This document shows positions 1 to 64,000 of a stretch of 64,000 nt of DNA, one piece after another; position 1 is the first letter of the stretch; each line of letters opens with the position of its first letter. The position numbers and the translations under genes are program-made. Location: positions 806,001 through 870,000 of the forward strand of contig JASCOH010000001.1 of the NCBI GenBank assembly GCA_029959295.1. The letters are read 5' to 3'. The notes below the pieces were generated by a model. The model did not search any database. It was not told the DNA's origin and was given only the letters and a program-made list of their open reading frames with translations. The DNA comes from Flavobacteriaceae bacterium PS02334. GTDB taxonomy: Bacteria > Bacteroidota > Bacteroidia > Flavobacteriales > Flavobacteriaceae.

Positions 1-725
1 TGAAATTCACAAACCAAGGAAATATAACCGTTACGTGCAAGTTTACAGAAATTGAAGGCAAATATAGATTTGATGTAAAAATCAAGGACACAGGCGTCGG
101 AATTCCAAAAGATGATCTAGAAAAAGTTTTTGACAAATATTACCAAAGCAAGCATTCTAAAGAACAAATCAGCTTTGGCGCCGGTTTAGGGTTGAATTTA
201 TGCAAGGAAATCGTAGAGCTTTATGATGGAAAAATTTCTGTAGACAGCGAATTGAACCAAGGAACGGAAATTGATTTTTACTTGCTTTTGGACAAAAGTG
301 AAGAAAATCAGCAATCTGACAAAGAAAAATTGGTTGCACTGTCTGAAAGCCGAGAAATAAAAGCAGTTGTTGTTGACGATGATTTAATGGTGACTACGAT
401 TATGAAAAAAATGCTTTCTGAAGTAAAGTTTAAAGTAGCCGCTTTTCAATCGGATATTACGGCTAAAGAATACCTTCAAAAAGAAAATATCGATATCATT
501 CTAACCGATTTGCAAATTGCAAATGTTTCTGGAATTGATTTTATAAAGGAAATCAAGGCCATGAACAATGAAAATGCATCAAAACCGATAATTGCGATAA
601 CGGGAGACGCGTCGATAAATGAGGGAGATTTGCAAAATATTCAAGCTCAGGAAATTATTATCAAACCTGTCAATAAAGAAGAATTGTTTTCAAAACTGCT
701 GAAAATTTTACAGGAGAATAAATAA
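1..725 (+). CDS. Hybrid sensor histidine kinase, C-terminal part (5' truncated by window edge)
   Basis: Only the last 240 codons are visible; the frame is open from base 3 and continues off the left edge. The first part is the end of a GHKL ATPase domain: an N-box remnant (KFTNQG), the G1 box DTGVGIP (87-107) and the G2 box GAGLGL (177-194). A receiver domain follows from about base 350, with the acidic pair in VVVDDD, the phospho-acceptor Asp in LTDLQ (codon 507), the Thr of AITGD and the conserved Lys in IIKPV (codon 663). Kinase and receiver on one chain define a hybrid kinase that autophosphorylates and passes phosphate to its own receiver. Sensor and HisKA domains lie outside, so the stimulus is unknown. 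A TTG near 192 could be taken as a start but lies inside the G2 box. Confidence 0.9.
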   Translation, partial: KFTNQGNITVTCKFTEIEGKYRFDVKIKDTGVGIPKDDLEKVFDKYYQSKHSKEQISFGAGLGLNLCKEIVELYDGKISVDSELNQGTEIDFYLLLDKSEENQQSDKEKLVALSESREIKAVVVDDDLMVTTIMKKMLSEVKFKVAAFQSDITAKEYLQKENIDIILTDLQIANVSGIDFIKEIKAMNNENASKPIIAITGDASINEGDLQNIQAQEIIIKPVNKEELFSKLLKILQENK

Positions 726-779
726 TTTCATACCTTAGTTATGCGCAAAAGCGGCTTCTAATTTACAATTTTACGACTA

Positions 780-1454
780 ATGGTTTCACAAAAAATATTG
801 CAGTTTCTTGAAGATTTAAAACAAAATAACAACCGCGAATGGTTTCATGAGAATAAAGAACGCTACGAAATTTACAAGAAAGAATATACGAAATTAATTG
901 AAGATTTTTTAGCAGAAATGATTCCGCTTGATGATTCACTTCGCCATTTGGAACCTAAAAATTGCTCTTTCAGAATTGCGCGCGACATTCGATTTTCAAA
1001 AGACAAAACACCCTACAAAACCCACATGGGAATTTGGCTTTCCGGCGGTACAAAAAACACAAACCTTCCCGGATATTACATTCACATTGAAGAAGGAAAA
1101 AGTTTTATCGGCGGTGGCGTTTGGTGGCCAGATGCCGCAGATTTGAAAAAAATCCGTAAAGAAATTGCTTATTTCTACGAAGATTTGGAAGAAATTTTAG
1201 AAGACAAAAACTTTAAGAAAGAGTTCGGAGATTTTGAAAGAAACGATTCTGTTTCCTTAAAAAATGCTCCAAAAGATTATGAAAAAGAGCATCCTGCAAT
1301 TGAATTTCTGAAACTTAAAAGTTTTACGGCTGGACAAAACTTGGATGACAGCCTTTTAAAAGATAAAGATTTCGTGAAAAAAGTTTCGGAAAAATTAATC
1401 GCGCTCAAACCCATGAATGAATTTTTAGAACGTGCGCTGACAACCGAAGAATAA
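780..1454 (+). CDS. DUF2461 domain-containing protein
   Basis: A 224-residue soluble protein with the pattern of the DUF2461 (TIGR02453) family: an N-terminal FLEDLKQNNNREWFHENKER segment, then FRIARDIRFSKDKTPYKTH and a Gly-rich GGGVWWPD stretch. This is full length for the family, whose biochemical role is not established. It has no signal peptide or membrane segment, so it should be cytoplasmic. It stands 54 bp after the kinase and 56 bp before murB on the same strand, so co-transcription is possible but not shown. The family call is firm; no function is claimed. Confidence 0.85.
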   Translation: MVSQKILQFLEDLKQNNNREWFHENKERYEIYKKEYTKLIEDFLAEMIPLDDSLRHLEPKNCSFRIARDIRFSKDKTPYKTHMGIWLSGGTKNTNLPGYYIHIEEGKSFIGGGVWWPDAADLKKIRKEIAYFYEDLEEILEDKNFKKEFGDFERNDSVSLKNAPKDYEKEHPAIEFLKLKSFTAGQNLDDSLLKDKDFVKKVSEKLIALKPMNEFLERALTTEE

Positions 1455-1510
1455 TTATGATTTCCGAAAGGTTTGGATTACTTTTACAGCTTTAAAACGC
1501 TAGCACATTT

Positions 1511-2524
1511 ATGGAAATTCAGTCAAATTTTTCTCTAAAAAAATACAATACTTTTGGAATTGAAGCAAAGGCAAAACACTTTGTTTCTGTAAATTCTATC
1601 GAGGAATTAAAAACGGTTTTGGAAGAAAATCCAGATAAGAAAAAGTTTATTCTCGGTGGCGGAAGCAATATGCTTTTGACGCAAGATGTAGACGCGCTGG
1701 TGATTCACGTTGATTTAAAAGGAAAATTCATTTTAGAGCAAACTGAAGATTTTGTATTTGTTCAAGCAAACGCTGGCGAAAACTGGCACGAATTTGTGCT
1801 TTGGACAATTGGCCAAGATTTTGGAGGAATTGAAAACATGTCGCTGATTCCTGGAAATGTCGGCACTACTCCAATTCAAAATATTGGCGCTTATGGAACA
1901 GAAATAAAAGACACTTTTTTTTCGTGTCAAGCAATCAATATCAACACTTTAGAAACCAGACATTTTACCAAAGAAGAATGCAAATTCGGCTATCGCGAAA
2001 GCATTTTCAAAAACGAGGTAAAAGACCAATATATCATTACTTCTGTAGTTTTCAAGCTGACGAAACACAGCCATAAAATCAATATTTCTTACGGAGATAT
2101 TGCCGCAGAACTTACCAAGAAAGATATTATTGTCCCGACTTTAATTGATGTGAGCAATGCAATTATTGCCATTCGACAAAGCAAACTTCCTGATCCTAAA
2201 GAATTAGGAAACAGCGGCAGTTTCTTTAAAAATCCGATTATTCCTAAAAGCGATTTTGAAAAAATTCATCTTTTAAATCCAGAAATGCCGAGTTATTCTG
2301 TTTCTGAAACTGAGGTCAAAGTTCCGGCTGGCTGGCTGATTGAAAAAGCCGGCTTTAAAGGAAAACGCTTTGGTGATGCAGGAATTCATAAAAACCAAGC
2401 TTTGGTTTTGGTAAATTATGGCAGTGCAACCGGACAGGATATTTTAAATGTTTCAAAAGAGATTCAGCAAACTGTAAAAGAAATGTTTGGAATTGAAATT
2501 GAAGCGGAAGTTAATGTGATTTAA
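1511..2524 (+). CDS. murB: UDP-N-acetylmuramate dehydrogenase
   Basis: MurB reduces UDP-N-acetylglucosamine enolpyruvate to UDP-N-acetylmuramate with NADPH and FAD, the second committed step of peptidoglycan precursor synthesis in the cytoplasm. The 337-residue protein carries the FAD-binding motif ILGGGSNMLL, the segment IPGNVGTTPIQNIGAYG, the tyrosine-loop motif YRESIFK typical of type I (E. coli-like) MurB, the catalytic Ser in NSGSFFKNP and the catalytic Glu in the final EAEVNVI. Length matches type I enzymes. The ATG start gives a natural N-terminus (NFSLKKYNTFGI). The gene is followed at 25 bp by a PhyH-like gene on the same strand. Confidence 0.97.
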   Translation: MEIQSNFSLKKYNTFGIEAKAKHFVSVNSIEELKTVLEENPDKKKFILGGGSNMLLTQDVDALVIHVDLKGKFILEQTEDFVFVQANAGENWHEFVLWTIGQDFGGIENMSLIPGNVGTTPIQNIGAYGTEIKDTFFSCQAININTLETRHFTKEECKFGYRESIFKNEVKDQYIITSVVFKLTKHSHKINISYGDIAAELTKKDIIVPTLIDVSNAIIAIRQSKLPDPKELGNSGSFFKNPIIPKSDFEKIHLLNPEMPSYSVSETEVKVPAGWLIEKAGFKGKRFGDAGIHKNQALVLVNYGSATGQDILNVSKEIQQTVKEMFGIEIEAEVNVI

Positions 2525-2549
2525 GGCTTGAAAGACAAAGTTTATAATA

Positions 2550-3269
2550 ATGTATCAAGAAAACAAAAGCGAAATTGACCAAAAAGGCTTTTCAATAATA
2601 AATTCGGTTTACACATCTGAAGAAATTGAAACTATCGGAAAATTTATCGACGCTCAAAATTCTTCAAATCCAACTTTTAGAAAATCAGAGGATCTTTTTG
2701 CGATAAGACAATTTTTAAAAGAATTGCCGGAAATAAAATCATTAGTTTTCAATGAAAAGCTGAAATCTGTTATAAAATCAATTGCTGATGAGAATTATTT
2801 TATTGTAAAATCAATTTATTTTGACAAACCTGAGAAATCGAATTGGTTTGTGGCTTATCATCAAGACTTGACAATTTCTGTAGATAAAAAAGAAGATATT
2901 GAAGGATTTGGCTCGTGGACTTCAAAACACAATCAATTTGCAGTACAACCGACGCTTGATATTCTGGAAAATATTTTTACAATTAGAATCCATTTAGATG
3001 AAACTGATGAAAATAACGGCGCGTTAAAAGTTATTGACGAATCGCATTCAAAAAACATTTACAGACCCGAAACCATTGATTGGAAAATTGAAAAAGAAAG
3101 TTTTTGCAATGTTGAAGCTGGCGGAATTATGATTATGAAACCCCTGCTTCTTCATGGTTCAAATCGAACTTCCAACAACAAAAGACGAAGAGTTATTCAC
3201 ATTGAATTTTCAAATAAAACATTGCCAAAGGAAATAAATTGGTCTGAATTCTCAGAAATATGGAATTAA
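2550..3269 (+). CDS. Phytanoyl-CoA dioxygenase (PhyH)-like Fe(II)/2-oxoglutarate oxygenase
   Basis: A 239-residue cytoplasmic protein with the PhyH-type double-stranded beta-helix signature. The iron ligands are probably His and Asp in YHQDL (near residue 107) and a distal His in LLHGSN (near 205). The Arg-rich RRRVIHIEF after it would supply the 2-oxoglutarate-binding Arg. Family members hydroxylate varied substrates, from phytanoyl-CoA to mitomycin and ectoine precursors, so the substrate cannot be named. It lies 25 bp after murB, but nothing links it to cell-wall synthesis. The family is supported by motif and length; the reaction is inferred. Confidence 0.8.
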   Translation: MYQENKSEIDQKGFSIINSVYTSEEIETIGKFIDAQNSSNPTFRKSEDLFAIRQFLKELPEIKSLVFNEKLKSVIKSIADENYFIVKSIYFDKPEKSNWFVAYHQDLTISVDKKEDIEGFGSWTSKHNQFAVQPTLDILENIFTIRIHLDETDENNGALKVIDESHSKNIYRPETIDWKIEKESFCNVEAGGIMIMKPLLLHGSNRTSNNKRRRVIHIEFSNKTLPKEINWSEFSEIWN

Positions 3270-3334
3270 TAAAAACAAGAATTTCTTTATTTTAATTCCT
3301 CTTAAAAATTAATTGCCAATCCACTTTTCAATCG

Positions 3335-3341
3335 TACCTTG
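3335..3341 (+). promoter_or_regulatory. Putative Bacteroidota promoter for the glycosyltransferase-sigma factor pair
   Basis: TACCTTG at 3335-3341 resembles the TAnnTTTG -7 element, and a TTG at 3313-3315 lies 19 bp upstream as a possible -33 element. The start codon is about 30 bp downstream. It deviates from consensus at one -7 position. Confidence 0.4.
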
Positions 3342-3370
3342 CACACATTTTTAAAAAAGGATAAGCTTAT

Positions 3371-4477
3371 ATGTTGACCATTATTTTCTATGCATTTATT
3401 GCAGTTGTAGCCGTTCAGCTATTTTATTATCTTATTGTTTTTGGAAAGTTTTCCTTTACAAAACCGCAAACCAGCACGCCGAAAAGAATTCCAATTTCGG
3501 TGATTGTTTGTGCTAAAAATGAGCAGGAAAACGTAAAGAAATTCATTCCGCTTTTGGCAGAACAGAATTATCCAGATTATGAAATTATCTTGATTGACGA
3601 TGCTTCGAGCGATGATACTTTAGATGTTTTTGAAGAATTTGAAAAGCAATATTCCAACATCAGATTAGTAAAAGTCCAAAATAATGAAGCCTTTTGGGGA
3701 AACAAAAAATTCGCACTTACTTTAGGAATCAAAGCAGCAAAAAACGAATATCTTTTATTCACAGATGCTGACTGTTACCCGACTTCAAAGGATTGGATCA
3801 AAGAAATGAGCTCGCAATTTACCATGAGCAAAACCATTGTATTGGGTTATGGCGCTTATGAAAAAATCCAAAAATCATTCTTGAATAAAATCATCCGTTT
3901 TGAGACTATGCTGACCGCTGTTCAATATTTTTCTTGGGCAAAAATGGGCAGGCCTTACATGGGCGTCGGCAGAAATTTAGCTTATAAAAAAGATGAATTT
4001 TTCAATGTAAATGGCTTTATCGACCACATGAAAATACGTTCTGGAGATGATGATCTTTTCATCAACCAAGCTTCACACGCAAAAAACACTACGATTTGTT
4101 TTACGCCAGAAAGCTTTACTTTTTCAGAACCTAAAAAAACGTTCAAGTCTTGGTTTGACCAAAAAAGACGCCACGTTTCAACGGCTAATTTTTACAAACC
4201 TTTTGACAGAATGCAATTGTCAGTTTTCTATGTGTCGCAATTTTTATTTTTGCTTTTTGCTGTAATCCTGCTCGCATTTCAATTTAATTGGATGGTTATC
4301 GTGCCGATTATTGTGGGAAGATATATTTTCACATGGATTTCTTTAGGCTATTCTGCAAATAAGCTGAAAGAAAAAGACGTTATGTATTGGTATCCAGTGA
4401 TCGAAATCTTGCTTATTTTCACGCAATTGAATATCTTTATAACTAATAGCATCTCAAAACCAGTACATTGGAAATAA
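3371..4477 (+). CDS. Family 2 glycosyltransferase, membrane-anchored
   Basis: A 368-residue inner-membrane glycosyltransferase. One hydrophobic segment opens the protein (about residues 3-25) and two or three close it (about 285-360). In between lies a GT-A fold: ISVIVCAKNE, IILIDDASSDDT with its nucleotide-binding Asp residues, the DxD-like DADCYP, a GDDDLF acceptor motif and QKRRH in the position of the QxxRW motif of processive enzymes. Such proteins transfer sugars from UDP- or GDP-donors to lipid or polysaccharide acceptors on the cytoplasmic face. The acceptor is unknown. The stop overlaps the start of the sigma-factor gene, so the two are translationally linked. Confidence 0.88.
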   Translation: MLTIIFYAFIAVVAVQLFYYLIVFGKFSFTKPQTSTPKRIPISVIVCAKNEQENVKKFIPLLAEQNYPDYEIILIDDASSDDTLDVFEEFEKQYSNIRLVKVQNNEAFWGNKKFALTLGIKAAKNEYLLFTDADCYPTSKDWIKEMSSQFTMSKTIVLGYGAYEKIQKSFLNKIIRFETMLTAVQYFSWAKMGRPYMGVGRNLAYKKDEFFNVNGFIDHMKIRSGDDDLFINQASHAKNTTICFTPESFTFSEPKKTFKSWFDQKRRHVSTANFYKPFDRMQLSVFYVSQFLFLLFAVILLAFQFNWMVIVPIIVGRYIFTWISLGYSANKLKEKDVMYWYPVIEILLIFTQLNIFITNSISKPVHWK

Positions 4478-5019
4478 AAATTCAGATAGAAAAAGCAAAA
4501 ATAGGGGATCAGGTTGCCTTCACTTCTCTTTTGGATTATTATTGGAACGAAGTCTACGGATTCATGCTGAAACGCACTGAAAATGAAACTGATGCTGAGG
4601 ATATCACGATAGAGACTTTTGCAAAAGCATTTGACAAAATCGCTACTTACAATCCTGAATTTCAGTTCAATACATGGCTGATTGCGATTGCAAAAAATGT
4701 GCATATCGATATGCTTCGCAAGAAAAAATCTACGCTTTTTATTGACATTACCGACGAAGAAGACAACCAAGCTTACAATGTTGCCGACAGCTCTCCTTCT
4801 GCTGAAGATCAATTAATTACACAGCAAAATCTTTCGCAACTATTGCAATTTATCAAGCAATTAAAACCTCATTATCAAGAAGTTATCCAGCTCCGCTATT
4901 TTCAAGAATTAAGCTATCAAGAAATTTCAGACCAGCTTGCAGAACCTTTGGCAAACGTCAAAGTAAAACTGCTCCGGGCAAAGAAATTACTAGCAGAAAT
5001 CATTAAGAGCAAAAGATAG
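4468..5019 (+). CDS. Sigma-70 family RNA polymerase sigma factor (ECF-like)
   Basis: A 183-residue two-domain sigma factor. Region 2 spans about residues 20-80 (EDITIETFAKAFDKI, then FNTWLIAIAKNVHIDMLRKK) and region 4 about 125-180 (YQEVIQLRYFQELSYQEIS, the helix-turn-helix). The start is a TTG at 4468 that overlaps the last ten bases of the glycosyltransferase gene; no later Met precedes region 2, so this start is needed, and it implies translational coupling. No anti-sigma gene is adjacent, so its control is unknown. Coupling to a membrane glycosyltransferase hints at an envelope regulon, which is inference only. Confidence 0.88.
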   Translation: MEIKIQIEKAKIGDQVAFTSLLDYYWNEVYGFMLKRTENETDAEDITIETFAKAFDKIATYNPEFQFNTWLIAIAKNVHIDMLRKKKSTLFIDITDEEDNQAYNVADSSPSAEDQLITQQNLSQLLQFIKQLKPHYQEVIQLRYFQELSYQEISDQLAEPLANVKVKLLRAKKLLAEIIKSKR

Positions 5020-5106
5020 CTTGCTGATTTTAACTTCTCTTTAACCGCACCAAATCTTATATTTTGTAACTTTTCGGTTCATTCCTAATTCTAAAACCAA
5101 AAAGTT

Positions 5107-6582
5107 ATGATCAAAAAATTACCTTTGATTCTTATTGCGCTTCTCTGTTTACAAGCGAATGCGCAATTTACCACACCAAACACAGGCGTCACTTGGGGAC
5201 TTGACGACTTGTTGGCTAATGCGCCTTCAGCCTTGACTTTTAGCAATGGCATTTATACTTTATCGCAAAATCTTACGATCGCCGAAAATGATACTTTTGT
5301 GATTGATGAAAATGCTGAAATCCACATTAATGCTGACATTTCATTTACCGTTGCAGGAAATTTTACTGCAGATGCCGCAGCAATTACAATCACTGCGACT
5401 AACACTGCTGCGCCTTACAACACGATTACTTTTCAAGAATTTTCGAATGTTTTTCTGAGAAATGTAAAAATTGATTATGGAAAAGGAATTCGCGCTTCCT
5501 CTGGAAATTTTGAAATGCAATCTTGCTCCATGTCTTATCACAAGCAAGGAAGCACGGCATCATCAGCAATTGCTTTTTCACAAGGAAGTCCGATTGTGAA
5601 TAATTCGAGATTTACGTTTAATGATTATCCGGCGCTTAGTTCAGGTGCAAATCAGCTTGTTTCGGCAATTATTACTAATAATTATCTGGAAGGAAATAAT
5701 ATTTCAAACGGAAATCGTCCGCAGATAAATATGGGTCCAAGCGGTCCAGAAACGCTTCAAATCATTGGAAATACTATTAAAGGAAATCGTGCACTGACCA
5801 AAACTGGAGGAATTTCGGCGGCGAGCTTATTAGGAATAACAAATCGAGTGATTATTGACAACAATACTATTACTGACAATCGTTATGGAATCAACGTGCA
5901 AGGCGCCACTTCTTCAGGATATATCAGAGGGAATATTATTGAAAATAATAACACTGAAAATCTTCCGAATCTAGGAGGAAGCGGTATTTCTTTAAGCGCG
6001 TCAGCAACAAGCCCGATCATGAATGTTATTGCGAGCAGAAACCAGATTCGTGGCAACCTTTGGGGAATTACAGTAATAGGGCAAGCAAGAATCAACCTCG
6101 GAAATACTGACCCTGCGAATCTTAATGAAGGCAAAAACGTTTTTTCAAACAATGGAAACGGTGGTGCGACTTATGCTTTGTATAACAACACCGCATTTCC
6201 AATTATAGCAATGAACAACTGCTGGATCGAAGAAAATAATTCGCCAACGCCACAGCAGGTGGAAGATGTAATTGGCCACCAAGTAGATGTCACAACTTTA
6301 GGGTTTGTGACTTTCACACCTTATGGATGCGAAGCGCTTTCGGTTCCTGAAAAAAATATTTCTAAGCTTTCTATTTACCCAAATCCTAGTTCGGGAAAAT
6401 TCACGCTTACGCTGGAAGAAAATGGCACTGCAGAAGTTTATAACATTAACGGACAGCTTGTTGCTGCAAAAAAATTAATGACTGGAGAAAATACAATTCA
6501 AATCGACTTGCCTTCAGGAATATACATTCTACAAACTAAAACAGAAACTAGAAATTTCACTAACAAACTAATAATGAAATAG
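5107..6582 (+). CDS. Secreted right-handed parallel beta-helix protein with T9SS type A sorting domain
   Basis: A 491-residue exported protein. Residues 1-20 form a Sec signal peptide ending LCLQANAQ. The body is rich in short Asn-containing beta-strand repeats (for example IIGNTIKGNR, IIDNNTITDNRYG, IRGNIIENN), the pattern of a parallel beta-helix (pectate-lyase/NosD-like). The last ~75 residues begin LSIYPNPSSGKFTLTL and end FTNKLIMK, the type A C-terminal signal that is cleaved on passage through the type IX secretion system. No catalytic motif was recognised, so it could be a polysaccharide-binding protein or a lyase. It is monocistronic: a strong terminator follows at 6605. Confidence 0.88.
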   Translation: MIKKLPLILIALLCLQANAQFTTPNTGVTWGLDDLLANAPSALTFSNGIYTLSQNLTIAENDTFVIDENAEIHINADISFTVAGNFTADAAAITITATNTAAPYNTITFQEFSNVFLRNVKIDYGKGIRASSGNFEMQSCSMSYHKQGSTASSAIAFSQGSPIVNNSRFTFNDYPALSSGANQLVSAIITNNYLEGNNISNGNRPQINMGPSGPETLQIIGNTIKGNRALTKTGGISAASLLGITNRVIIDNNTITDNRYGINVQGATSSGYIRGNIIENNNTENLPNLGGSGISLSASATSPIMNVIASRNQIRGNLWGITVIGQARINLGNTDPANLNEGKNVFSNNGNGGATYALYNNTAFPIIAMNNCWIEENNSPTPQQVEDVIGHQVDVTTLGFVTFTPYGCEALSVPEKNISKLSIYPNPSSGKFTLTLEENGTAEVYNINGQLVAAKKLMTGENTIQIDLPSGIYILQTKTETRNFTNKLIMK

Positions 6583-6604
6583 TTTTAAAAATCAGAAATA
6601 GTTT

Positions 6605-6640
6605 AAAAAAGGAACATCTTTCAGGTGTTCCTTTTTTTTA
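6605..6640 (+). terminator. Rho-independent terminator
   Basis: The 8-bp arms GGAACATC (6611-6618) and GGTGTTCC (6624-6631) pair with one G-U, enclose a 5-base loop and run into a T tract. It ends the beta-helix T9SS gene. Confidence 0.85.
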
Positions 6641-6805
6641 TTTGGATTTGTTACTAAAGATAAAACCAACAAGTTATAGCTTAAAATAGAAATAAATCAA
6701 AAAAATAACTTTTTAAACAATATTAATACTACACTTTACGTTAATTTATAAAATAAACTTCAGCCAATGAGAGGAGCTCTACTTTAACCTTAACACTATG
6801 CAACC

Positions 6806-7657
6806 ATGTCAAAATTGAGTATTTATGAAAACAGCTGGCTAGACCTAGTTTTCGAAGGCAGAAACAAAGAGTACGGAGCTTATCAATTGCGTCAGCAAAA
6901 CCCTCAAACCACGCTGAAGGCGCTATTTTTTGGAACATTAATTTGCGGTTTACTTGTGAGTATTCCAATAATTTCAAATTTTTTAAAGGACGAAGTGGCA
7001 ATATTACCAGATCCTATTTATGAGTTGCCACATGTAATTCCGTTAAGATTGGAAAAACTTCCCGAAGTCAAACCAGAAATTAAGGCTGCGGATGCCCAAC
7101 CAGAAAAGTCTTCAGCAGAAGAAAAGAAATTTGTTGGAACAATTATTACAGATAAGCAGACGACTGAAACTGAAATACCTACTTTAGATCTAGATAAACC
7201 AATCAAAACAGGAAATGTAACAAATCCTGGAGATGATGCAGGCGCAATTACTTTAGGTCAAGGAACCCTTGATGGAACAGGCAAAAAACCCGTTGATGAA
7301 GTTATTCCAACTAAAGGAGAGGGCGGCGGAAACGAAATTGTCGATCTGTTTGGTTTAGAAAAAAGTCCTGAATTTCCGGGAGGAATTAAAAAGTTTTTGG
7401 AATTAGTAGGAAATAAATTCAGAACGCCAGAAGACATTGAAGCCGGCGGAACAATGAAAGTCTTTGTATATTTTGTTATCGAAAAAGACGGAAGCTTGAG
7501 CAATATTAAGGTCATGAGAGATCCAGGATATGGTTTAGGAAACGAAGCTATCAGGGTTTTGAAATCTATCAAAACCAAGTGGGAAGCCGGAATGCAGAAT
7601 GGCAAAGCTGTGCGAGTAGCGTATAATCTTCCGATTAGCGTGAATATCAAAAATTAG
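6806..7657 (+). CDS. Energy transducer TonB
   Basis: A 283-residue TonB-type protein that transmits proton-motive force from ExbBD to outer-membrane receptors. It has the Bacteroidota layout: a cytoplasmic N-terminus with the conserved EGRNKEYGAYQLRQ motif (residues 17-30), one membrane helix (about 38-57), a Pro/Lys/Glu-rich periplasmic linker, and a C-terminal TonB domain (about 190-283) with FPGGIKKF, VYFVIEKDGSLSNIKVMRDP and VAYNLPISVNI. No exbB or exbD lies next to it. A gene for a TonB-dependent receptor occurs 24 kb away in this window. A terminator follows directly. Confidence 0.9.
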   Translation: MSKLSIYENSWLDLVFEGRNKEYGAYQLRQQNPQTTLKALFFGTLICGLLVSIPIISNFLKDEVAILPDPIYELPHVIPLRLEKLPEVKPEIKAADAQPEKSSAEEKKFVGTIITDKQTTETEIPTLDLDKPIKTGNVTNPGDDAGAITLGQGTLDGTGKKPVDEVIPTKGEGGGNEIVDLFGLEKSPEFPGGIKKFLELVGNKFRTPEDIEAGGTMKVFVYFVIEKDGSLSNIKVMRDPGYGLGNEAIRVLKSIKTKWEAGMQNGKAVRVAYNLPISVNIKN

Positions 7658-7689
7658 AGTTATTTCGAGTAGTTATATTTATTTGAAAG

Positions 7690-7721
7690 TCCTGCGAGAG
7701 TTTATCTTGCAGGATTTTTTT
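7690..7721 (+). terminator. Rho-independent terminator after tonB
   Basis: A 10-bp stem (TCCTGCGAGA, 7690-7699, with TCTTGCAGGA, 7705-7714, one G-U) encloses a 5-base loop and is followed by a T7 run. Confidence 0.88.
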
Positions 7722-7883
7722 GCTTTAAACTTTTTAAGATTAATGTGTTGAATAAGCGAACATTTGTATTTTCGCTAGAGAATATTTTAAAGCCTATTTC
7801 TCCTATTGCACATTAATAATTGTCGAAAAAGATTGGTCTTCGCAATATTGGTCCCGAAGTTTGCAAAAATTAAAATGGTTTCT
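7722..7883. other. Intergenic spacer between tonB and lipA, unassigned part
   Basis: AT-rich DNA between the tonB terminator and the structured element at 7884. No credible gene, promoter box or repeat was recognised here. Confidence 0.6.
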
Positions 7884-7984
7884 CCCCTAGCCCGACTGAA
7901 GGGAAAAGCGCCCGCTTTTTCAGCGGGCCTTTGGAAGGAAGGCGGGAAAATGGATGGCTGGAACGGACTGCCGGTTCGCTTCTA
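7884..7984. ncRNA. Structured intergenic element, possible Flavo-1-type RNA (copy 1)
   Basis: A GC-richer block inside an AT-rich spacer. It begins with CTAGCCCGACTGAAGGGAAA, contains a perfect hairpin GCCCGCT/AGCGGGC (7910-7928 region), and closes with GGCTGGAACGGACTGCCGG and TTCGCTTC. Start, middle hairpin and end line up with the block at 20673-20816, so the two are copies of one family with conserved ends and a variable inner stem. The architecture recalls the Flavo-1 RNA motif of Flavobacteria; that name is from memory and untested. Which strand is transcribed is unclear. Confidence 0.42.
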
Positions 7985-8058
7985 AAAAAAGCACAAAATT
8001 CTCTAAATTGAATAATTTTCGCTAACACGACATTAACGTATTAAATAAAAACATTCGT

Positions 8059-8066
8059 TATCTTTG
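8059..8066 (+). promoter_or_regulatory. -7 promoter element for lipA
   Basis: TATCTTTG matches the Bacteroidota -7 consensus TAnnTTTG exactly. It lies 18 bp before the lipA ATG at 8085 and shows that an upstream TTG reading-frame start at 8064 lies inside the promoter. No clear -33 TTG was found. Confidence 0.6.
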
Positions 8067-8084
8067 TGCTTTGAAAATGAAACT

Positions 8085-8957
8085 ATGGAAACTGTTTTAG
8101 ACACACCAGTTTTACCTACGGGAAAGCCGAAATGGCTGAAGGTAAAATTGCCAATTGGACAAAAATATACTGAGCTTCGCGGTTTGGTTGACAAATATAA
8201 ATTGAACACGATTTGCACTTCAGGAAGTTGCCCAAACATGGGTGAATGCTGGGGCGAAGGAACAGCGACGTTTATGATTTTAGGGAATGTTTGTACGCGT
8301 TCTTGCGGTTTTTGCGGTGTAAAAACGGGGCGACCTGAAACGGTGGATTGGGACGAACCTGAAAAAGTGGCGCGTTCGATCAAGATCATGAATATCAAGC
8401 ATGCCGTGGTGACTAGCGTTGACAGAGACGACTTGAAAGACGGCGGTTCGATAATTTGGATTGAGACGGTGAAGGCGATCAGAAGAATGAATCCGAATAC
8501 GACTTTAGAAACTTTGATTCCTGATTTTCAAGGAATTGAAAGAAATATTGATAGAATCGTAGAAGCAAATCCAGAAGTGGTTTCTCATAATATGGAAACG
8601 GTTCGCAGATTGACTCGCGAGGTTAGAATTCAAGCAAAATATGACAGAAGCCTTGCTGTTTTGAAATACTTGAAAGAAAAAGGCATCAACAGAACGAAAT
8701 CTGGAATCATGCTTGGATTGGGCGAAACTGAGGAAGAAGTGATTCAGACTTTGCACGATTTGCGTGATGCGAATGTTGATGTTGTGACAATTGGGCAATA
8801 TTTGCAGCCTAGCAAAAAACACCTTCCTGTGAAAGAATTTATCACGCCTGACCAGTTTGCTAAATATGAAAAAATTGGACTGGAATTAGGTTTCCGCCAC
8901 GTGGAAAGCGGTGCTTTGGTGAGATCTTCTTATAAAGCGCAGAAACATATTTTATAA
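8085..8957 (+). CDS. lipA: Lipoyl synthase
   Basis: LipA is a radical-SAM enzyme that inserts two sulfurs into octanoyl groups on E2 and GcvH domains, completing lipoate on pyruvate and 2-oxoglutarate dehydrogenases. The 290-residue protein has both clusters: the auxiliary Cys set in [12 protein letters not shown] and the radical-SAM set in CTRSCGFC. The C-terminal RSSYKA carries the Ser that ligates the auxiliary cluster. The frame stays open seven codons upstream, but METVLDTPV at 8085 is preferred because the -7 box ends at 8066. lipB is not adjacent. A weak terminator separates it from gap. Confidence 0.96.
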
Positions 8958-8972
8958 AAAAGTTTAACTGTC

Positions 8973-9009
8973 AAATCGTTTAATCGTGAACGCGGTTAAA
9001 CGATTTTAC
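8973..9009 (+). terminator. Hairpin after lipA, possible weak terminator
   Basis: An 11-bp perfect stem (AAATCGTTTAA with TTAAACGATTT) around a 11-12-base loop is followed only by a short T stretch. Read-through into gap is possible. Confidence 0.5.
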
Positions 9010-9032
9010 GGTTATACAAATAAACAGAAAAT

Positions 9033-10031
9033 TTGAAAACTAGAATTGCCATAAATGGTTTTGGAAGAATCGGGAGAAATTTATTCCGTCTTTTGCTAAA
9101 CCATTCCAACATTGAAGTTATTGCTGTCAATGACATTGCGGATAACAGAACGATGTCGCATTTGATTAAATATGATAGTATTCACGGTGTTTTGCCGTTT
9201 GAATGTTCGTATGATTCCGACGGAATTATTGTTGATGGAAAACACTACATTTTTTTTCACGAAAGAAGCATTTCGAATTTAGATTGGAAATCGCTTGATA
9301 TTGATGTTGTAATTGAAGCTACCGGAAAATACAAGACTTTTGAAGATATTAATTTTCATATTTTAGTTGGGGCAAAAAAGGTAATTCTTTCGGCTCCATC
9401 GGAAACAGAGCGAATTAAAACGGTGGTTTTGGGCGTTAATGAAAACATTCTTGACGGGACTGAAAAAATAATTTCGAATGCGAGCTGTACTACTAATAAT
9501 GCGGCGCCGATGATCAAAGTTATTAATGATTTGTGCGGTATTGAACAGGCTTATATCACAACGGTTCACTCTTACACAACTGACCAAAGCCTTCACGACC
9601 AGCCTCATAAAGATTTGAGAAGATCTCGCGGTGCGGCACAATCTATTGTTCCGACAACAACAGGCGCAGCGAAAGCTTTAAATAAAATATTTCCTGAATT
9701 GGATGGGAAAATTGGCGGAAGCGGGATTCGTGTTCCTGTTCCAGATGGTTCTTTGACTGATATTACTTGCTATGTAAAACGCGAGGTTTCGATTGAAGAA
9801 ATCAACAATGCTTTTAAGGAAGCCTGCGAAAATCACTTTAAGGGAATCATGGCTTATACTGAAGATCCAATTGTTTCTGTAGATATTATTGGAAACAAAA
9901 ATTCTTGTCTTTTTGACTCAGATCTGACTTCTGTCATTGATAAAATGGTAAAAGTTGTCGGCTGGTATGATAATGAAATTGGCTATTCTTCAAGATTGAT
10001 CGACTTGATTAATTTGATATCAAAAAAATAG
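9033..10031 (+). CDS. gap: Glyceraldehyde-3-phosphate dehydrogenase
   Basis: Catalyses reversible NAD(P)-linked oxidation of glyceraldehyde 3-phosphate to 1,3-bisphosphoglycerate in glycolysis and gluconeogenesis. The 332 residues have the usual length and landmarks: the nucleotide-binding GFGRIGRN at residues 8-15, an acidic residue after strand 2 (AVNDIAD, favouring NAD), the catalytic Cys in SNASCTTN, the HSYTTDQ motif with the catalytic His, GGSGIRVPVPDGS and WYDNEIGYSSR. The residue after CTTN is Asn, where many GAPDHs have a second Cys. The start is a TTG at 9033; it gives the expected N-terminus MKTRIAINGFGRIG and no ATG fits. Flavobacteria often carry two GAPDHs, so this may be the gluconeogenic or the glycolytic one. 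Confidence 0.95.
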   Translation: MKTRIAINGFGRIGRNLFRLLLNHSNIEVIAVNDIADNRTMSHLIKYDSIHGVLPFECSYDSDGIIVDGKHYIFFHERSISNLDWKSLDIDVVIEATGKYKTFEDINFHILVGAKKVILSAPSETERIKTVVLGVNENILDGTEKIISNASCTTNNAAPMIKVINDLCGIEQAYITTVHSYTTDQSLHDQPHKDLRRSRGAAQSIVPTTTGAAKALNKIFPELDGKIGGSGIRVPVPDGSLTDITCYVKREVSIEEINNAFKEACENHFKGIMAYTEDPIVSVDIIGNKNSCLFDSDLTSVIDKMVKVVGWYDNEIGYSSRLIDLINLISKK

Positions 10032-10052
10032 CCAGATTAATTTCTGGCTATT
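10021..10052. terminator. Bidirectional terminator between gap and pnp
   Basis: A perfect 8-bp stem TAGCCAGA (10029-10036)/TCTGGCTA (10043-10050) contains the stop codons of both convergent genes. An A7 run on its left supplies the T tract for the minus strand. On the plus strand it is followed by TTAGTTCTTT, so termination is probably stronger for pnp than for gap. Confidence 0.75.
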
Positions 10053-10849
10053 AGTTCTTTAATAAGATTTCTTACTTTTGGTTCTGCTTTTTCGGCTGCT
10101 TCTAAAACTTCTTGGTGAGAAATGGTTTCAATGCTGTGTTCATCGCCGATATCAGTAATTACTGAAATTCCGAAACACTCAACGCCCATGTGTCTTGCCA
10201 CGATCACTTCAGGGACTGTGGACATTCCGACGCAATCTGCTCCTACGATTTTTACCATTCTATATTCAGAAAGCGTTTCAAAAGTCGGCCCTTGCAATCC
10301 ATAATAAATGCCGTCTTTGACTTCTATATTTAAATCAATGGCAATGTTTTTTGCTTTATTAATCAGTTCTCTCGAATAAGGCTCGCTCATATTTACAAAT
10401 CTTGGCCCAAATCTTTCGTCATTTTTCCCACGTAAAGGATGCTCGGGCATCATATTAATGTGGTCATAAATAATCACGATATCGCCCACTTTGTAAAACG
10501 GATTCACGCCACCAGAAGCATTTGAAACCACTAATTTCTCTACGCCTAAAAATTTCATCACGCGAACCGGGAAAGTAACTTCCTTCATATCATAGCCTTC
10601 ATAATAATGAAAACGGCCTTGCATGGCAACCACTTTTTTATTTCCGATTGTTCCAAAAACCAAAGCGCCTTTATGACCTTCCACCGTTGAAACTGGAAAA
10701 TTTGGAATTTCATTGTAAGGCAAGGTATATTCTATATTGATATCTTCAGTAAAACCTCCCAAACCTGAACCAAGTATGACTCCAAATTCTGGAGAAAAAT
10801 TAGTTTTTGATTTTATATAATTGACTGTTTCTTGAACTTTTTCCCACAT
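10037..10849 (-). CDS. Purine-nucleoside phosphorylase (trimeric PNP/MTAP family)
   Basis: Splits purine nucleosides with phosphate to free base and ribose 1-phosphate for purine salvage. The 270-residue protein shows GVILGSGLGGF with the phosphate-binding Ser, GRFHYYEGY with the phosphate-contacting His, the VSNASGGVN loop and the purine/ribose segment VGMSTVPEV. At the position of Asn243 of human PNP (SLITN) it has Asp (SVITD), as in 5'-methylthioadenosine phosphorylases, so 6-aminopurines may be accepted. It is convergent with gap, sharing the terminator hairpin. It stands alone on its strand, 173 bp from the next gene. Confidence 0.9.
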   Translation of the reverse strand: MWEKVQETVNYIKSKTNFSPEFGVILGSGLGGFTEDINIEYTLPYNEIPNFPVSTVEGHKGALVFGTIGNKKVVAMQGRFHYYEGYDMKEVTFPVRVMKFLGVEKLVVSNASGGVNPFYKVGDIVIIYDHINMMPEHPLRGKNDERFGPRFVNMSEPYSRELINKAKNIAIDLNIEVKDGIYYGLQGPTFETLSEYRMVKIVGADCVGMSTVPEVIVARHMGVECFGISVITDIGDEHSIETISHQEVLEAAEKAEPKVRNLIKELIARN

Positions 10850-10961
10850 TATGTTTTTGATTTTATATGATTAACGCGCTGAAATATTTTCTGCAAAACT
10901 GAACGGCGCAACCTTGTAAAAATAGGAAAATTGAAGCATATAAAACCCAAATTAGCACAAA

Positions 10962-10990
10962 ATAAAAAAGCTGTCAAAATTGACAGCTTT
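10962..10990 (-). terminator. Rho-independent terminator after the 131-residue gene
   Basis: A perfect stem AAAGCTGTCA/TGACAGCTTT with a 4-base loop, followed on the minus strand by a T6 run. The stem extends through flanking A/T pairs so it may also work on the plus strand. Confidence 0.8.
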
Positions 10991-11022
10991 TGAAAGCTAA
11001 ATTCTAAAAAGTACGAATTCAA

Positions 11023-11418
11023 CTAGCCACTATTTTCGAGCCATTCCATTATTTTTTTATGGCTATTTATGTCAGGAGGAAGATGGTCTTTGATCAGTCT
11101 TTCAATTATACTGCCCGTAATTTTATTTACAAAACGGTGCTTTTTGGCAAAACCATTTATAAAATAAAGTACTTCATAACCCTCATTAGGATTTAACGGT
11201 TTCTTTTCTAAATCAATTTCAGAATTTTCTGTCCAATTATAATCATATCTTAAATCTGATTTATCATAAAATGCCATGTTAATTGGAGTTTTACAATGCA
11301 ATCCAAATTTTGATTTTAAATCGTGGTTTGCTATAGCTGTTATCATAAGTAATTTTCTCATTTCAAAAATCCCTATAAAATCTGTAGGAAACAATACGTA
11401 AAAATACCTAATTTTCAA
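11023..11418 (-). CDS. Hypothetical protein
   Basis: A protein of up to 131 residues that I do not recognise. It is soluble and mixed alpha/beta, with a charged C-terminal half (GYEVLYFINGF, HRFVNKITGSIIERLI, then a predicted helix to the end). The frame opens at MKIRYFYV; an internal Met (MRKLLMITAIANHDL, residue 20) is an equally good start. The gene lies 59 bp downstream of the NarL-type regulator on the same strand with no terminator between, so the two are probably co-transcribed. A clear terminator follows. Coding status rests on open length, plausible composition and the terminator. Confidence 0.6.
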   Translation of the reverse strand: MKIRYFYVLFPTDFIGIFEMRKLLMITAIANHDLKSKFGLHCKTPINMAFYDKSDLRYDYNWTENSEIDLEKKPLNPNEGYEVLYFINGFAKKHRFVNKITGSIIERLIKDHLPPDINSHKKIMEWLENSG

Positions 11419-11477
11419 TTTTGACCTGCCAACCAGATTTTGAAGAAATTAGCTGAAAGGCAAACTCTTACAGAACT

Positions 11478-12140
11478 TCACAATTCTTCAACAGCGATAA
11501 GCCCTTGCTTTAGGATAAACAAAACAACACCAATAAAGTTTTTGGACTGCGTTTTTTCCATAATTCTTTTGCGGTGCGTTTCGACAGTGCGCACGCTTAT
11601 AAATAATTTTTCAGCAATTTCACTACTGCTATGTTCACGGCAGGCAAGCTTAATAACATCTAATTCTCTAGCAGAAATTTGTACAGTAGACAAAACATGG
11701 TCATCGATTTTATAATTCTTCTGCCACAAAATTGCTTCCTTTAAAACGGCACCCAATTCTTGCCCGAAATAAAAATCTTTCTCATAAATGTTTTTAATCG
11801 CCAATTCAAGCTGTTCAGGATTTGAGTTTTTAGAGAAAAATCCGTGTGCGCCAAGTTCCATTACTTTATGGATGCTTTCTCTTGTCGCAAGCTGTGAAAC
11901 AATCAAAACTTTAATATCGGGATATTTTTTACGCAAAATCAGGCACGTTTCATAACCATCCATTTGTGGCATCTGAATGTCCAACAAAAGCAAGTCTACA
12001 GAAACAACTTCAAGCATATCAAACAATTGCAATCCGTTTTCGGCCTCTAGCACAACTTTTGTTCCTTCAAATGAATCTACTAAAAGCGACAGGCTTTTTC
12101 TAAAAAGCTGATGGTCATCAACAATTCCTATTCTGAGCAT
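11478..12140 (-). CDS. NarL/FixJ-family response regulator
   Basis: A 220-residue transcription regulator. The receiver (residues 1-120) has Asp8-Asp9, phospho-acceptor Asp54 in LLLDIQMP and the conserved Lys in FFSKNSN. A LuxR-type helix-turn-helix occupies about 150-210 (ISARELDVIKLACREHSSSE, IAEKLFISVRTVETHRKRI). It would be phosphorylated by a histidine kinase, but none is adjacent, so it is an orphan regulator here. It is probably transcribed with the unknown 131-residue gene downstream. Targets are unknown. Confidence 0.93.
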   Translation of the reverse strand: MLRIGIVDDHQLFRKSLSLLVDSFEGTKVVLEAENGLQLFDMLEVVSVDLLLLDIQMPQMDGYETCLILRKKYPDIKVLIVSQLATRESIHKVMELGAHGFFSKNSNPEQLELAIKNIYEKDFYFGQELGAVLKEAILWQKNYKIDDHVLSTVQISARELDVIKLACREHSSSEIAEKLFISVRTVETHRKRIMEKTQSKNFIGVVLFILKQGLIAVEEL

Positions 12141-12196
12141 GCGGTTATTTTAAAATTGATACTTATCTAAATATAAATAAAATAACGCAAAAATTG

Positions 12197-13207
12197 CTAC
12201 TTTATTCTTACATATTTTAATATTGTAGCATCAAATTTTTCTCTTGAAGAAATAAAGCTAGACTTAATCGGAAGATAAAAAAGCTGTTCTTTAGGAAGAT
12301 TCCCTTTCAATCGAACAAAATCTTTTTCTGTAGTAATAATTATCTTTCCTTGCGCTTTATTTTTTATTTCTAAAATATCTTTTTCCGAAAAATGATGATG
12401 GTCTGGAAAAGTCAAGATAATATCATTTTCATTTTTTAAATAGTCAAAAAACGGCTCTGGCTTTGCAATTCCTGCCAAAAGAACTTTCTGAGATTTTTTT
12501 ATTTCAGAAACAGGAAATTGTTTTTCTTCTGAAAAGATAAATTCATCATAGGCAATTGAAGTGAAAAATAATTTTTGGCTTGATTCTAATTGCAGTTTTC
12601 TTTCAATGGAATTTTGCTCTTTTTCAGAAAGATTTGTAGGGCATTTTGTAACGATAACAATATTTGCTCTTTCGGCTCCAATCCTACTTTCACGAAGATT
12701 TCCAGTAGGCAACATAAAATCATCGGCATATAAATCATTGTAAGCTGTCAGCAAAATATAAAATCCGGCTTTTACTTTTCTGTGTTGAAAAGCATCATCC
12801 AGCAAAATAATATCTGGTTTTGAAATTTTAAGCAGCTGCTCAATTCCGTTCTTGCGATTGGCGTCAACAGCCACTAAAATATTTGGAAATTTTTGATAAA
12901 ATTGAAATGGTTCATCGCCTAAGATTTCTGCAGTTGAAGTAGCATCCGCCAAAATAAAGCCTTCGGATTTTCTTTTATAGCCACGGCTTAAAGTCGCAAT
13001 TTTATTGGTTGGAGAAAGCAATCGGATTAAATATTCAATCTGTGGTGTTTTTCCTGTGCCGCCAACGCTTAAATTTCCAACAGCGATAATTGGCAAATCA
13101 AAAGAATGTGATTTTAAAATTCCTTTATCGAAAAGAAAATTACGAAAAGAGGTTATAAAACCATACAAAACAGCAAAAGGAAAAAGTATTTTTCGGAGAA
13201 TATTCAT
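12197..13207 (-). CDS. lpxK: Tetraacyldisaccharide 4'-kinase
   Basis: LpxK phosphorylates the 4' position of the lipid A disaccharide on the inner face of the cytoplasmic membrane. The 336-residue protein has an N-terminal amphipathic/hydrophobic segment (about residues 5-25) and the family's Walker A motif GNLSVGGTGKTP (44-55), followed by LSRGYKRKSEGF, ILLDDAFQHRKV and TEKDFVRL. Length is normal for Bacteroidota LpxK. It starts at a promoter region shared with the divergent Nif3-like gene. Its presence shows an LPS-bearing outer membrane. Confidence 0.95.
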   Translation of the reverse strand: MNILRKILFPFAVLYGFITSFRNFLFDKGILKSHSFDLPIIAVGNLSVGGTGKTPQIEYLIRLLSPTNKIATLSRGYKRKSEGFILADATSTAEILGDEPFQFYQKFPNILVAVDANRKNGIEQLLKISKPDIILLDDAFQHRKVKAGFYILLTAYNDLYADDFMLPTGNLRESRIGAERANIVIVTKCPTNLSEKEQNSIERKLQLESSQKLFFTSIAYDEFIFSEEKQFPVSEIKKSQKVLLAGIAKPEPFFDYLKNENDIILTFPDHHHFSEKDILEIKNKAQGKIIITTEKDFVRLKGNLPKEQLFYLPIKSSFISSREKFDATILKYVRIK

Positions 13208-13227
13208 AGTACGAAAATATAATATTT

Positions 13228-13235
13228 TATCTTTG
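13228..13235 (+). promoter_or_regulatory. -7 promoter element for the Nif3-like gene
   Basis: TATCTTTG fits TAnnTTTG exactly. It would start a transcript near 13240 with a ~90-base leader made almost entirely of the inverted repeat at 13248-13329. Confidence 0.55.
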
Positions 13236-13247
13236 AAACATAATTAG

Positions 13248-13329
13248 AACACAGATTTCATAGATTTTCACGGATTAAATTCTGCGTTAAAATTGTAAAT
13301 AATCTGTGAAAATCTATGAAATCTGTGTT
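13248..13329. repeat. 30-bp inverted repeat in the leader of the Nif3-like gene
   Basis: Arms of 30 bases at 13248-13277 (AACACAGATTTCATAGATTT onward) and 13300-13329 are complementary at 29 positions, and the thirtieth is a G-U in RNA. They enclose a 22-base loop. The right arm ends one base before the ATG at 13331. AACACAGATTTCA-type palindromes recur between genes in Bacteroidota, so this looks like an inserted repeat that has become part of a leader. Confidence 0.85.
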
Positions 13330-13330
13330 T

Positions 13331-14425
13331 ATGAAAATTAAAGAAATAATTTCTGTCCTAGAAAAAATGGCTCCGTTGGCTTATGCCGAAGATTTTGACA
13401 ATGTCGGATTGCTTGTAGGAAATCAAGATGACGATTGCTCGGGAGTTTTAGTTTGCCACGACGCTTTAGAAAATATAATTGAAGAAGCTATTTTAAAAAA
13501 CTGCAATTTTATCGTTTGCTTTCATCCGATTTTATTTTCAGGGCTGAAGAAAATTACCGGCAAAAATTATGTGGAACGTTCGGTTGTGAAAGCCATAAAG
13601 AATGATATTGCGATCTATGCGGTTCACACAGCTTTAGACAATCATCAAAATGGCGTGAATAAAATTTTCTGCGATGCTTTGGGATTAATAAACACAAAAG
13701 TTTTGATCCCGAAGGAAAGTTTTATCCAAAAATTAGTGACTTATACTGTTCCTGAAAACGCTGATGTAGTTCGAAATGCTTTGTTTGAGGCTGGCGCTGG
13801 TTCTATTGGGAATTATGATAATTGCAGTTTTAATTCTGAAGGGACTTTTACGTTTCAAGGAAATGAAAACAGCAATCCTGTAATTGGCGAGCGCGGAAAA
13901 TTACATACGGGAACCGAAATCAAGATCGAAGTGACTTTCGAAAAACACTTACAAGGAAAAATTTTAAAAGCTTTATTTTCAAATCATATTTATGAAGAAG
14001 TGGCTTATGAAATTTACAATTTAGAAAATTCGCATCAAAATATCGGGCTTGGAATGATTGGGGAATTTGAAACTGAAATGCAGGAAAAAGAATTCCTTTT
14101 ATTCGTAAAAGAAAAGATGAAAGCGGATGGAATTCGACATTCAGAATATCTTGGAAGACCTATAAAAAAGGTTGTGGTTCTTGGAGGCTCTGGAAGTTTC
14201 GCTATAAAAAAGGCAATTCAGGCTGGCGCAGACGCTTTTTTGACTGCAGATTTGAAATACCATCAGTTTTATGAAGCTGAAAATCAGATACTTTTGGCTG
14301 ATATCGGACATTATGAAAGTGAACGCTATACAAAAAATTATATAGTTGATTATCTTACGAAAAAAATCCTTAATTTTGCAATCATTTTATCAGAAGAAAA
14401 TACAAATCCAGTTAAGTACTTATAG
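13331..14425 (+). CDS. Nif3-like dinuclear metal center protein (YbgI/YqfO family)
   Basis: A 364-residue member of the Nif3/YqfO family, hexameric cytoplasmic proteins that bind two metal ions; some are annotated as GTP cyclohydrolase I type 2, but the physiological role is unsettled. The N-terminal part has EDFDNVGLLVGN and CFHPILFSGLK with metal-ligand His, then VHTALDNHQNGVN. A central insertion domain (about residues 125-230, PII-like in YqfO) follows. The C-terminal part has VVVLGGSGS and DLKYHQFYEA, ADIGHYESE with the other ligands. The frame runs five codons upstream into the inverted repeat, but MKIKEIISVLEKMAP at 13331 matches the family start. It is followed at 3 bp by the zinc-ribbon-like coiled-coil gene; this pair is common in Bacteroidota. 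Confidence 0.9.
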   Translation: MKIKEIISVLEKMAPLAYAEDFDNVGLLVGNQDDDCSGVLVCHDALENIIEEAILKNCNFIVCFHPILFSGLKKITGKNYVERSVVKAIKNDIAIYAVHTALDNHQNGVNKIFCDALGLINTKVLIPKESFIQKLVTYTVPENADVVRNALFEAGAGSIGNYDNCSFNSEGTFTFQGNENSNPVIGERGKLHTGTEIKIEVTFEKHLQGKILKALFSNHIYEEVAYEIYNLENSHQNIGLGMIGEFETEMQEKEFLLFVKEKMKADGIRHSEYLGRPIKKVVVLGGSGSFAIKKAIQAGADAFLTADLKYHQFYEAENQILLADIGHYESERYTKNYIVDYLTKKILNFAIILSEENTNPVKYL

Positions 14426-14428
14426 AAT

Positions 14429-15208
14429 ATGGCGACTACAAAAGAATTGAGTGTTGAAGACAAGTTAAGAGCGATTTATGATTTACAATTAATCGACTCA
14501 AGAATTGACGAAATCAGAAATGTTAGAGGTGAATTGCCTTTAGAAGTAGAAGATTTGGAAGATGAAGTAGCGGGTTTAAGCACACGTCTTGACAAATTGA
14601 AAAGTGATTTGGAATCTATTGAAGAGCAAATTAAGAATAAAAGAAGTGCTATCGTAGAACACCAAGAGGGCATTAAAAAGTACACCAAACAACAAGAAAC
14701 TGTTCGAAACAATAGAGAATTCAACTCTTTAACTAAAGAAGTTGAGTTTCAAGAGCTAGAAATTCAATTGGCTGAAAAGCAAATTAAAGAAATGAAAGCT
14801 TCTATGGAGCACAAAAGACAAGTGATTGCTGATTCTAAAGAAAGATTAGAGGCAAAATCAAATCACTTGAAACACAAAAAATCAGAATTAGACGCAATTA
14901 TGTCTGAAACTGAAAAAGAAGAAACTTTCTTGTCTGAAAAATCTGCTGAATATGAAGCATTGATCGAAGAAAGATTGTTGCAAGCTTACAAAAGAATCAG
15001 AGGAAGCGTTCGTAATGGATTGGCTGTAGTTTCTATCGAAAGAGGAGCTTCTGCAGGTTCATTCTTTACGATTCCGCCACAAACTCAAATGGAAATTGCT
15101 TCTCGCAAGAAAGTAATTACAGATGAGCATTCAGGAAGAATTTTAGTAGATTCTGCCCTTGCAGATGAAGAAAAAGAGAAAATGGAACAGTTGTTTTCAA
15201 AATTCTAA
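14429..15208 (+). CDS. Coiled-coil C4-type zinc-ribbon family protein lacking the zinc cysteines
   Basis: A 259-residue protein, mostly one long coiled coil (about residues 10-190, heavy in Glu/Lys with heptad Leu) and a small C-terminal domain. It matches the zf-RING_7 / Nif3-neighbour family (CT398-like): TVRNNREFNSLTKEVEFQE is the typical mid-coil motif. The C-terminal part keeps the fold signature (SAGSFFTIPPQ, ITDEHSGRILV), but all four cysteines of the CxxC...CxxC ribbon are absent, so zinc is probably not bound. The start is 3 bp after the Nif3-like stop, so the two form an operon. Function is unknown. The terminator at 15217 closes the unit. Confidence 0.85.
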   Translation: MATTKELSVEDKLRAIYDLQLIDSRIDEIRNVRGELPLEVEDLEDEVAGLSTRLDKLKSDLESIEEQIKNKRSAIVEHQEGIKKYTKQQETVRNNREFNSLTKEVEFQELEIQLAEKQIKEMKASMEHKRQVIADSKERLEAKSNHLKHKKSELDAIMSETEKEETFLSEKSAEYEALIEERLLQAYKRIRGSVRNGLAVVSIERGASAGSFFTIPPQTQMEIASRKKVITDEHSGRILVDSALADEEKEKMEQLFSKF

Positions 15209-15216
15209 ATATATTT

Positions 15217-15246
15217 AAGCCTCGATAATTATCGAGGCTTTTTTTT
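15217..15246 (+). terminator. Rho-independent terminator abutting the next start codon
   Basis: A perfect 10-bp stem AAGCCTCGAT/ATCGAGGCTT (15217-15226 and 15231-15240) with a 4-base loop and a T tract to 15246. The next gene's ATG begins at 15247. Confidence 0.9.
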
Positions 15247-16128
15247 ATGAAAAAATTTTTAAACTTTTTGCTTGCAAAATCCATCGGATTGTACATCAAT
15301 CTGCTGAGCTATGTTTTTCCTAAGAAAGCATCACAGCTAGCCTACGGATTTTTCAGCGAGCCAAGAACCGGAAAACTTTTTTCAGATAAATTGCCTGAAG
15401 TTTTAAAATCGGCTAAAACCGAAATCCTACAAAAAGACGAACACCAATTTCCAGTCTATATTTGGGAAGGAAATGAGACAATCGTCTTGCTAGTTCATGG
15501 CTGGGAAAGCAATGCTTCGCGCTGGGAAAATTTCCTTCCGTATTTAAAAAAATCTGGAAGTACGATTATCGCTTTGGATGGCCCGGGTCACGGATTGTCG
15601 TCTGGAAAAGAATTTAGCGTTCCGAGATATGCTGAATTCGTTGATGTTGTGGTTGAAAAATATAAACCAAGGTTTTTAATCGGGCATTCCATGGGAGGCG
15701 CGACTTCTTTATATTATCAGCATTTATATCAAAACGAATGTATTGAAAAACTGGTTTTGCTAGGATCTCCTTCTGATTTGCAGACTTTGATTTTTAATTA
15801 TGCGAAAATGCTGAGCCTGAATATGAAAACCGTCAGCATGATCGAAAATCATTTCTTAGAACATTTTAAAATCAAGATGGAAGAATTTTCTGGAAGAATC
15901 TTTGGTTCAAAAATCAAGATTAAAGGTTTGATTGCGCATGATATCGACGACGATGTAGTTTCATTCGAAGAAGCAAAAAAAATCGTCAGCTCTTGGAAAG
16001 ATGCCACTTTTATAGAAACTCGGGGTTTAGGACACAGCATGCACGACGATATGCTGTATAAAAAAATCTACAGTTTTTTATTTGAGGAAGAAACTGCTTC
16101 TGAAAAAATAAAAAGTTTTTCTGCATAA
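15247..16128 (+). CDS. Alpha/beta-fold hydrolase
   Basis: A 293-residue protein of the alpha/beta-hydrolase fold. It shows the oxyanion segment LLVHGWESNASRW, IALDGPGHGLSSG, the nucleophile elbow GHSMGG (Ser near residue 145), and a late GLGHSMHDD that supplies the catalytic His (near 260). The N-terminal 30 residues are hydrophobic (FLNFLLAKSIGLYINLLSYV) and may anchor it to the membrane. The substrate is unknown; such enzymes act as esterases, lipases or lactonases. The ATG directly follows the T tract of a strong terminator, so either read-through or a promoter inside the upstream gene must feed it. No later Met fits. Confidence 0.85.
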   Translation: MKKFLNFLLAKSIGLYINLLSYVFPKKASQLAYGFFSEPRTGKLFSDKLPEVLKSAKTEILQKDEHQFPVYIWEGNETIVLLVHGWESNASRWENFLPYLKKSGSTIIALDGPGHGLSSGKEFSVPRYAEFVDVVVEKYKPRFLIGHSMGGATSLYYQHLYQNECIEKLVLLGSPSDLQTLIFNYAKMLSLNMKTVSMIENHFLEHFKIKMEEFSGRIFGSKIKIKGLIAHDIDDDVVSFEEAKKIVSSWKDATFIETRGLGHSMHDDMLYKKIYSFLFEEETASEKIKSFSA

Positions 16129-16178
16129 TCCTTCCTTACATAATTACACCTATATTTTTTCAAATTGCAAATTAAGGC

Positions 16179-16186
16179 TACCTTTG
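16179..16186 (+). promoter_or_regulatory. -7 promoter element giving a leaderless rluF-like transcript
   Basis: TACCTTTG matches TAnnTTTG and ends only four bases before the ATG at 16191. With usual spacing the transcript would begin at or next to the start codon. Confidence 0.6.
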
Positions 16187-16190
16187 CACT

Positions 16191-16988
16191 ATGGAAGAAA
16201 ATGGCAAACGACTCAATAAATTCATAGGAGAAACTGGATATTGCTCGCGTCGAGAAGCTGATAAGCTGATTGAAGAAGGACGCGTGACCTTAAACGGCGT
16301 TGTCCCGGAAATGGGAACGAAAGTTTTTCCTACGGATGAAATTCGCATTGACGGAAAATTGATTGCAGAACAGCGTGAAAAACCTGTGTATTTAGCTTTC
16401 AACAAACCTGTTGGAATTGAGTGCACGACCAATTTAGAAGTCAGAAATAATATTGTCGATTACATCAATTATCCAAAGCGAATTTTCCCGATCGGTAGAT
16501 TGGACAAGGCTTCGGAAGGATTGATTTTTATGACTAATGACGGTGATATTGTCAATAAAATTCTTCGCGCCAGAAACAATCACGAGAAAGAATATATCGT
16601 TACCGTTAATCGCCCGATTACGGACAGGTTCATAGAAAAAATGGGAAATGGCGTACCAATTTTGGACACAGTTACCAGAAAATGCAAAGTCGAACAAGTC
16701 AGCAAATATATTTTTAAAATCATCTTGACGCAAGGTTTGAACCGCCAAATTCGTAGAATGTGCGAGTATTTAGGTTATGATGTTACAGCTTTGAAAAGAA
16801 CTAGAATCATCAATATTTCTTTGGATGTTCAAGTCGGAAGATATCGTGATTTAACGGATGCGGAGATTAAAGAACTAAATCAATTAATCGAACCTTCAAG
16901 CAAAACGGAAGAAGCCAGTTTGCCAAAAGTAGAAACGCAACGCCCGACACAAAGAGTTATTCGAAGAATTCCGCCTAGAAATAAATAA
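16191..16988 (+). CDS. 23S rRNA pseudouridine synthase, RluF-like
   Basis: A 265-residue pseudouridine synthase. An S4 RNA-binding domain opens it (residues 5-50: [29 protein letters not shown]), followed by the RsuA-type catalytic domain: [13 protein letters not shown], then [19 protein letters not shown] with the catalytic Asp, and [17 protein letters not shown]. The GIECTT/GIVCTT style and overall length fit RluF (U2604 of 23S rRNA in E. coli) better than RluB or RsuA, but the target base is inferred. A basic low-complexity tail (about 240-265) follows. It is closed by a REP-like palindrome convergent with corA. Confidence 0.9.
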
Positions 16989-17004
16989 AAGTCAGCGATA
17001 GTTT

Positions 17005-17075
17005 TGTCATTCCGACGAAGGAGGAATCTCCATTAGCTTTGACTTTGCTAAGATTCCTCCTTCGTCGGAATGACA
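17005..17075. repeat. REP-like double palindrome, copy 1 (between rluF-like gene and corA)
   Basis: Perfect 25-bp arms at 17005-17029 and 17051-17075 (TGTCATTCCGACGAAGGAGG and on). Each arm also contains its own small inverted repeat ATTCC...GGAAT. It lies between convergent genes and may double as a terminator. Related copies are at 34451-34539 and 36425-36495. Confidence 0.9.
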
Positions 17076-17096
17076 ATATTGAGGATTATTTTGAAT

Positions 17097-18017
17097 TCAA
17101 AACCATCTCCTTTTCATAAATAAAAATACTCCAAGAGAAGAAAGTAATATTGAAACCATAATTATTATTGGCAACCCAAACGGATTTTCCTGCAAAGAAT
17201 TCGGCACATTCATTCCGTAGAAACTTGCAATCACTGTGGGAATCATCAAAATAATAGAAATCGAAGTCATTTTTTTCATGATATCATTCATGTTATTTGA
17301 AATCACAGAAGCATACGCATCCATCGTTCCTGTCAAAATATCGCTGTAAATATTGGTCATTTCTTGGGCTTGGCGTAATTCAATATCTACATCTTCTAAT
17401 AATTCTGGATCAAGATTTATCGTTTTCATATTTTTTATACGATGCAAAACGATGCTATTTCCTTTCAATGAAGTCATGAAGAAAACCAAACATTTTTCGA
17501 TTTGCAACAAAGCTTGAAGCTCTTCATTTTTGATGGATTTCTCCAAATTATCTTCCGCCAGCTTGATCTTTTGATTGACCTGTTTCAAATATTTTAAGTA
17601 CCAAATGCTTGAAGAAAGTAATAATTTCAATGTCAAATCGAAATTGTCTCTTACATCAGTTTTTTTTCTTTGAGTATAATTTACAAAGTCAGAAAGTACC
17701 TGGTTTTTATGAAAACTGATCGTTACGCAAATTTCATCTTTAAAGACAATTCCAACAGGAATCGTGTAAAAAGGAATCTTGACGTCTTCACTAATCACTG
17801 GAATTCTAAAAATAATCAAATGCCAACCGTTCTCGATTTCAATACGCGGTCTTTCGTCAATATCGTAGATGTCGTTGTAAAAAGCCTGAGGAATCTGAAG
17901 TTCATTGAGAAGATAGCTTTTCTCGTCTTCAGTAGGATTTTCGATATTAATCCAGCAGTTTGGTTGCCAGTCTTTGATGGAAATTAATCCGTTCTTATTT
18001 TTGTAAAATGCTTTCAT
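17097..18017 (-). CDS. CorA-family divalent cation transporter
   Basis: A 306-residue CorA-type channel for Mg2+ (or Co2+/Ni2+) in the inner membrane. The large N-terminal part forms the cytoplasmic funnel (alpha/beta domain, then long helices with acidic residues). The C-terminus has two membrane helices, the first ending in the diagnostic FYGMN motif (GMN at residues 268-270), the second at about 283-300, and a short basic tail KRRWF. The periplasmic loop after GMN (VPNSLQENPFG) replaces the usual MPE-containing loop, so the subtype and ion preference are uncertain. Its leader contains a perfect 9-bp hairpin. Confidence 0.9.
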   Translation of the reverse strand: MKAFYKNKNGLISIKDWQPNCWINIENPTEDEKSYLLNELQIPQAFYNDIYDIDERPRIEIENGWHLIIFRIPVISEDVKIPFYTIPVGIVFKDEICVTISFHKNQVLSDFVNYTQRKKTDVRDNFDLTLKLLLSSSIWYLKYLKQVNQKIKLAEDNLEKSIKNEELQALLQIEKCLVFFMTSLKGNSIVLHRIKNMKTINLDPELLEDVDIELRQAQEMTNIYSDILTGTMDAYASVISNNMNDIMKKMTSISIILMIPTVIASFYGMNVPNSLQENPFGLPIIIMVSILLSSLGVFLFMKRRWF

Positions 18018-18037
18018 ACAAATCTCTAAACTATTAT

Positions 18038-18070
18038 GAATAGAGGATTCGCTAGAAGTTGCCTCTATTC
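18038..18070 (-). promoter_or_regulatory. Hairpin in the corA 5' leader
   Basis: GAATAGAGG (18038-18046) pairs perfectly with CCTCTATTC (18062-18070) around a 15-base loop. It sits inside the ~100-base leader between the -7 box at 18124-18131 and the corA start at 18017. No T run follows, so it is not a simple terminator. Confidence 0.5.
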
Positions 18071-18123
18071 CAAATTAAACTTTTCCGAATAATAATCGTC
18101 CATTGTGAATTTTTAAATCGGTG

Positions 18124-18131
18124 CAAAAGTA
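18124..18131 (-). promoter_or_regulatory. -7 promoter element for corA
   Basis: On the minus strand TACTTTTG fits TAnnTTTG. It predicts a leader of about 100 bases. Confidence 0.5.
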
Positions 18132-18179
18132 CGTTTTTAAGTTGCATTTAAAAGTTTCTTTAAGTTTAATTTAATAGCA

Positions 18180-18211
18180 AGAAAAAAGCCTCCGATTTTC
18201 ATCGGAGGCTT
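18180..18211 (-). terminator. Rho-independent terminator after folD
   Basis: A perfect 11-bp stem AAGCCTCCGAT/ATCGGAGGCTT with a 4-base loop, followed on the minus strand by a T run. Confidence 0.9.
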
Positions 18212-18219
18212 CCCTATTT

Positions 18220-19104
18220 TTATAAATTTCTTTCTTTCCTTTGTTCTCTTGCCAAAAGCGTATTTTTCAGCAACATCGCAATGGTCATCGGTCCAACTCC
18301 ACCAGGAACTGGCGTGATAAAAGACGTTTTTTTGCTTACTAAGTCGAAATCTACGTCGCCGGTAATTCTGTATCCTTTTTCGCTATCGTCTGCAACACGC
18401 GTGATTCCAACGTCAATTACGACTGCTCCATCTTTTACCATTTCAGCTTTCAAATAATTTGGAACTCCCAAAGCCGTAATTATAATATCCGCTTGCGTTG
18501 TGATTTGAGCAATATTTTTTGTGTAACTGTGCGTTAAAGTAACTGTAGAATTTCCAGGGAAGCCTTTTCTTCCCATCAAAATACTCATCGGACGGCCAAC
18601 AATATGGCTTCTTCCGATTACAACTGTATGCTTTCCTTGAGTTTCAACGCCGTATCTTTCTAATAATTCTAAAATTCCGAAAGGTGTTGCCGGAATAAAA
18701 GTTGTCATATCCAAAGCCATTCTTCCGAAATTCTCTGGATGAAAACCATCAACATCTTTGCTTGGATCAACCGCCATCAATACTTTTTGAGTATCAATTT
18801 GTTCTGGCAAAGGCAATTGCACGATAAAACCGTCGATGTTGTCGTCTTGGTTTAGTTCTTTGATTTTTTTAAGCAATTCTGTTTCAGAAGTTGTGCTTGG
18901 CATTTTTACCAAAGTCGATTCAAAACCTACTTTTTCGCAAGCTTTCACTTTGCTTCCAACATACGTCAAGCTTGCTCCATCGTTACCCACAATAATTGCG
19001 GCAAGATGTGGCACTTTTTCGTTGTTTTCTTTCATCTTCTGCACTTCGGCAGTGATCTCGTTTTTAATGTCTTCAGAAATCTTTTTCCCGTCTAGTAGTT
19101 GCAT
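18220..19104 (-). CDS. folD: Bifunctional methylenetetrahydrofolate dehydrogenase / methenyltetrahydrofolate cyclohydrolase
   Basis: FolD interconverts 5,10-methylene-, 5,10-methenyl- and 10-formyl-tetrahydrofolate, feeding purine and formyl-Met-tRNA synthesis. The 294-residue protein has the full set of landmarks: TYVGSKVKACEKVG with the catalytic Lys52, VQLPLPEQID, DVDGFHPENFG, the nucleotide-binding IGRSHIVGRPMS, and the C-terminal TPVPGGVGPMTIAML. The length is normal for the family. It ends nine bases from a strong terminator. ffh lies upstream on the same strand, separated by ~130 bp with its own weak terminator. Confidence 0.97.
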   Translation of the reverse strand: MQLLDGKKISEDIKNEITAEVQKMKENNEKVPHLAAIIVGNDGASLTYVGSKVKACEKVGFESTLVKMPSTTSETELLKKIKELNQDDNIDGFIVQLPLPEQIDTQKVLMAVDPSKDVDGFHPENFGRMALDMTTFIPATPFGILELLERYGVETQGKHTVVIGRSHIVGRPMSILMGRKGFPGNSTVTLTHSYTKNIAQITTQADIIITALGVPNYLKAEMVKDGAVVIDVGITRVADDSEKGYRITGDVDFDLVSKKTSFITPVPGGVGPMTIAMLLKNTLLAREQRKERNL

Positions 19105-19180
19105 TGTTTTTTGTTTAATGTTTAAAGTCTGGAGTTGTAGCCAAACTTAATTTAGTTGTAATGTAGTTAGTTATCTTAAA

Positions 19181-19230
19181 AAATTTAAGGTTTAAAGTTC
19201 CTAAACCCAGAACCTCAAACCCTAAACCTT
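19181..19230 (-). terminator. Possible weak terminator after ffh
   Basis: AAGGTTTA (19187-19194) and TAAACCTT (19223-19230) form an imperfect stem with an inner GTTC/GAAC pairing. A T6 run follows on the minus strand. Confidence 0.45.
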
Positions 19231-19231
19231 T

Positions 19232-20569
19232 TTATCTCATTCCTTTCATGCCACCCATCATTCGCATCAGATTTTTGCCTCCGCCACCTTGCATCATCTT
19301 CATCATCTTGCTCATTTGGTCGAATTGCTTCATCAGCTGGTTGACTTGCTGTACGTCTGTTCCAGAACCTTTTGCAATTCTGTTTTTTCTTTTCACGTCG
19401 ATGATTGCTGGTTTGCTTCTTTCCGTTGGCGTCATCGAGTGGATGATGGCTTCGATGTGTTTGAAAGCATCGTCTTCAATTTCCACATCTTTCAATGCTT
19501 TTCCAGCACCAGGAATCATTCCGACAAGGTCTTTCATGTTACCCATCTTTTTCACCTGCTGGATTTGCGTCAAGAAATCGTCAAAACCGAACTCGTTTTT
19601 AGCAATTTTCTTTTGTAATTTTCTAGCTTCTTCTTCGTCAAATTGCTCCTGAGCTCTTTCTACCAAAGACACAACGTCTCCCATACCAAGAATACGCTCT
19701 GCCATACGAACCGGATAGAAAACGTCAATCGCTTCCATTTTTTCTCCTGTTCCGATGAATTTGATTGGCTTGTTTACAACCGATTTAATTGAAATTGCAG
19801 CACCACCGCGAGTATCTCCATCTAATTTGGTAAGGATAACTCCGTCGAAATTTAATCTGTCGTTGAAGGCTTTTGCAGTATTCACGGCATCTTGACCCGT
19901 CATCGAATCCACTACAAAAAGTGTTTCTTGCGGTTGAATGGCAGCGTGCACATTTGCAATTTCGTTCATCATTTCTTCGTCGACGGCTAAACGACCAGCG
20001 GTATCGACAATGACCACGTTGAAACCATTTGCTTTTGCGTGTTTGATTGCGTTTTGGGCAATTTCCACAGGATTTTTATTTTCTGGTTCAGAGTAAACTT
20101 CTACTCCGATTTGATCTCCAACAACGTGAAGTTGGTTGATCGCCGCCGGACGGTAAATGTCGCAGGCAACCAACAAAGGTTTTTTGTTCTTTTTAGTTTT
20201 AAGGAAGTTGGCCAATTTTCCGGAGAAAGTTGTTTTTCCAGAACCTTGAAGACCTGACATCAAGATAATCGACGGATTTCCAGAAAGGTTGATTCCAGTA
20301 GCGTCGCCACCCATCAATTCTGTCAGTTCATCTTTTACCAATTTCACTAAAAGTTGCCCTGGCTGCAACGTCGTCAAAACATCTTGGCCGATGGCTTTTT
20401 CTTTTACTTTTGTGGTAAAATCTTTGGCAATCTTAAAGTTAACATCGGCATCAAGCAAGGCACGACGCACTTCTTTTAAAGTATCTGCAACATTGACTTC
20501 GGTGATTTTTCCGTGTCCTTTTAGTATATGGAATGCTTTGTCTAACTTATCACTTAAATTATCGAACAT
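19232..20569 (-). CDS. ffh: Signal recognition particle protein
   Basis: Ffh is the SRP54 GTPase that binds 4.5S RNA and signal sequences and delivers nascent membrane proteins to FtsY. The 445-residue protein has an N-terminal helical bundle (MFDNLSDKLDKAFHILKGHG), the G domain with the P-loop GLQGSGKTT, DTAGR and TKLDGD, and the Met-rich M domain ending KMMKMMQGGGGKNLMRMMGG. The frame stays open 93 codons upstream, but that stretch is untypical of Ffh and runs back through the structured element at 20673. The ATG at 20569, 24 bp after a -7 box, gives the canonical N-terminus. Confidence 0.97.
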   Translation of the reverse strand: MFDNLSDKLDKAFHILKGHGKITEVNVADTLKEVRRALLDADVNFKIAKDFTTKVKEKAIGQDVLTTLQPGQLLVKLVKDELTELMGGDATGINLSGNPSIILMSGLQGSGKTTFSGKLANFLKTKKNKKPLLVACDIYRPAAINQLHVVGDQIGVEVYSEPENKNPVEIAQNAIKHAKANGFNVVIVDTAGRLAVDEEMMNEIANVHAAIQPQETLFVVDSMTGQDAVNTAKAFNDRLNFDGVILTKLDGDTRGGAAISIKSVVNKPIKFIGTGEKMEAIDVFYPVRMAERILGMGDVVSLVERAQEQFDEEEARKLQKKIAKNEFGFDDFLTQIQQVKKMGNMKDLVGMIPGAGKALKDVEIEDDAFKHIEAIIHSMTPTERSKPAIIDVKRKNRIAKGSGTDVQQVNQLMKQFDQMSKMMKMMQGGGGKNLMRMMGGMKGMR

Positions 20570-20592
20570 AGTATCTTTCTTTATTAGAAGTG

Positions 20593-20600
20593 CAAATATA
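20593..20600 (-). promoter_or_regulatory. -7 promoter element for ffh
   Basis: On the minus strand TATATTTG fits TAnnTTTG exactly. It lies 24 bp before the ATG at 20569 and so fixes the start. Confidence 0.6.
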
Positions 20601-20672
20601 AGTTTTAAAGTCGAAAGTTGAAAGTCATAAAGTTGCAAAGTTTTCGGCGTGCAAAATCGACAAACTGCATCA

Positions 20673-20816
20673 CTAGCCCCGATTGCAACGGAAATCCTTT
20701 CATCAAAAAAATCTATTTTTTCTTGGTGTGAAAAAGCGACCAACGGAAGCTCTTTTCTCGCCTTAGAAAAAAGATTTTTTGATGAAAGATTGAAGTGAAA
20801 AGCGTGAGATAGCTTC
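20673..20816. ncRNA. Structured intergenic element, possible Flavo-1-type RNA (copy 2)
   Basis: It begins CTAGCCCCGATTGCAACGGA and ends AAGATTGAAGTGAAAAGC, then GTGAGATAGCTTC. Between them, CCTTTCATCAAAAAAATC (about 20697-20713) and GATTTTTTGATGAAAG (about 20772-20788) form a long stem. The same ordered blocks occur at 7884-7984 with an unrelated inner stem, so selection appears to act on the ends and on pairing. Resemblance to the Flavo-1 motif is from memory. It fills the gap between the MBOAT terminator and the ffh promoter. Confidence 0.45.
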
Positions 20817-20852
20817 AAAAAAAAATGCCCTTTCAAAGGAAAAGACATTTTT
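20817..20852 (-). terminator. Rho-independent terminator after the MBOAT operon
   Basis: On the minus strand AAAATGTCTTTTCC pairs with the AAAGGGCATTTT arm through two G-U pairs and runs into a T9 tract. On the plus strand the same bases would be C-A mismatches, so it acts on the minus strand only. Confidence 0.75.
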
Positions 20853-20869
20853 AGAAAATTTTTATATTT

Positions 20870-22555
20870 TTAAAATTGAAAATAAATAAATGGTTGCGGA
20901 CCCGCAGTTGCCGTTGCATAGACTATCCAATATACAAAACCAAGCACGATTGCTTTTCCGATTAAAGGCGTTTTGTCAAATGCCAATTTCATGTTTTTAG
21001 TAATTACTTCTGGAAGGAAATGCCAGATATATCCCGCTAACATTAGCAAAAATACGTTTTTATAACCTGAAATAATGATTTCCCACTGTTTTGGGTCAAA
21101 GGTCAATTGCCCGATATTATTGATGATCTGCAATGCCGTATCAAAGTCTTTTGCACGGAAAAACAGCCAGCAGAAAACGACAAAATGAAACGTCAGCAAG
21201 ACTGAGAAAAATCTCCAAATGTGGTCAAGAGCATTCTTTTCTCTATCTTTTGTCGGGAAGATTTCAAGGAAGATTTTGTGAACTGCCAAAGCTAATCCGT
21301 GTAAAGCGCCCCAAATGATGAAACGAAGGCTGGCTCCGTGCCATAATCCGCCTAAAAGCATTGTGGTCATTAAGTTTACGTTGGTAAACATAGTCCTTTC
21401 GCGTTCTTTTGAAAAGATAAAACTGCAAAGAAAAACAACTAATGACGATACAGCAATAATTAAAGGTATGTGGCTTACAGACGAATAAGTGATTCCCCAA
21501 ACGATCAATCCGAAGAAGAAAAGTGCCGGGAATAAAAATCCTGCGAACGAACCTTTTCGGTTTCCTCCGATGGAAATATACAAGAAATCTTTCAGCCAAG
21601 TTGACAATGAAATGTGCCATCTTCTCCAGAATTCTGTGATGGAAGCTGATTTATAAGGCGTTCTAAAGTTGGTCGGCAACTTGAAGCCTAATAACAAGGC
21701 GACACCGATTGCCATATCAGAATATCCTGAAAAGTCGCAATAGATCTGAATCGCATAGCCGTACGAAGCCATTAAATTTTCAAACGCCGTATAACTCATC
21801 GGCGCGTCAAAAACGCGATCGACAAAATTGATAGAAATGTAATCTGAAATTACTGTTTTTTTCAATAAACCGCCGATAATCAAAAATAATGCGTTGTTCA
21901 CATCTTCTTTCGTCAGGTTTAATTTTTGGTAAATCTGAGGCAGGAAATCTTTGGCGCGAACAATCGGACCAGCGACTAATTGCGGGAAAAAGGATACGAA
22001 GAATAAATATTCGATATAGTTATTTGTAGGAACAATTTCTTTTCTATAAATCTCTATAATGTAGCTGATTGACTGGAAAGTATAAAACGAAATTCCGACC
22101 GGAAGCAAGATTTTATGCAATTCAAAATTTCCTTGAAACAAATCATTGTAAGTGCCAATCATGAAATTGGTATACTTGAAATAGCCTAATAAGCCAAGAT
22201 TCAAAATAACACTGATGATGATATAAAACTTGCGCCAGCCTTCCCTGCTTTCTTTATAAATCACGCTGCTCAAGTTGTAATCGACAACCGAAGAAAGTAT
22301 CAAAAGCAAGAAATATATGCCACTTGATTTGTAATAAAAGAAAAGCGAAAACAGGATCACATACGTCAAGCGAAGGTAAAATGTCTTGCGCAAAAAAGCA
22401 TATACGAGATAAAAAACTAAGAATAAACCGAGAAATAATCCCGTGTTAAACAACAGCGGTTCTTTTGGATTATAAATAAACCAATTTTGCACCTGTTCTA
22501 AAGTGATTGTCCCGAAAGTTTGAGTGAACCAGTCTTGTATGCTATTAATTGCCAT
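20870..22555 (-). CDS. MBOAT-family O-acyltransferase (AlgI-like)
   Basis: A 561-residue polytopic inner-membrane acyltransferase with about ten hydrophobic segments. It carries the AlgI/DltB/PatA signature: FWRRWHISLSTWLKDFLYI (near residues 310-330) and GGLWHGASLRFIIWGALHG with the catalytic His (near 405). Such proteins pass acetyl groups from cytoplasmic donors across the membrane to a periplasmic partner, which then acetylates alginate, peptidoglycan or another polymer. Two SGNH-hydrolase genes sit directly upstream, the nearest overlapping this start by one base (TAATG), so the three form one operon. The modified polymer is unknown. Confidence 0.92.
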   Translation of the reverse strand: MAINSIQDWFTQTFGTITLEQVQNWFIYNPKEPLLFNTGLFLGLFLVFYLVYAFLRKTFYLRLTYVILFSLFFYYKSSGIYFLLLILSSVVDYNLSSVIYKESREGWRKFYIIISVILNLGLLGYFKYTNFMIGTYNDLFQGNFELHKILLPVGISFYTFQSISYIIEIYRKEIVPTNNYIEYLFFVSFFPQLVAGPIVRAKDFLPQIYQKLNLTKEDVNNALFLIIGGLLKKTVISDYISINFVDRVFDAPMSYTAFENLMASYGYAIQIYCDFSGYSDMAIGVALLLGFKLPTNFRTPYKSASITEFWRRWHISLSTWLKDFLYISIGGNRKGSFAGFLFPALFFFGLIVWGITYSSVSHIPLIIAVSSLVVFLCSFIFSKERERTMFTNVNLMTTMLLGGLWHGASLRFIIWGALHGLALAVHKIFLEIFPTKDREKNALDHIWRFFSVLLTFHFVVFCWLFFRAKDFDTALQIINNIGQLTFDPKQWEIIISGYKNVFLLMLAGYIWHFLPEVITKNMKLAFDKTPLIGKAIVLGFVYWIVYATATAGPQPFIYFQF

Positions 22556-23985
22556 TAATTCTCGTTGCCAGATTTAAAATTGCTGTATGCCTTTAGAATT
22601 GCTTCTGCTAATAAATTCCCTTGTTTTTCATAACCTGCCTTAGAATAATGCACTTTATCTGAAGCCATAAATCCTTTAGCGGCCAATCTGTTTACGCCAT
22701 ATAATCCTCCTAATTGAGAATATAAATCCCACACGGCAAAACCTTTTTCTTCTGCAGCTTTTATAATATTTTCTGCATAATCGGCTGCAAATGTATTTGG
22801 AAATTTTCGTTTAAACAAGGATGGCGGCGGCGTGGAAACAATTATCGGAATTACAATTCCTTGCGATTTCATATTTTCTATGAATAGCTGCAATTGCACC
22901 ATATATTCCGAGGAAATCATCTTGTCAAAAGTCTCATTCGTACCTAAAGATAAAACAATCATATCAGGTTGCAAAGCTTTTAACTGCTCAAAAAACAACG
23001 GATATTTGCTGTAATCTGAAAATTTAGCCCCGTTTACGCCAATACTGCTGTAGATAATTCCAGGTTGGTTATTTTCTAAAACCAATCCGTTTAATTCAAA
23101 TTCAGAAGCACCATCATTAGGAATCAAGTAAATTTTATCCAAAGAATTTTCCGTCACATAATAATGAGAAAGCGCATCCGACTGAATTTCTAACGGAATA
23201 AATTCAGATCTTGAAATAGATTTCTGCTGCATCTCATTCGTTGGAATTTTCAAAGTTTTTCCGGCCTGTATATTATTCGATCGAAGATTATTCGCTTTTT
23301 TTAATTGAGCCAACGAGACATTATATTTATCTGCAATGATTGAAATTGCCTCGCCTCTTTTGATTTTATGCGTAATTTTTTTCGGTACAGAAGATTCCAT
23401 CACAATCGTTTTGGAAGCTGTCGCAAAATCAAACATATTCTTATTTTTCGGCGTAATGACTTTTATCTTATTAAAATCATAAGAACTGTCTTTGACATTG
23501 ATTTCTACTGCAAAATCTTTATTTCTTGTCCATAATGCAATACCGCTCAAGCCTACCGGATTTCCTTTTTCAGGATAAATATTTCGGTAGCTTTCCCAGC
23601 TTCGGTTTGACTTGAATCTTTCGTTATAAGAACCGTTGGTTTTCGCAAGACTATATGGAAAAATAAAACCGCGTCCGCCATTTCCAAATTCGCTTTGCAG
23701 TTTTTTACGGATCACATTGGTCATTAAATCAGCCTGAATATGAGAATCCCCGATGTGGACAATATTTATCTTGCCCGATTTTGAGAGCTGGATTTTGCTT
23801 ATTTTCTCAAAAAAAGGCTTTAAAATTTTAGGATTGCGCAGGTGATTTTCAGGAATGGCAATAACATCCGAAGTATCAATAGCCGTTACCGAATCTACTT
23901 CAACAAACAAAGAATCAGGCGTCTGACCTTGACAATTGAAGCAAAGAAGCACGAATGCAAGCAAGAAAAAAAGTTTATTCTGCAT
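22555..23985 (-). CDS. Secreted SGNH/GDSL-family protein with LysM domain
   Basis: A 476-residue exported protein. Residues 1-21 are a signal peptide (LFFLLAFVLLCFNCQGQ). The SGNH blocks are IVHIGDSHIQADL (catalytic Ser), SLGTNETF, and DKVHYSKAGY (the Asp-x-x-His pair), with catalytic residues spread over about 80-460. Between blocks lies a LysM module, HKIKRGEAISIIADKYNVS to GKTLKIP (about 210-250), which usually binds peptidoglycan or chitin-like glycans. That suggests wall binding and an acetyl-transfer or esterase role as the periplasmic partner of MBOAT. It overlaps MBOAT by one base and the upstream SGNH gene by 11 bases. Confidence 0.88.
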   Translation of the reverse strand: MQNKLFFLLAFVLLCFNCQGQTPDSLFVEVDSVTAIDTSDVIAIPENHLRNPKILKPFFEKISKIQLSKSGKINIVHIGDSHIQADLMTNVIRKKLQSEFGNGGRGFIFPYSLAKTNGSYNERFKSNRSWESYRNIYPEKGNPVGLSGIALWTRNKDFAVEINVKDSSYDFNKIKVITPKNKNMFDFATASKTIVMESSVPKKITHKIKRGEAISIIADKYNVSLAQLKKANNLRSNNIQAGKTLKIPTNEMQQKSISRSEFIPLEIQSDALSHYYVTENSLDKIYLIPNDGASEFELNGLVLENNQPGIIYSSIGVNGAKFSDYSKYPLFFEQLKALQPDMIVLSLGTNETFDKMISSEYMVQLQLFIENMKSQGIVIPIIVSTPPPSLFKRKFPNTFAADYAENIIKAAEEKGFAVWDLYSQLGGLYGVNRLAAKGFMASDKVHYSKAGYEKQGNLLAEAILKAYSNFKSGNEN

Positions 23986-25423
23986 CTACACTGTCGTTTT
24001 CTATGGCCGTTGAATCTGCTTTTTTAGGAGCCGAAGGTTTTCTTTTTTGTCTTAAAACTTTGTATTTTTCGTAGCCTGTATTTAATTGGTCGTATAATAA
24101 TTCTGCAATTTTTTTAGCGCCGCGGTGATTGAAATGCGTGTAATCTTTGTTCGCTTTTGCCGGATCTTCTTCCACCCATTTTACCATCGAACCGTCGCCT
24201 CCCATTAAAGTATAAAGGTTTACGAAACCAGATTCTGTCTTTAAAGCATAACGTTTTTGGGCTATTGTCAAAGGAACGACCGCTGAATCTGTTTTCATTT
24301 CTAAGTCATATTTTGTGGATTTGTCAGCCGTTGAAATAATCAAGATGGCAACGCCCGGAAAACATTCTTTCAAGTGATTGATGGTTTTGGTCATGCTTCT
24401 GTCATACCAAGTATAATCTTTTGTTCCGTAGTTTAATACATTTGTTCCGTAGTGCAGAATAATCAGATTGTAACCCAATTTTGCATTGAAAGACTGCATT
24501 ACCGACGGATTGAAAGTAGAAATCGGCAAGCCAGAATTTCCTCTTTGCGAGAAATTATCCACGTGAACTCCTTTTCCGTTGTCGAAATTAAATCCAAAAA
24601 TCGGAATAGAATCGGCTCGGATAAAATCGGCTTTGAAAGCTTTCAAACTTGCCGATGTAATATTCAATGTGTTTACCAAACCTGTCGGCGATAATTTTTT
24701 GTGGATGGTATCTTTTCCAACAATCACATTTACTTTTCCTGACATATTTCCAGATCTTCCGTAGAAAAGCGTCGGATTATCTAAGGAAGTTGCGAATCTT
24801 ACGTTATTGGCTTTAAATCGAATCCATTCAATGTGAGCGGTGTCATTCGCGAAAAATACGTGGCCGTTTACGCCAAACGGGCTTCTTGGTCTTTTTACAT
24901 TCAAGTATGACTGGGTTTTCCAGTTTCCTGAATATTGGTGTGTGATCGAACTTCTCGAAGCAGCAGATTCTGAAGTAATTGAGACAAAACCTACTCCGTT
25001 TCCTCCATATTTTTCTTGAAAGTCTGTACGCAGATCTTTGACGATCATGTCGCCATCGGTCATAGAATCTCCAAAATAAGCAATTCTTACTTTCTTTTCA
25101 GGATTATTTTCCAGCTGGTAAAGGCTCTCATAAAAAGGAATCAGGTATTGGTATCCTTTATAATCATCAAAATTTTCTGACGGAAAAGTGATTCCCTGCG
25201 TCGGATCAAAAACAATCTTTTCATTGACCAACGTATCTTTAGAAATCGCGGAACTGTCAGTTGCCACAGCTTCTAAAAGCATACTGTCAATCAGCACATT
25301 CTTTGAATTTGGACCACTTTCTGAAAAAATCTTCTTTGGAAGAAATTGCTTGAAACCAATGAAAGCCACCGTTGCCAAAAGCACGATTGCGAAAGATTGG
25401 AAAAAATAAGACTTTGTGTTCAC
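23975..25423 (-). CDS. Membrane-anchored SGNH/GDSL-family protein
   Basis: A 482-residue protein with an N-terminal membrane anchor (about residues 8-26, no clear cleavage site) and a periplasmic SGNH domain: RIAYFGDSMTDGDMIV with the catalytic Ser, ILHYGTNVLNYG, and DYTHFNHRGAKKIAEL (Asp-x-x-His). It resembles the LysM-SGNH protein downstream (shared GDS..., GGNGVGF/GNGGRGF segments), so they look like tandem paralogs, here without LysM. The start is a GTG at 25423, which gives a proper anchor sequence. A lysine-rich tail ends it. It is the first gene of the SGNH-SGNH-MBOAT operon. Confidence 0.86.
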   Translation of the reverse strand: MNTKSYFFQSFAIVLLATVAFIGFKQFLPKKIFSESGPNSKNVLIDSMLLEAVATDSSAISKDTLVNEKIVFDPTQGITFPSENFDDYKGYQYLIPFYESLYQLENNPEKKVRIAYFGDSMTDGDMIVKDLRTDFQEKYGGNGVGFVSITSESAASRSSITHQYSGNWKTQSYLNVKRPRSPFGVNGHVFFANDTAHIEWIRFKANNVRFATSLDNPTLFYGRSGNMSGKVNVIVGKDTIHKKLSPTGLVNTLNITSASLKAFKADFIRADSIPIFGFNFDNGKGVHVDNFSQRGNSGLPISTFNPSVMQSFNAKLGYNLIILHYGTNVLNYGTKDYTWYDRSMTKTINHLKECFPGVAILIISTADKSTKYDLEMKTDSAVVPLTIAQKRYALKTESGFVNLYTLMGGDGSMVKWVEEDPAKANKDYTHFNHRGAKKIAELLYDQLNTGYEKYKVLRQKRKPSAPKKADSTAIENDSVDAE

Positions 25424-25430
25424 TTTTTTA

Positions 25431-25461
25431 ATTATGAGTTATGAATTATGAGTTATGAGTT
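25431..25461. repeat. 7-bp tandem repeat
   Basis: Four copies of (A/G)TTATGA in a row, followed by a partial fifth, lie just upstream of the GTG start of the first SGNH gene. This could be a slippage-prone spacer; no function is evident. Confidence 0.7.
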
Positions 25462-25539
25462 GCTTTTGCTTGCTACAAAATCAAAATTCAGATCATTGAT
25501 ATAATTTATTTCTTACGCTAATTAATTTCTACTCTTAAA

Positions 25540-27315
25540 TTACATACGTTCAGGAACATCAATTCCTAAAAGCTTGAATGAAGAAGCAATAACTTCTGAA
25601 ACTTTTTTAGAAAGCTGCACTCTGAAAATCTTTTCTTCTAAATTATCAGAACCTAAAATTGGAACCGCTTGATAGAAAGAATTGTATTTTCGAACCAACT
25701 CATAAATGTAATTGGCAAGCAAAGCCGGACTGAAATTCTTCGCCGCATCTTGAATCACTTCAGGAAACAATTCTAGCTCTTTGAGCAATTCTTTTTCTTT
25801 TTCGTGCAATACGATTTCAATATTCTTAGAAAAATCAAAATCTGCTTTTCTGATAATAGATTGAATTCTGGCGTAAGTATATTGAATAAACGGACCCGTA
25901 TTTCCAGCAAAATCAACAGATTCTTCAGGATTGAACAAGATTCGTTTCTTTGGATCTACTTTTAATATGTAATATTTTAAAGCGCCAAGACCGATTGTTT
26001 TGTACAGTTTCGCTTTTTCTTCGTCTGAGAAATAATCTAATTTGCCTAATTCTTCTGAAATTTCTTTTGCCGTTTGTGACATTTCATTCATCAAATCATC
26101 AGCATCTACAACCGTTCCTTCACGGCTTTTCATTTTTCCAGAAGGCAAATCTACCATTCCATAAGAAAGGTGGAAAAGATTTTGCGCCCAGTCAAATCCT
26201 AATTTTTTCAAGATTAGAAACAAAACTTTAAAATGATAATCTTGCTCATTTCCAACGGTGTAAACCATTCCTCCAACATCTGGAAAATCTTTCACGCGCT
26301 GAATTGCGGTCCCGATGTCTTGTGTCATATAAACCGAAGTTCCGTCAGAACGAAGCACTAATTTTTCGTCTAAACCATCTTCAGTCAAGTCAATCCAAAC
26401 AGAACCGTCTTCTTTTTTATAGAAAACACCGCTTGAAAGTCCTTGTTCTACAACGTCTTTTCCTAATAAATACGTATTGCTTTCATAATAATAAGCATCG
26501 AAATCAACACCTAAATTTTTATAAGTTTCAGCAAAACCAGCATAAACCCATTCGTTCATTTTGCTCCAAAGGGCTTTTACTTCTTTGTCTCCAGCTTCCC
26601 ATTTTAATAGCATTTCTTGTGCTTCTAGAATAATCGGAGCTTGCTTTTTTGCTTCTTCTTCTGATTTTCCTTGGGTAATTAATTCGTTTATTTGAATTTT
26701 ATAGGCTTTATCAAACTCTACATAATATTTTCCAACCAATTTATCTCCTTTTAAACCTGAAGATTCTGGAGTTTCATTATTTCCAAATTTTTCCCAAGCC
26801 AACATTGACTTACAAATATGGATTCCTCTGTCGTTGATAATTTGGGTTTTGTAGACTTTTTTACCCGAAGCTTTGATGATTTCGGCTACAGAATATCCTA
26901 ATAAATTGTTTCTGACGTGACCTAAATGGAGCGGTTTATTTGTATTTGGAGAAGAATATTCCACCAAAATTGCTTTTTCTTCTGCATTCGGAGCCACAAA
27001 ACCAAAGTTTTTTTGGTCTTTTATTTCGTGAAAAAAGTCCAAATAATATTTATCAGAAATTACAATATTCAAAAATCCAGAAACCACGTTGAACTTTTCA
27101 ACAGCTTCCACGTTTTCAACTAGATAGCCTCCAATTTTATTCCCTAATTCCACTGGATTACTTTTAATAAGTTTCAAAAGCGGAAAAATAACCATCGTAA
27201 TATCGCCCTCAAATTCCCTGCGTGTTGCCTGAAATTCTATTTTATCAATAGTAATATCAAACAAAACTTTAATTGCTTTTTCAATCTGCGGAGTGAGAAT
27301 TTGCGTAAGTGTCAT
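25540..27315 (-). CDS. argS: Arginine--tRNA ligase
   Basis: ArgS charges tRNA-Arg. The 591-residue class I synthetase has the N-terminal additional domain (residues 1-110), the HIGH-like motif in SSPNTNKPLHLGHVRNN, the KMSKS-equivalent GKMKSREGTVVD, and a C-terminal DALR anticodon-binding domain (about 460-591) ending LLGIDVPERM. Length and order are normal for Bacteroidota ArgS. It precedes the SGNH operon on the same strand with a 116-bp gap. It has a clear -7 box of its own. Confidence 0.97.
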   Translation of the reverse strand: MTLTQILTPQIEKAIKVLFDITIDKIEFQATRREFEGDITMVIFPLLKLIKSNPVELGNKIGGYLVENVEAVEKFNVVSGFLNIVISDKYYLDFFHEIKDQKNFGFVAPNAEEKAILVEYSSPNTNKPLHLGHVRNNLLGYSVAEIIKASGKKVYKTQIINDRGIHICKSMLAWEKFGNNETPESSGLKGDKLVGKYYVEFDKAYKIQINELITQGKSEEEAKKQAPIILEAQEMLLKWEAGDKEVKALWSKMNEWVYAGFAETYKNLGVDFDAYYYESNTYLLGKDVVEQGLSSGVFYKKEDGSVWIDLTEDGLDEKLVLRSDGTSVYMTQDIGTAIQRVKDFPDVGGMVYTVGNEQDYHFKVLFLILKKLGFDWAQNLFHLSYGMVDLPSGKMKSREGTVVDADDLMNEMSQTAKEISEELGKLDYFSDEEKAKLYKTIGLGALKYYILKVDPKKRILFNPEESVDFAGNTGPFIQYTYARIQSIIRKADFDFSKNIEIVLHEKEKELLKELELFPEVIQDAAKNFSPALLANYIYELVRKYNSFYQAVPILGSDNLEEKIFRVQLSKKVSEVIASSFKLLGIDVPERM

Positions 27316-27337
27316 GGTATAATTTTTTTTAAGCGTG

Positions 27338-27345
27338 CAAAGATA
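27338..27345 (-). promoter_or_regulatory. -7 promoter element for argS
   Basis: TATCTTTG on the minus strand fits TAnnTTTG exactly and lies about 22 bp before the ATG. Confidence 0.6.
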
Positions 27346-27470
27346 ATCATTCTGCGCGAATTGATTAAAATTAAAAATTGAAAAGCTTTTTGGATTTCTC
27401 CTACAAAATAGTTCATAAATTTAAAAATTGTAGAATATTTTCTTAAAAAGTTATAAAAATTAATTAAAGT

Positions 27471-27478
27471 TAAATTTG
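27471..27478 (+). promoter_or_regulatory. Possible -7 promoter element for the T9SS type B gene
   Basis: TAAATTTG fits TAnnTTTG. It implies a ~110-base AU-rich leader. No -33 TTG at good spacing was found. Confidence 0.35.
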
Positions 27479-27589
27479 TGTTACACTATTATATGTCGGA
27501 TATTTGTAATGGATATTTATCATTTTTTAGTTATTATCTAAAAATAAATAATATAGCATAAATTACCTCTAGCCCCTAATACATACAAC

Positions 27590-30500
27590 ATGAGAAAACT
27601 GCCACTTTTCTTTATGTTACTCTTAACTTCTGTAGCCTATACCCAAGCTATCCAAGTTGATGTAACCACCTATTCGGTTCCCGAATTAGTCAACAACGTT
27701 TTGATAAACTCACCTTGTACCAGTGTTTCTGGCATAAGCTGGAGAACTGGAACAAATTTTGGATCAGAAAATGGCATCGGCTATTTTGAAAACACCAACC
27801 CCAATTTCCCAATGCAAAAGGGAATTATTCTTACTACGGGAAATGTGTTAAATGCGCCAGGCCCAAATACTACAGAACTAAGCGATGGAAATGACGCCTG
27901 GACTGGAGATACTGATTTAGAAAATGTTTTGCGCAATGCAGGAATCACGATGAATTCGGCAAATGCGACTGTTTTAGAATTTGATTTTACGCCTATTTCG
28001 CCTAAATTTAGTTTTGACTTTTTATTTGCTTCAGAAGAATATGGCAATTTCCAATGCCTTTTCTCAGATGCTTTTGCATTTTTGCTGACAAACCAAAATA
28101 CGGGAGTCACTACGAATCTAGCCATCGTGCCAAATACAAATACACCCATTTCAGTATTGACGATTCGTGACTTTTTATACAATTCGATTTGCGAATCTGT
28201 CAATGAGGAATATTTCGGAACGTTCAACGGCGGTGCTTCTTCGGCAAACTCAGCAACGAATTATAACGGACAAACGGTTGTGCTGAAAGCGGAATCGGTT
28301 TTAGTGCCGAATACGCCTTATCACATGAAATTGGTTATTGCCGACAGAACTGATTTCAGGTATGATTCTGCCATTTTTATTTCTTCAAGCAGTCTTAATT
28401 TAGGGCAAAACGTTTTAGGTGATGACTTGACAGTTGCCCGCAAAACTGCAATTTGTTTTGGCCAGCAAACTACTTTGAGAACAGGATTAGATCCGAATGA
28501 ATATACATTTTCATGGACTAGAAACGGAGGAGCTCCTATACCAGGACAAAACAATCCTGATTTGCCAATTTCTTTGCCTGGGACATATGCAGTTACATAC
28601 ACCAGCACGGCTTTGCCTTGCAATGCCCCTGTCACCGATTCTATAATTGTGGAATATTATCCTCAATTAGTAGCCCCGACTCCTAGCGATTTATACAAAT
28701 GCAATACCGGAGCTGCGACTTATGATTTCAATTTGGCTTACAATACTCCGATTTTAATGACAGGAATGCCGAGCGATACTAGAATTTCATACCACTCTAC
28801 TCCTCAAGATGCAGACAATAATGCAGGCGCGCTTGCAAATACAATTCAAGGAACCGGAACCGAAACTATTTATGTAAGGATAGAAAACAATATCGGCTGT
28901 TATACAGTTAAGTCTTTTCAGCTTCGTTCAATTTTGCCACCAGTTGCAGGACAGCCGGCAGATTTGACGCAATGTGCTTCTTCATTTAACAGCACAAATG
29001 CTTCTTTTGCTTTTGGTTCACAAGACAATGCGATTTTGAATGGCGCTCCTCAAAGCATTTACAACATAAGCTATTATACGACTCCAGGAAATGCCGCAGG
29101 CGGCATTTCTCCGCTTCCTCTGACCGGATATTCAGGCACGCACGGGCAGACAATTTATGCAAGAATAGAAAACAAAACCGATATCAATTGTTTTGATACG
29201 ATTAGTTTTCAGCTTGCAGTAAAAGATTTACCGCCAGTTGACAATCTTCAAAATGTGACTTTATGTGATCCTTACACTTTGCCTCCTTTGGTTAACGGTA
29301 ATTATTTTACGCTTTCTGGAGGAAATGGAACGCCGCTTTTTGCAGGAAATATAATTAGAGAATCACAGACAATTTACATTTATAATACAAGCGGAGGCAC
29401 TCCAAATTGTCCAAACGAAAGCAGTTTTAAAGTAACAATAATAAATCCCGCCGAAATTACGCCGAAAGATACCGTACAATGCAGTACTATTGGCTATAGA
29501 CTCCCTGCGCTTGCCTATGGAAATTACTATACGCTTCCCGGCGGGCCTGATGGCGGCGGTACTATAATTCCGGTTGGAACTGTGATTACTTCAACCCAAA
29601 CGGTCTATGTTTATTATAAATATCCTGACCCGCCATTTTGCGTTGTAGACACAAATTTCAGCGTGAGAATAATTCCTTTCGGAAACCTGCCTACTTTTCC
29701 AAATGTCTTTGACTGTAGCGAATATATACTTCCTGCCCTAACTTTTGGAAACTATTTCACGGGACCTGCCGGAACCGGAACGCAACTTCCTGCTGGAACT
29801 CCGATTACTACAAGCAAAACTATATTTGTATATGCCGAAAATGAAAAATGCAAGGACGAAAGGTCTTTCAATGTTTATATTGGGCTTGTGCCGCCGCGAA
29901 ATGCTGATAGCTGTTCAAGTTATACCTTGCCAATTCTTCCGATAGGAAATTATTTTACCGCACCAGCCGGAGGCGGACAAATGATTGCACCAGGAACAAT
30001 CATCTTGCAATCTAAGCGAATTTACATTTATGTTGCCACGACTGATATCCCAAATTGTACTGACAATGTTTATTTTGATGTAACAATTTCAGATCCTTTC
30101 GATACTATACCAAGCCAAATCACAAGATGTGGCGGCTATCTGCTTCCTGCTTTAACTGTTGGAAATTATTTTGATGGACCTGGAGGCACAGGAAATGCTT
30201 TATCCGCAGGAAGTTTAATCAGTAGATCTAAAAAAATCTACATTTATAAACCACCATTGGCTGGACAAAATTGCACGAATGAGATTTCTTTTGATGTAAC
30301 TATAAATCCTTACCCGAATATTGATTCAAGAGGAAATATTGGTCCAATTTGTAAAAATGTAGGCTATCAGCTTACTCCCTTGGCTGTCGGAAATTATTAT
30401 TCAGATCCCCAAGGCGTTGGCTTAATCGCTCAAGATGCAATAATTACTGAAACCAAGACAATTTATATTTATGCCGTATCGCCTGAAGGCTGCGTGGCTG

Positions 30501-31783
30501 AGAGTTCTTTCACGATTGAAATCGTAGGAATTGAAGTGGATGAGCCAGCGCCGGTTACAACTTGTGATTTATATATTTTGCCTCCGCTAAATGTTGGTGA
30601 TTATTATACAGAACCAAACGGGCCAAATGGTACTGGAATTATTTTGCCACCCGGAACGCCAATCACGACGACAACGACACTTTATATTTATGACGAAATT
30701 GTAACTCGCGGTTTAGTTTGTCCTGACGAATATACATTTCCGATTACTATTGCGCGAACGCCCGTGATTCAACCGATTTCAAATGCTGACAGAACTATTT
30801 GCGACAATGATTCAGTTAACGACGGTTTTACAGCTATCGATATTGCTGCACTTTCTGCATCAGCTCTAGGAAGCTCACAATCTTTAACCGATTATACTGT
30901 AGCTTTTTATGCTTCACAACCTGATGCGCAAGCACAAAGAAATCCGATTACCTCAACAGGAACACGAACAATCTGGATTAGAATTTCTAGCGTAATTTCA
31001 AATAGCTGTTTCGACATAAAACCAGTTGCGATAACAGTTTTGAAAGTTCCACAACCTACGCCAAAAGATGGAATTGTCTGTATCAACAGCGCAACGGGTG
31101 CGATATTAAAATCATACACTATTCAATCAGGATTAAGCCCGGCAACGCACACTTTTCAATGGTCGAATGCTGCAGGAATAATTCCTGGAGCGACACAGGC
31201 CAATTATACAGCAACAGTTCCTGGAGCTTACACTTTGATTGCGACAAGCAGAACCACAGGCTGTTCTTCAAATCCTGTGACGGTTCAAGTCGCACAGTCT
31301 GAACCAGCAATTGCAAGTGTTGCCGTAAGCGATGCCTTCAACAGCAATCAAACGGTAACGGTAACAGCAACCGGCGTCGGCGGTGATTATATATACCAAA
31401 TGGACGATGGCGCATTTCAAACGAGCAATGTTTTCTACAATGTTCCTTCTGGAAATCATATCATAACGATTCGCGATAAAAATGGGTGCCAAGATACTAT
31501 CGTGGAAGCTTTTGTTGTGAATTATCCAAAATTCTTTACGCCAAATGGTGACGGAATTAATGAAACTTGGAATATTACTGACTTGTCTTTCCAAAGAGAA
31601 TCGGTTATCAATATTTTTGACCGCTATGGAAAATTTATCAAGCAGATCAAACCTTCAGGACCAGGCTGGGACGGAACTTACAACGGGCATCCGCATTTTT
31701 CAACAGATTATTGGTTCATCGTTACTTACATTGAAAGAGATGAGACAAAAACTTTTAGGGCGCATTTTGCTTTAAAAAGATAA
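27590..31783 (+). CDS. Choice-of-anchor L domain protein with seven internal repeats and T9SS type B sorting domain
   Basis: A 1397-residue secreted protein. Residues 1-20 are a signal peptide (MRKLPLFFMLLLTSVAYTQA). A choice-of-anchor L domain spans about 25-270 (FDFLFASEEYGNFQC is its hallmark). Two or three Ig-like segments follow, then seven repeats of ~70 residues (about 555-1058) built on the pattern Cys...LP.L..GNYFT...G..G..L..GT.I....TIYIY. A further Ig-like region precedes the C-terminal T9SS type B domain (about 1310-1397: FFTPNGDGINETWNI to RAHFALKR), the gliding-motility-associated C-terminal type often on adhesins. It is likely cell-surface adhesin material. The terminator at 31801 ends a single-gene unit. 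Confidence 0.9.
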   Translation: MRKLPLFFMLLLTSVAYTQAIQVDVTTYSVPELVNNVLINSPCTSVSGISWRTGTNFGSENGIGYFENTNPNFPMQKGIILTTGNVLNAPGPNTTELSDGNDAWTGDTDLENVLRNAGITMNSANATVLEFDFTPISPKFSFDFLFASEEYGNFQCLFSDAFAFLLTNQNTGVTTNLAIVPNTNTPISVLTIRDFLYNSICESVNEEYFGTFNGGASSANSATNYNGQTVVLKAESVLVPNTPYHMKLVIADRTDFRYDSAIFISSSSLNLGQNVLGDDLTVARKTAICFGQQTTLRTGLDPNEYTFSWTRNGGAPIPGQNNPDLPISLPGTYAVTYTSTALPCNAPVTDSIIVEYYPQLVAPTPSDLYKCNTGAATYDFNLAYNTPILMTGMPSDTRISYHSTPQDADNNAGALANTIQGTGTETIYVRIENNIGCYTVKSFQLRSILPPVAGQPADLTQCASSFNSTNASFAFGSQDNAILNGAPQSIYNISYYTTPGNAAGGISPLPLTGYSGTHGQTIYARIENKTDINCFDTISFQLAVKDLPPVDNLQNVTLCDPYTLPPLVNGNYFTLSGGNGTPLFAGNIIRESQTIYIYNTSGGTPNCPNESSFKVTIINPAEITPKDTVQCSTIGYRLPALAYGNYYTLPGGPDGGGTIIPVGTVITSTQTVYVYYKYPDPPFCVVDTNFSVRIIPFGNLPTFPNVFDCSEYILPALTFGNYFTGPAGTGTQLPAGTPITTSKTIFVYAENEKCKDERSFNVYIGLVPPRNADSCSSYTLPILPIGNYFTAPAGGGQMIAPGTIILQSKRIYIYVATTDIPNCTDNVYFDVTISDPFDTIPSQITRCGGYLLPALTVGNYFDGPGGTGNALSAGSLISRSKKIYIYKPPLAGQNCTNEISFDVTINPYPNIDSRGNIGPICKNVGYQLTPLAVGNYYSDPQGVGLIAQDAIITETKTIYIYAVSPEGCVAESSFTIEIVGIEVDEPAPVTTCDLYILPPLNVGDYYTEPNGPNGTGIILPPGTPITTTTTLYIYDEIVTRGLVCPDEYTFPITIARTPVIQPISNADRTICDNDSVNDGFTAIDIAALSASALGSSQSLTDYTVAFYASQPDAQAQRNPITSTGTRTIWIRISSVISNSCFDIKPVAITVLKVPQPTPKDGIVCINSATGAILKSYTIQSGLSPATHTFQWSNAAGIIPGATQANYTATVPGAYTLIATSRTTGCSSNPVTVQVAQSEPAIASVAVSDAFNSNQTVTVTATGVGGDYIYQMDDGAFQTSNVFYNVPSGNHIITIRDKNGCQDTIVEAFVVNYPKFFTPNGDGINETWNITDLSFQRESVINIFDRYGKFIKQIKPSGPGWDGTYNGHPHFSTDYWFIVTYIERDETKTFRAHFALKR

Positions 31784-31800
31784 ATAAACAATTGATTATC

Positions 31801-31834
31801 AAAAGGCTTCCGGAATTAACGGGAGCCTTTTTTG
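31801..31834 (+). terminator. Rho-independent terminator after the type B gene
   Basis: AAAAGGCTTCCG pairs with CGGGAGCCTTTT (one G-U, short loop) and runs into T's. Confidence 0.85.
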
Positions 31835-31936
31835 TTTGGAATCATTTTAAATACTCAAATTAGTGTAACATTTTTCAATATATATAGTCTATTAAGAAAA
31901 TTATAAACACCTCAATCATCAATCAAAAAAAGAACA

Positions 31937-34357
31937 ATGAAATTTAAATTATTATTCTTGAGTTTTATTTTGCCTTTGCTTTCAGTACACGCGCAAAACA
32001 ATTTAACAATTACTGGAACAGTTACCGACAAATCTAATGCTCCGATTTCTTATGCAACAGTAACAATCAAGGAAGGCGAAAAAGTTATCACAGGAAGCAT
32101 TACTGATGACAGCGGGAATTTTGAAGTAAAAAGCTTAGCTCCAAAAAATTATACAGTTGAAATTCAATTTATCGGCTACAAACCTTATGTAAGCAAAGCT
32201 GATTTGACTTCTGGAAAAGGAATTGCCTTAAACAGAATCACTCTAGCTGATGAAGCCACACAATTAGAAGGTGTTGAAGTTGTTCAAGAACGTTCGACAA
32301 TCGAGCAAAAAATTGACAGAAAAGTAATCAATGTTGGTCGTGATTTGACTACTGCCGGCGCAACAGCTTCAGAAATCATGAACAATATTCCGTCTGTGAA
32401 TGTTGATCAAGATGGCAAGATATCTTTGAGAGGAAATCAAAACGTAAGAGTTTTAATTGACGGAAGGCCTACAAGCATTGATCCTGCGCAGTTATTGAAA
32501 CAAATTCCTTCAAGTTCTATCAAGAAAATTGAATTGATCACCAATCCAAGTGCGAAATACAATCCAGAAGGAATGTCTGGAATCATCAATATCGTCTTGC
32601 ATAAAAATTCAAATGACGGTTTCAACGGAAGCTTAAATGCAGGAATTACATTCGCAAAAGAGCCAAAATTCAACAATTCTCTAGACCTAAATTACAGAAC
32701 AGGAAAAGTAAATTTCTTTGGAAATGCCGGTAAAAATTTCGGTAAATACCTAAACGACGGTTTCATAGAAAGATTCGACAATAATTCACAGCAAATCTTA
32801 GATATCGTGAATGACAATGATTCTTACTTATATAAAATTGGTATGGATTATTACATCAACGACAACAATACGCTGTCTTTTTACACCAACCAAAATGGTA
32901 CTGACGGAACTGGAAATGTAAACACGGATATCAGATATTTAAACGGAGACCAGCCAAATGTTTTGCAATTTGGAGAATATTTGACTGACAACAACAGCGG
33001 TGCTTACAACTTGGCTTTCAAGCATAAATTCAAAAAAGAAGGACATACTTTAGATTTCGAAGGAAACTACAATGATTACAAGCAAACGCAGGATGCCAAT
33101 TTTGACACGACTACGTTTACTGCGCCAATCCAATCTTCTATCTATTCTGATAAAATCGTTGACAAGAGAGAAAATACGACTTTGAATTTGGATTATGTAA
33201 ATCCGTTGAATGAAAAATCAACTTTAGAATTGGGTGCTGAAGCGAGGCTTATCAGAACTACAAACGATTACAACACTCAAAATCCTGTCTCTCCCTTTAC
33301 GATCAGCCATTATGATTATGACGTAGATATTTATTCTGCTTATGCCACTTTCGGCCAAAAATTCGATAAATTCAGCTACCAAGTCGGAGCTCGTTTTGAA
33401 AGCTACAAAGTAAAAGCGAACCTAGAAAGCAATCATGTGGAACCTGACCAAAGATTGAAAAAATTTGATGACGATTACATGACGGTTTATCCTTCAGCAT
33501 ATCTTACTTATAATCTAGACGAGAAAAATATGTTCCAATTAAGCTACAGCCGTCGTGTTGACAGGCCTAGTTTAGAGCAGACAAAACCAATCAGAGAATT
33601 TTCTACGCCATTGGTTACAGGTTTAGGAAACCAAGAATTACAGCCACAATTTACCAATTCAGTTGAATTGAATTATACTAAAACTTTTACGAAAGGTTCT
33701 TGGACAGGAGGCGTTTATTACAGGCTTATCAATGACGAAATCAGCCGTGTTTTGTACAGTGATGAAACAACTGACAACCAGAATGACTTGATCATGAGCT
33801 GGGCAAACTTTGACAACAATTCAGCTTACGGATTTGAATTGTCTGCTAATTATAAAATTACAAAATGGTGGGATGTGCAACCGTCAATCGACTATTCAAA
33901 CATCAACCAAAAAGGTATCGTTTCTGTTTTAAGAGCTGGAACTACAGATGAATTTGATTTCCTGAACAAAGAGATTTCTGCTTCTGCTTTCAATGCCAGA
34001 ATCAACAGTAATTTCAAGGCTACAAAAAGATTAAGCTTCCTTTTGTTCGGATTTTACAGAGGCGGTGTTGACGGAATCCAAAATGACAGCAAGGAAATGT
34101 ACAAAATGGACATCGGTAGCCGTTACACGATGTTAGACAACAAATTGACTTTCAGCTTGCGTTTCAATGACGTTTTCAACACAATGGAATATGGCTTCTC
34201 AGGCGTAAATCCTTATCCGAGCCAAGGTGTTTTTGGATGGGAAAGCCAAAGTCTTTATTTAGGAATCAACTATATTTTTGGTGGAGGAAAAAATAGAGCA
34301 ATGCAAAGAAAATACCGTGAAGACAACACCAAACAAGGCGGTGGCGGTATGTTCTAA
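31937..34357 (+). CDS. TonB-dependent receptor, outer-membrane beta-barrel family
   Basis: An 806-residue outer-membrane protein. Signal peptide 1-20 (LSFILPLLSVHAQ) is followed by a carboxypeptidase-regulatory-like domain (about 22-105: ITGTVTDKSNAPISYATVTI, GYKPYV), a plug domain (about 115-220: IMNNIPSVNVDQDGKISLRG, NVRVLIDGRP, IIN IVL) and a beta-barrel (about 230-806) ending in the Gly-rich tail GGGGMF. This layout is typical of the outer_membrane_beta-barrel_3 subgroup; ligand unknown. SusD is not adjacent, so it is not an obvious Sus-type glycan locus. A partner TonB is encoded at 6806. Confidence 0.9.
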   Translation: MKFKLLFLSFILPLLSVHAQNNLTITGTVTDKSNAPISYATVTIKEGEKVITGSITDDSGNFEVKSLAPKNYTVEIQFIGYKPYVSKADLTSGKGIALNRITLADEATQLEGVEVVQERSTIEQKIDRKVINVGRDLTTAGATASEIMNNIPSVNVDQDGKISLRGNQNVRVLIDGRPTSIDPAQLLKQIPSSSIKKIELITNPSAKYNPEGMSGIINIVLHKNSNDGFNGSLNAGITFAKEPKFNNSLDLNYRTGKVNFFGNAGKNFGKYLNDGFIERFDNNSQQILDIVNDNDSYLYKIGMDYYINDNNTLSFYTNQNGTDGTGNVNTDIRYLNGDQPNVLQFGEYLTDNNSGAYNLAFKHKFKKEGHTLDFEGNYNDYKQTQDANFDTTTFTAPIQSSIYSDKIVDKRENTTLNLDYVNPLNEKSTLELGAEARLIRTTNDYNTQNPVSPFTISHYDYDVDIYSAYATFGQKFDKFSYQVGARFESYKVKANLESNHVEPDQRLKKFDDDYMTVYPSAYLTYNLDEKNMFQLSYSRRVDRPSLEQTKPIREFSTPLVTGLGNQELQPQFTNSVELNYTKTFTKGSWTGGVYYRLINDEISRVLYSDETTDNQNDLIMSWANFDNNSAYGFELSANYKITKWWDVQPSIDYSNINQKGIVSVLRAGTTDEFDFLNKEISASAFNARINSNFKATKRLSFLLFGFYRGGVDGIQNDSKEMYKMDIGSRYTMLDNKLTFSLRFNDVFNTMEYGFSGVNPYPSQGVFGWESQSLYLGINYIFGGGKNRAMQRKYREDNTKQGGGGMF

Positions 34358-34398
34358 AAACCTGAATTTTTGGTTAGTATTTATATATTTGAGTTAGA

Positions 34399-34435
34399 GA
34401 AAAAAACTCGGAGAGTGATGCCTCCGAGTTTTTTG
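34399..34435 (+). terminator. Rho-independent terminator after the receptor gene
   Basis: A 13-bp stem AAAAAACTCGGAG/CTCCGAGTTTTTT around an 8-base loop, followed by T's. Confidence 0.9.
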
Positions 34436-34450
34436 TTTTTTTTTAGTACA

Positions 34451-34539
34451 GTCATTGCGACGAAGGAAGCAATCTTATCGCGCATATCCATTCAGTTTGT
34501 CGACTCAGATTATGTGATTGCTTCCTTCGTCGCAATGAC
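34451..34539. repeat. REP-like double palindrome, copy 2
   Basis: Perfect 24-bp arms at 34451-34474 (GTCATTGCGACGAAGGAAGC and on) and 34516-34539. The inner hairpin of each arm is ATTGC...GCAAT, a compensated version of ATTCC...GGAAT in copies 1 and 3. It lies between convergent genes. Confidence 0.9.
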
Positions 34540-34544
34540 ATTAT

Positions 34545-35057
34545 TTATCTTTTTATTTCAATCGTTGCACCAATTTTCACACTTTCATACAACTCATCAA
34601 CTTCTTCATCAGTCACAGCAATGCAACCCGCCGTCCAATCTTTCCAACGCTGGAACTTTGAAATAAAACCGCTTCCGTTTCTGATGCCGTGAATTTTTAT
34701 ATGCCCTCCGGCAGATTTTCCCAAGGATTTTGCGTGCTCGATATCTTTTTCATTCGGATAAGAAACACCCAAATTTTTGTGATAGCCGCTATTCGGGTTC
34801 TTGGCATTGATTTCATAAATTCCTTCTGGTGTTTTAAAATCGCCTTCCACTTCCTTGTGACCGATTGGGTTTCTTCCGAGGGAAATTTTATAAGTTTTCA
34901 AAAGCTTTCCTTCGGAATAAACCAGCATCTTTCGCTTGGATTTATAGACTTCAATCTTGTCTATTATTTTTCCTTTCGGAAGTTTTTCCTCTGGATAAAA
35001 ATAATAAACCGCAATTACCAAAAGGATTGTTAGAACTATGTAAATCATTTTTTTCAT
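34545..35057 (-). CDS. L,D-transpeptidase (YkuD-family) with N-terminal membrane anchor
   Basis: A 170-residue periplasmic enzyme. Residues 4-20 are a signal/anchor helix. The YkuD catalytic domain follows, with IKIHG supplying the His and DWTAGCIAVTD the catalytic Cys (Cys near 143). The usual SxGCxR(M/L) motif is replaced by TAGCIAV, as in YafK/Csd6-like enzymes. These make 3-3 peptidoglycan cross-links, attach proteins or trim muropeptides; which of these it does cannot be told from sequence. Residues around GDFKTPEGIY form the typical substrate loop. It stands between the fabH leader/terminator and a REP-like palindrome. Confidence 0.88.
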   Translation of the reverse strand: MKKMIYIVLTILLVIAVYYFYPEEKLPKGKIIDKIEVYKSKRKMLVYSEGKLLKTYKISLGRNPIGHKEVEGDFKTPEGIYEINAKNPNSGYHKNLGVSYPNEKDIEHAKSLGKSAGGHIKIHGIRNGSGFISKFQRWKDWTAGCIAVTDEEVDELYESVKIGATIEIKR

Positions 35058-35063
35058 AAACTA

Positions 35064-35131
35064 AAAAGGCACTAAGTTTCTAAGACACTGAGTACTTTGC
35101 GCCTTAGAAACATAGCGTCTCAGCACCTTTT
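35064..35131 (-). terminator. Long imperfect hairpin after fabH, repeat-like
   Basis: On the minus strand AAAAGGTGCTGAG pairs through G-U pairs with a CTTAGTGCCTTTTT arm, and TTTCTAAGG with CTTAGAAA inside; a T5 run follows. Sequence of the CACTAAGTTTCTAAGACACT type recurs in Bacteroidota spacers, so this looks like a repeat serving as terminator. Confidence 0.5.
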
Positions 35132-35132
35132 C

Positions 35133-36143
35133 CTACCATTTAATCACTGCGCTTCCCCAAGTAAATCCGCTTCCAAAGGCTGCCAAAACAACAGTATCCC
35201 CAGATTTGATTTTGCCTTTTTCCCAAGCTTCTGTCAAAGCAATCGGAATCGATGCCGCAGTCGTGTTTCCATATTTCTGGATATTATTATACACTTGGTC
35301 GTCAGTCAATTTGAATTTCTGCTGGATGAACTGCGAAATCCTCAAATTCGCTTGGTGCGGAATCAGCATATCAATATCTGAAACCTCCAGATTGCTCGCT
35401 TTTAAGCCTTCCATAATCACTTCGCTGAAACGAACTACCGCATTTTTGAATACAAACTGTCCGTTCATGTAAGGAAAGTAGCTTTCGTCATTCGGGTCGT
35501 TGTCTGCAATAATATCAGTTACCCAACGGCCTCCCATTCCTGGCGCTTTCACTATTAATTCTTCGGCATGCTGTCCTTCTGAATGCAAATGCGTAGACAG
35601 AATTCCTTTTGCAGTATCTTCTTCTCTCGACAAAACTGCCGCGCCCGCTCCATCGCCAAAAATCACGGATACACCGCGCCCGCGAGTCGTCATGTCCAAT
35701 CCTGTGGAATGTACTTCTGACCCGATAATCAGGATGTTTTTATACATTCCGGTCTTAATATATTGGTCGGCAATCGACAAGGCATAAATAAATCCGGAGC
35801 ATTGATTTCTAACATCTAACGCGCCAACAGTTCTTAATCCCAAGTCTCTCTGAACTAAAACTCCTGGTCCAGGAAAATAATAATCAGGACTCAAAGTGGC
35901 AAAAACCACGAAGTCAATATCTTCTTTGGCAACGCCAGAACGCTCAATCGCAATTTCAGCGGCCTTCACGCCCATCGTTGTCGTTGTATTTCCGTCACCT
36001 TTTGCAATGTGGCGTCTTTCTTGAATGCCGGTTCTTTCTTGGATCCACTCGTCATTAGTCTCGATAATTTTTGACAAATCATCATTGGTAACTATATTTT
36101 CAGGAACATAATATCCTAAACCTGCAATTTTGGAATGATACAT
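35133..36143 (-). CDS. fabH: 3-oxoacyl-ACP synthase III (KAS III)
   Basis: Condenses acetyl-CoA (or a branched acyl-CoA) with malonyl-ACP to start fatty-acid synthesis. The 336-residue thiolase-fold protein has the catalytic triad in order: Cys in VRNQCSGFIYAL (near 115), His in IPHQANLRI (near 260) and Asn in YGNTTAASIPIAL (near 290), plus the family's GDGAGAAV and the C-terminal GSGFTWGSAVIKW. Bacteroidota have several KAS III paralogs, so it may be housekeeping or specialised; fatty-acid genes are not adjacent. Start and promoter fit: ATG 31 bp after a -7 box. Confidence 0.92.
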   Translation of the reverse strand: MYHSKIAGLGYYVPENIVTNDDLSKIIETNDEWIQERTGIQERRHIAKGDGNTTTTMGVKAAEIAIERSGVAKEDIDFVVFATLSPDYYFPGPGVLVQRDLGLRTVGALDVRNQCSGFIYALSIADQYIKTGMYKNILIIGSEVHSTGLDMTTRGRGVSVIFGDGAGAAVLSREEDTAKGILSTHLHSEGQHAEELIVKAPGMGGRWVTDIIADNDPNDESYFPYMNGQFVFKNAVVRFSEVIMEGLKASNLEVSDIDMLIPHQANLRISQFIQQKFKLTDDQVYNNIQKYGNTTAASIPIALTEAWEKGKIKSGDTVVLAAFGSGFTWGSAVIKW

Positions 36144-36173
36144 ATTTTTATTATTTCGTTAAAAATCAGGATG

Positions 36174-36181
36174 CAAATTTA
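36174..36181 (-). promoter_or_regulatory. -7 promoter element for fabH
   Basis: TAAATTTG on the minus strand, about 31 bp before the ATG; a TTG lies 23 bp further upstream. Spacing is at the long end of the usual range. Confidence 0.55.
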
Positions 36182-36193
36182 AGCATCTTCTAA

Positions 36194-36208
36194 ATTGTAT
36201 AGTACAAT
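36194..36208. promoter_or_regulatory. Operator-like palindrome at the fabH promoter
   Basis: ATTGTA-TAG-TACAAT, a perfect 6-bp palindrome with a 3-bp centre, just upstream of the -7 box and overlapping the -33 TTG. A dimeric repressor could bind; chance cannot be excluded in AT-rich DNA. Confidence 0.35.
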
Positions 36209-36255
36209 ATAGCAAAATTATATTTAATTGATATTCTACTGAAAGTAATTTTTCA

Positions 36256-36423
36256 GACTCTACTTATTTTGAGCGGGACATTGCTTGTTCGGGTTGAGAC
36301 ATTACTTGTTTGGGTTTGGACATAGCTTGTTTTAGTATGGACAATGCCTATTCGGATTGAGACATAGCTTATTTGGGTTTGGACAATACTCATTCGGGTC
36401 GCGACAATGCTTATTCCCCAAAC
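36256..36423. repeat. Eight tandem copies of a 21-bp unit
   Basis: Eight contiguous, exactly 21-bp units start at 36256, 36277, 36298, 36319, 36340, 36361, 36382 and 36403. The consensus is about GACATAGCTTATTTGGGTTTG. The GACA start, the CTT/ATT core and the GGGTT end are kept; other positions drift. No spacers, so not CRISPR. It fills the spacer between divergent fabH and the S9 peptidase. A 21-bp period is two helical turns. On the minus strand one frame is open through all units. Confidence 0.88.
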
Positions 36424-36424
36424 T

Positions 36425-36495
36425 TGTCATTCCGACGAATGAGGAATCTTCGGAAGTGGAGCTACATTACCATTTCTCTTTCGTCGGAATGACAA
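36425..36495. repeat. REP-like double palindrome, copy 3 (degenerate)
   Basis: Arms at 36425-36448 and 36472-36495 (TTGTCATTCCGACGAA and on) match over the outer 16 bases and at 21 of 24 overall. It directly adjoins the 21-bp repeat array and lies in the divergent spacer upstream of the S9 peptidase. Confidence 0.8.
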
Positions 36496-36613
36496 AAAAT
36501 ACGCCAACAGCTTCTTAAGATCTGCCATAATCTGTTTTAACAAAAAAATTTAGCACATGTAACAACCTTGCCTTATTTTAGACCAATAAATCATCAACCC
36601 TAAATAGATACTT

Positions 36614-39022
36614 ATGAAATTAAAATTTTCGTTGCTATTCTTGCTTGTCGGCTTGGCCGGATTTGCGCAGGAAGAGCTTACTTATCAAAAGCCTTCCAAG
36701 GAAATTCTGGACTTGGCTGACTACGAAAGAGCGCCGTCGGTTTCCATGGATACCAAAAAAGAATACATGCTTCTTTCTTACCGAAATACGTACAAAACGC
36801 TTGACGAATTAAACCAAGAAGAGCTGCGTTTGGGCGGTTTGAGAATCAACCCGATTACGAATATCTCAAGCACTGTAACGTACATCAACAATATTAAGAT
36901 CCGCAAGATTAAAGACAAGAATGAAATTCAAGTAACCGGCTTGCCTCAAAACCCAAAAATCAGCAATATCGCCTGGTCGCCAGACGAACAGAAGATTGCT
37001 TTCACGCACACGACTGCAACAGGCGTTGAATTGTATGTTTTGGATATTGCTTCCGCGAAAGCGACGAAATTGACAGAAGCCAACTTGAATGCCAACATGG
37101 GAAGCCCGTTCAGCTGGTACCGCGACAACCAAAGCTTGCTGATAAAAGTGCTTCCAAAAAACCGTCCGGCATTAATCGATGCTAAAAAAGACCTTCCAAA
37201 AGGACCGACGGTTTCTTCAAGCGACGGTACGAAATCTTCAAACAGAACTTTCCAAGATTTATTAAAGAATAAAACAGACGAGACCAACTTCGAAACACTA
37301 GTAATGTCTGAATTGTACAAATTAGACCTCAGCGGAAAAGCTACGTTATATAAAAATGCTGATTTGTATGCCGGAGAAGGTTTTTCTCCTGATGGAAATT
37401 ACATCTTGATCACGACAATCAAAAGACCGTTTTCTTACATCGTGCCTCTGAGCCGTTTCCCGATGACTGCCGTTGTGTATGACTTATCAGGCAAAGAAGT
37501 AAAAGTAGTCAATGAGGTTGCCCTTTCAGAGGTGATGCCAAAAGGTTTCATGGCAACACGAACAGGAAAAAGATCAATGAGCTGGAGAAGTGATTTGCCT
37601 GCAACTTTATCTTATGTAGAAGCTTTAGACGGCGGCGATCCAGCAAACAAAGTAGATTTCAGAGACGAAATTTTCTTGTGGAATGCTCCTTTTACAGCTA
37701 ATCCGACTTCTTTAGCTAAGACCGTGCAGCGTTATGCAGGTGTGGTTTGGGGAAATAATACAACTGCCATTTTATATGACCAATGGTATGATACCCGAAA
37801 TGAAAAGACGTATTTAATCAATCCGTCAAATCCTGCACAAGCGCCAAAAGTAATCTTTGACAGAAATTCTCAAGATATTTATTCTGATCCGGGAAGCTTT
37901 GAAACTGTAAAAAACCAATATGGAAGACAAGTTTTGGCTTTAGAAAACGACAACGCATTTCTTATCGGAGAAGGACACACAAAAGAAGGACAGTTTCCTT
38001 TCATAGACGAATTCAACATGAAGACTTTAAAACCGAAACGCTTGTACCAATCGGCTTACAAAGACAAAAAAGAGTCTATTTTCTCTATCGAAGATTTCAA
38101 GAAAGGTGATGTTTTGGTGCAGATTCAATCCAAAAGCGATTACCCTAATTATTACTTCAGAAACATCAAGAAAAAGAACGAGCTGACACAAATTACCGAT
38201 TTCAAGAATCCTTTTGAAAGCATCAAGAATGTGCACAAAGAAGTGATCAAATACAAAAGGAAAGACGGTGTTGAGCTTTCTGGAACTTTATATCTTCCGG
38301 CAGGTTATGACATGAAAAAGAAAGAGAAATTGCCTTTGCTGATTTGGGCTTATCCTGAAGAATACAAAGACAAAAACAGTGCAGGACAAAGTTCTCAAAA
38401 CCCAAATGACTTCACATTTCCTTACTACGGATCGTTTGTATATTGGGTAACAAAAGGCTATGTTGTCTTGGATGATGCGTCTTTCCCAATCATCGGCGAA
38501 GGAACTACGGAACCAAACGATACTTTTATTCCGCAATTGGTTTCAAATGCAGAAGCGGCGATTGATGCTGTAGATAAATTGGGCTATATCAATCGCAAGA
38601 AAGTGGCTGTTGGAGGCCATTCTTATGGCGCTTTCATGACCGCAAACTTGTTGACACATTCGAATTTATTTGCTTGCGGCATAGCGAGAAGCGGCGCTTA
38701 CAATAGAACTTTGACTCCTTTCGGATTCCAAAGCGAGCAAAGAAATTACTGGGAAGCAACTGACGTTTACAACACCATGTCACCGTTCATGAACGCAGAA
38801 AAAATGAAGACGCCGATGTTGCTGGTCCACGGTGATGCTGACAATAATCCGGGAACTTTCACCTTGCAGACAGAAAGATATTTCCAAGCCTTGAAAGGAT
38901 TAGGAGCTCCGGTTCGCATGGTTTTATTGCCAAAAGAAAGCCATGGATATGCCGCTAAAGAGAATATCTTGCACCTGCTTTGGGAACAAGATAAGTTCTT
39001 GGAGAAGTATTTGAAGAATTAA
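36614..39022 (+). CDS. Secreted S9-family serine peptidase, glutamyl-endopeptidase-like
   Basis: An 802-residue exported prolyl-oligopeptidase-fold enzyme. Residues 1-18 form a signal peptide (LLFLLVGLAGFAQ). A beta-propeller (about 40-560) is followed by the alpha/beta-hydrolase domain with the triad Ser in GGHSYGAFMTANLL (near 670), Asp in LVHGDADNNPG (near 741) and His in ESHGYAA (near 777). The segment GIARSGAYNRTLTPFGFQ is very like chloroplast glutamyl endopeptidase (S9D), so cleavage after Glu is a reasonable guess. It has no T9SS domain and is probably periplasmic. It ends in a good terminator. Confidence 0.9.
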   Translation: MKLKFSLLFLLVGLAGFAQEELTYQKPSKEILDLADYERAPSVSMDTKKEYMLLSYRNTYKTLDELNQEELRLGGLRINPITNISSTVTYINNIKIRKIKDKNEIQVTGLPQNPKISNIAWSPDEQKIAFTHTTATGVELYVLDIASAKATKLTEANLNANMGSPFSWYRDNQSLLIKVLPKNRPALIDAKKDLPKGPTVSSSDGTKSSNRTFQDLLKNKTDETNFETLVMSELYKLDLSGKATLYKNADLYAGEGFSPDGNYILITTIKRPFSYIVPLSRFPMTAVVYDLSGKEVKVVNEVALSEVMPKGFMATRTGKRSMSWRSDLPATLSYVEALDGGDPANKVDFRDEIFLWNAPFTANPTSLAKTVQRYAGVVWGNNTTAILYDQWYDTRNEKTYLINPSNPAQAPKVIFDRNSQDIYSDPGSFETVKNQYGRQVLALENDNAFLIGEGHTKEGQFPFIDEFNMKTLKPKRLYQSAYKDKKESIFSIEDFKKGDVLVQIQSKSDYPNYYFRNIKKKNELTQITDFKNPFESIKNVHKEVIKYKRKDGVELSGTLYLPAGYDMKKKEKLPLLIWAYPEEYKDKNSAGQSSQNPNDFTFPYYGSFVYWVTKGYVVLDDASFPIIGEGTTEPNDTFIPQLVSNAEAAIDAVDKLGYINRKKVAVGGHSYGAFMTANLLTHSNLFACGIARSGAYNRTLTPFGFQSEQRNYWEATDVYNTMSPFMNAEKMKTPMLLVHGDADNNPGTFTLQTERYFQALKGLGAPVRMVLLPKESHGYAAKENILHLLWEQDKFLEKYLKN

Positions 39023-39057
39023 TTTTAGGCAAAAGTGAATAGCCAAAAGGCAAAAGT

Positions 39058-39093
39058 AAATCCCCGAAGTCAGATGATTTCGGGGATTTTTAT
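39058..39093 (+). terminator. Rho-independent terminator after the S9 peptidase gene
   Basis: AATCCCCGAA pairs with TTTCGGGGATT around a 9-base loop and is followed by T's. Confidence 0.88.
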
Positions 39094-39096
39094 TTT

Positions 39097-39114
39097 GGCG
39101 TTCCTCGCAATGAC
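39097..39114. repeat. Half of a REP-like element (remnant)
   Basis: Reverse complement GTCATTGCGAGGAACGCC resembles one arm of the double palindromes (GTCATTGCGACGAAGG...). No partner arm is present, so it is a decayed or single copy. Confidence 0.5.
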
Positions 39115-39115
39115 T

Positions 39116-40063
39116 TTAAAGCACTTTATTATTTACTTCTAGATAAACTAAAGCTTCATTTTCTAGCGCCGTATTATGCTCAAAGAAAATCACTTGTTTT
39201 TCAAGAACACCTTTTATTAAATATCTATTTCCTTTAAAGAAAGACTGCTTCACCAAAACCTGAATAAATCCAGAAGAATTCACTTTGAGCTGATGCGGAT
39301 AAAGGAGCAGATTTGTAGTTTCTCCGTTTTCATCATCGACGGCAATTTCGTTTACTTCCCCAAAAAGCGAAGCGACATATTTATTCGCCGGATTGAAATA
39401 TAATTCTTTTGAAGGTGCTTTTTCAATCAGCTTTCCTTTCTGCATTACGATGGTTTCGTCGGCAAAAGAAAGAGCGTCTGCACTATCGTGCGTGGCAACT
39501 ATTACGGTAATTCCTTTTCTTTTTAGGTAGGCAAAAAGATTTCTTCGCAAGGCATTTTTCCTGAAATTATCAATATGGCTGAACGGTTCGTCTAATAATA
39601 AAACTTGCGGTTCTACAGCTAAAACTCTTGCCAAGGCTACTCTTTGCATTTGGCCACCGCTTAAATATTTTGCCTTAATATCTGCAAATTCAGACATTTC
39701 AACCATTGTCAATAAATCGGCTACGCGCTGGTCTTTGTCTTCCTTATACATATTTGAAAGATATTTCCCTACGTTTTCAGCGACTGTAATGTAGGGCATC
39801 AAGTCAAAATCCTGAGCCAGATATTTGATATACTCTTCTCCCGGAACTAAATTAAATTTCGGACCAAGAATTTGATTTCCGTCAAAGAAAATTTCGCCTT
39901 CGTTTAAATCATACAAACCATAAATCAATTTCAAGAGCGTGCTTTTTCCACAACCGCTTTCACCGATTACGGCTATATTTTGTCCTTTTTCAACATTGAA
40001 ACTTATATTTTGGATAACGGTTTTCTCTGAATATCCGAAAGAAATATTTTGAACTGATAGCAT
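39116..40063 (-). CDS. ABC transporter ATP-binding protein
   Basis: A 315-residue ATPase subunit. It shows Walker A GESGCGKST (34-42), a Q-loop, the signature LSGGQMQRVALARVLA, Walker B VLLLDEP, and the H-loop ATHDSAD. The fold and length, with an ~80-residue C-terminal extension after about 230 (YPHQLKV, VKQSFFKGNRYLIKG) resembling a TOBE-like regulatory domain, suggest an importer of the CUT1/phosphate/metal-anion type. No permease or binding-protein gene lies next to it, so it is an orphan here and the substrate is unknown. A -7 box precedes it. Confidence 0.9.
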   Translation of the reverse strand: MLSVQNISFGYSEKTVIQNISFNVEKGQNIAVIGESGCGKSTLLKLIYGLYDLNEGEIFFDGNQILGPKFNLVPGEEYIKYLAQDFDLMPYITVAENVGKYLSNMYKEDKDQRVADLLTMVEMSEFADIKAKYLSGGQMQRVALARVLAVEPQVLLLDEPFSHIDNFRKNALRRNLFAYLKRKGITVIVATHDSADALSFADETIVMQKGKLIEKAPSKELYFNPANKYVASLFGEVNEIAVDDENGETTNLLLYPHQLKVNSSGFIQVLVKQSFFKGNRYLIKGVLEKQVIFFEHNTALENEALVYLEVNNKVL

Positions 40064-40086
40064 TTTTTATTCTTAATTGAGGATCG

Positions 40087-40094
40087 CAAAGTTA
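40087..40094 (-). promoter_or_regulatory. -7 promoter element for the ABC ATPase gene
   Basis: TAACTTTG on the minus strand, about 24 bp before the ATG. Confidence 0.55.
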
Positions 40095-40138
40095 CAACGT
40101 TTACCTCCTAAGAAAAGTTTAAATTTAACTAAAAGCAT

Positions 40139-40177
40139 AAAAAAAATGCCCTTTTCAGTTTTTAGAAAAGGGCATTT
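40139..40177 (-). terminator. Rho-independent terminator after the 1008-residue T9SS gene
   Basis: A 14-bp stem AAAATGCCCTTTTC/GAAAAGGGCATTTT around a short loop, followed on the minus strand by a T8 run. Confidence 0.9.
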
Positions 40178-40197
40178 TAAATCAAAGTAACTATTCT

Positions 40198-43100
40198 CTA
40201 GTAAATTATTTTTTTAGCAATTTTAGCACCTTCTGCATTTTGAACTTGAACAATAAAAATCTGCTCAGATGAAGGAAGACTGTTAATTACAGTTTGTGTA
40301 TTATTCACCTTTTTATTTTCATAAACAATTCTTCCTTGCAAATCAATTACTCTCACTTGGTCGATTGTTTCTTTCCCTGCGTTTATAAAAATGGATTTAT
40401 CTTTTTTGTAAACTATTACTGCTTCTGCACTCCAAGAAGGATTTTCTACGCCAAGCGGTTCTAATTTATATACGATTTCGAATCTGTCATTAAACGTTCC
40501 GATATTTGAAGCAAAAGAATATCCAGACGATTTCAAGTCATGAACTACATTCAAAAGATTATCTTTCAAATAAATGTTTTGGCTGTCAAACAAACCATCA
40601 ACCTGGTCAATCGAGATTGATAAATTTCCGGCAGTTGTAGCAATATAACCTAATTGAACTGCGTCATTTTCTTGAAAAGGCATAGAACGACCTTGGATTG
40701 CTAGTTTTTCATCTGCTACAATTGAATATAAAATAGCCGCATTTTCTCCGTAAATCTTTCCGTCAAAATCTCTATCCAAATCATTTGTTGCTGATTTTAA
40801 ATAACCGACAAGCGCTTGATTAAAAATACCATCTGCGTTTTGAAGATTTAACCAAAAACGATGTCTCTCTAATGGCGTATTTTCAGATGAATTTCCCTGT
40901 CTGTAAAATTGATTATTTCCGGAACCAGCACGCATATAATTCTTGAAAACTGCATTTGCATTTCCTATACCTGAAGCTCCTTCTACAAAAAAAGATTGCC
41001 CTGAAGCGATTATTCCTGTCGGCATCATTGCGTTAGGACTAGTTGCTTTTACTGGTCCTGTTAAGTTCCATTTTGCATAATCACCTTCTGCATAAGAACC
41101 CGTTGTGGCATTTGGCAAAGTAGCGTGCGTCCACAAATAAACCGTTCCCCCGATTGCCGCTTTATTTGTAGGATTTCCCAAGAATAAATTAACATCTAAG
41201 CCAGAAGGATAAGGATTTCCGATAAGATTTGATTTCCCAGCTCCTTTTGCAACCTGAATAGTGATTTCGCCTGTATTTGGCGTTCCTGACATAGTTGCCG
41301 TATAAGTCGCAGGAACAGTCAGCGAATAAGTTTGCGGCGCTCTCACGATATATCCTTTTGCCTTTACCATCTCTGTTGAGTTTGGAACGCTCACCCAGTT
41401 ATTTATTGCAGTATCAAACTTATAATATTTGTCTGCTAATGTTGCAGGAGACAAATCGTGCAATGTTAGTGGCGCAACTGGCGAAGACCAATAAGTGTAA
41501 TCATAGCGCCTGATGGGCTGTGTTGTTCTGATAACTGAAATTTTTCCGGTGTTTACAGCAGCATTATTTATTTGAACCAAGCTTGCTGAGTTATTGAATA
41601 TCAAGCTTGCTGCGGGTGCTACTGCTACTTGATTTTGAATTGTCATTGTGTGATTTGAAAGCATGGTTACGGCGCCACTATTAACAGTACAGCTGCATCC
41701 AGATATATTTCCTGTTGAAGTATAATTTCCACTGAAAACTATGTTTTTATCTGCGGTTGGCGCTCCTCCAATCCATGTTAAGCCATCCCATTCTGATGTT
41801 CCTGTTCCAACTGTTAATGTTGCTGGAATAGATATTACAGAACCGTGAATATTGCTAACTACTACAGAATAAGAAGCCAGATCAGATGGATTTGAAGGAC
41901 TTATAATTGTATAGGAAGAAGAAGTTGCTCCTGTTATATTGATATTATTTTTTTTCCATTGGTAAGTAAGGTCAGGACCAGTAGCCGTAACGCTAAAAGT
42001 TATAGAAGAAGTACTGCCTGAACAAATTACTGCGGAAACTGGATTTTCAATAATTTCTGGAACGCTGATTAAAAATGAATTAGCATTGTAAGCAATAAAT
42101 GCAGGATCGCTATTCCCGCCCGGCATTAATTTGAACTTGTCAATAGATGCATAATTTGCAGCCGTGATTCCAAATTCTGAGAATTTAAAAGCAATTAAAC
42201 GAATTTCCCTTGTTGTATTTGAATCTGCATTTCCACTCGGAACTGCATTTTCATAAGGAATATTGTTTGGCAAAGTGAAAAGGTCTAAACTATACGTTCC
42301 GACATGAGAAATCGCACTTAAGTCAGCACTGATAGGATTTCCTACGATATTTCCATTGACATCTACGAAAGAATATACATCAGTAACACTAGTCGGAGCT
42401 GCTGTTTGTGTAATCAAAACATCCGGCTCGTTATCATTAATTGTTGAAGGCACGATATTGCTGACTTTATAAGCCATTACCATACTGCTAGTTACGTTGG
42501 TTACACCAGTTCCTAAATCAAGACCGTTAATTCCGTCAATCAAGACATCTCTTACCGTCAAGCCTGCAACTGCTGGCGAAAGATAATTAGCTGCAGTGCT
42601 ATTTCCATCAACTTTCGAACCTAGAGCAATATAATTTGATGAAGATGTTCCTGTATTTCCTGTAATTCCATCTGTTGAAAAAGCCTTGAAAACACGAGGT
42701 GTGAAAACATCAGAATGAGATGTAAGCGATGCGTCGTTTACACCAGTAGAATAAAGGGTACCGTTGTAAGTCAAAGCAACTAAATTATGTCGATTATCAG
42801 GCAAGGTTGTGTTTCTGGCGCTTGATGCCGATGACCAATAGCCTTGAAAATCAGTCACAACTCTTGTAATTGCTGCTGTTGATGAAGTGTTTGAAGGCGA
42901 AACATAAACAATTGAACCTGTAGCAGTTGCAACAACTGAACCGTTTGTAACCGTTACGCTTCCGCTTGAACCGGTAGCTACAAAAACTTTAAGCTGCGTG
43001 GCCGACCAACTGCTTACCGAAACTGTTGTTCCTCCTAATTTCACTACTGAAGATGCTGTAAAGCCAGTTCCGTTAATAATAACCGCTGTACCTTTTGTAA

Positions 43101-43224
43101 CCACGGATGGCGAAAAGGAAGAGATTGTTTGAGCGAAAGAAGCTACTGTAAAAAACATTGAAACGAAAAGAGCAATCAGGCTTGCAATTTTCCTATTCTG
43201 TAATGGGGATTTAGAAGATTTCAT
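40198..43224 (-). CDS. IPT/TIG-domain secreted protein with T9SS type C sorting domain
   Basis: A 1008-residue exported protein. Signal peptide about 1-32 (LIALFVSMFFTVASFAQ). An IPT/TIG beta-sandwich follows (about 35-110: ISSFSPSVVTKGTAVIINGT), then a ~280-residue region without recognised homology, an Ig-like domain (about 395-475: YQWKKNNINITGATSSSY), and from about 480 the shared module: WIGGAPTADKNIVFSG, YDYTYWSSPVAP, AKGYIVRAPQTYS, NLIGNPYPSGLD, DRDFDGKIYGENA. The end, VIVYKKDKSIFINAG to IAKKIIY, is a type C T9SS signal as in Flavobacterium chitinase ChiA. It is the smallest of three neighbouring paralogs. Role is presumed surface adhesion; no catalytic motif was seen. Confidence 0.88.
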   Translation of the reverse strand: MKSSKSPLQNRKIASLIALFVSMFFTVASFAQTISSFSPSVVTKGTAVIINGTGFTASSVVKLGGTTVSVSSWSATQLKVFVATGSSGSVTVTNGSVVATATGSIVYVSPSNTSSTAAITRVVTDFQGYWSSASSARNTTLPDNRHNLVALTYNGTLYSTGVNDASLTSHSDVFTPRVFKAFSTDGITGNTGTSSSNYIALGSKVDGNSTAANYLSPAVAGLTVRDVLIDGINGLDLGTGVTNVTSSMVMAYKVSNIVPSTINDNEPDVLITQTAAPTSVTDVYSFVDVNGNIVGNPISADLSAISHVGTYSLDLFTLPNNIPYENAVPSGNADSNTTREIRLIAFKFSEFGITAANYASIDKFKLMPGGNSDPAFIAYNANSFLISVPEIIENPVSAVICSGSTSSITFSVTATGPDLTYQWKKNNINITGATSSSYTIISPSNPSDLASYSVVVSNIHGSVISIPATLTVGTGTSEWDGLTWIGGAPTADKNIVFSGNYTSTGNISGCSCTVNSGAVTMLSNHTMTIQNQVAVAPAASLIFNNSASLVQINNAAVNTGKISVIRTTQPIRRYDYTYWSSPVAPLTLHDLSPATLADKYYKFDTAINNWVSVPNSTEMVKAKGYIVRAPQTYSLTVPATYTATMSGTPNTGEITIQVAKGAGKSNLIGNPYPSGLDVNLFLGNPTNKAAIGGTVYLWTHATLPNATTGSYAEGDYAKWNLTGPVKATSPNAMMPTGIIASGQSFFVEGASGIGNANAVFKNYMRAGSGNNQFYRQGNSSENTPLERHRFWLNLQNADGIFNQALVGYLKSATNDLDRDFDGKIYGENAAILYSIVADEKLAIQGRSMPFQENDAVQLGYIATTAGNLSISIDQVDGLFDSQNIYLKDNLLNVVHDLKSSGYSFASNIGTFNDRFEIVYKLEPLGVENPSWSAEAVIVYKKDKSIFINAGKETIDQVRVIDLQGRIVYENKKVNNTQTVINSLPSSEQIFIVQVQNAEGAKIAKKIIY

Positions 43225-43437
43225 AGTTAGATGTATTGTAGTTGTGATTGAAAATGCTTGTTAAATGGTGGTAAATTATTAGTAAAATAAATTAAAAAAT
43301 TTCGCAATTACTTTACAAGCTCCTTATAATCGTTGAACGGTATGATTTCATCGACGAACTACATGCCTGAATTTTTCAAAGTGTCTTTTTCTTTTTCAAA
43401 GCGCCAATTTTTCTTCTAAAAATCAATAGTTAATTCC
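43225..43437. other. Leader/spacer upstream of the 1008-residue gene
   Basis: AT-rich spacer with no recognised gene. I found no convincing -7 box here and only the terminator at 43438 as structure. Confidence 0.5.
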
Positions 43438-43472
43438 AAAAAAAAATCCCCTTTCAAATAAATGAAAGAGGA
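43438..43472 (-). terminator. Rho-independent terminator after the 2618-residue gene
   Basis: Stem AATCCCCTTTCA/TGAAAGAGGATT (one mismatch or G-U) with a 6-base loop, followed by T8-9 on the minus strand. Confidence 0.82.
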
Positions 43473-43494
43473 TTTTTTTTATAGATTTAGTTTA

Positions 43495-46400
43495 TCAGTA
43501 AACCACTTTTTTAGAAACTGTATTTCCATCAAGCAAAACAACTTGAACAATTAATACTTGTTCCGCCGGTGGCAGATTTTTAATAACTGCATCTGTTTTG
43601 TTGATATTTTTATTTTCGTAAATCATTCTTCCTTGAATATCAAAAACCCTTAATTGGCTTATTGATGCAAGTCCGGCGTTTATAAAAATTTCTTTATCCT
43701 TCTTATAAATCACAATACTATTTGGATCAAAATTTGGATTATTAACTCCAAGTGTTTCCTGTCTGTATACGATTTCAAACCTATTATCAAAAGTTCCAAC
43801 AGCCGAAGTAAAACTATAAGGAGCATTTTTAATATCGTGAATTGTGTTCAGCAACTTGTCTTTTAAATAAACTGCTTGAGTATCAAAAAGTCCGTCAAAA
43901 TGATCTAATGTAATTTTATAATTTCCTGCAACCGTTGTTTTGTATCCCATTGGCACTACATCATTCAAATCAAAAGGAAGACTTTTTCCTTGAATTGTCA
44001 ACAATTTATCTGGAATTATAGAATAAAAAGTCGCCGTATTTCCTCCAAATAATTCTCCATCATAACCTCTGTCATAATCATTTGTCGCACCTTGAACATA
44101 TGCTATCAAAGCTTGATTAAATCCGCCTTGAGAATTTTCAAGATTTAGCCAAAAGCGGTGCCTTTCAATTTCTGTATTTCTGAAAAACTGATTGTTGTTG
44201 GCTCCAATTCTCATCGTATTATTAAAAGTAGCTGTTCCGCTTCCGTTTGAAATTCCTTTTACAAAGAAAGATTGTCCAGCTGCGACAAAACCTGTTGGCT
44301 CAACTGAACTTCCAGTTGCCGGTGCGGTAGCAGTCCCTCCAGAGAAATTGTAAGTTGCATAATCACTATCTGTATAGGAATAATTTCCTCCTGCATTTGG
44401 CACAGAACTAACTCCTGTAAAATTAGTCCACAAATAAATAGTTCCTTCCAAATCTGGATTTATACTGCTTGCTAGGAATAAATTTGCATCTAAAGCAGAA
44501 GGATAAGGATTTCCTATCAAATTAAACTTTTCAGCCGTAGTGCTTCCTTGGGTTGCGATTGTTATCAGTCCATTATTTGGAACACCATTAAATGTTGCAT
44601 TATAAGACGCTGCCGTTCCTGTTATTGGATAAGTTTGCGGCGCTCTCACGATATAACCTTTTGCCTTTTCCATCGTCACGGTTCCGTTGTCATGTAAAGT
44701 CCAGCTTTGACCTGCACTATCCCAGCTATAATATTTATCATGCAAAGTTGCTGGCGAGAGTGCACTTAAAGTTTGGGCCGTTGCAAAAACTGGCGATGCC
44801 CAATAAGTGTAGCTGTAGCGCAACATATTTCCAGAATTTCTTTTGTAAATAATATTCCCTGAATTTATGCTTGGATTTTCATTTACCTGAACTAAACTTG
44901 CATTGTTTTCAAAAGTAATCTTCCCTCCTGCATTTACATCTACAGCATCTTGTACGGTTAGAACTTTATCAGAATTTACCAAAAGTTCTCCCAAAGATTT
45001 TATCGCTAGATTTTTACCCTGTGCCACATCAGAAATTATTGGTTTCACAGTAGTACTTGGAATAATGATACAGTCGTCTGTTGATGGAACTCCAACTGGC
45101 GACCAGTTATTTGCATTTTCCCAAGCTGTGTTTGCGCTACCGTTCCAAACTTTTGATTTGTTAGTAACATTTATAGTTTTTGTAATTGTACAGCCATTTG
45201 TTAGCTGGGTAGTAACATCTATATTGAAAGATGGTGTTGCCAACAAAGCTATGTTTGGCTGTATGTAAACAATATCTTCTGCACTTCCAGGAACATATGG
45301 TATGGTACCTAATGCATCTGTATAAACTGAAATATCAGTTGAACCTGACCAAGTAAATGATGCTACTAATGGCTTTGTTCCATATAACTGTATATCATCT
45401 ACAGCAACGCCATCATACCAAGATGAGGCATAATACCTGATTCTAAATTGCAGGGTTGCTATGTTTATGAAAGAATTCATATTGACAGTAATTTGCTGGA
45501 AGTTTCCAGGAGTACCTAAATCAGTACTATAATTAGCATTTGCCACGGGTGTCCATGTTGTACCGTTAGTTGAAGTTTCAACTGCTAAATATTCTGAAGC
45601 TGGTGCCACAGTATTTATATTGTACCTTGAAAAATAAACTCTGAACTTTAATGTCAAGTCAGTGTAGTTTTGTGTATTTACAGCTGAAGTTAACGCCAAG
45701 CCATGATCAATGACATAATATGTTGCGGGCGGTCCTACTGTTTTAGGTCCTACATCAGAAGTTGAAAATGCAAATTTATTTACTCCATATCCGGATGATA
45801 TTGATGGAGTCCATACGTCAGCACCATCTGTTGGGATAAAAGGACTAGATTTTCTCTCCCATCTTGAAATTTGATTAATAGTTCCCCCATTTCCAACAAT
45901 ATTCTGATTACCAAAAAGCCCTAGTCCACTACCCTCAAAATTTTCGTTTACTAAATAAACAGTTTCATTATCACTTGCCGCACTCAGCATAATTGGATTT
46001 TTATCTCCACAAGTAATAGGAGTCGCTGGTGAAAAATTCACATCAGGAACTTCCTTCATATTTGCAACAACAGGTTTACGAACTAAAGATTCACAAGTTC
46101 CATTTGATGCTGTAACATAGAATGTTGTGGTCGCAGAAATTGTTGGGCTGTAAGTATTGCTAGCTGAATTTTGCAGTGGAGCGCCACCAGTCTGGGCTGC
46201 ATACCACAAATATGTTGTAGTACCAGTAGAACCTGTTGCCGTAAGAGATACATTTCCTGGCCCGCATCGAGTTCCATCAGTAACTGTGGCAATAGTGGCA
46301 AAACAATTTGCAATTACTGTAAACAAATAATCTTCTGCCTCGCCATAATACAAATCGTCATCTCCAAAATAAGTTGTTTCCTCAAAATCTACACAGCTAT

Positions 46401-49400
46401 CAAAAGATGGATAAAAAATTTCATCATCTAAATCAATAATGCCATTGCTATTATCGTCATAATAATTTACGCCATTTCTAATCCTTATTCTGTAATTACC
46501 TGGTGGAGTTGCAGCTGGAATTATAAAGCCAAAAGTAGTATCTGAAGTACCAGCAACTGAATCATAAATCTGCTCACCAGAGTCGCTAAAATCTCCATCA
46601 TTATTCCAGTCGACCCATGCATAAATTCTTGTCTGTGTGTTTCCATTAACATATACGTTTACTCCTTCGCCTTGAGCTTGTATACTTTTCGGAAGCGCAG
46701 TAAAATCTTGATAGCCGCTTGGAGAATTAGAATATGATGAGTTTAAATTAGACACGTCATTTAACGTACCAATAAATTGTACGTCATCAATATATGCTTC
46801 AGGAGCATAGTCTGTGTGCGCCGTACAGTAAGTCGGAGTCACATTACATGTTCTTGAAATTGTAAATGTTCCTGTATTTGCCGCTGTACCGCTTGATCCA
46901 TAATAAGATATATAAACATAGTAGACTGTTCCCAATACTGGTGTAAAGCTATAGGTTTCGGTTCCTCCGCCAGTAGCGACATCGACAGTTGTCACATTGG
47001 TTAAAGCACCACATGAACCGCTTGCGATAGAAAGTTTATGATCAAATCCTGAACCTGCAGTTGTTGATATTAAATTTAGAGTTCCATCTCCAACAAAAGT
47101 ATACCATACTCCATAAGTACTGGCATTCCATGCTGTCACTGATAAAACTTCTGAAACAGAACCAATAGTTGTACCCGCCAATGCGACAGTTGCACATGGC
47201 AAAGCTGTGGCATTAGAACAAGCATCGTTTGCCGGAGGAGGCGATAAAGTTGTAAAACTTGTATAAGCACTCCAAGCACTTCTGTCAGATCCACAGCCCA
47301 CTGTGCGGACATAAATATAATAAGTTGTAGCATTTGACAATCCAGAAATGGCAACTGGGCTTGAAGCTGCAGCCACTACTGGCGTCACTCCCGCGCCAGG
47401 AGTTGTTGCCGAAGTGGAAACATAATATTCATATCCTTTGTTGGTTCCTTTTAAAGGAGCTGTAAAAGTTACATTCGCACTTGTCAGTGTAACAGTATTG
47501 TTAGCAACTGCCGTAGGCGGATTAACTGCTACCGTTGCATTTGTAAGATCAAGGTATAAATTACATGTTTTGTCGTTATTTCCAAAAGTTCCATCACAGT
47601 TTCCACCGGTAAAATATTGATTTCTGAAAATCATATTCACTCCATCAACATTTACGCCTGCCGGAATACAGAAATAATCTGCAAGTTTTATTGTCGAACT
47701 ATAGATTCCTCCGCTTAAAGTAAATGGAATCAGCGAAGAAAGAGTGTTTATATTTCCTTGGGCATAATTAAAATCAGTACCGCTTACAATACGTATTCCT
47801 GCATAGGCATAAATAGTTGTTTCAGTACCTGTATAGAAAATATTTGAGGCATCAAAATCCTTGAAATTGATAGTAATGACATCATTAATTGTCTTTGGTG
47901 TAGAATTAGTGTAAACTTCATAGTTAACGCTTAATTTTCCATTCTTTTGAGAGGTACCGTTCCAAAATCCGCTCGGATAGCCTCCATATCTATATGGCCC
48001 ACCGTTAAGCTGGTAACGGAAAGAGTAGTAAGTATTTGCTTGCCCGATTATTGGATTGATGGTTCCTTTCCATTCATCATTATTTCCAACGTTTGTATTA
48101 AAAGTCGCTGCAGTCCAAGTACCCGTCCAGCCAGCAGATGAAGGGTCAACATCAGTTGCATTAGTTGAATACCAAACTAGCAAACCTGTAGCTGCTCCAG
48201 CAGGATCAGTAACACCCGGCTCATAAGCCTGTCCATAAATATCTACAGATGTTCCAGTTGTTGTAGTCGAAACTCCTGGCGATTGAATATTGGCATAGTC
48301 AACAGCATCTGTTGGAGATAAAGTTACGCTTATATCGTCAACATATAAAAAAGCTTGGTCAATTGCAGAGAAAGCATTAAAACCTATGTAAAAAACTCCT
48401 GTAGAAGTAGGTGTAAAATCAACTGTTACAGATTGGAATGCTGCTGTCTGGTTAATAGCCGTATTCGTATAAAGTACATTTGTCATTGAACCGCTTGTAG
48501 CCGAGGTTCCATAAGCTACTTTCAACTTTTCTGTGAAAGTAGTTCCAGAAGCATTATACTTAAAAATTAGCCTATACGAAGTTCCATTTATAAGATTTAA
48601 GCCTTGTGAATAAAACCATGCATTTGCTGCGTTAGTACTATTAAACTGATAAGTCAAAACTTTTGTAGTATTTCCAAAACCTGGATTAGCTGAAGTTTTC
48701 CAGTCGTTTCCAGTTCCTGCATTTTGTATAGAGGTACATGACGGTATTGCTGGAACTGTTACTGATTCAAAGTCTTGAGTGTATGTTACATTTGTGGAAC
48801 CGCATTGCGTTACAAATGTGTAAGGCCCCGCCCAAGTACTGTTGCCATTAGCCCCACCACATGCAGAACGCACATAATACTGATAAGAAGTATTTGCTGT
48901 CAAACCTATAATAGCACTATTTGTAGTTGTACTAGTGCTTGTCGCTACTGTTCCTGCATTCGGAACCGCCAAAGGCGTTGCAACACTGCCCGTTCCATAA
49001 TAAATATCATAAGAAGCCGGAACTACGGCTGGTGCACTCCAAGAAAAAGTTGCCGTCGTAGCAACTAGAGCAGTAGTTGTTAATGCGGTTGGTGGCAGGC
49101 AAGAAGGAATTTGCTCTACAGTAAAATTGTCAATAAAGAAATCTATATCAGCGCTTCCGTTAGAAGCACCTTCAAAAGCTCTAAATGCAAAACGAACAGT
49201 CTGTCCGCTATAAGCTGCCAAAGTCGTAGCGTCCAATTGTCCTAAATTTGAAGGAACAGAAGAACTATTGTATGTTTTGAGTACAGTCCAGTTGGTGGTT
49301 CCAGTTGTAGAAACTAGCAATTCGACAAAATCGTCTGCTTCCCATGCTGTAGTTGGTGCAGTTGTAGCAGCAAATTGTGTTGCTCCTACATTATATTTTA

Positions 49401-51351
49401 CTTGATAATCATTCGCTGGGATTGTATACTGTGGAGATATTATCCATTCATAACCTGTAGCGGCGTCGATGTTCATTTTAGCAGATAAATTGACGGGAGT
49501 GGTTGCGTTTAAATAGTCATCTGATCCCCAATCACTGACAGTTGCGCCTGTAGTTGCAGGACCTGTTGCCAAGGAAACTCCAGCGTCCCCTTCAATCCAG
49601 CAAGTACTTGGCAAATAAGTTGCAAAGGACTCAACACTTGGAAAAACTGTGATTGCCGCACAAGCCGTAACCACTGTAATCGTACTGCTATTTGCGCTTG
49701 TACAAGCCGTTGCATTAGTAGCCCTTATTCTATAATAATAAGGAGTTGCAGGATTTAATCCTGTGACTGCTTGAGAAATTGTACTGCCACCTGAAACGAC
49801 AAGCCCGTTGTACCCAGCGACAAAACTTGCAAAAGTGTTCACTGTAGAAACATCTAGAAGATAACCCGTTGCTCCAGTTACCACTGCCCAGTTGGCTGTA
49901 AAACCAGAGCTTGTAATTGACGATCCTGCGCTTGCTGTTGGTGTAGCAAGGCAAGTGTAAGTGTTAGCTGTCAATGGCGCTGCGGTAAAATATTTTGGAC
50001 CGCCTGAACAGGAAGTGTTATTAAAACTAAATACAAAATAATAGTACTGCGTATTTGCTGTAAGCCCTGTTTGCGTAAAAGTGGTCGCAGTCCCAGATTG
50101 AACTACGGTTCCTCCGCCCAATGTGGCCCCTGCTACATAGGTATTGGTGTCAGATGGTGTTGCCGATAAAGTAGAAGAAGTACTTCTTACTACTAAATAG
50201 CCACTTGCCGCAGGCGATGCCGCGGTAAAACTACCTGATAATGTAGTCGCTGTGACTGATGTTAGGTTTAAAACTGTTGGTTGTGCTGTTGGCGCGACGC
50301 AGGCTAACAATGAAGTCTGGAACAAACCCTTTCCGTTAGTTGTATTTGCAGTTGTAACTGTGGAATAATTATTTGCGGAAGTACCGCTACATAGACCTTC
50401 TACGCTATAAACATAATAAGTTCCTATTGCAAGACCAGTAATATTATAAGACGAGCTTCCCGCCGCAACTGGTGTTGGTGTTGCCCATGAGGCGGCTGTA
50501 TAATCTTCATCTACTTTCCTCCATCTTACCCTATATCCCGAAGCATAAGTTCCACTATTCGTCCAAGAAATTGTTGCTGAAGATGCGGTTATTGCAGATG
50601 CAGTTGCACTCACTGTTACCAATGCACAACTGCTTGGCGTCCATTTTAATGTGGTTCCGGAAGCAGGTTTTACTGTCGAAGTTACCGGAACGGCGTCAGC
50701 TTGAAGAGAACCATTAATGAGGCTGTTCCAATTATTTGTATAAGTATATCCGGTTAAAGCTGAATTTGTTAATGTTACATTATTATAAACAGCAGGAGCG
50801 CTTTTCAATCCAACTTCACTAATGCCAGTAGTTAATACTGTATGGGAAGTTGTCATTGCTCCATATACAATTTCTACAACATTTGTAGTTTCATTTAGCC
50901 TAATTTGAAAATTAAGATTTTCGCTTAGCAGGCCAGAAACATATCTTGCAGCTCCGCTCCATTCTACAACGAAAATACGATTTGGCGAAGAACCTAAAGT
51001 TTCATATTTTACTGTAGAGTTTAAATCTCTCCCTAATGCAGAAATAGATGTACTATAGGCACCTCCAGTCGCCGAAATAGGAGTATATCCTCCCGAACCG
51101 GGGGTGGTTGCGTTTCCTAAAGTAAGAAATCCATTTGTGCTGATTCTTAAACTAGTGTACCCCGTTCCAGCGTAAGTAAATGTAAATGGGATTGTAACAG
51201 CAGTGCCGGTCACAGCATCATCAGTCGATGTATAAGCTGTTGTTGCAGTTCCTCCCAATGCAGTATAAGTTCCTGCCGTCTGGCTAAAGTTGTAAGTAGC
51301 CGCCGTCTGCCCATATCCCAAATTTCCCAGCAATATCAAAAAAAAAAGCAA
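43495..51351 (-). CDS. Giant T9SS type C protein with fibronectin-III, choice-of-anchor and GEVED domains; start probably frameshifted
   Basis: The open frame encodes 2618 residues from a TTG at 51351, giving MLFFLILLGNLGYGQ. The natural start is probably the ATG at 51370 (or in-frame 51433): it reads MKKSALVAFF, but a T10 tract then shifts it out of frame; one T fewer would yield a perfect signal peptide. Domains in order: beta-sandwich (16-240), FN3-like units (about 240-570), choice-of-anchor J-like (570-740), FN3 and another anchor J (740-1070), unique region (1070-1330), FN3, pre-peptidase-like (about 1400-1515), GEVED (1517-1680), Ig-like, anchor J (1797-1997), then the shared ~555-residue module and type C sorting end (KDKEIFINAG to SKKVVY). 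Likely surface adhesin; its last ~1450 residues parallel the neighbouring 1479-residue protein. Confidence 0.85.
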   Translation of the reverse strand: MLFFLILLGNLGYGQTAATYNFSQTAGTYTALGGTATTAYTSTDDAVTGTAVTIPFTFTYAGTGYTSLRISTNGFLTLGNATTPGSGGYTPISATGGAYSTSISALGRDLNSTVKYETLGSSPNRIFVVEWSGAARYVSGLLSENLNFQIRLNETTNVVEIVYGAMTTSHTVLTTGISEVGLKSAPAVYNNVTLTNSALTGYTYTNNWNSLINGSLQADAVPVTSTVKPASGTTLKWTPSSCALVTVSATASAITASSATISWTNSGTYASGYRVRWRKVDEDYTAASWATPTPVAAGSSSYNITGLAIGTYYVYSVEGLCSGTSANNYSTVTTANTTNGKGLFQTSLLACVAPTAQPTVLNLTSVTATTLSGSFTAASPAASGYLVVRSTSSTLSATPSDTNTYVAGATLGGGTVVQSGTATTFTQTGLTANTQYYYFVFSFNNTSCSGGPKYFTAAPLTANTYTCLATPTASAGSSITSSGFTANWAVVTGATGYLLDVSTVNTFASFVAGYNGLVVSGGSTISQAVTGLNPATPYYYRIRATNATACTSANSSTITVVTACAAITVFPSVESFATYLPSTCWIEGDAGVSLATGPATTGATVSDWGSDDYLNATTPVNLSAKMNIDAATGYEWIISPQYTIPANDYQVKYNVGATQFAATTAPTTAWEADDFVELLVSTTGTTNWTVLKTYNSSSVPSNLGQLDATTLAAYSGQTVRFAFRAFEGASNGSADIDFFIDNFTVEQIPSCLPPTALTTTALVATTATFSWSAPAVVPASYDIYYGTGSVATPLAVPNAGTVATSTSTTTNSAIIGLTANTSYQYYVRSACGGANGNSTWAGPYTFVTQCGSTNVTYTQDFESVTVPAIPSCTSIQNAGTGNDWKTSANPGFGNTTKVLTYQFNSTNAANAWFYSQGLNLINGTSYRLIFKYNASGTTFTEKLKVAYGTSATSGSMTNVLYTNTAINQTAAFQSVTVDFTPTSTGVFYIGFNAFSAIDQAFLYVDDISVTLSPTDAVDYANIQSPGVSTTTTGTSVDIYGQAYEPGVTDPAGAATGLLVWYSTNATDVDPSSAGWTGTWTAATFNTNVGNNDEWKGTINPIIGQANTYYSFRYQLNGGPYRYGGYPSGFWNGTSQKNGKLSVNYEVYTNSTPKTINDVITINFKDFDASNIFYTGTETTIYAYAGIRIVSGTDFNYAQGNINTLSSLIPFTLSGGIYSSTIKLADYFCIPAGVNVDGVNMIFRNQYFTGGNCDGTFGNNDKTCNLYLDLTNATVAVNPPTAVANNTVTLTSANVTFTAPLKGTNKGYEYYVSTSATTPGAGVTPVVAAASSPVAISGLSNATTYYIYVRTVGCGSDRSAWSAYTSFTTLSPPPANDACSNATALPCATVALAGTTIGSVSEVLSVTAWNASTYGVWYTFVGDGTLNLISTTAGSGFDHKLSIASGSCGALTNVTTVDVATGGGTETYSFTPVLGTVYYVYISYYGSSGTAANTGTFTISRTCNVTPTYCTAHTDYAPEAYIDDVQFIGTLNDVSNLNSSYSNSPSGYQDFTALPKSIQAQGEGVNVYVNGNTQTRIYAWVDWNNDGDFSDSGEQIYDSVAGTSDTTFGFIIPAATPPGNYRIRIRNGVNYYDDNSNGIIDLDDEIFYPSFDSCVDFEETTYFGDDDLYYGEAEDYLFTVIANCFATIATVTDGTRCGPGNVSLTATGSTGTTTYLWYAAQTGGAPLQNSASNTYSPTISATTTFYVTASNGTCESLVRKPVVANMKEVPDVNFSPATPITCGDKNPIMLSAASDNETVYLVNENFEGSGLGLFGNQNIVGNGGTINQISRWERKSSPFIPTDGADVWTPSISSGYGVNKFAFSTSDVGPKTVGPPATYYVIDHGLALTSAVNTQNYTDLTLKFRVYFSRYNINTVAPASEYLAVETSTNGTTWTPVANANYSTDLGTPGNFQQITVNMNSFINIATLQFRIRYYASSWYDGVAVDDIQLYGTKPLVASFTWSGSTDISVYTDALGTIPYVPGSAEDIVYIQPNIALLATPSFNIDVTTQLTNGCTITKTINVTNKSKVWNGSANTAWENANNWSPVGVPSTDDCIIIPSTTVKPIISDVAQGKNLAIKSLGELLVNSDKVLTVQDAVDVNAGGKITFENNASLVQVNENPSINSGNIIYKRNSGNMLRYSYTYWASPVFATAQTLSALSPATLHDKYYSWDSAGQSWTLHDNGTVTMEKAKGYIVRAPQTYPITGTAASYNATFNGVPNNGLITIATQGSTTAEKFNLIGNPYPSALDANLFLASSINPDLEGTIYLWTNFTGVSSVPNAGGNYSYTDSDYATYNFSGGTATAPATGSSVEPTGFVAAGQSFFVKGISNGSGTATFNNTMRIGANNNQFFRNTEIERHRFWLNLENSQGGFNQALIAYVQGATNDYDRGYDGELFGGNTATFYSIIPDKLLTIQGKSLPFDLNDVVPMGYKTTVAGNYKITLDHFDGLFDTQAVYLKDKLLNTIHDIKNAPYSFTSAVGTFDNRFEIVYRQETLGVNNPNFDPNSIVIYKKDKEIFINAGLASISQLRVFDIQGRMIYENKNINKTDAVIKNLPPAEQVLIVQVVLLDGNTVSKKVVY
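51338..51347 (-). other. T10 homopolymer inside signal-peptide codons
   Basis: Ten A on the plus strand, so ten T in the coding strand of the giant T9SS gene. It lies in codons 8-11 counted from the ATG at 51370. With ten T the ATG frame runs to MKKSALVAFFFDIAGKFG and is out of frame with the protein; with nine (or twelve) it joins perfectly. Confidence 0.85.
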
Positions 51352-51370
51352 CTAATGCTGATTTTTTCAT

Positions 51371-51923
51371 ATCGCCAATAATTGAAAAGCAATCCTTAAA
51401 TGTTTTCTCCCCTAAAAAGTAATCTTTAAGCATACTGTTAAATTTATATTAAAAATCAAATATAAATTAATATCAATAGGACCTATTTTTGATTTTTCAA
51501 AATATTAATATTTTATTCAATTTATTCTAATATATAGCAGCATTATACTAATTATTTTGTTTTTTATATATTAAAAAAATCAACAAATACAGGATGAAAG
51601 ATATTTTTAGTAAGTAAAAATGTACATGTTTTAGGAGAGGAAAATATTTTAATTTTTTAATAAATCAAGTAGTATTTTATGCAGTAAAAACTTTCAATTA
51701 TGTAAATTAGGTGCTATTTTTTGTAAAAATCAGACTACACAAAAATTTTAATATCGTCGTGAAAAAATAAAAATCTGTTTTGTAAGCTTTATTAGTTATA
51801 AAATTTCATTTATTAAAAAAAACGCATTGTATTATCACAAATAAATATTCAAAAACAGCAATATATACTTACAAATCAATACTTTATAGAATTTAAAAAC
51901 CAAAACAATAAAGTAAAAGCGTA
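51371..51923. other. AT-rich spacer with promoter of the giant T9SS gene
   Basis: About 550 bp, very AT-rich. On the minus strand TATATTTG at 51457-51464 fits the -7 consensus and would give a ~90-base leader to the ATG at 51370, or a ~25-base leader to the in-frame ATG at 51433. The rest holds no recognised gene, repeat or RNA. Confidence 0.55.
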
Positions 51924-51959
51924 GAAAAGCCCCACATTATTTAAAACGTGAGGCTTTTC
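51924..51959 (-). terminator. Hairpin after the 1479-residue gene
   Basis: GAAAAGCCCCAC and GTGAGGCTTTTC form a 12-bp stem with one G-U (on the minus strand) and a 12-base loop. The T tract after it is weak. Confidence 0.6.
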
Positions 51960-51984
51960 CGGGGTTTAATCTAATTAACTAACT

Positions 51985-54900
51985 TTAATACAGTATTTTC
52001 CTGAAAATTTGTGATCCATTTTGAGTTGTAACCTGAACTATCAAAACTTGATCTACCGAAGGCAGACCGTTAATTATGGCTTTGTCATTCTCAACTTTAT
52101 CATTGCTGTAAAGCAATCTTCCTTGCAGATCCACTACTTTTAATTTGTGAATCACTTCGTCTGTTGCTTCCACAACTATGGATTCTGATTTTTTATAAAC
52201 CAAAACAGTACCCGATTTCAGCAAAGGATTGTCTACACCTAGCGTTTCTAGCCTATATACAATTTCCAGCCTGTCATTAAAAGTACCCATTTGTGTTGTG
52301 AATGAATAAGCAGATTCATTTAGGTCATGAACCGTTCCTAATAAATTATCCTTGATATATATGCTTTTATTCTTAAAGAATTCATCCACATGATCAATGC
52401 TTATAAATAAAGGGCCGGCAACATCAGACTGATAGCCGATTTTGACTACATCAGCATCATCAAAAGGAAAATCTCTGGCTTGAATCGTCATTTTTTTATC
52501 TGATTCAACAGTATAGAAAGACAGGGCATTATGGCTAAAAAGCTCTCCGTCATACCCTCTATCCCATCCATTTGTAGCGCCTTGTACATAGCCCACGAGC
52601 ATTTGGTTAAAAGCACCTTGATGGTCGCTTAAGTTTAGCCACAGCCTGCTTTTTTCAGTATTTTCAGAGGTTCTGAAAAACTCATTATTAAATCCTTTGA
52701 CGCGCATTGAATTTAAAAACTGTACGGGAAGATTAGCCAAACCGCGTACAAAAAAAGCTTGCCCTGAAGCAATATGCCCGGTTGGCACCGTGCTGTTTAA
52801 ATTATTGCTCGGCGTTGGATCATTTGGGTCATCAATAGCCGCTACGCCAACGCCTCCGGTAAGATTGTAAGTAGCATAATCATAGGTAGAATAGTTAATT
52901 GCACCGGTTCCGACAATAAATCTGCTCGGAGACGTATTGTGCGTCCAAAGATAAATAGTTCCGTCAATAGCACTGGTATTGCTTACATTTGACAAAAATG
53001 AATTGGCGCTGATTGCCGAAGGATAGGGGTTTCCGATAAGATTCCACTGATAATTCGCCACTACGGGGCTTGAATTTCCCAAAACATTAATAGCTACTGT
53101 TCCATTATTTGGAACACCGCTAAATTCAGCAGAATAAACACTCGGCGCAGTTATTGAAAATGTCTGCGGCGCCCTTACTATATATCCTTTGGCATTTGCC
53201 ATCGACACATTTCCGGAGGCATGCAGAAGCCAAGATTGCGTCGTCGGATTCCAACTGTAATATTTGTCAGCCAAAGTCAGTGGCGATAATGTGCTTAACA
53301 TTTGCGATGCGACCGGCGTTGACCAATAAGTGTAGTCATAGCGCCTCATTGGCTTGGCATTTACTCGCGCCTTGATATTTCCTGTGTTCGTGGTATTATT
53401 TACTTGAACAAGCGAACCTGTACTTTCCAAAATTAAATTACCGCCCGTGTCTACTTTGACTGCTTCTGTGATTGTAAGCGTATTTGTCGGATTTACTGTT
53501 AAATTTCCTGTAGATTTTACATTTAGATTTCTACCGTAAGCTTCAAAAGAAGTTCCTGAAATAATTGAATTATCTACAACAATTATGCAATTGGAAGCAG
53601 TTGGAACCCCGGATGGTTTCCAGCTTGCGGCCGTATTCCAGTTTGTGGATGCGCCTGACCAAATTCTGGTATTATTAGTTACAACAACATTTTTGGTAGC
53701 AATGCAGCCACTAGATAAAGTTGCGTTGGCCGTAATGGTAAAGCTTGCATTTTCTAATTGTGCCAATGTAGGCTTTATATAAACTGTCGTCGCTGACATT
53801 GTAACAGGATTATAAGAAATTGTCGCCAAGGCATCGGTGAAAACCGCAAGCGGGGTGCCACTTGTGAATTTAAAAGACGTACTTAAAGGCTTATTTCCAT
53901 ACAGCCTAACATTGTCAATCGCAACACCGTCTCGAAATACGCCGTAGTACCTTATTCTTATACGCAAATTTGCTCTGTTGATGTAAGCAGTCAAATTTAT
54001 AGACATATTTTGAAATCGGGTTCCAATTCCAACATCAGAAGTATATTTTATATTTTCAGTCCAATTCGTTCCTCCATCAGTTGAAACATCGACAGCTACA
54101 TAATCATTTGCGGTATCAGTGCCGTCTGCCAGATAATGCGAATAATACATTTTAAAGGTCAGTGTAAGATCGAGATAGCCTGTACTATTTACTATTGGCG
54201 AAACCAAGCCGTTATTTACAGTATAATTTCCTACGTCAGAAGTCGCCATTACAAATTTATTGCTTCCAAAAGCCGAAGAAACGGCTGGAAACCAAACTTG
54301 TCCAGCAGGAATATAAGTGCTTGTTCTGGTCTGCCAGGAAGTCGCGGCATCGACAGCAGGATTGCTGGTATAGATTTGATTTGCAAAAACGCCCAATCCG
54401 CTTTCAAAATGTTCATTAATTAGATTTATTTCATCAATATCACCTGCAATAGACAAAGAAATTATATTGTCTTCACCGCAAACCACGGGAGTCGCTGGCG
54501 TAAAAACCATATCTGGAACAGGACTTCTTACCGCCGTTATTGGTGTCCTAACTAAAGATTCGCACCCATTATAAGCTGTCACATAATAAATAGTGGTCGT
54601 GGAAATTGTTGGCGTTGTCCATGATCCCGTTGTGGTAGTTGCCACTGGCGCTCCTCCAGTTGAGGCAGTATACCACCTATATTCTGTCACGCCGCCTGAA
54701 CTTGTAACTGATAAAGTGACTGGCCCGTTGCCACACGTTTCTCCATCGGTTACGCCTGTTATAAGTGCGGAACAACTTGCTACAACTGTAAAAGCATAAT
54801 CTTCAGCTTCTCCATATCGGTTCGAAACTAAAATTACGCCCCCAAAAGCTTCACAAGAGTTAAAATCATGGTCATAATTATCACCTGTCAAAATTACATT

Positions 54901-56424
54901 TTCTTTATAATTTCTGACTCTAATTCGATAATCGCCTGGCGAAATAGTTGCCGGAACGATAAATCCAAAGGTAGTTGAGGTAATACCAATTCCAGAATTA
55001 TAGACCGTTTCACCCGCATCATCAAAATCGCCATCCTTGTTCCAATCTACCCAGGCTTTTACTTTTGAAAGTCCGTTAGTTTCCACATATACATTCATTC
55101 CTTCTCCTTTCGCTTGGATGCTTTTAGTGTTAGCGGTAAAGTTTTGGTACCCCGTAGCTCCGTAAGAAGTACTCAGATTGCTTACATCGTTTAAAGTTCC
55201 TAAAAATCTAAAATTATTTATAAATAGCGTACTCGGAGTTGTAGTAGTCGAAGGCGTACAATAAGTGATCGCCGGAGTCGTGAGGCAGACTGTAAAAGCG
55301 CCTTGGTTTTCGCCCGATCCTGCGCTGTGAATTCTTACATAATATGTTGCTCCGTTTGTGAGCCCTGTGAATGTCCCCGTTTCTGCCGCGCTTCCTGTTG
55401 TTGCATTGACACATCCCATAGAAACCAAACTTGCGCAAGTGCCGCTATATCCCTGAAACACCACGTCAACCATTGTTGTAGGCGTAACTGTAATAACATG
55501 TGAAGCCTGAGTAGCCACAAAACTATACCAAACATCATCGTCAGCATTACCGGCACAAGCTGTTGCTCCTGCTGTTGCTCCCACACTCGTTCCATTAGTT
55601 GATGAAGTACAAGTTGTTCCCGGGTTTACCGTCAAAGCCGTAGCTCCTAAACAGGTATCATTTGAAGGAGCCGCAAATGCCGAATGCACCAAAGAAATAT
55701 TATCAACGGCTATCGGTGGCGAAGTTCCTGCACTTGCATTATTAGTCCATTCAAAAATCAATCGTATGCTAGAACCCGCATAACCTTCTGGAATTGAAAA
55801 AGTGGCTGTCGTCCAAGTTGCTTGCGCGCTGTAATTTGTACTCCCAACCTGTCGTGTTCCTCCCGGCAGGGCTGTCGTGTTTGCCGCAACTGCAGTTCCA
55901 TAAACTGGAACAGCTGCTGATGATGGCGCCACAAATATTCGCATTTTATCATTTGCTGTTTCTCCAACGCCAATCCAGCTAAAACTCAAGACAATATTAT
56001 TTTGCCCTGCCGGAATAGCAACCGTTCTATAAAGATGCGTTACTCTCGCAGTAGTCAAAGTATACGAATGAGGCGGTGGCGTTCCTGCTGTATTATTTGT
56101 AATGTAAGCTGCGCGTGTTCCTGTAAAACCTGCTGTCGCCCCTGTTCCCACAATCCATTGATTCTGAGTAGCCGTTCCAACTGAGGCTGACCAATTGTTA
56201 GTGGCTAATGTAGTTCCTGTTTCAAAACCACCATCACCAGTCGGCGAAATCAGGACAGTTTGAGAATAACCATCAAATGTGAATAGCAGGAAAACTAGAA
56301 TAATAAGTTTTACTTCTAAAACTCCTGATAAAAGGGCATTAATAATAGATTTTAAAAGTAATTTTTTTTTGCATATCAATAGATTCTCATTACTATTTGA
56401 TAAAGACTTGGAATTTTTTATCAT
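51985..56424 (-). CDS. T9SS type C protein with GEVED and choice-of-anchor domains
   Basis: A 1479-residue exported protein, paralogous to the C-terminal half of its giant neighbour. The N-terminus is odd: about 33 polar residues with an A9-encoded KKK precede the hydrophobic core KLIILVFLLFTFDGYSQ (about 39-55). Domains in order: MAM/lectin-like (about 56-250, GGFETG to AVDNISLV), pre-peptidase-like (255-385, DDVWYSFVATQ), GEVED (395-545, KAWVDWNKDGDFDDAGE, RYGEAEDYAF), Ig-like (550-640), anchor J-like (665-850), then the shared module from about 915 and a type C end (SESIVVEATD to FRKILY). It is likely a surface adhesin exported through T9SS. Confidence 0.87.
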   Translation of the reverse strand: MIKNSKSLSNSNENLLICKKKLLLKSIINALLSGVLEVKLIILVFLLFTFDGYSQTVLISPTGDGGFETGTTLATNNWSASVGTATQNQWIVGTGATAGFTGTRAAYITNNTAGTPPPHSYTLTTARVTHLYRTVAIPAGQNNIVLSFSWIGVGETANDKMRIFVAPSSAAVPVYGTAVAANTTALPGGTRQVGSTNYSAQATWTTATFSIPEGYAGSSIRLIFEWTNNASAGTSPPIAVDNISLVHSAFAAPSNDTCLGATALTVNPGTTCTSSTNGTSVGATAGATACAGNADDDVWYSFVATQASHVITVTPTTMVDVVFQGYSGTCASLVSMGCVNATTGSAAETGTFTGLTNGATYYVRIHSAGSGENQGAFTVCLTTPAITYCTPSTTTTPSTLFINNFRFLGTLNDVSNLSTSYGATGYQNFTANTKSIQAKGEGMNVYVETNGLSKVKAWVDWNKDGDFDDAGETVYNSGIGITSTTFGFIVPATISPGDYRIRVRNYKENVILTGDNYDHDFNSCEAFGGVILVSNRYGEAEDYAFTVVASCSALITGVTDGETCGNGPVTLSVTSSGGVTEYRWYTASTGGAPVATTTTGSWTTPTISTTTIYYVTAYNGCESLVRTPITAVRSPVPDMVFTPATPVVCGEDNIISLSIAGDIDEINLINEHFESGLGVFANQIYTSNPAVDAATSWQTRTSTYIPAGQVWFPAVSSAFGSNKFVMATSDVGNYTVNNGLVSPIVNSTGYLDLTLTFKMYYSHYLADGTDTANDYVAVDVSTDGGTNWTENIKYTSDVGIGTRFQNMSINLTAYINRANLRIRIRYYGVFRDGVAIDNVRLYGNKPLSTSFKFTSGTPLAVFTDALATISYNPVTMSATTVYIKPTLAQLENASFTITANATLSSGCIATKNVVVTNNTRIWSGASTNWNTAASWKPSGVPTASNCIIVVDNSIISGTSFEAYGRNLNVKSTGNLTVNPTNTLTITEAVKVDTGGNLILESTGSLVQVNNTTNTGNIKARVNAKPMRRYDYTYWSTPVASQMLSTLSPLTLADKYYSWNPTTQSWLLHASGNVSMANAKGYIVRAPQTFSITAPSVYSAEFSGVPNNGTVAINVLGNSSPVVANYQWNLIGNPYPSAISANSFLSNVSNTSAIDGTIYLWTHNTSPSRFIVGTGAINYSTYDYATYNLTGGVGVAAIDDPNDPTPSNNLNSTVPTGHIASGQAFFVRGLANLPVQFLNSMRVKGFNNEFFRTSENTEKSRLWLNLSDHQGAFNQMLVGYVQGATNGWDRGYDGELFSHNALSFYTVESDKKMTIQARDFPFDDADVVKIGYQSDVAGPLFISIDHVDEFFKNKSIYIKDNLLGTVHDLNESAYSFTTQMGTFNDRLEIVYRLETLGVDNPLLKSGTVLVYKKSESIVVEATDEVIHKLKVVDLQGRLLYSNDKVENDKAIINGLPSVDQVLIVQVTTQNGSQIFRKILY
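56362..56370 (-). other. A9 homopolymer near the start of the 1479-residue gene
   Basis: Nine T on the plus strand; in the coding strand AAAAAAAAA encodes Lys20-Lys22 ahead of the signal-peptide core. One base gained or lost would abolish translation of the rest. The frame is intact in this assembly. Confidence 0.8.
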
Positions 56425-56551
56425 AAGAAAAACATTTATATTCGCATAAAGTTAATTATTTAAATATAAATATTCTCATAATGAGATTATAAAATTAATA
56501 AACTACTAAATTTTAACTATTTTAAAAATAAAAATCTCAATTTATCCACTT

Positions 56552-56592
56552 TTAAAAAATAAGAGCGATACTCAAAATAGAGAATCGCTCTT
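56552..56592 (-). terminator. Rho-independent terminator after the AarF kinase gene
   Basis: A perfect 9-bp stem AAGAGCGAT/ATCGCTCTT around a 14-base loop, followed on the minus strand by a T6 run. Confidence 0.78.
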
Positions 56593-56622
56593 ACCAACCT
56601 TAACCAACCAATTAAATCACTA

Positions 56623-57933
56623 TTATTTCATGTAAATCTTATAGTTTTCTGTATCAATTCTAGCTTTTAAGTCATGCAACAAACTGTATAATCCGAAAAA
56701 GGTTCTATTTATATATAAAAAATGCTTCGAGCCTCTATTGCCGTTCATCTTTCTCAATTGCGAATCTTTGCTGAAATCTTCACTCAACTTAGCCATTTCC
56801 AAGAAAAATTTCTCATCTGAAAAATCAAAAAAGTCAGTCTGGAAAGGCTTTGTAAACAATTTCAATACTTGTGAAAACAATTCAGAAAAATATTCAATTT
56901 CTTTGTCGCTGTCGTCAAGACGCAAGATTTCAAGCTCATATAACTTTTCTTTAAAAATCACCGGATTGTCAATAATTTCAGGCCTTGCCAATTCAAAATA
57001 AGGAACATAAAAATCTTCAGGAACGTGTTTTATACAGCCGAAATCAATGGCAATCAAATTACCTTCCTTATCAATTAAAAAATTCCCAGGATGCGGATCA
57101 GCATGAACCTGCTTCAATTGGTGCATCTGAAACATATAAAAATCCCAAAGCGCCTGTCCAATTTTATCACCTAATTCCCTGTCTTGGTTGTGAGCCGTGA
57201 ATTCTGATAAATGCTCTCCTTCCATCCAATCCATTGAAATAATTTTCTTTGAAGAAAGTTCAGGATAATATTTTGGGAATCTCAAATTTCTAATCGCTTC
57301 ACAAGCTTTTGCAATTGAAACGCCTTGTCTTAATTCTAATTCATAATCTGTTTCTTCCAGCAATTTATTCTCCACTTCCTTAAAATAACGTTCAGAATCT
57401 TTTCCTTGTAGGTTGAACATTTTTGTTGCAAATGGTTTTACAATTGCCAAATCTGAACTGATACTTTCAGCAACTCCAGGATATTGAATTTTTACAGCCA
57501 AACTTTTTCCGTCTTTTGAAGCTCTGTGAACCTGGCCGATGCTTGCGGCATGCATAGAATCTGGCGTGAAAGTGTCATATAATTCTTCTGGAAACATTCC
57601 CAGATATTTCTTGAAAGTCTTTCTCACCAAAGGCGCTGACAATGGCGGTACAGAAAATTGTGCCAGAGAAAATTTTTCTACATAAGCTCTTGGCATAATA
57701 TTTTTGTCCATGCTCAGCATCTGTGCCACTTTCAAGGCGCTTCCTTTCAGGTTTTTTAGTCCGTCATAGATATCTTCTGCATTATTTTCGTTCAGTTTTT
57801 CTTTTGTCAATGACGGATTTACCATCTTTTCGCCATAATAGGCAATATAATTTCCGCCGACTTTAAATCCGGTTTTTACTAATTGTCCGGCGCGTTCAAT
57901 TTTATTTACTGGTATTTTATCTAAAGTTTTCAT
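56623..57933 (-). CDS. AarF/ABC1/UbiB-family atypical kinase
   Basis: A 436-residue protein of the UbiB/ABC1 family. It shows the family's KGSALKVAQMLSMD (the KxGQ-like segment), AASIGQVHRA (Ala-rich nucleotide loop), AVKIQYPG with the invariant Lys, HADPHPGNFLID and IAIDFGCIKHV (the metal-binding Asp). Members bind or hydrolyse ATP to support ubiquinone/menaquinone or lipid metabolism; some are not real protein kinases. Bacteroidota make menaquinone, but this gene's substrate is unknown. It follows a TetR-like gene by 37 bp, so the two are probably one operon. Confidence 0.9.
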   Translation of the reverse strand: MKTLDKIPVNKIERAGQLVKTGFKVGGNYIAYYGEKMVNPSLTKEKLNENNAEDIYDGLKNLKGSALKVAQMLSMDKNIMPRAYVEKFSLAQFSVPPLSAPLVRKTFKKYLGMFPEELYDTFTPDSMHAASIGQVHRASKDGKSLAVKIQYPGVAESISSDLAIVKPFATKMFNLQGKDSERYFKEVENKLLEETDYELELRQGVSIAKACEAIRNLRFPKYYPELSSKKIISMDWMEGEHLSEFTAHNQDRELGDKIGQALWDFYMFQMHQLKQVHADPHPGNFLIDKEGNLIAIDFGCIKHVPEDFYVPYFELARPEIIDNPVIFKEKLYELEILRLDDSDKEIEYFSELFSQVLKLFTKPFQTDFFDFSDEKFFLEMAKLSEDFSKDSQLRKMNGNRGSKHFLYINRTFFGLYSLLHDLKARIDTENYKIYMK

Positions 57934-57970
57934 TCTTCTGTTTTAAATTATTTGGCATGCAATTTTTGGA

Positions 57971-58639
57971 TTAGGCTCTTTCTTTCCAGATGAATTTTCC
58001 TAGATCGAATAAGCTTTCCAAAGGAGTTGTATCTAAAATATCAAACGTCGCTTTGACAGCTTTTTCAATCATAATGTCTGTTTTTTCAAAGCTTTTTGAA
58101 GTATCGTCTACCCAAAATTTCAATATGAACAAGAACTGAAGCCAAGCACCTTCTGAAAAAACAGGCCTCGTTATTTTTGTGACCTTGCTGATTTTTTCTG
58201 GTTCATTCGACTTAATCATATTTACGATATAATCCTTGAATTGGTTGCGCAATTCTTTTAGTTGCTGCAGATTTTTTAAGCCTTCCTTGTTATCTTTCAA
58301 GGCATAATAAACATAAGTTCTATTCAAGTTCAGAATTTCGAAAAACGTAAAATATAAGGACAGTAATTTATTTCTATTTTCATAGCCAGCATAATTCACG
58401 TCAGCATGAAGCGTGTTGATTGTGTTTTCAAAAAACTTTACCCAAATTGCTTGTTTTACCGCATCTAGCGAACTGAAAAAAGAATAAAAATCGGCTTCTT
58501 CAAAATTGTTTTCCTTACAGAAAAGATAAACATTTTTAGGCGCTTCATTCTTTTCTAAAACGCTATTCATATAAAGACTAACTATTTGATTATCATCAAT
58601 AAGCTGTTGTTTTGACTTTGGATTTTTTGCAGTTGCCAT
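57971..58639 (-). CDS. TetR-family-like regulator (divergent)
   Basis: A 222-residue all-helical protein. The N-terminal ~50 residues (NVYLFCKENNFEEADFYSFF, SSLDAVKQAIW) align in layout with the TetR helix-turn-helix, and the rest with a TetR C-terminal dimerisation domain, but the DNA-binding core is poorly conserved. It was assigned by layout and by its fixed neighbour: TetR-like genes next to AarF kinases are common in Flavobacteria. It may regulate the downstream kinase gene. An alternative is a non-DNA-binding partner of the kinase. Confidence 0.65.
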   Translation of the reverse strand: MATAKNPKSKQQLIDDNQIVSLYMNSVLEKNEAPKNVYLFCKENNFEEADFYSFFSSLDAVKQAIWVKFFENTINTLHADVNYAGYENRNKLLSLYFTFFEILNLNRTYVYYALKDNKEGLKNLQQLKELRNQFKDYIVNMIKSNEPEKISKVTKITRPVFSEGAWLQFLFILKFWVDDTSKSFEKTDIMIEKAVKATFDILDTTPLESLFDLGKFIWKERA

Positions 58640-58761
58640 AATTGGAATATTTTAAAATTCTTACTGTAAAGGTACGTTTCAAATATTTCTGAAACATATA
58701 AACCAATGTTAAATATCTTTCAAAAAAAATGAATCAAAAGACTAACGATTAAATTGTTGCA

Positions 58762-58796
58762 TAAAAAAAAGGCCGTCTTTTCAGACAGCCTTTTTT
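58762..58796 (-). terminator. Rho-independent terminator after the lipoprotein pair
   Basis: GGCTGTCT/AGACGGCC stem (one G-U on the minus strand) with a 4-base loop and a T8 run. Confidence 0.82.
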
Positions 58797-58815
58797 ATAT
58801 TTCTAAAGAAACAAA

Positions 58816-59514
58816 TTATTTTTTGTTCGCTTCTTTTTGAGCATCTTGAACCATTTTCTCATTTGCAGTAATCGCAAATTCTACACGGCGGTTTTGAGAT
58901 CTGCCTTCAACTGTTTCATTTGAAGCAATCGGATCAGCAATTCCTAAACCTGTAGTTTTAAATCTTGAAGAAGAAAGACCTTTGCTAGCCAAATAAGTTT
59001 TTACAGCATCAGCTCTTTGTCCTGACAGAGTCAAGTTATATTCAGGTTTTCCAGTATTATCTGTGTAACCATAAATTTGGATATCAGTATCTGGATATTG
59101 GTTGAAAACAGTAACCAATTTATCAAGATTTGCTTTTGCAGCAGCAGTCAAAGTTGATTTGTTTGTATCAAAACGCACTGCATTTTCATTCAAAGTCAAT
59201 TTGATTCCTTCTCCAACTCTTTCTACTTCAGCACCTGGAAGCGCGTTGTCGATTTCTCTTGCTTGTTTGTCCATTTTGTTACCAATTACACCACCGGCAA
59301 CTCCACCAACAACACCTCCGATAACAGCTCCAAGGGCAGTATTTCCGCCTTTTCCGAGGTTATTTCCAAGAATTCCGCCGATTACAGCTCCTGCTGCAAC
59401 ACCAATTCCTGCTCCTTTTTGTGTGTTATTTGTATTTTTTACAGATTCACAACTTGTGAAAATTGAACCTAATGCGAACATTGCCGCTATTGAATATATT
59501 CCTAATTTTTTCAT
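58816..59514 (-). CDS. OmpA-family lipoprotein with glycine-zipper segment
   Basis: A 232-residue outer-membrane lipoprotein. The lipobox places Cys22 (GSIFTSC) as lipid site. Residues 35-90 are a glycine-zipper-like region (GAGIGVAAGAVIGGILG, GGVVGGVAGGVIGN), followed by an OmpA-like peptidoglycan-binding domain (about 105-225: IYGYTDNTGKPEYNLTLSGQ, RADAVKTYL, and the Arg in NRRVEF). It should link the outer membrane to the wall, as in other OmpA-domain lipoproteins. It ends the operon begun by the lipocalin-like lipoprotein, 17 bp upstream. Confidence 0.92.
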   Translation of the reverse strand: MKKLGIYSIAAMFALGSIFTSCESVKNTNNTQKGAGIGVAAGAVIGGILGNNLGKGGNTALGAVIGGVVGGVAGGVIGNKMDKQAREIDNALPGAEVERVGEGIKLTLNENAVRFDTNKSTLTAAAKANLDKLVTVFNQYPDTDIQIYGYTDNTGKPEYNLTLSGQRADAVKTYLASKGLSSSRFKTTGLGIADPIASNETVEGRSQNRRVEFAITANEKMVQDAQKEANKK

Positions 59515-59531
59515 CTTGATTATTTATTTGG

Positions 59532-60008
59532 TTAGTTTACTCTTGTGAATTGATATATAACGTCAGTCATTTTTCCGCCAACGTCGATTTTGTCAACTAA
59601 TTGAAAAGAACTTTCCGTTGCGTTTGCTACATTTAAGATGTAACCGTCTCTAACTTTTTTCGCTTTTTCTCCAGCATCTAATACTTTAAGAACAAATTGC
59701 CCGTCTTTGTTCACAAACCAAGTGATTGCTGAACTGAATGCAGGACATCCTGATTTTGTCAGAGCCATTTCTCCTTTGTTGTTGTTAGACACAAATTTCC
59801 ATGTACTTCCTACGAAACATTGAGAATCTGCCAATTGAAAAGCATTTACTTTAATGTATTCAGAGCCTGGATAATCTACAGAGCTTACGACATAATTTCC
59901 TTTGATCAAACGCTCGGTTTTGTTGTCAAGTTTTGTGTTTGTTACCGACGTAGATTTGCAGGAAAACAACAGTACTGCAAACATACTTAATAAGATTAAT
60001 TTTTTCAT
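59532..60008 (-). CDS. Lipocalin-like lipoprotein
   Basis: A 158-residue lipoprotein with lipobox Cys17 (AVLLFSC). The rest is a beta-rich domain (GNYVVSSVDYPG, GSTWKFVSNNNKGEMAL, YQFTRV at the end) of the type annotated as lipocalin family in Flavobacteria. Ligand is unknown. A -7 box stands upstream and the OmpA-type gene is 17 bp downstream, so the two are co-transcribed. The lipocalin call is moderate; the lipoprotein call is strong. Confidence 0.82.
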   Translation of the reverse strand: MKKLILLSMFAVLLFSCKSTSVTNTKLDNKTERLIKGNYVVSSVDYPGSEYIKVNAFQLADSQCFVGSTWKFVSNNNKGEMALTKSGCPAFSSAITWFVNKDGQFVLKVLDAGEKAKKVRDGYILNVANATESSFQLVDKIDVGGKMTDVIYQFTRVN

Positions 60009-60037
60009 AGTTGGTATTTTTTAATATTTATTACATA

Positions 60038-60045
60038 CAAATATA
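60038..60045 (-). promoter_or_regulatory. -7 promoter element for the lipoprotein pair
   Basis: TATATTTG on the minus strand fits TAnnTTTG and lies about 30 bp before the ATG at 60008. Confidence 0.55.
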
Positions 60046-60192
60046 CAACGCCAATGTTTTCATATGTTAAAATTAATAGCTTTATTATCTTAAAATTAAC
60101 AATTCAGCCAATTTGTCATTTTCATATTCTTTGGTATTCTATTTGAAAACACTAATCTCGAAAATAATTAACATTAATACTATCAATAGATT

Positions 60193-62094
60193 ATGACAAC
60201 AGGAAAGATCAATGTATCCGTAGAGAACATTTTCCCGCTTATCAAGAAATTTTTATACAGCGACCACGAAATTTTCTTGCGTGAATTAGTTTCAAATGCC
60301 ACAGATGCAACACTGAAATTGAAGCATTTAGCAAATATTGGCGAAGCAAAAGTAGAATATGGAAATCCGATTATCGAAGTAAAAATCGATAAAGAAGGAA
60401 AGAAATTGCACATTATCGACCAAGGTTTGGGTATGACAGCAGACGAAGTTGAAAAATACATCAACCAAGTTGCTTTTTCTGGAGCTGAAGAATTTCTTGA
60501 AAAGTATAAAGATTCTGCCAAAGATTCAGGAATTATCGGACATTTTGGTTTAGGATTTTATTCTGCATTTATGGTGGCAGAAAAAGTAGAAATCATTACA
60601 AAATCATTTAAAGACGAACCTGCAGCGCATTGGACTTGTGACGGAAGCCCTGAATTTACATTAGAACCTTCTGACAAAACTTCCCGCGGAACAGAAATCA
60701 TCCTTCATGTTGCTGAAGATTCTCTAGAATTTTTAGAAGAAGGAAAAATTGCTGGATTGCTTCAGAAATACAATAAATTCATGCCGGTGCCAATTAAATT
60801 TGGAACCAGAACTGAAAAAATCGAGCAGAAAAAAGGAGAATTTGTTGAATCAGAAGATAAAGACGAAACTTTCAAATCGGTGGAAGTTGACAATATCATC
60901 AACAATCCAAATCCGGCTTGGACAAAACAGCCTACTGAATTATCTGAGGAAGATTATAAAGATTTCTACAGAGAATTGTACCCGATGCAATTTGAAGAAC
61001 CGCTTTTCAACATCCATTTGAATGTAGATTATCCGTTCAACTTGACCGGAATTTTGTATTTCCCAAAAATGACTGGCGATTTGCAAATCCAGAAAGATAA
61101 AATTCAATTGTACCAAAATCAGGTTTATGTAACTGACAATGTGGAAGGAATTGTTCCTGAATTTTTGACAATGCTGAAAGGTGTTATCGATTCTCCAGAT
61201 ATTCCGTTGAACGTTTCCCGTTCTTATTTGCAAGCTGACGGCGCTGTGAAAAAAATCTCGAATTATATCACGCGTAAAGTTGCTGACAAACTAAAATCTT
61301 TGTTTTCTGAAAACCGTGAAGATTTTGAGAAAAAATGGAACGACATTAAAATTGTCTTGGAATATGGAATGCTTTCTGAGCCTAAGTTTTATGAAAAAGC
61401 AGGCGCATTTACGTTATATCCAACAGTTGACTACCAATATTTCACGCTTGACGAACTGAAAGAAAAAATTAAAGACAACCAAACTGACAAAGACGGAAAA
61501 TTGGTGGTTTTATATGCTTCAAACAAAGACGCACAGCACAGTTATATTGAAGAAGCGAAAACAAAAGGATATGAAGTCTTGATTTTAGATTCGCCGATTA
61601 TCTCGCATTTGATTCAAAAATTAGAAGCTGATAACGAGAATTTGACTTTCACTCGCGTGGATTCTGACCACATCAACAACTTGATCAAAAAAGACGAAGA
61701 AACGATTTCTAAACTTTCTGATGAAGAAAAAGAAAAGCTGAAAACCGAATTGGAAACTATTATTTCTGATAAAAAATATGCTGTACAATTGGAAGCTTTA
61801 GACAGCCAATCGGCTCCGTTTTCAATCACACAGCCAGAGTTTTTGCGCCGTATGAAAGAAATGAGCCAAACTGGCGGTGGTGGAATGTTTGGGATGGGAA
61901 ATATGCCTGAAATGTATAATTTAGTCGTAAACACCAACCACGAATTAGCTTCAAGCATTTTAAATTCTACAGATAAATCACACCAGCAAGCTTTGGTAAA
62001 ACAGGCTTTAGACTTGGCAAAATTATCTCAAAACCTTTTGAAAGGCGAAGAATTGACCGCTTTTGTGAAAAGAAGCTATGAATTGATTAAATAG
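60193..62094 (+). CDS. htpG: Molecular chaperone HtpG (Hsp90)
   Basis: A 633-residue cytoplasmic Hsp90 that helps client proteins fold, mainly under stress. The N-terminal GHKL ATPase has LIKKFLYSDHEIFLRELVSN (catalytic Glu), IIDQGLGMTADE, and IIGHFGLGFYSAF. The middle domain has LPLNVSRSYLQAD-type sequence (IPLNVSRSYLQADG), and the C-terminal dimerisation domain ends about 515-633. Length is normal. It stands alone with its own terminator; I found no clear -7 box. Confidence 0.97.
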   Translation: MTTGKINVSVENIFPLIKKFLYSDHEIFLRELVSNATDATLKLKHLANIGEAKVEYGNPIIEVKIDKEGKKLHIIDQGLGMTADEVEKYINQVAFSGAEEFLEKYKDSAKDSGIIGHFGLGFYSAFMVAEKVEIITKSFKDEPAAHWTCDGSPEFTLEPSDKTSRGTEIILHVAEDSLEFLEEGKIAGLLQKYNKFMPVPIKFGTRTEKIEQKKGEFVESEDKDETFKSVEVDNIINNPNPAWTKQPTELSEEDYKDFYRELYPMQFEEPLFNIHLNVDYPFNLTGILYFPKMTGDLQIQKDKIQLYQNQVYVTDNVEGIVPEFLTMLKGVIDSPDIPLNVSRSYLQADGAVKKISNYITRKVADKLKSLFSENREDFEKKWNDIKIVLEYGMLSEPKFYEKAGAFTLYPTVDYQYFTLDELKEKIKDNQTDKDGKLVVLYASNKDAQHSYIEEAKTKGYEVLILDSPIISHLIQKLEADNENLTFTRVDSDHINNLIKKDEETISKLSDEEKEKLKTELETIISDKKYAVQLEALDSQSAPFSITQPEFLRRMKEMSQTGGGGMFGMGNMPEMYNLVVNTNHELASSILNSTDKSHQQALVKQALDLAKLSQNLLKGEELTAFVKRSYELIK

Positions 62095-62128
62095 TTTAAT
62101 CGGTTATTTGCTTAACCGTTTGATTGTA

Positions 62129-62161
62129 AAAACCTGCGAGTTCTACTTGCAGGTTTTTTTT
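62129..62161 (+). terminator. Rho-independent terminator after htpG
   Basis: AACCTGCGAG pairs with CTTGCAGGTT (one G-U) around a 5-base loop and is followed by a T8 run. Confidence 0.88.
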
Positions 62162-62238
62162 ATGGAAATTAAATTCGTGGCTTAAAAACTTGCATATTAA
62201 ATCTGTTTGTCGAAATTTGGTTTAAAAAAATATTCCAA

Positions 62239-62634
62239 ATGACTTTAAGTATCGAAACTCCGGCATTTTTATTTTCTGCAACTTCGTTGATATTATTGGC
62301 TTACACCAATCGATTTTTGACGATCGCAACCATTATCCGTGGCTTGAAAAATACTTATGATGAAAAAGAAAATATTTCTATTCTAGACCAAATCAAAAAC
62401 CTGAACCTTCGGTTGACGCTTATTCGATACATGCAACTTTTTGGAGTCTTGAGCTTGTTTTTATCTGTTTTTGCGATGTTCTTATTGTTTCTAGAGCACC
62501 AGCTTTTCAGCATCTACTTATTCGGATTAAGCCTTTTGTGCTTATTGATTTCCTTAGGAATTTCTTTTTGGGAAATCAGCATCTCTGTCCAAGCACTTCG
62601 AATGCACTTGAAAGATTTGATTGATAAAAAATAA
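62239..62634 (+). CDS. DUF2721 domain-containing membrane protein
   Basis: A 131-residue integral membrane protein with three hydrophobic segments (about 8-24, 65-86 and 90-110). The start ETPAFLFSATSLILLAYTNR and the following FLTIATIIRGL match the DUF2721 family, whose function is not known. It lies downstream of the htpG terminator and is convergent with the PID-CTERM gene, sharing a terminator at 62650-62682. Confidence 0.85.
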   Translation: MTLSIETPAFLFSATSLILLAYTNRFLTIATIIRGLKNTYDEKENISILDQIKNLNLRLTLIRYMQLFGVLSLFLSVFAMFLLFLEHQLFSIYLFGLSLLCLLISLGISFWEISISVQALRMHLKDLIDKK

Positions 62635-62649
62635 TTAGAAATTTGGCAT

Positions 62650-62682
62650 AAAAAAAGCCCCTTCGTTTGAAGAGGCTTTTTT
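62650..62682. terminator. Terminator between convergent genes
   Basis: AAAAAAGCCCCTTC and GAAGAGGCTTTTTT form a stem; the one mismatch becomes a G-U on the minus strand. T runs lie on both sides, so it may act in both directions. Confidence 0.8.
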
Positions 62683-62693
62683 GTTTCTGAAAA

Positions 62694-62906
62694 TTATGCA
62701 TTCTCAGATTTTCTCAATTTGCGTATACCTAATAAAGATCCTGCAACCAGTCCGGTGATGACAAATCCGTCAATCGGCACAGTTGGTTCATCATTCACAT
62801 CGTCTGGAGCCTCATCAATTTGTGCCGAAGCAAAAGTGGTTGATAAGATGAGGAAAAGAGATGCGAGAAACAGTTTGCTTTTTAGGCTATGGGAAATACT
62901 ATTCAT
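62694..62906 (-). CDS. PID-CTERM-like mini-protein
   Basis: A 70-residue protein with a signal peptide (about 1-29, LASLFLILSTTFASAQ), a short acidic linker and a C-terminal tail: TVPIDG, then a hydrophobic stretch (FVITGLVAGSLLGI), then basic RKLRKSENA. This Pro-Ile-Asp / membrane helix / basic layout is that of the Bacteroidota PID-CTERM sorting signal. Almost nothing lies between the two signals, so the mature product would be a tiny surface or membrane peptide. It starts 6 bp after the stop of the partial T9SS gene, so the two are one operon. Confidence 0.75.
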   Translation of the reverse strand: MNSISHSLKSKLFLASLFLILSTTFASAQIDEAPDDVNDEPTVPIDGFVITGLVAGSLLGIRKLRKSENA

Positions 62907-62912
62907 TGATTT

Positions 62913-64000
62913 TTATTTTACTATTAATTTTTTAGTAGCCGTGCTAGTTCCGTTTGAAATGTTAACAAGATATACACCGCTTTGAAGTTGTGTTTCAGGT
63001 TGGATTTTTGCAACTCCTTCTGAAATATCTAAAGATTTAGAATATACTTCTTGGCCTAAAAGATTAACTAATTTCACATTCAAGGATTCTCCTAGTTGTG
63101 TTGGCAATTGGATAAAGAATTGATTTTCTGTCACCGGATTTGGATAAACCTTAACTGAATTTGAAAATGCCGATTCTTCGTTTCCTAATGTTGTGCTGAA
63201 AACTACATCAAAACGATCTGTTGCAGCGCTTGCGTCTGTTGCATTTACTGTAAAAGCAATACTTGTTTCTGCACCATTTTCCAATAGCGTTCTTGAATTT
63301 GTGTATTTGTCAAATAAATAAGCATTTACATTATCAATTCCGTCAACTTTTACTTTATAAGTATAGTTTGTGTTTCTGTATTGGTTATGTGAAAGCGGAA
63401 TCACATCTGAAACCGTTGGAAGATTTCTGCTTTCAAAACTCAATACTTTTCCTGAATTCAATGCTCCGATATTTTCATCTTGGTTTGTGATTTTCACTGC
63501 ATCCATTTCATCAAGATCATTTGAATAAGATTCATCAAAAAGAACTACAAATCCATCAGCAGCAGATTCTGACTGGCTCAAGGCGCTATTTTCATATAAT
63601 GTAAATCTCATTTGAGCAGGATTTTCTGCAGCAGTTCTGAAAACTTTAGTTGTTGTAGTTTCCAAGAGTTTGTGAGCTTCCTTGAAATTCAATGTCTGTG
63701 TTGTAGCAGCAGTTTGTATGAAAAATGCTTGTCCTGGCTGTACTAAACGACTAGCTACAGAACCAGTTACGTTATTTGTATTTGAGGCAATATTTACAGT
63801 TACATAAGCTCCTCTTACATTTCTAGTCGGATCCCAAATTTGGTAGAATGTTTTCTTAAATCCAGTAGAAGCATCTAATACTGATTGCAAATCTATTGGT
63901 GCTTGGTAAGGATTTCCTACGAATACATAGCGGTTTGGATTAGCAGTAAGATTTGTAAGAACAACATCGCCTGTTTTGATAGTTCCATGCGCTCTCAAAG
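62913..64000 (-). CDS. T9SS type A sorting-domain protein, C-terminal part (5' truncated by window edge)
   Basis: At least 361 codons are visible, and the frame stays open to the right edge. The visible part starts inside a beta-rich region (VFVGNPYQAPIDLQSVL, VQPGQAFFIQT) of a kind seen in large Bacteroidota surface proteins. It ends with a type A sorting domain: VKVYPNPVTENQFFIQL to ATKKLIVK. Function is unknown. It is followed, six bases away, by the PID-CTERM mini-protein gene. Confidence 0.85.
   Translation of the reverse strand, partial: LRAHGTIKTGDVVLTNLTANPNRYVFVGNPYQAPIDLQSVLDASTGFKKTFYQIWDPTRNVRGAYVTVNIASNTNNVTGSVASRLVQPGQAFFIQTAATTQTLNFKEAHKLLETTTTKVFRTAAENPAQMRFTLYENSALSQSESAADGFVVLFDESYSNDLDEMDAVKITNQDENIGALNSGKVLSFESRNLPTVSDVIPLSHNQYRNTNYTYKVKVDGIDNVNAYLFDKYTNSRTLLENGAETSIAFTVNATDASAATDRFDVVFSTTLGNEESAFSNSVKVYPNPVTENQFFIQLPTQLGESLNVKLVNLLGQEVYSKSLDISEGVAKIQPETQLQSGVYLVNISNGTSTATKKLIVK

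Follow-up and report, generated by a model that had tools for sequence, protein, structure and literature searches.

A ten-T run separates the signal peptide from the reading frame of a giant T9SS protein in a Flavobacteriaceae bacterium: a possible leaky, reversible frameshift

Slipped-strand switching at A/T runs near the 5' ends of genes is well known, and the examples outlined in PMC2831843 include the poly-T run of flhA in C. coli and the poly-A runs of inlA in L. monocytogenes and swrA in B. subtilis. Runs of this kind can also alter the reading frame at the level of the transcript. The dnaX gene of T. thermophilus slips at nine A's, and conservation was the test used there for programmed slippage (PMC1088944); a two-ORF dnaX with ten A's has been attributed to transcriptional realignment (PMC3711429). 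For the E. coli RNA polymerase, which favours poly-T, at least seven T's are reported to be needed, and a one-base excess at T8 was rescued to about 10% (PMC6260861). A literature search for phase variation or slipped strands in Flavobacterium, Flavobacteriaceae and Bacteroidetes gave no Flavobacterium case among the matches listed. Ornithobacterium hominis is a member of the Flavobacteriia. Its adhesins with fibronectin-binding domains have been described as having a putative phase-variation mechanism (PMC13183296).

The locus considered here lies in a stretch of 64,000 nucleotides (the window) from Flavobacteriaceae bacterium PS02334, whose genome is given as 4.585 Mb, 69 contigs and 100% complete; the genus is probably Flavobacterium. 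An unbroken frame of 2618 codons (43495..51351, minus strand) contains fn3, GEVED and Ig_7 domains (Pfam) and ends in a T9SS type C sorting domain (NCBIfam NF033708) that scores 49.5 bits against a curated cut-off of 40. This frame contains a single stop, its own end, in 2619 codons, whereas 172 and 209 stops fall in the two alternative frames, and its GC content by codon position (0.43, 0.51 and 0.24 at positions one, two and three) has the pattern expected of a coding frame. The product is predicted to be a giant, T9SS-exported multidomain protein that would be surface-bound or secreted; the names ‘adhesin’ and ‘antigen’ given to it in the original prediction derive from domain content only. 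It is flanked by two related genes on the same strand. Upstream lies a paralogue of 1479 aa (51985..56424) with GEVED and Ig_7 domains and a sub-threshold match to the type C sorting domain, which is 47% identical to the giant protein across the C-terminal half; on the other side is a further T9SS type C protein of 1008 aa (40198..43224), in which no run of seven or more was found in the first 300 bases.

The frame of the giant gene changes at a homopolymer of ten T's (51338..51347, minus strand), directly preceded by ATGAAAAAATCAGCATTAGTTGC and located inside the stretch that codes for the signal peptide. Two ATG codons lie upstream of the run, at 51368..51370 and 51431..51433 (both minus strand). 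They share one frame and both lose the body frame at T10, and so the choice between them leaves the break unchanged. As the sequence is given, the frame from ATG 51370 closes after 28 codons, and the body frame opens first at a TTG (51349..51351, minus strand) that is immediately preceded by a TAG, so that a start inside the signal peptide is possible. It had been proposed that the T10 run places both ATG codons out of frame with the body and that the open frame can only begin at this TTG. Recomputation of the frames gave the same result on both points, and the reasoning about the signal peptide, together with the alternatives named (a switch, an assembly error or a TTG start), is judged to have been right. 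A change in the length of the run would shift the gene into or out of frame, as it does in SSR-mediated phase-variable loci, and the run joins two overlapping frames through at least nine A/T bases, as in programmed transcriptional slippage.

Runs of this length are uncommon in the surrounding DNA. The T10 run is the sole run of more than six bases in the 7,857-nt gene, where the next longest is six. The window holds one T10/A10 match, compared with a mean of 12 after dinucleotide shuffling, and six T9/A9 matches, two of which fall inside the T10 run itself, compared with a shuffled mean of 29. These counts suggest that long runs are avoided in the window and that the T10 run is an exception. 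As the body frame is intact across all 2618 codons, the loss of frame appears to be either recent or tolerated.

The reading preferred here, with a probability of about 0.47, is that a real, recent and in principle reversible slipped-strand indel of one base has occurred at the T10 run, leaving the gene OFF but leaky. The unusually long T run in the signal-peptide stretch is prone to one-base slippage, and a slipped-strand indel would have given the sequenced DNA a run length that divides signal peptide and body between two frames. By standard decoding the sequenced cell line would be OFF, and RNA polymerase slipping on U10 would, going by the E. coli data, bring a share of the transcripts back into the body frame. 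This is one of two leading readings. The other is that the run length is an assembly or base-calling error and that the gene is intact in the organism.

The context of the possible start codons was compared with the rules described for F. johnsoniae, in which A at -3 and at -6 is favoured (PMC6847099). ATG 51433 has A at both positions, ATG 51370 has G at both, and TTG 51351 has T at -3 and C at -6, which is poor; by these rules ATG 51433 is more likely to be the preferred start. Bacteroidetes promoters are described in the same source as carrying the -7 element TANNTTTG, and TATATTTG at 51457..51464 (minus strand) matches it. No -33 element was found at the usual spacing from this match and the window contains TANNTTTG 86 times, so the promoter match is weak; its position would place a transcript start about 18 or 19 bases ahead of ATG 51433, a weak assignment.

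Initiation at TTG 51351 would make the T10 run simply correct and would give a short signal peptide that lacks a basic N-region. This TTG is in the body frame, and two more T9SS-type genes of the same genome (L202 and L205) have no ATG ahead of the signal peptide and apparently start at TTG, which suggests that TTG initiation occurs in this organism. However, in addition to the poor initiation context, there is no lysine or arginine ahead of the hydrophobic core, and the N-regions of the homologues that were inspected by eye are longer and mostly contain basic residues. A TTG start is therefore the least probable of the readings considered.

The N-terminal domain was matched in 201 of 398 genomes of the genus (own genome included), with at most 48% identity outside the gene itself. 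In all 29 of the best homologues of this domain (32-46% identical, BLAST), the domain is immediately preceded by a segment that is open in the body frame and was judged by eye, without a predictor, to resemble a signal peptide. The longest T runs of these homologues in the stretch scanned have nine bases at most and none of the 29 is out of frame; neither the tract at the T10 position nor a split, two-frame arrangement is kept in any of them. No orthologue of the giant gene was found among the 398 genomes, comparison of the 5'-region DNA with the same genomes gave one short match of 69 bases only, and a search of genome contigs gave distant matches only. The domain search and the 5'-region search draw on essentially one sample of 398 genomes. 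The closest of 150 relatives, as ranked by ffh, has 84% identity.

The dnaX gene offers a comparison within the genus. Among the best 30 loci of 61 genomes (L050 / L244-L273), 28 have a stop soon after an A10 run at about codon 354 and a tau part that is open in another frame; one locus (L245) has A10 and reads through. The source genome's own dnaX has A11 and reads tau directly, whereas the other 29 loci in the sample all have A10. The frame change ahead of tau in 28 of 30 loci suggests that members of the genus probably slip at runs of ten as a matter of course. Taken with the slippage data from E. coli, this arrangement leads to the expectation that the T10 allele would leak full-length protein, of which transcriptional slippage would probably yield some. 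The ON/OFF scheme of the original prediction had not considered slippage of this kind, which would make the T10 state leaky and not OFF.

The dnaX arrangement also raises the idea that T10 is the normal state of the giant gene and that the full-length protein is made through transcriptional slippage, as has been proposed for tau of the two-ORF dnaX. The 28 A10 loci, the attribution of the ten-A dnaX to transcriptional realignment (PMC3711429) and the preference of the E. coli polymerase for poly-T (PMC6260861) are consistent with it. None of the 29 homologues is out of frame at the T10 position, however, and in PMC1088944 programmed slippage was judged by conservation; a normally slipping T10 is accordingly rated very improbable.

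The behaviour of long T runs at gene starts was surveyed across the genus by collecting, in 398 genomes, every ATGAAAAAA that has a run of T10 or longer no more than 30 bases after it, with T9 and T6 runs for comparison (T6 in 31 genomes). The T10-or-longer set comprises every one of the 48 distinct sites found in the 398 genomes; the T9 set comprises 30 given loci and 60 picked by eye among the matches listed, many terminator-like or early-stop ones being omitted, and the T6 set comprises 30 given loci and, from two genomes, 40 more chosen by eye. Sites where the frame after the run is shorter than 80 codons were left out (19 of 48 at T10 or longer, 34 of 89 at T9 and 9 of 73 at T6), as were those closed before the run (11, 5 and 3, respectively). 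L234 was among the sites closed ahead of the run, and L118 (T10), which is in frame at the run and broken further on, was placed in the class ‘none’. Three sites flagged by the script as out of frame (L330 and L348 at T9, L373 at T6) were rejected because their body frame extends open beyond the ATG in the upstream direction, and this ATG was consequently not taken as the gene start; with these three included, the raw share out of frame is 5 of 50 for T9 and 1 of 61 for T6. A reversed-pattern control also matched in many genomes, so the raw pattern is not evidence of enrichment.

At T10 or longer, 16 of the 18 sites with at least 80 codons after the run are in frame and two are out; with frames assigned at random, the chance of at least 16 being in frame is less than 1e-5. 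The corresponding figures are 45 in frame and three out at T9 (n=48) and 60 in frame and none out at T6 (n=60). Most long runs thus keep the frame and an occasional one breaks it, and loss of frame was seen only at long runs and at a modest rate (5 of 66 at T9 or more, 0 of 60 at T6; Fisher p = 0.059, which is marginal). The five out-of-frame starts are the giant gene itself and L096, L222, L235 and L358. These last four are signal-peptide-like starts in other members of the genus, with the frame broken at T9 or T10, and by eye they look like unrelated secreted or lipoprotein-like proteins, not specially adhesins.

An erroneous run length should be considered in the light of the other homopolymers of the same assembly, in which 38 distinct runs have ten bases or more and 210 have exactly nine. 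A scan for frame breaks covered the 38 longer runs and 28 of 30 fetched exact nines, 66 in all, and called for at least 100 open codons downstream of the run; the criterion was set on that side only, as requiring 100 open codons on both sides misses breaks near a gene start. Fourteen other runs (6 of the 38 and 8 of the 28 nines) lie inside a frame that begins with an ATG ahead of the run and continues across it, and the giant gene is the only convincing N-terminal break among the 66. Three flagged sites were judged by eye not to be breaks: at L080 a GTG can start the frame after the run, at L085 the signal-peptide ATG follows the run, and L081, on the strand opposite a gene pair, was read as the junction of two adjacent genes. 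A plus-strand pair at L173 was dismissed as an antisense artefact. An A11 run (L072, G000:C22, about 284365) was considered as a second homopolymer-split gene and rejected, as it marks the junction of two phage genes of a Mu-like prophage: the Mu portal gene ends just past the A11 and a Mu F-like frame begins nearby. The Mu F-like protein has a C-terminal match to the CdiA_C (contact-dependent inhibition) domain.

The fourteen pass-through runs and the single break argue against frequent or wholesale miscalling of homopolymers. A similarly low rate of gene starts put out of frame at T9 or T10 is seen in other members of the genus, whose genomes presumably come from separate sequencing projects, which also speaks against an error specific to this assembly, although those cases may be errors too. 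On the other side, the A11 of the source genome's own dnaX, where the other 29 sampled loci have A10, is a second one-base excess in the assembly and could betray an assembly error; the genome is a draft in 69 contigs, and the body of the giant gene is intact. An assembly or base-calling error is therefore a serious contender, rated at about one chance in three, below the reading of a real indel.

A further interpretation is that the run is a classical contingency locus, selected as an ON/OFF switch of a surface adhesin. The run lies at the very beginning of a gene for a surface protein and is that gene's only long run, and 5' poly-T switching is documented, for example in C. coli flhA (PMC2831843). 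The neighbouring paralogue has an A9 run (56362..56370, minus strand) in its N-region, where start codons lie in different frames: with A9, the body frame is shared by the ATG at 56424 but by neither of those at 56390 and 56374, and the run closely follows the ATG at 56374. The tract that had been noted for this sister gene does exist, but it is an A9, is in frame from ATG 56424 and lies upstream of the hydrophobic core. Against selection for switching, the survey found 16 of 18 gene starts with T10 or longer in frame, and a freely switching locus would be expected to be OFF more often, which lowers the phase-variation reading. The out-of-frame cases elsewhere appear by eye to be unrelated secreted or lipoprotein-like proteins, and the runs of the homologues do not exceed nine in the scanned part. 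Fifteen other N-terminal regions of the same genome, taken at estimated coordinates around T9SS-type and paralogous genes, have no run longer than eight, so there is no family-wide tract in the source genome. A selected switch is accordingly considered unlikely. The original prediction of an ON/OFF phase-variable surface antigen is thus retained as to the frame break and weakened as to the switch.

Combining the two forms of slippage, poly-T in the signal-peptide stretch of this giant T9SS cargo gene of an environmental Flavobacterium might act as a contingency switch and set ON and OFF states by slipped-strand change and a leak level by transcriptional slippage, resulting in graded surface display; this elaboration is speculative and improbable as it stands. 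For the preferred reading, a real one-base indel with a leaky product, the observations that count toward it are the intact body frame, the 29 homologues in frame, the restriction of frame loss to long runs, the 14 pass-through runs, the dnaX arrangement and the rescue described in E. coli. Those that count against it are the marginal p value, the picking by eye of part of the T9 and T6 sites, the A11 of dnaX and the apparent TTG starts elsewhere in the genome.

If the indel is real, the gene is a candidate example, in Flavobacterium, of a T9SS cargo that varies through a homopolymer. Genes with such runs may also be trimmed or given a wrong start by annotation pipelines, and the 5 of 66 gene starts out of frame at T9 or longer provide a modest base rate for the genus that is useful in weighing similar claims.

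The locus resembles flhA, inlA and swrA (as outlined in PMC2831843) in having an A/T homopolymer near the start, where gain or loss of a single base brings a stop a few dozen codons on and the rest of the gene is intact; it differs in being a T9SS cargo gene of a Flavobacterium-like bacterium that is known here from one sequence. With the two-ORF dnaX, which is present in the genus, it shares an A/T run of ten bases after which the remainder of the protein is encoded in a different frame, but in dnaX the run and the nearby stop are conserved, whereas the T10 of the giant gene is not conserved in its homologues. The adhesins of O. hominis are likewise multidomain proteins with suspected phase variation, and are set beside the giant protein by description only. 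Among T9SS type C (ChiA-type) cargo, the giant protein is typical in its fn3, GEVED and Ig_7 modules and in a sorting domain that exceeds the NF033708 cut-off, and it stands apart in that its putative N-terminal Sec signal peptide, read from either ATG, is out of frame in the given sequence.
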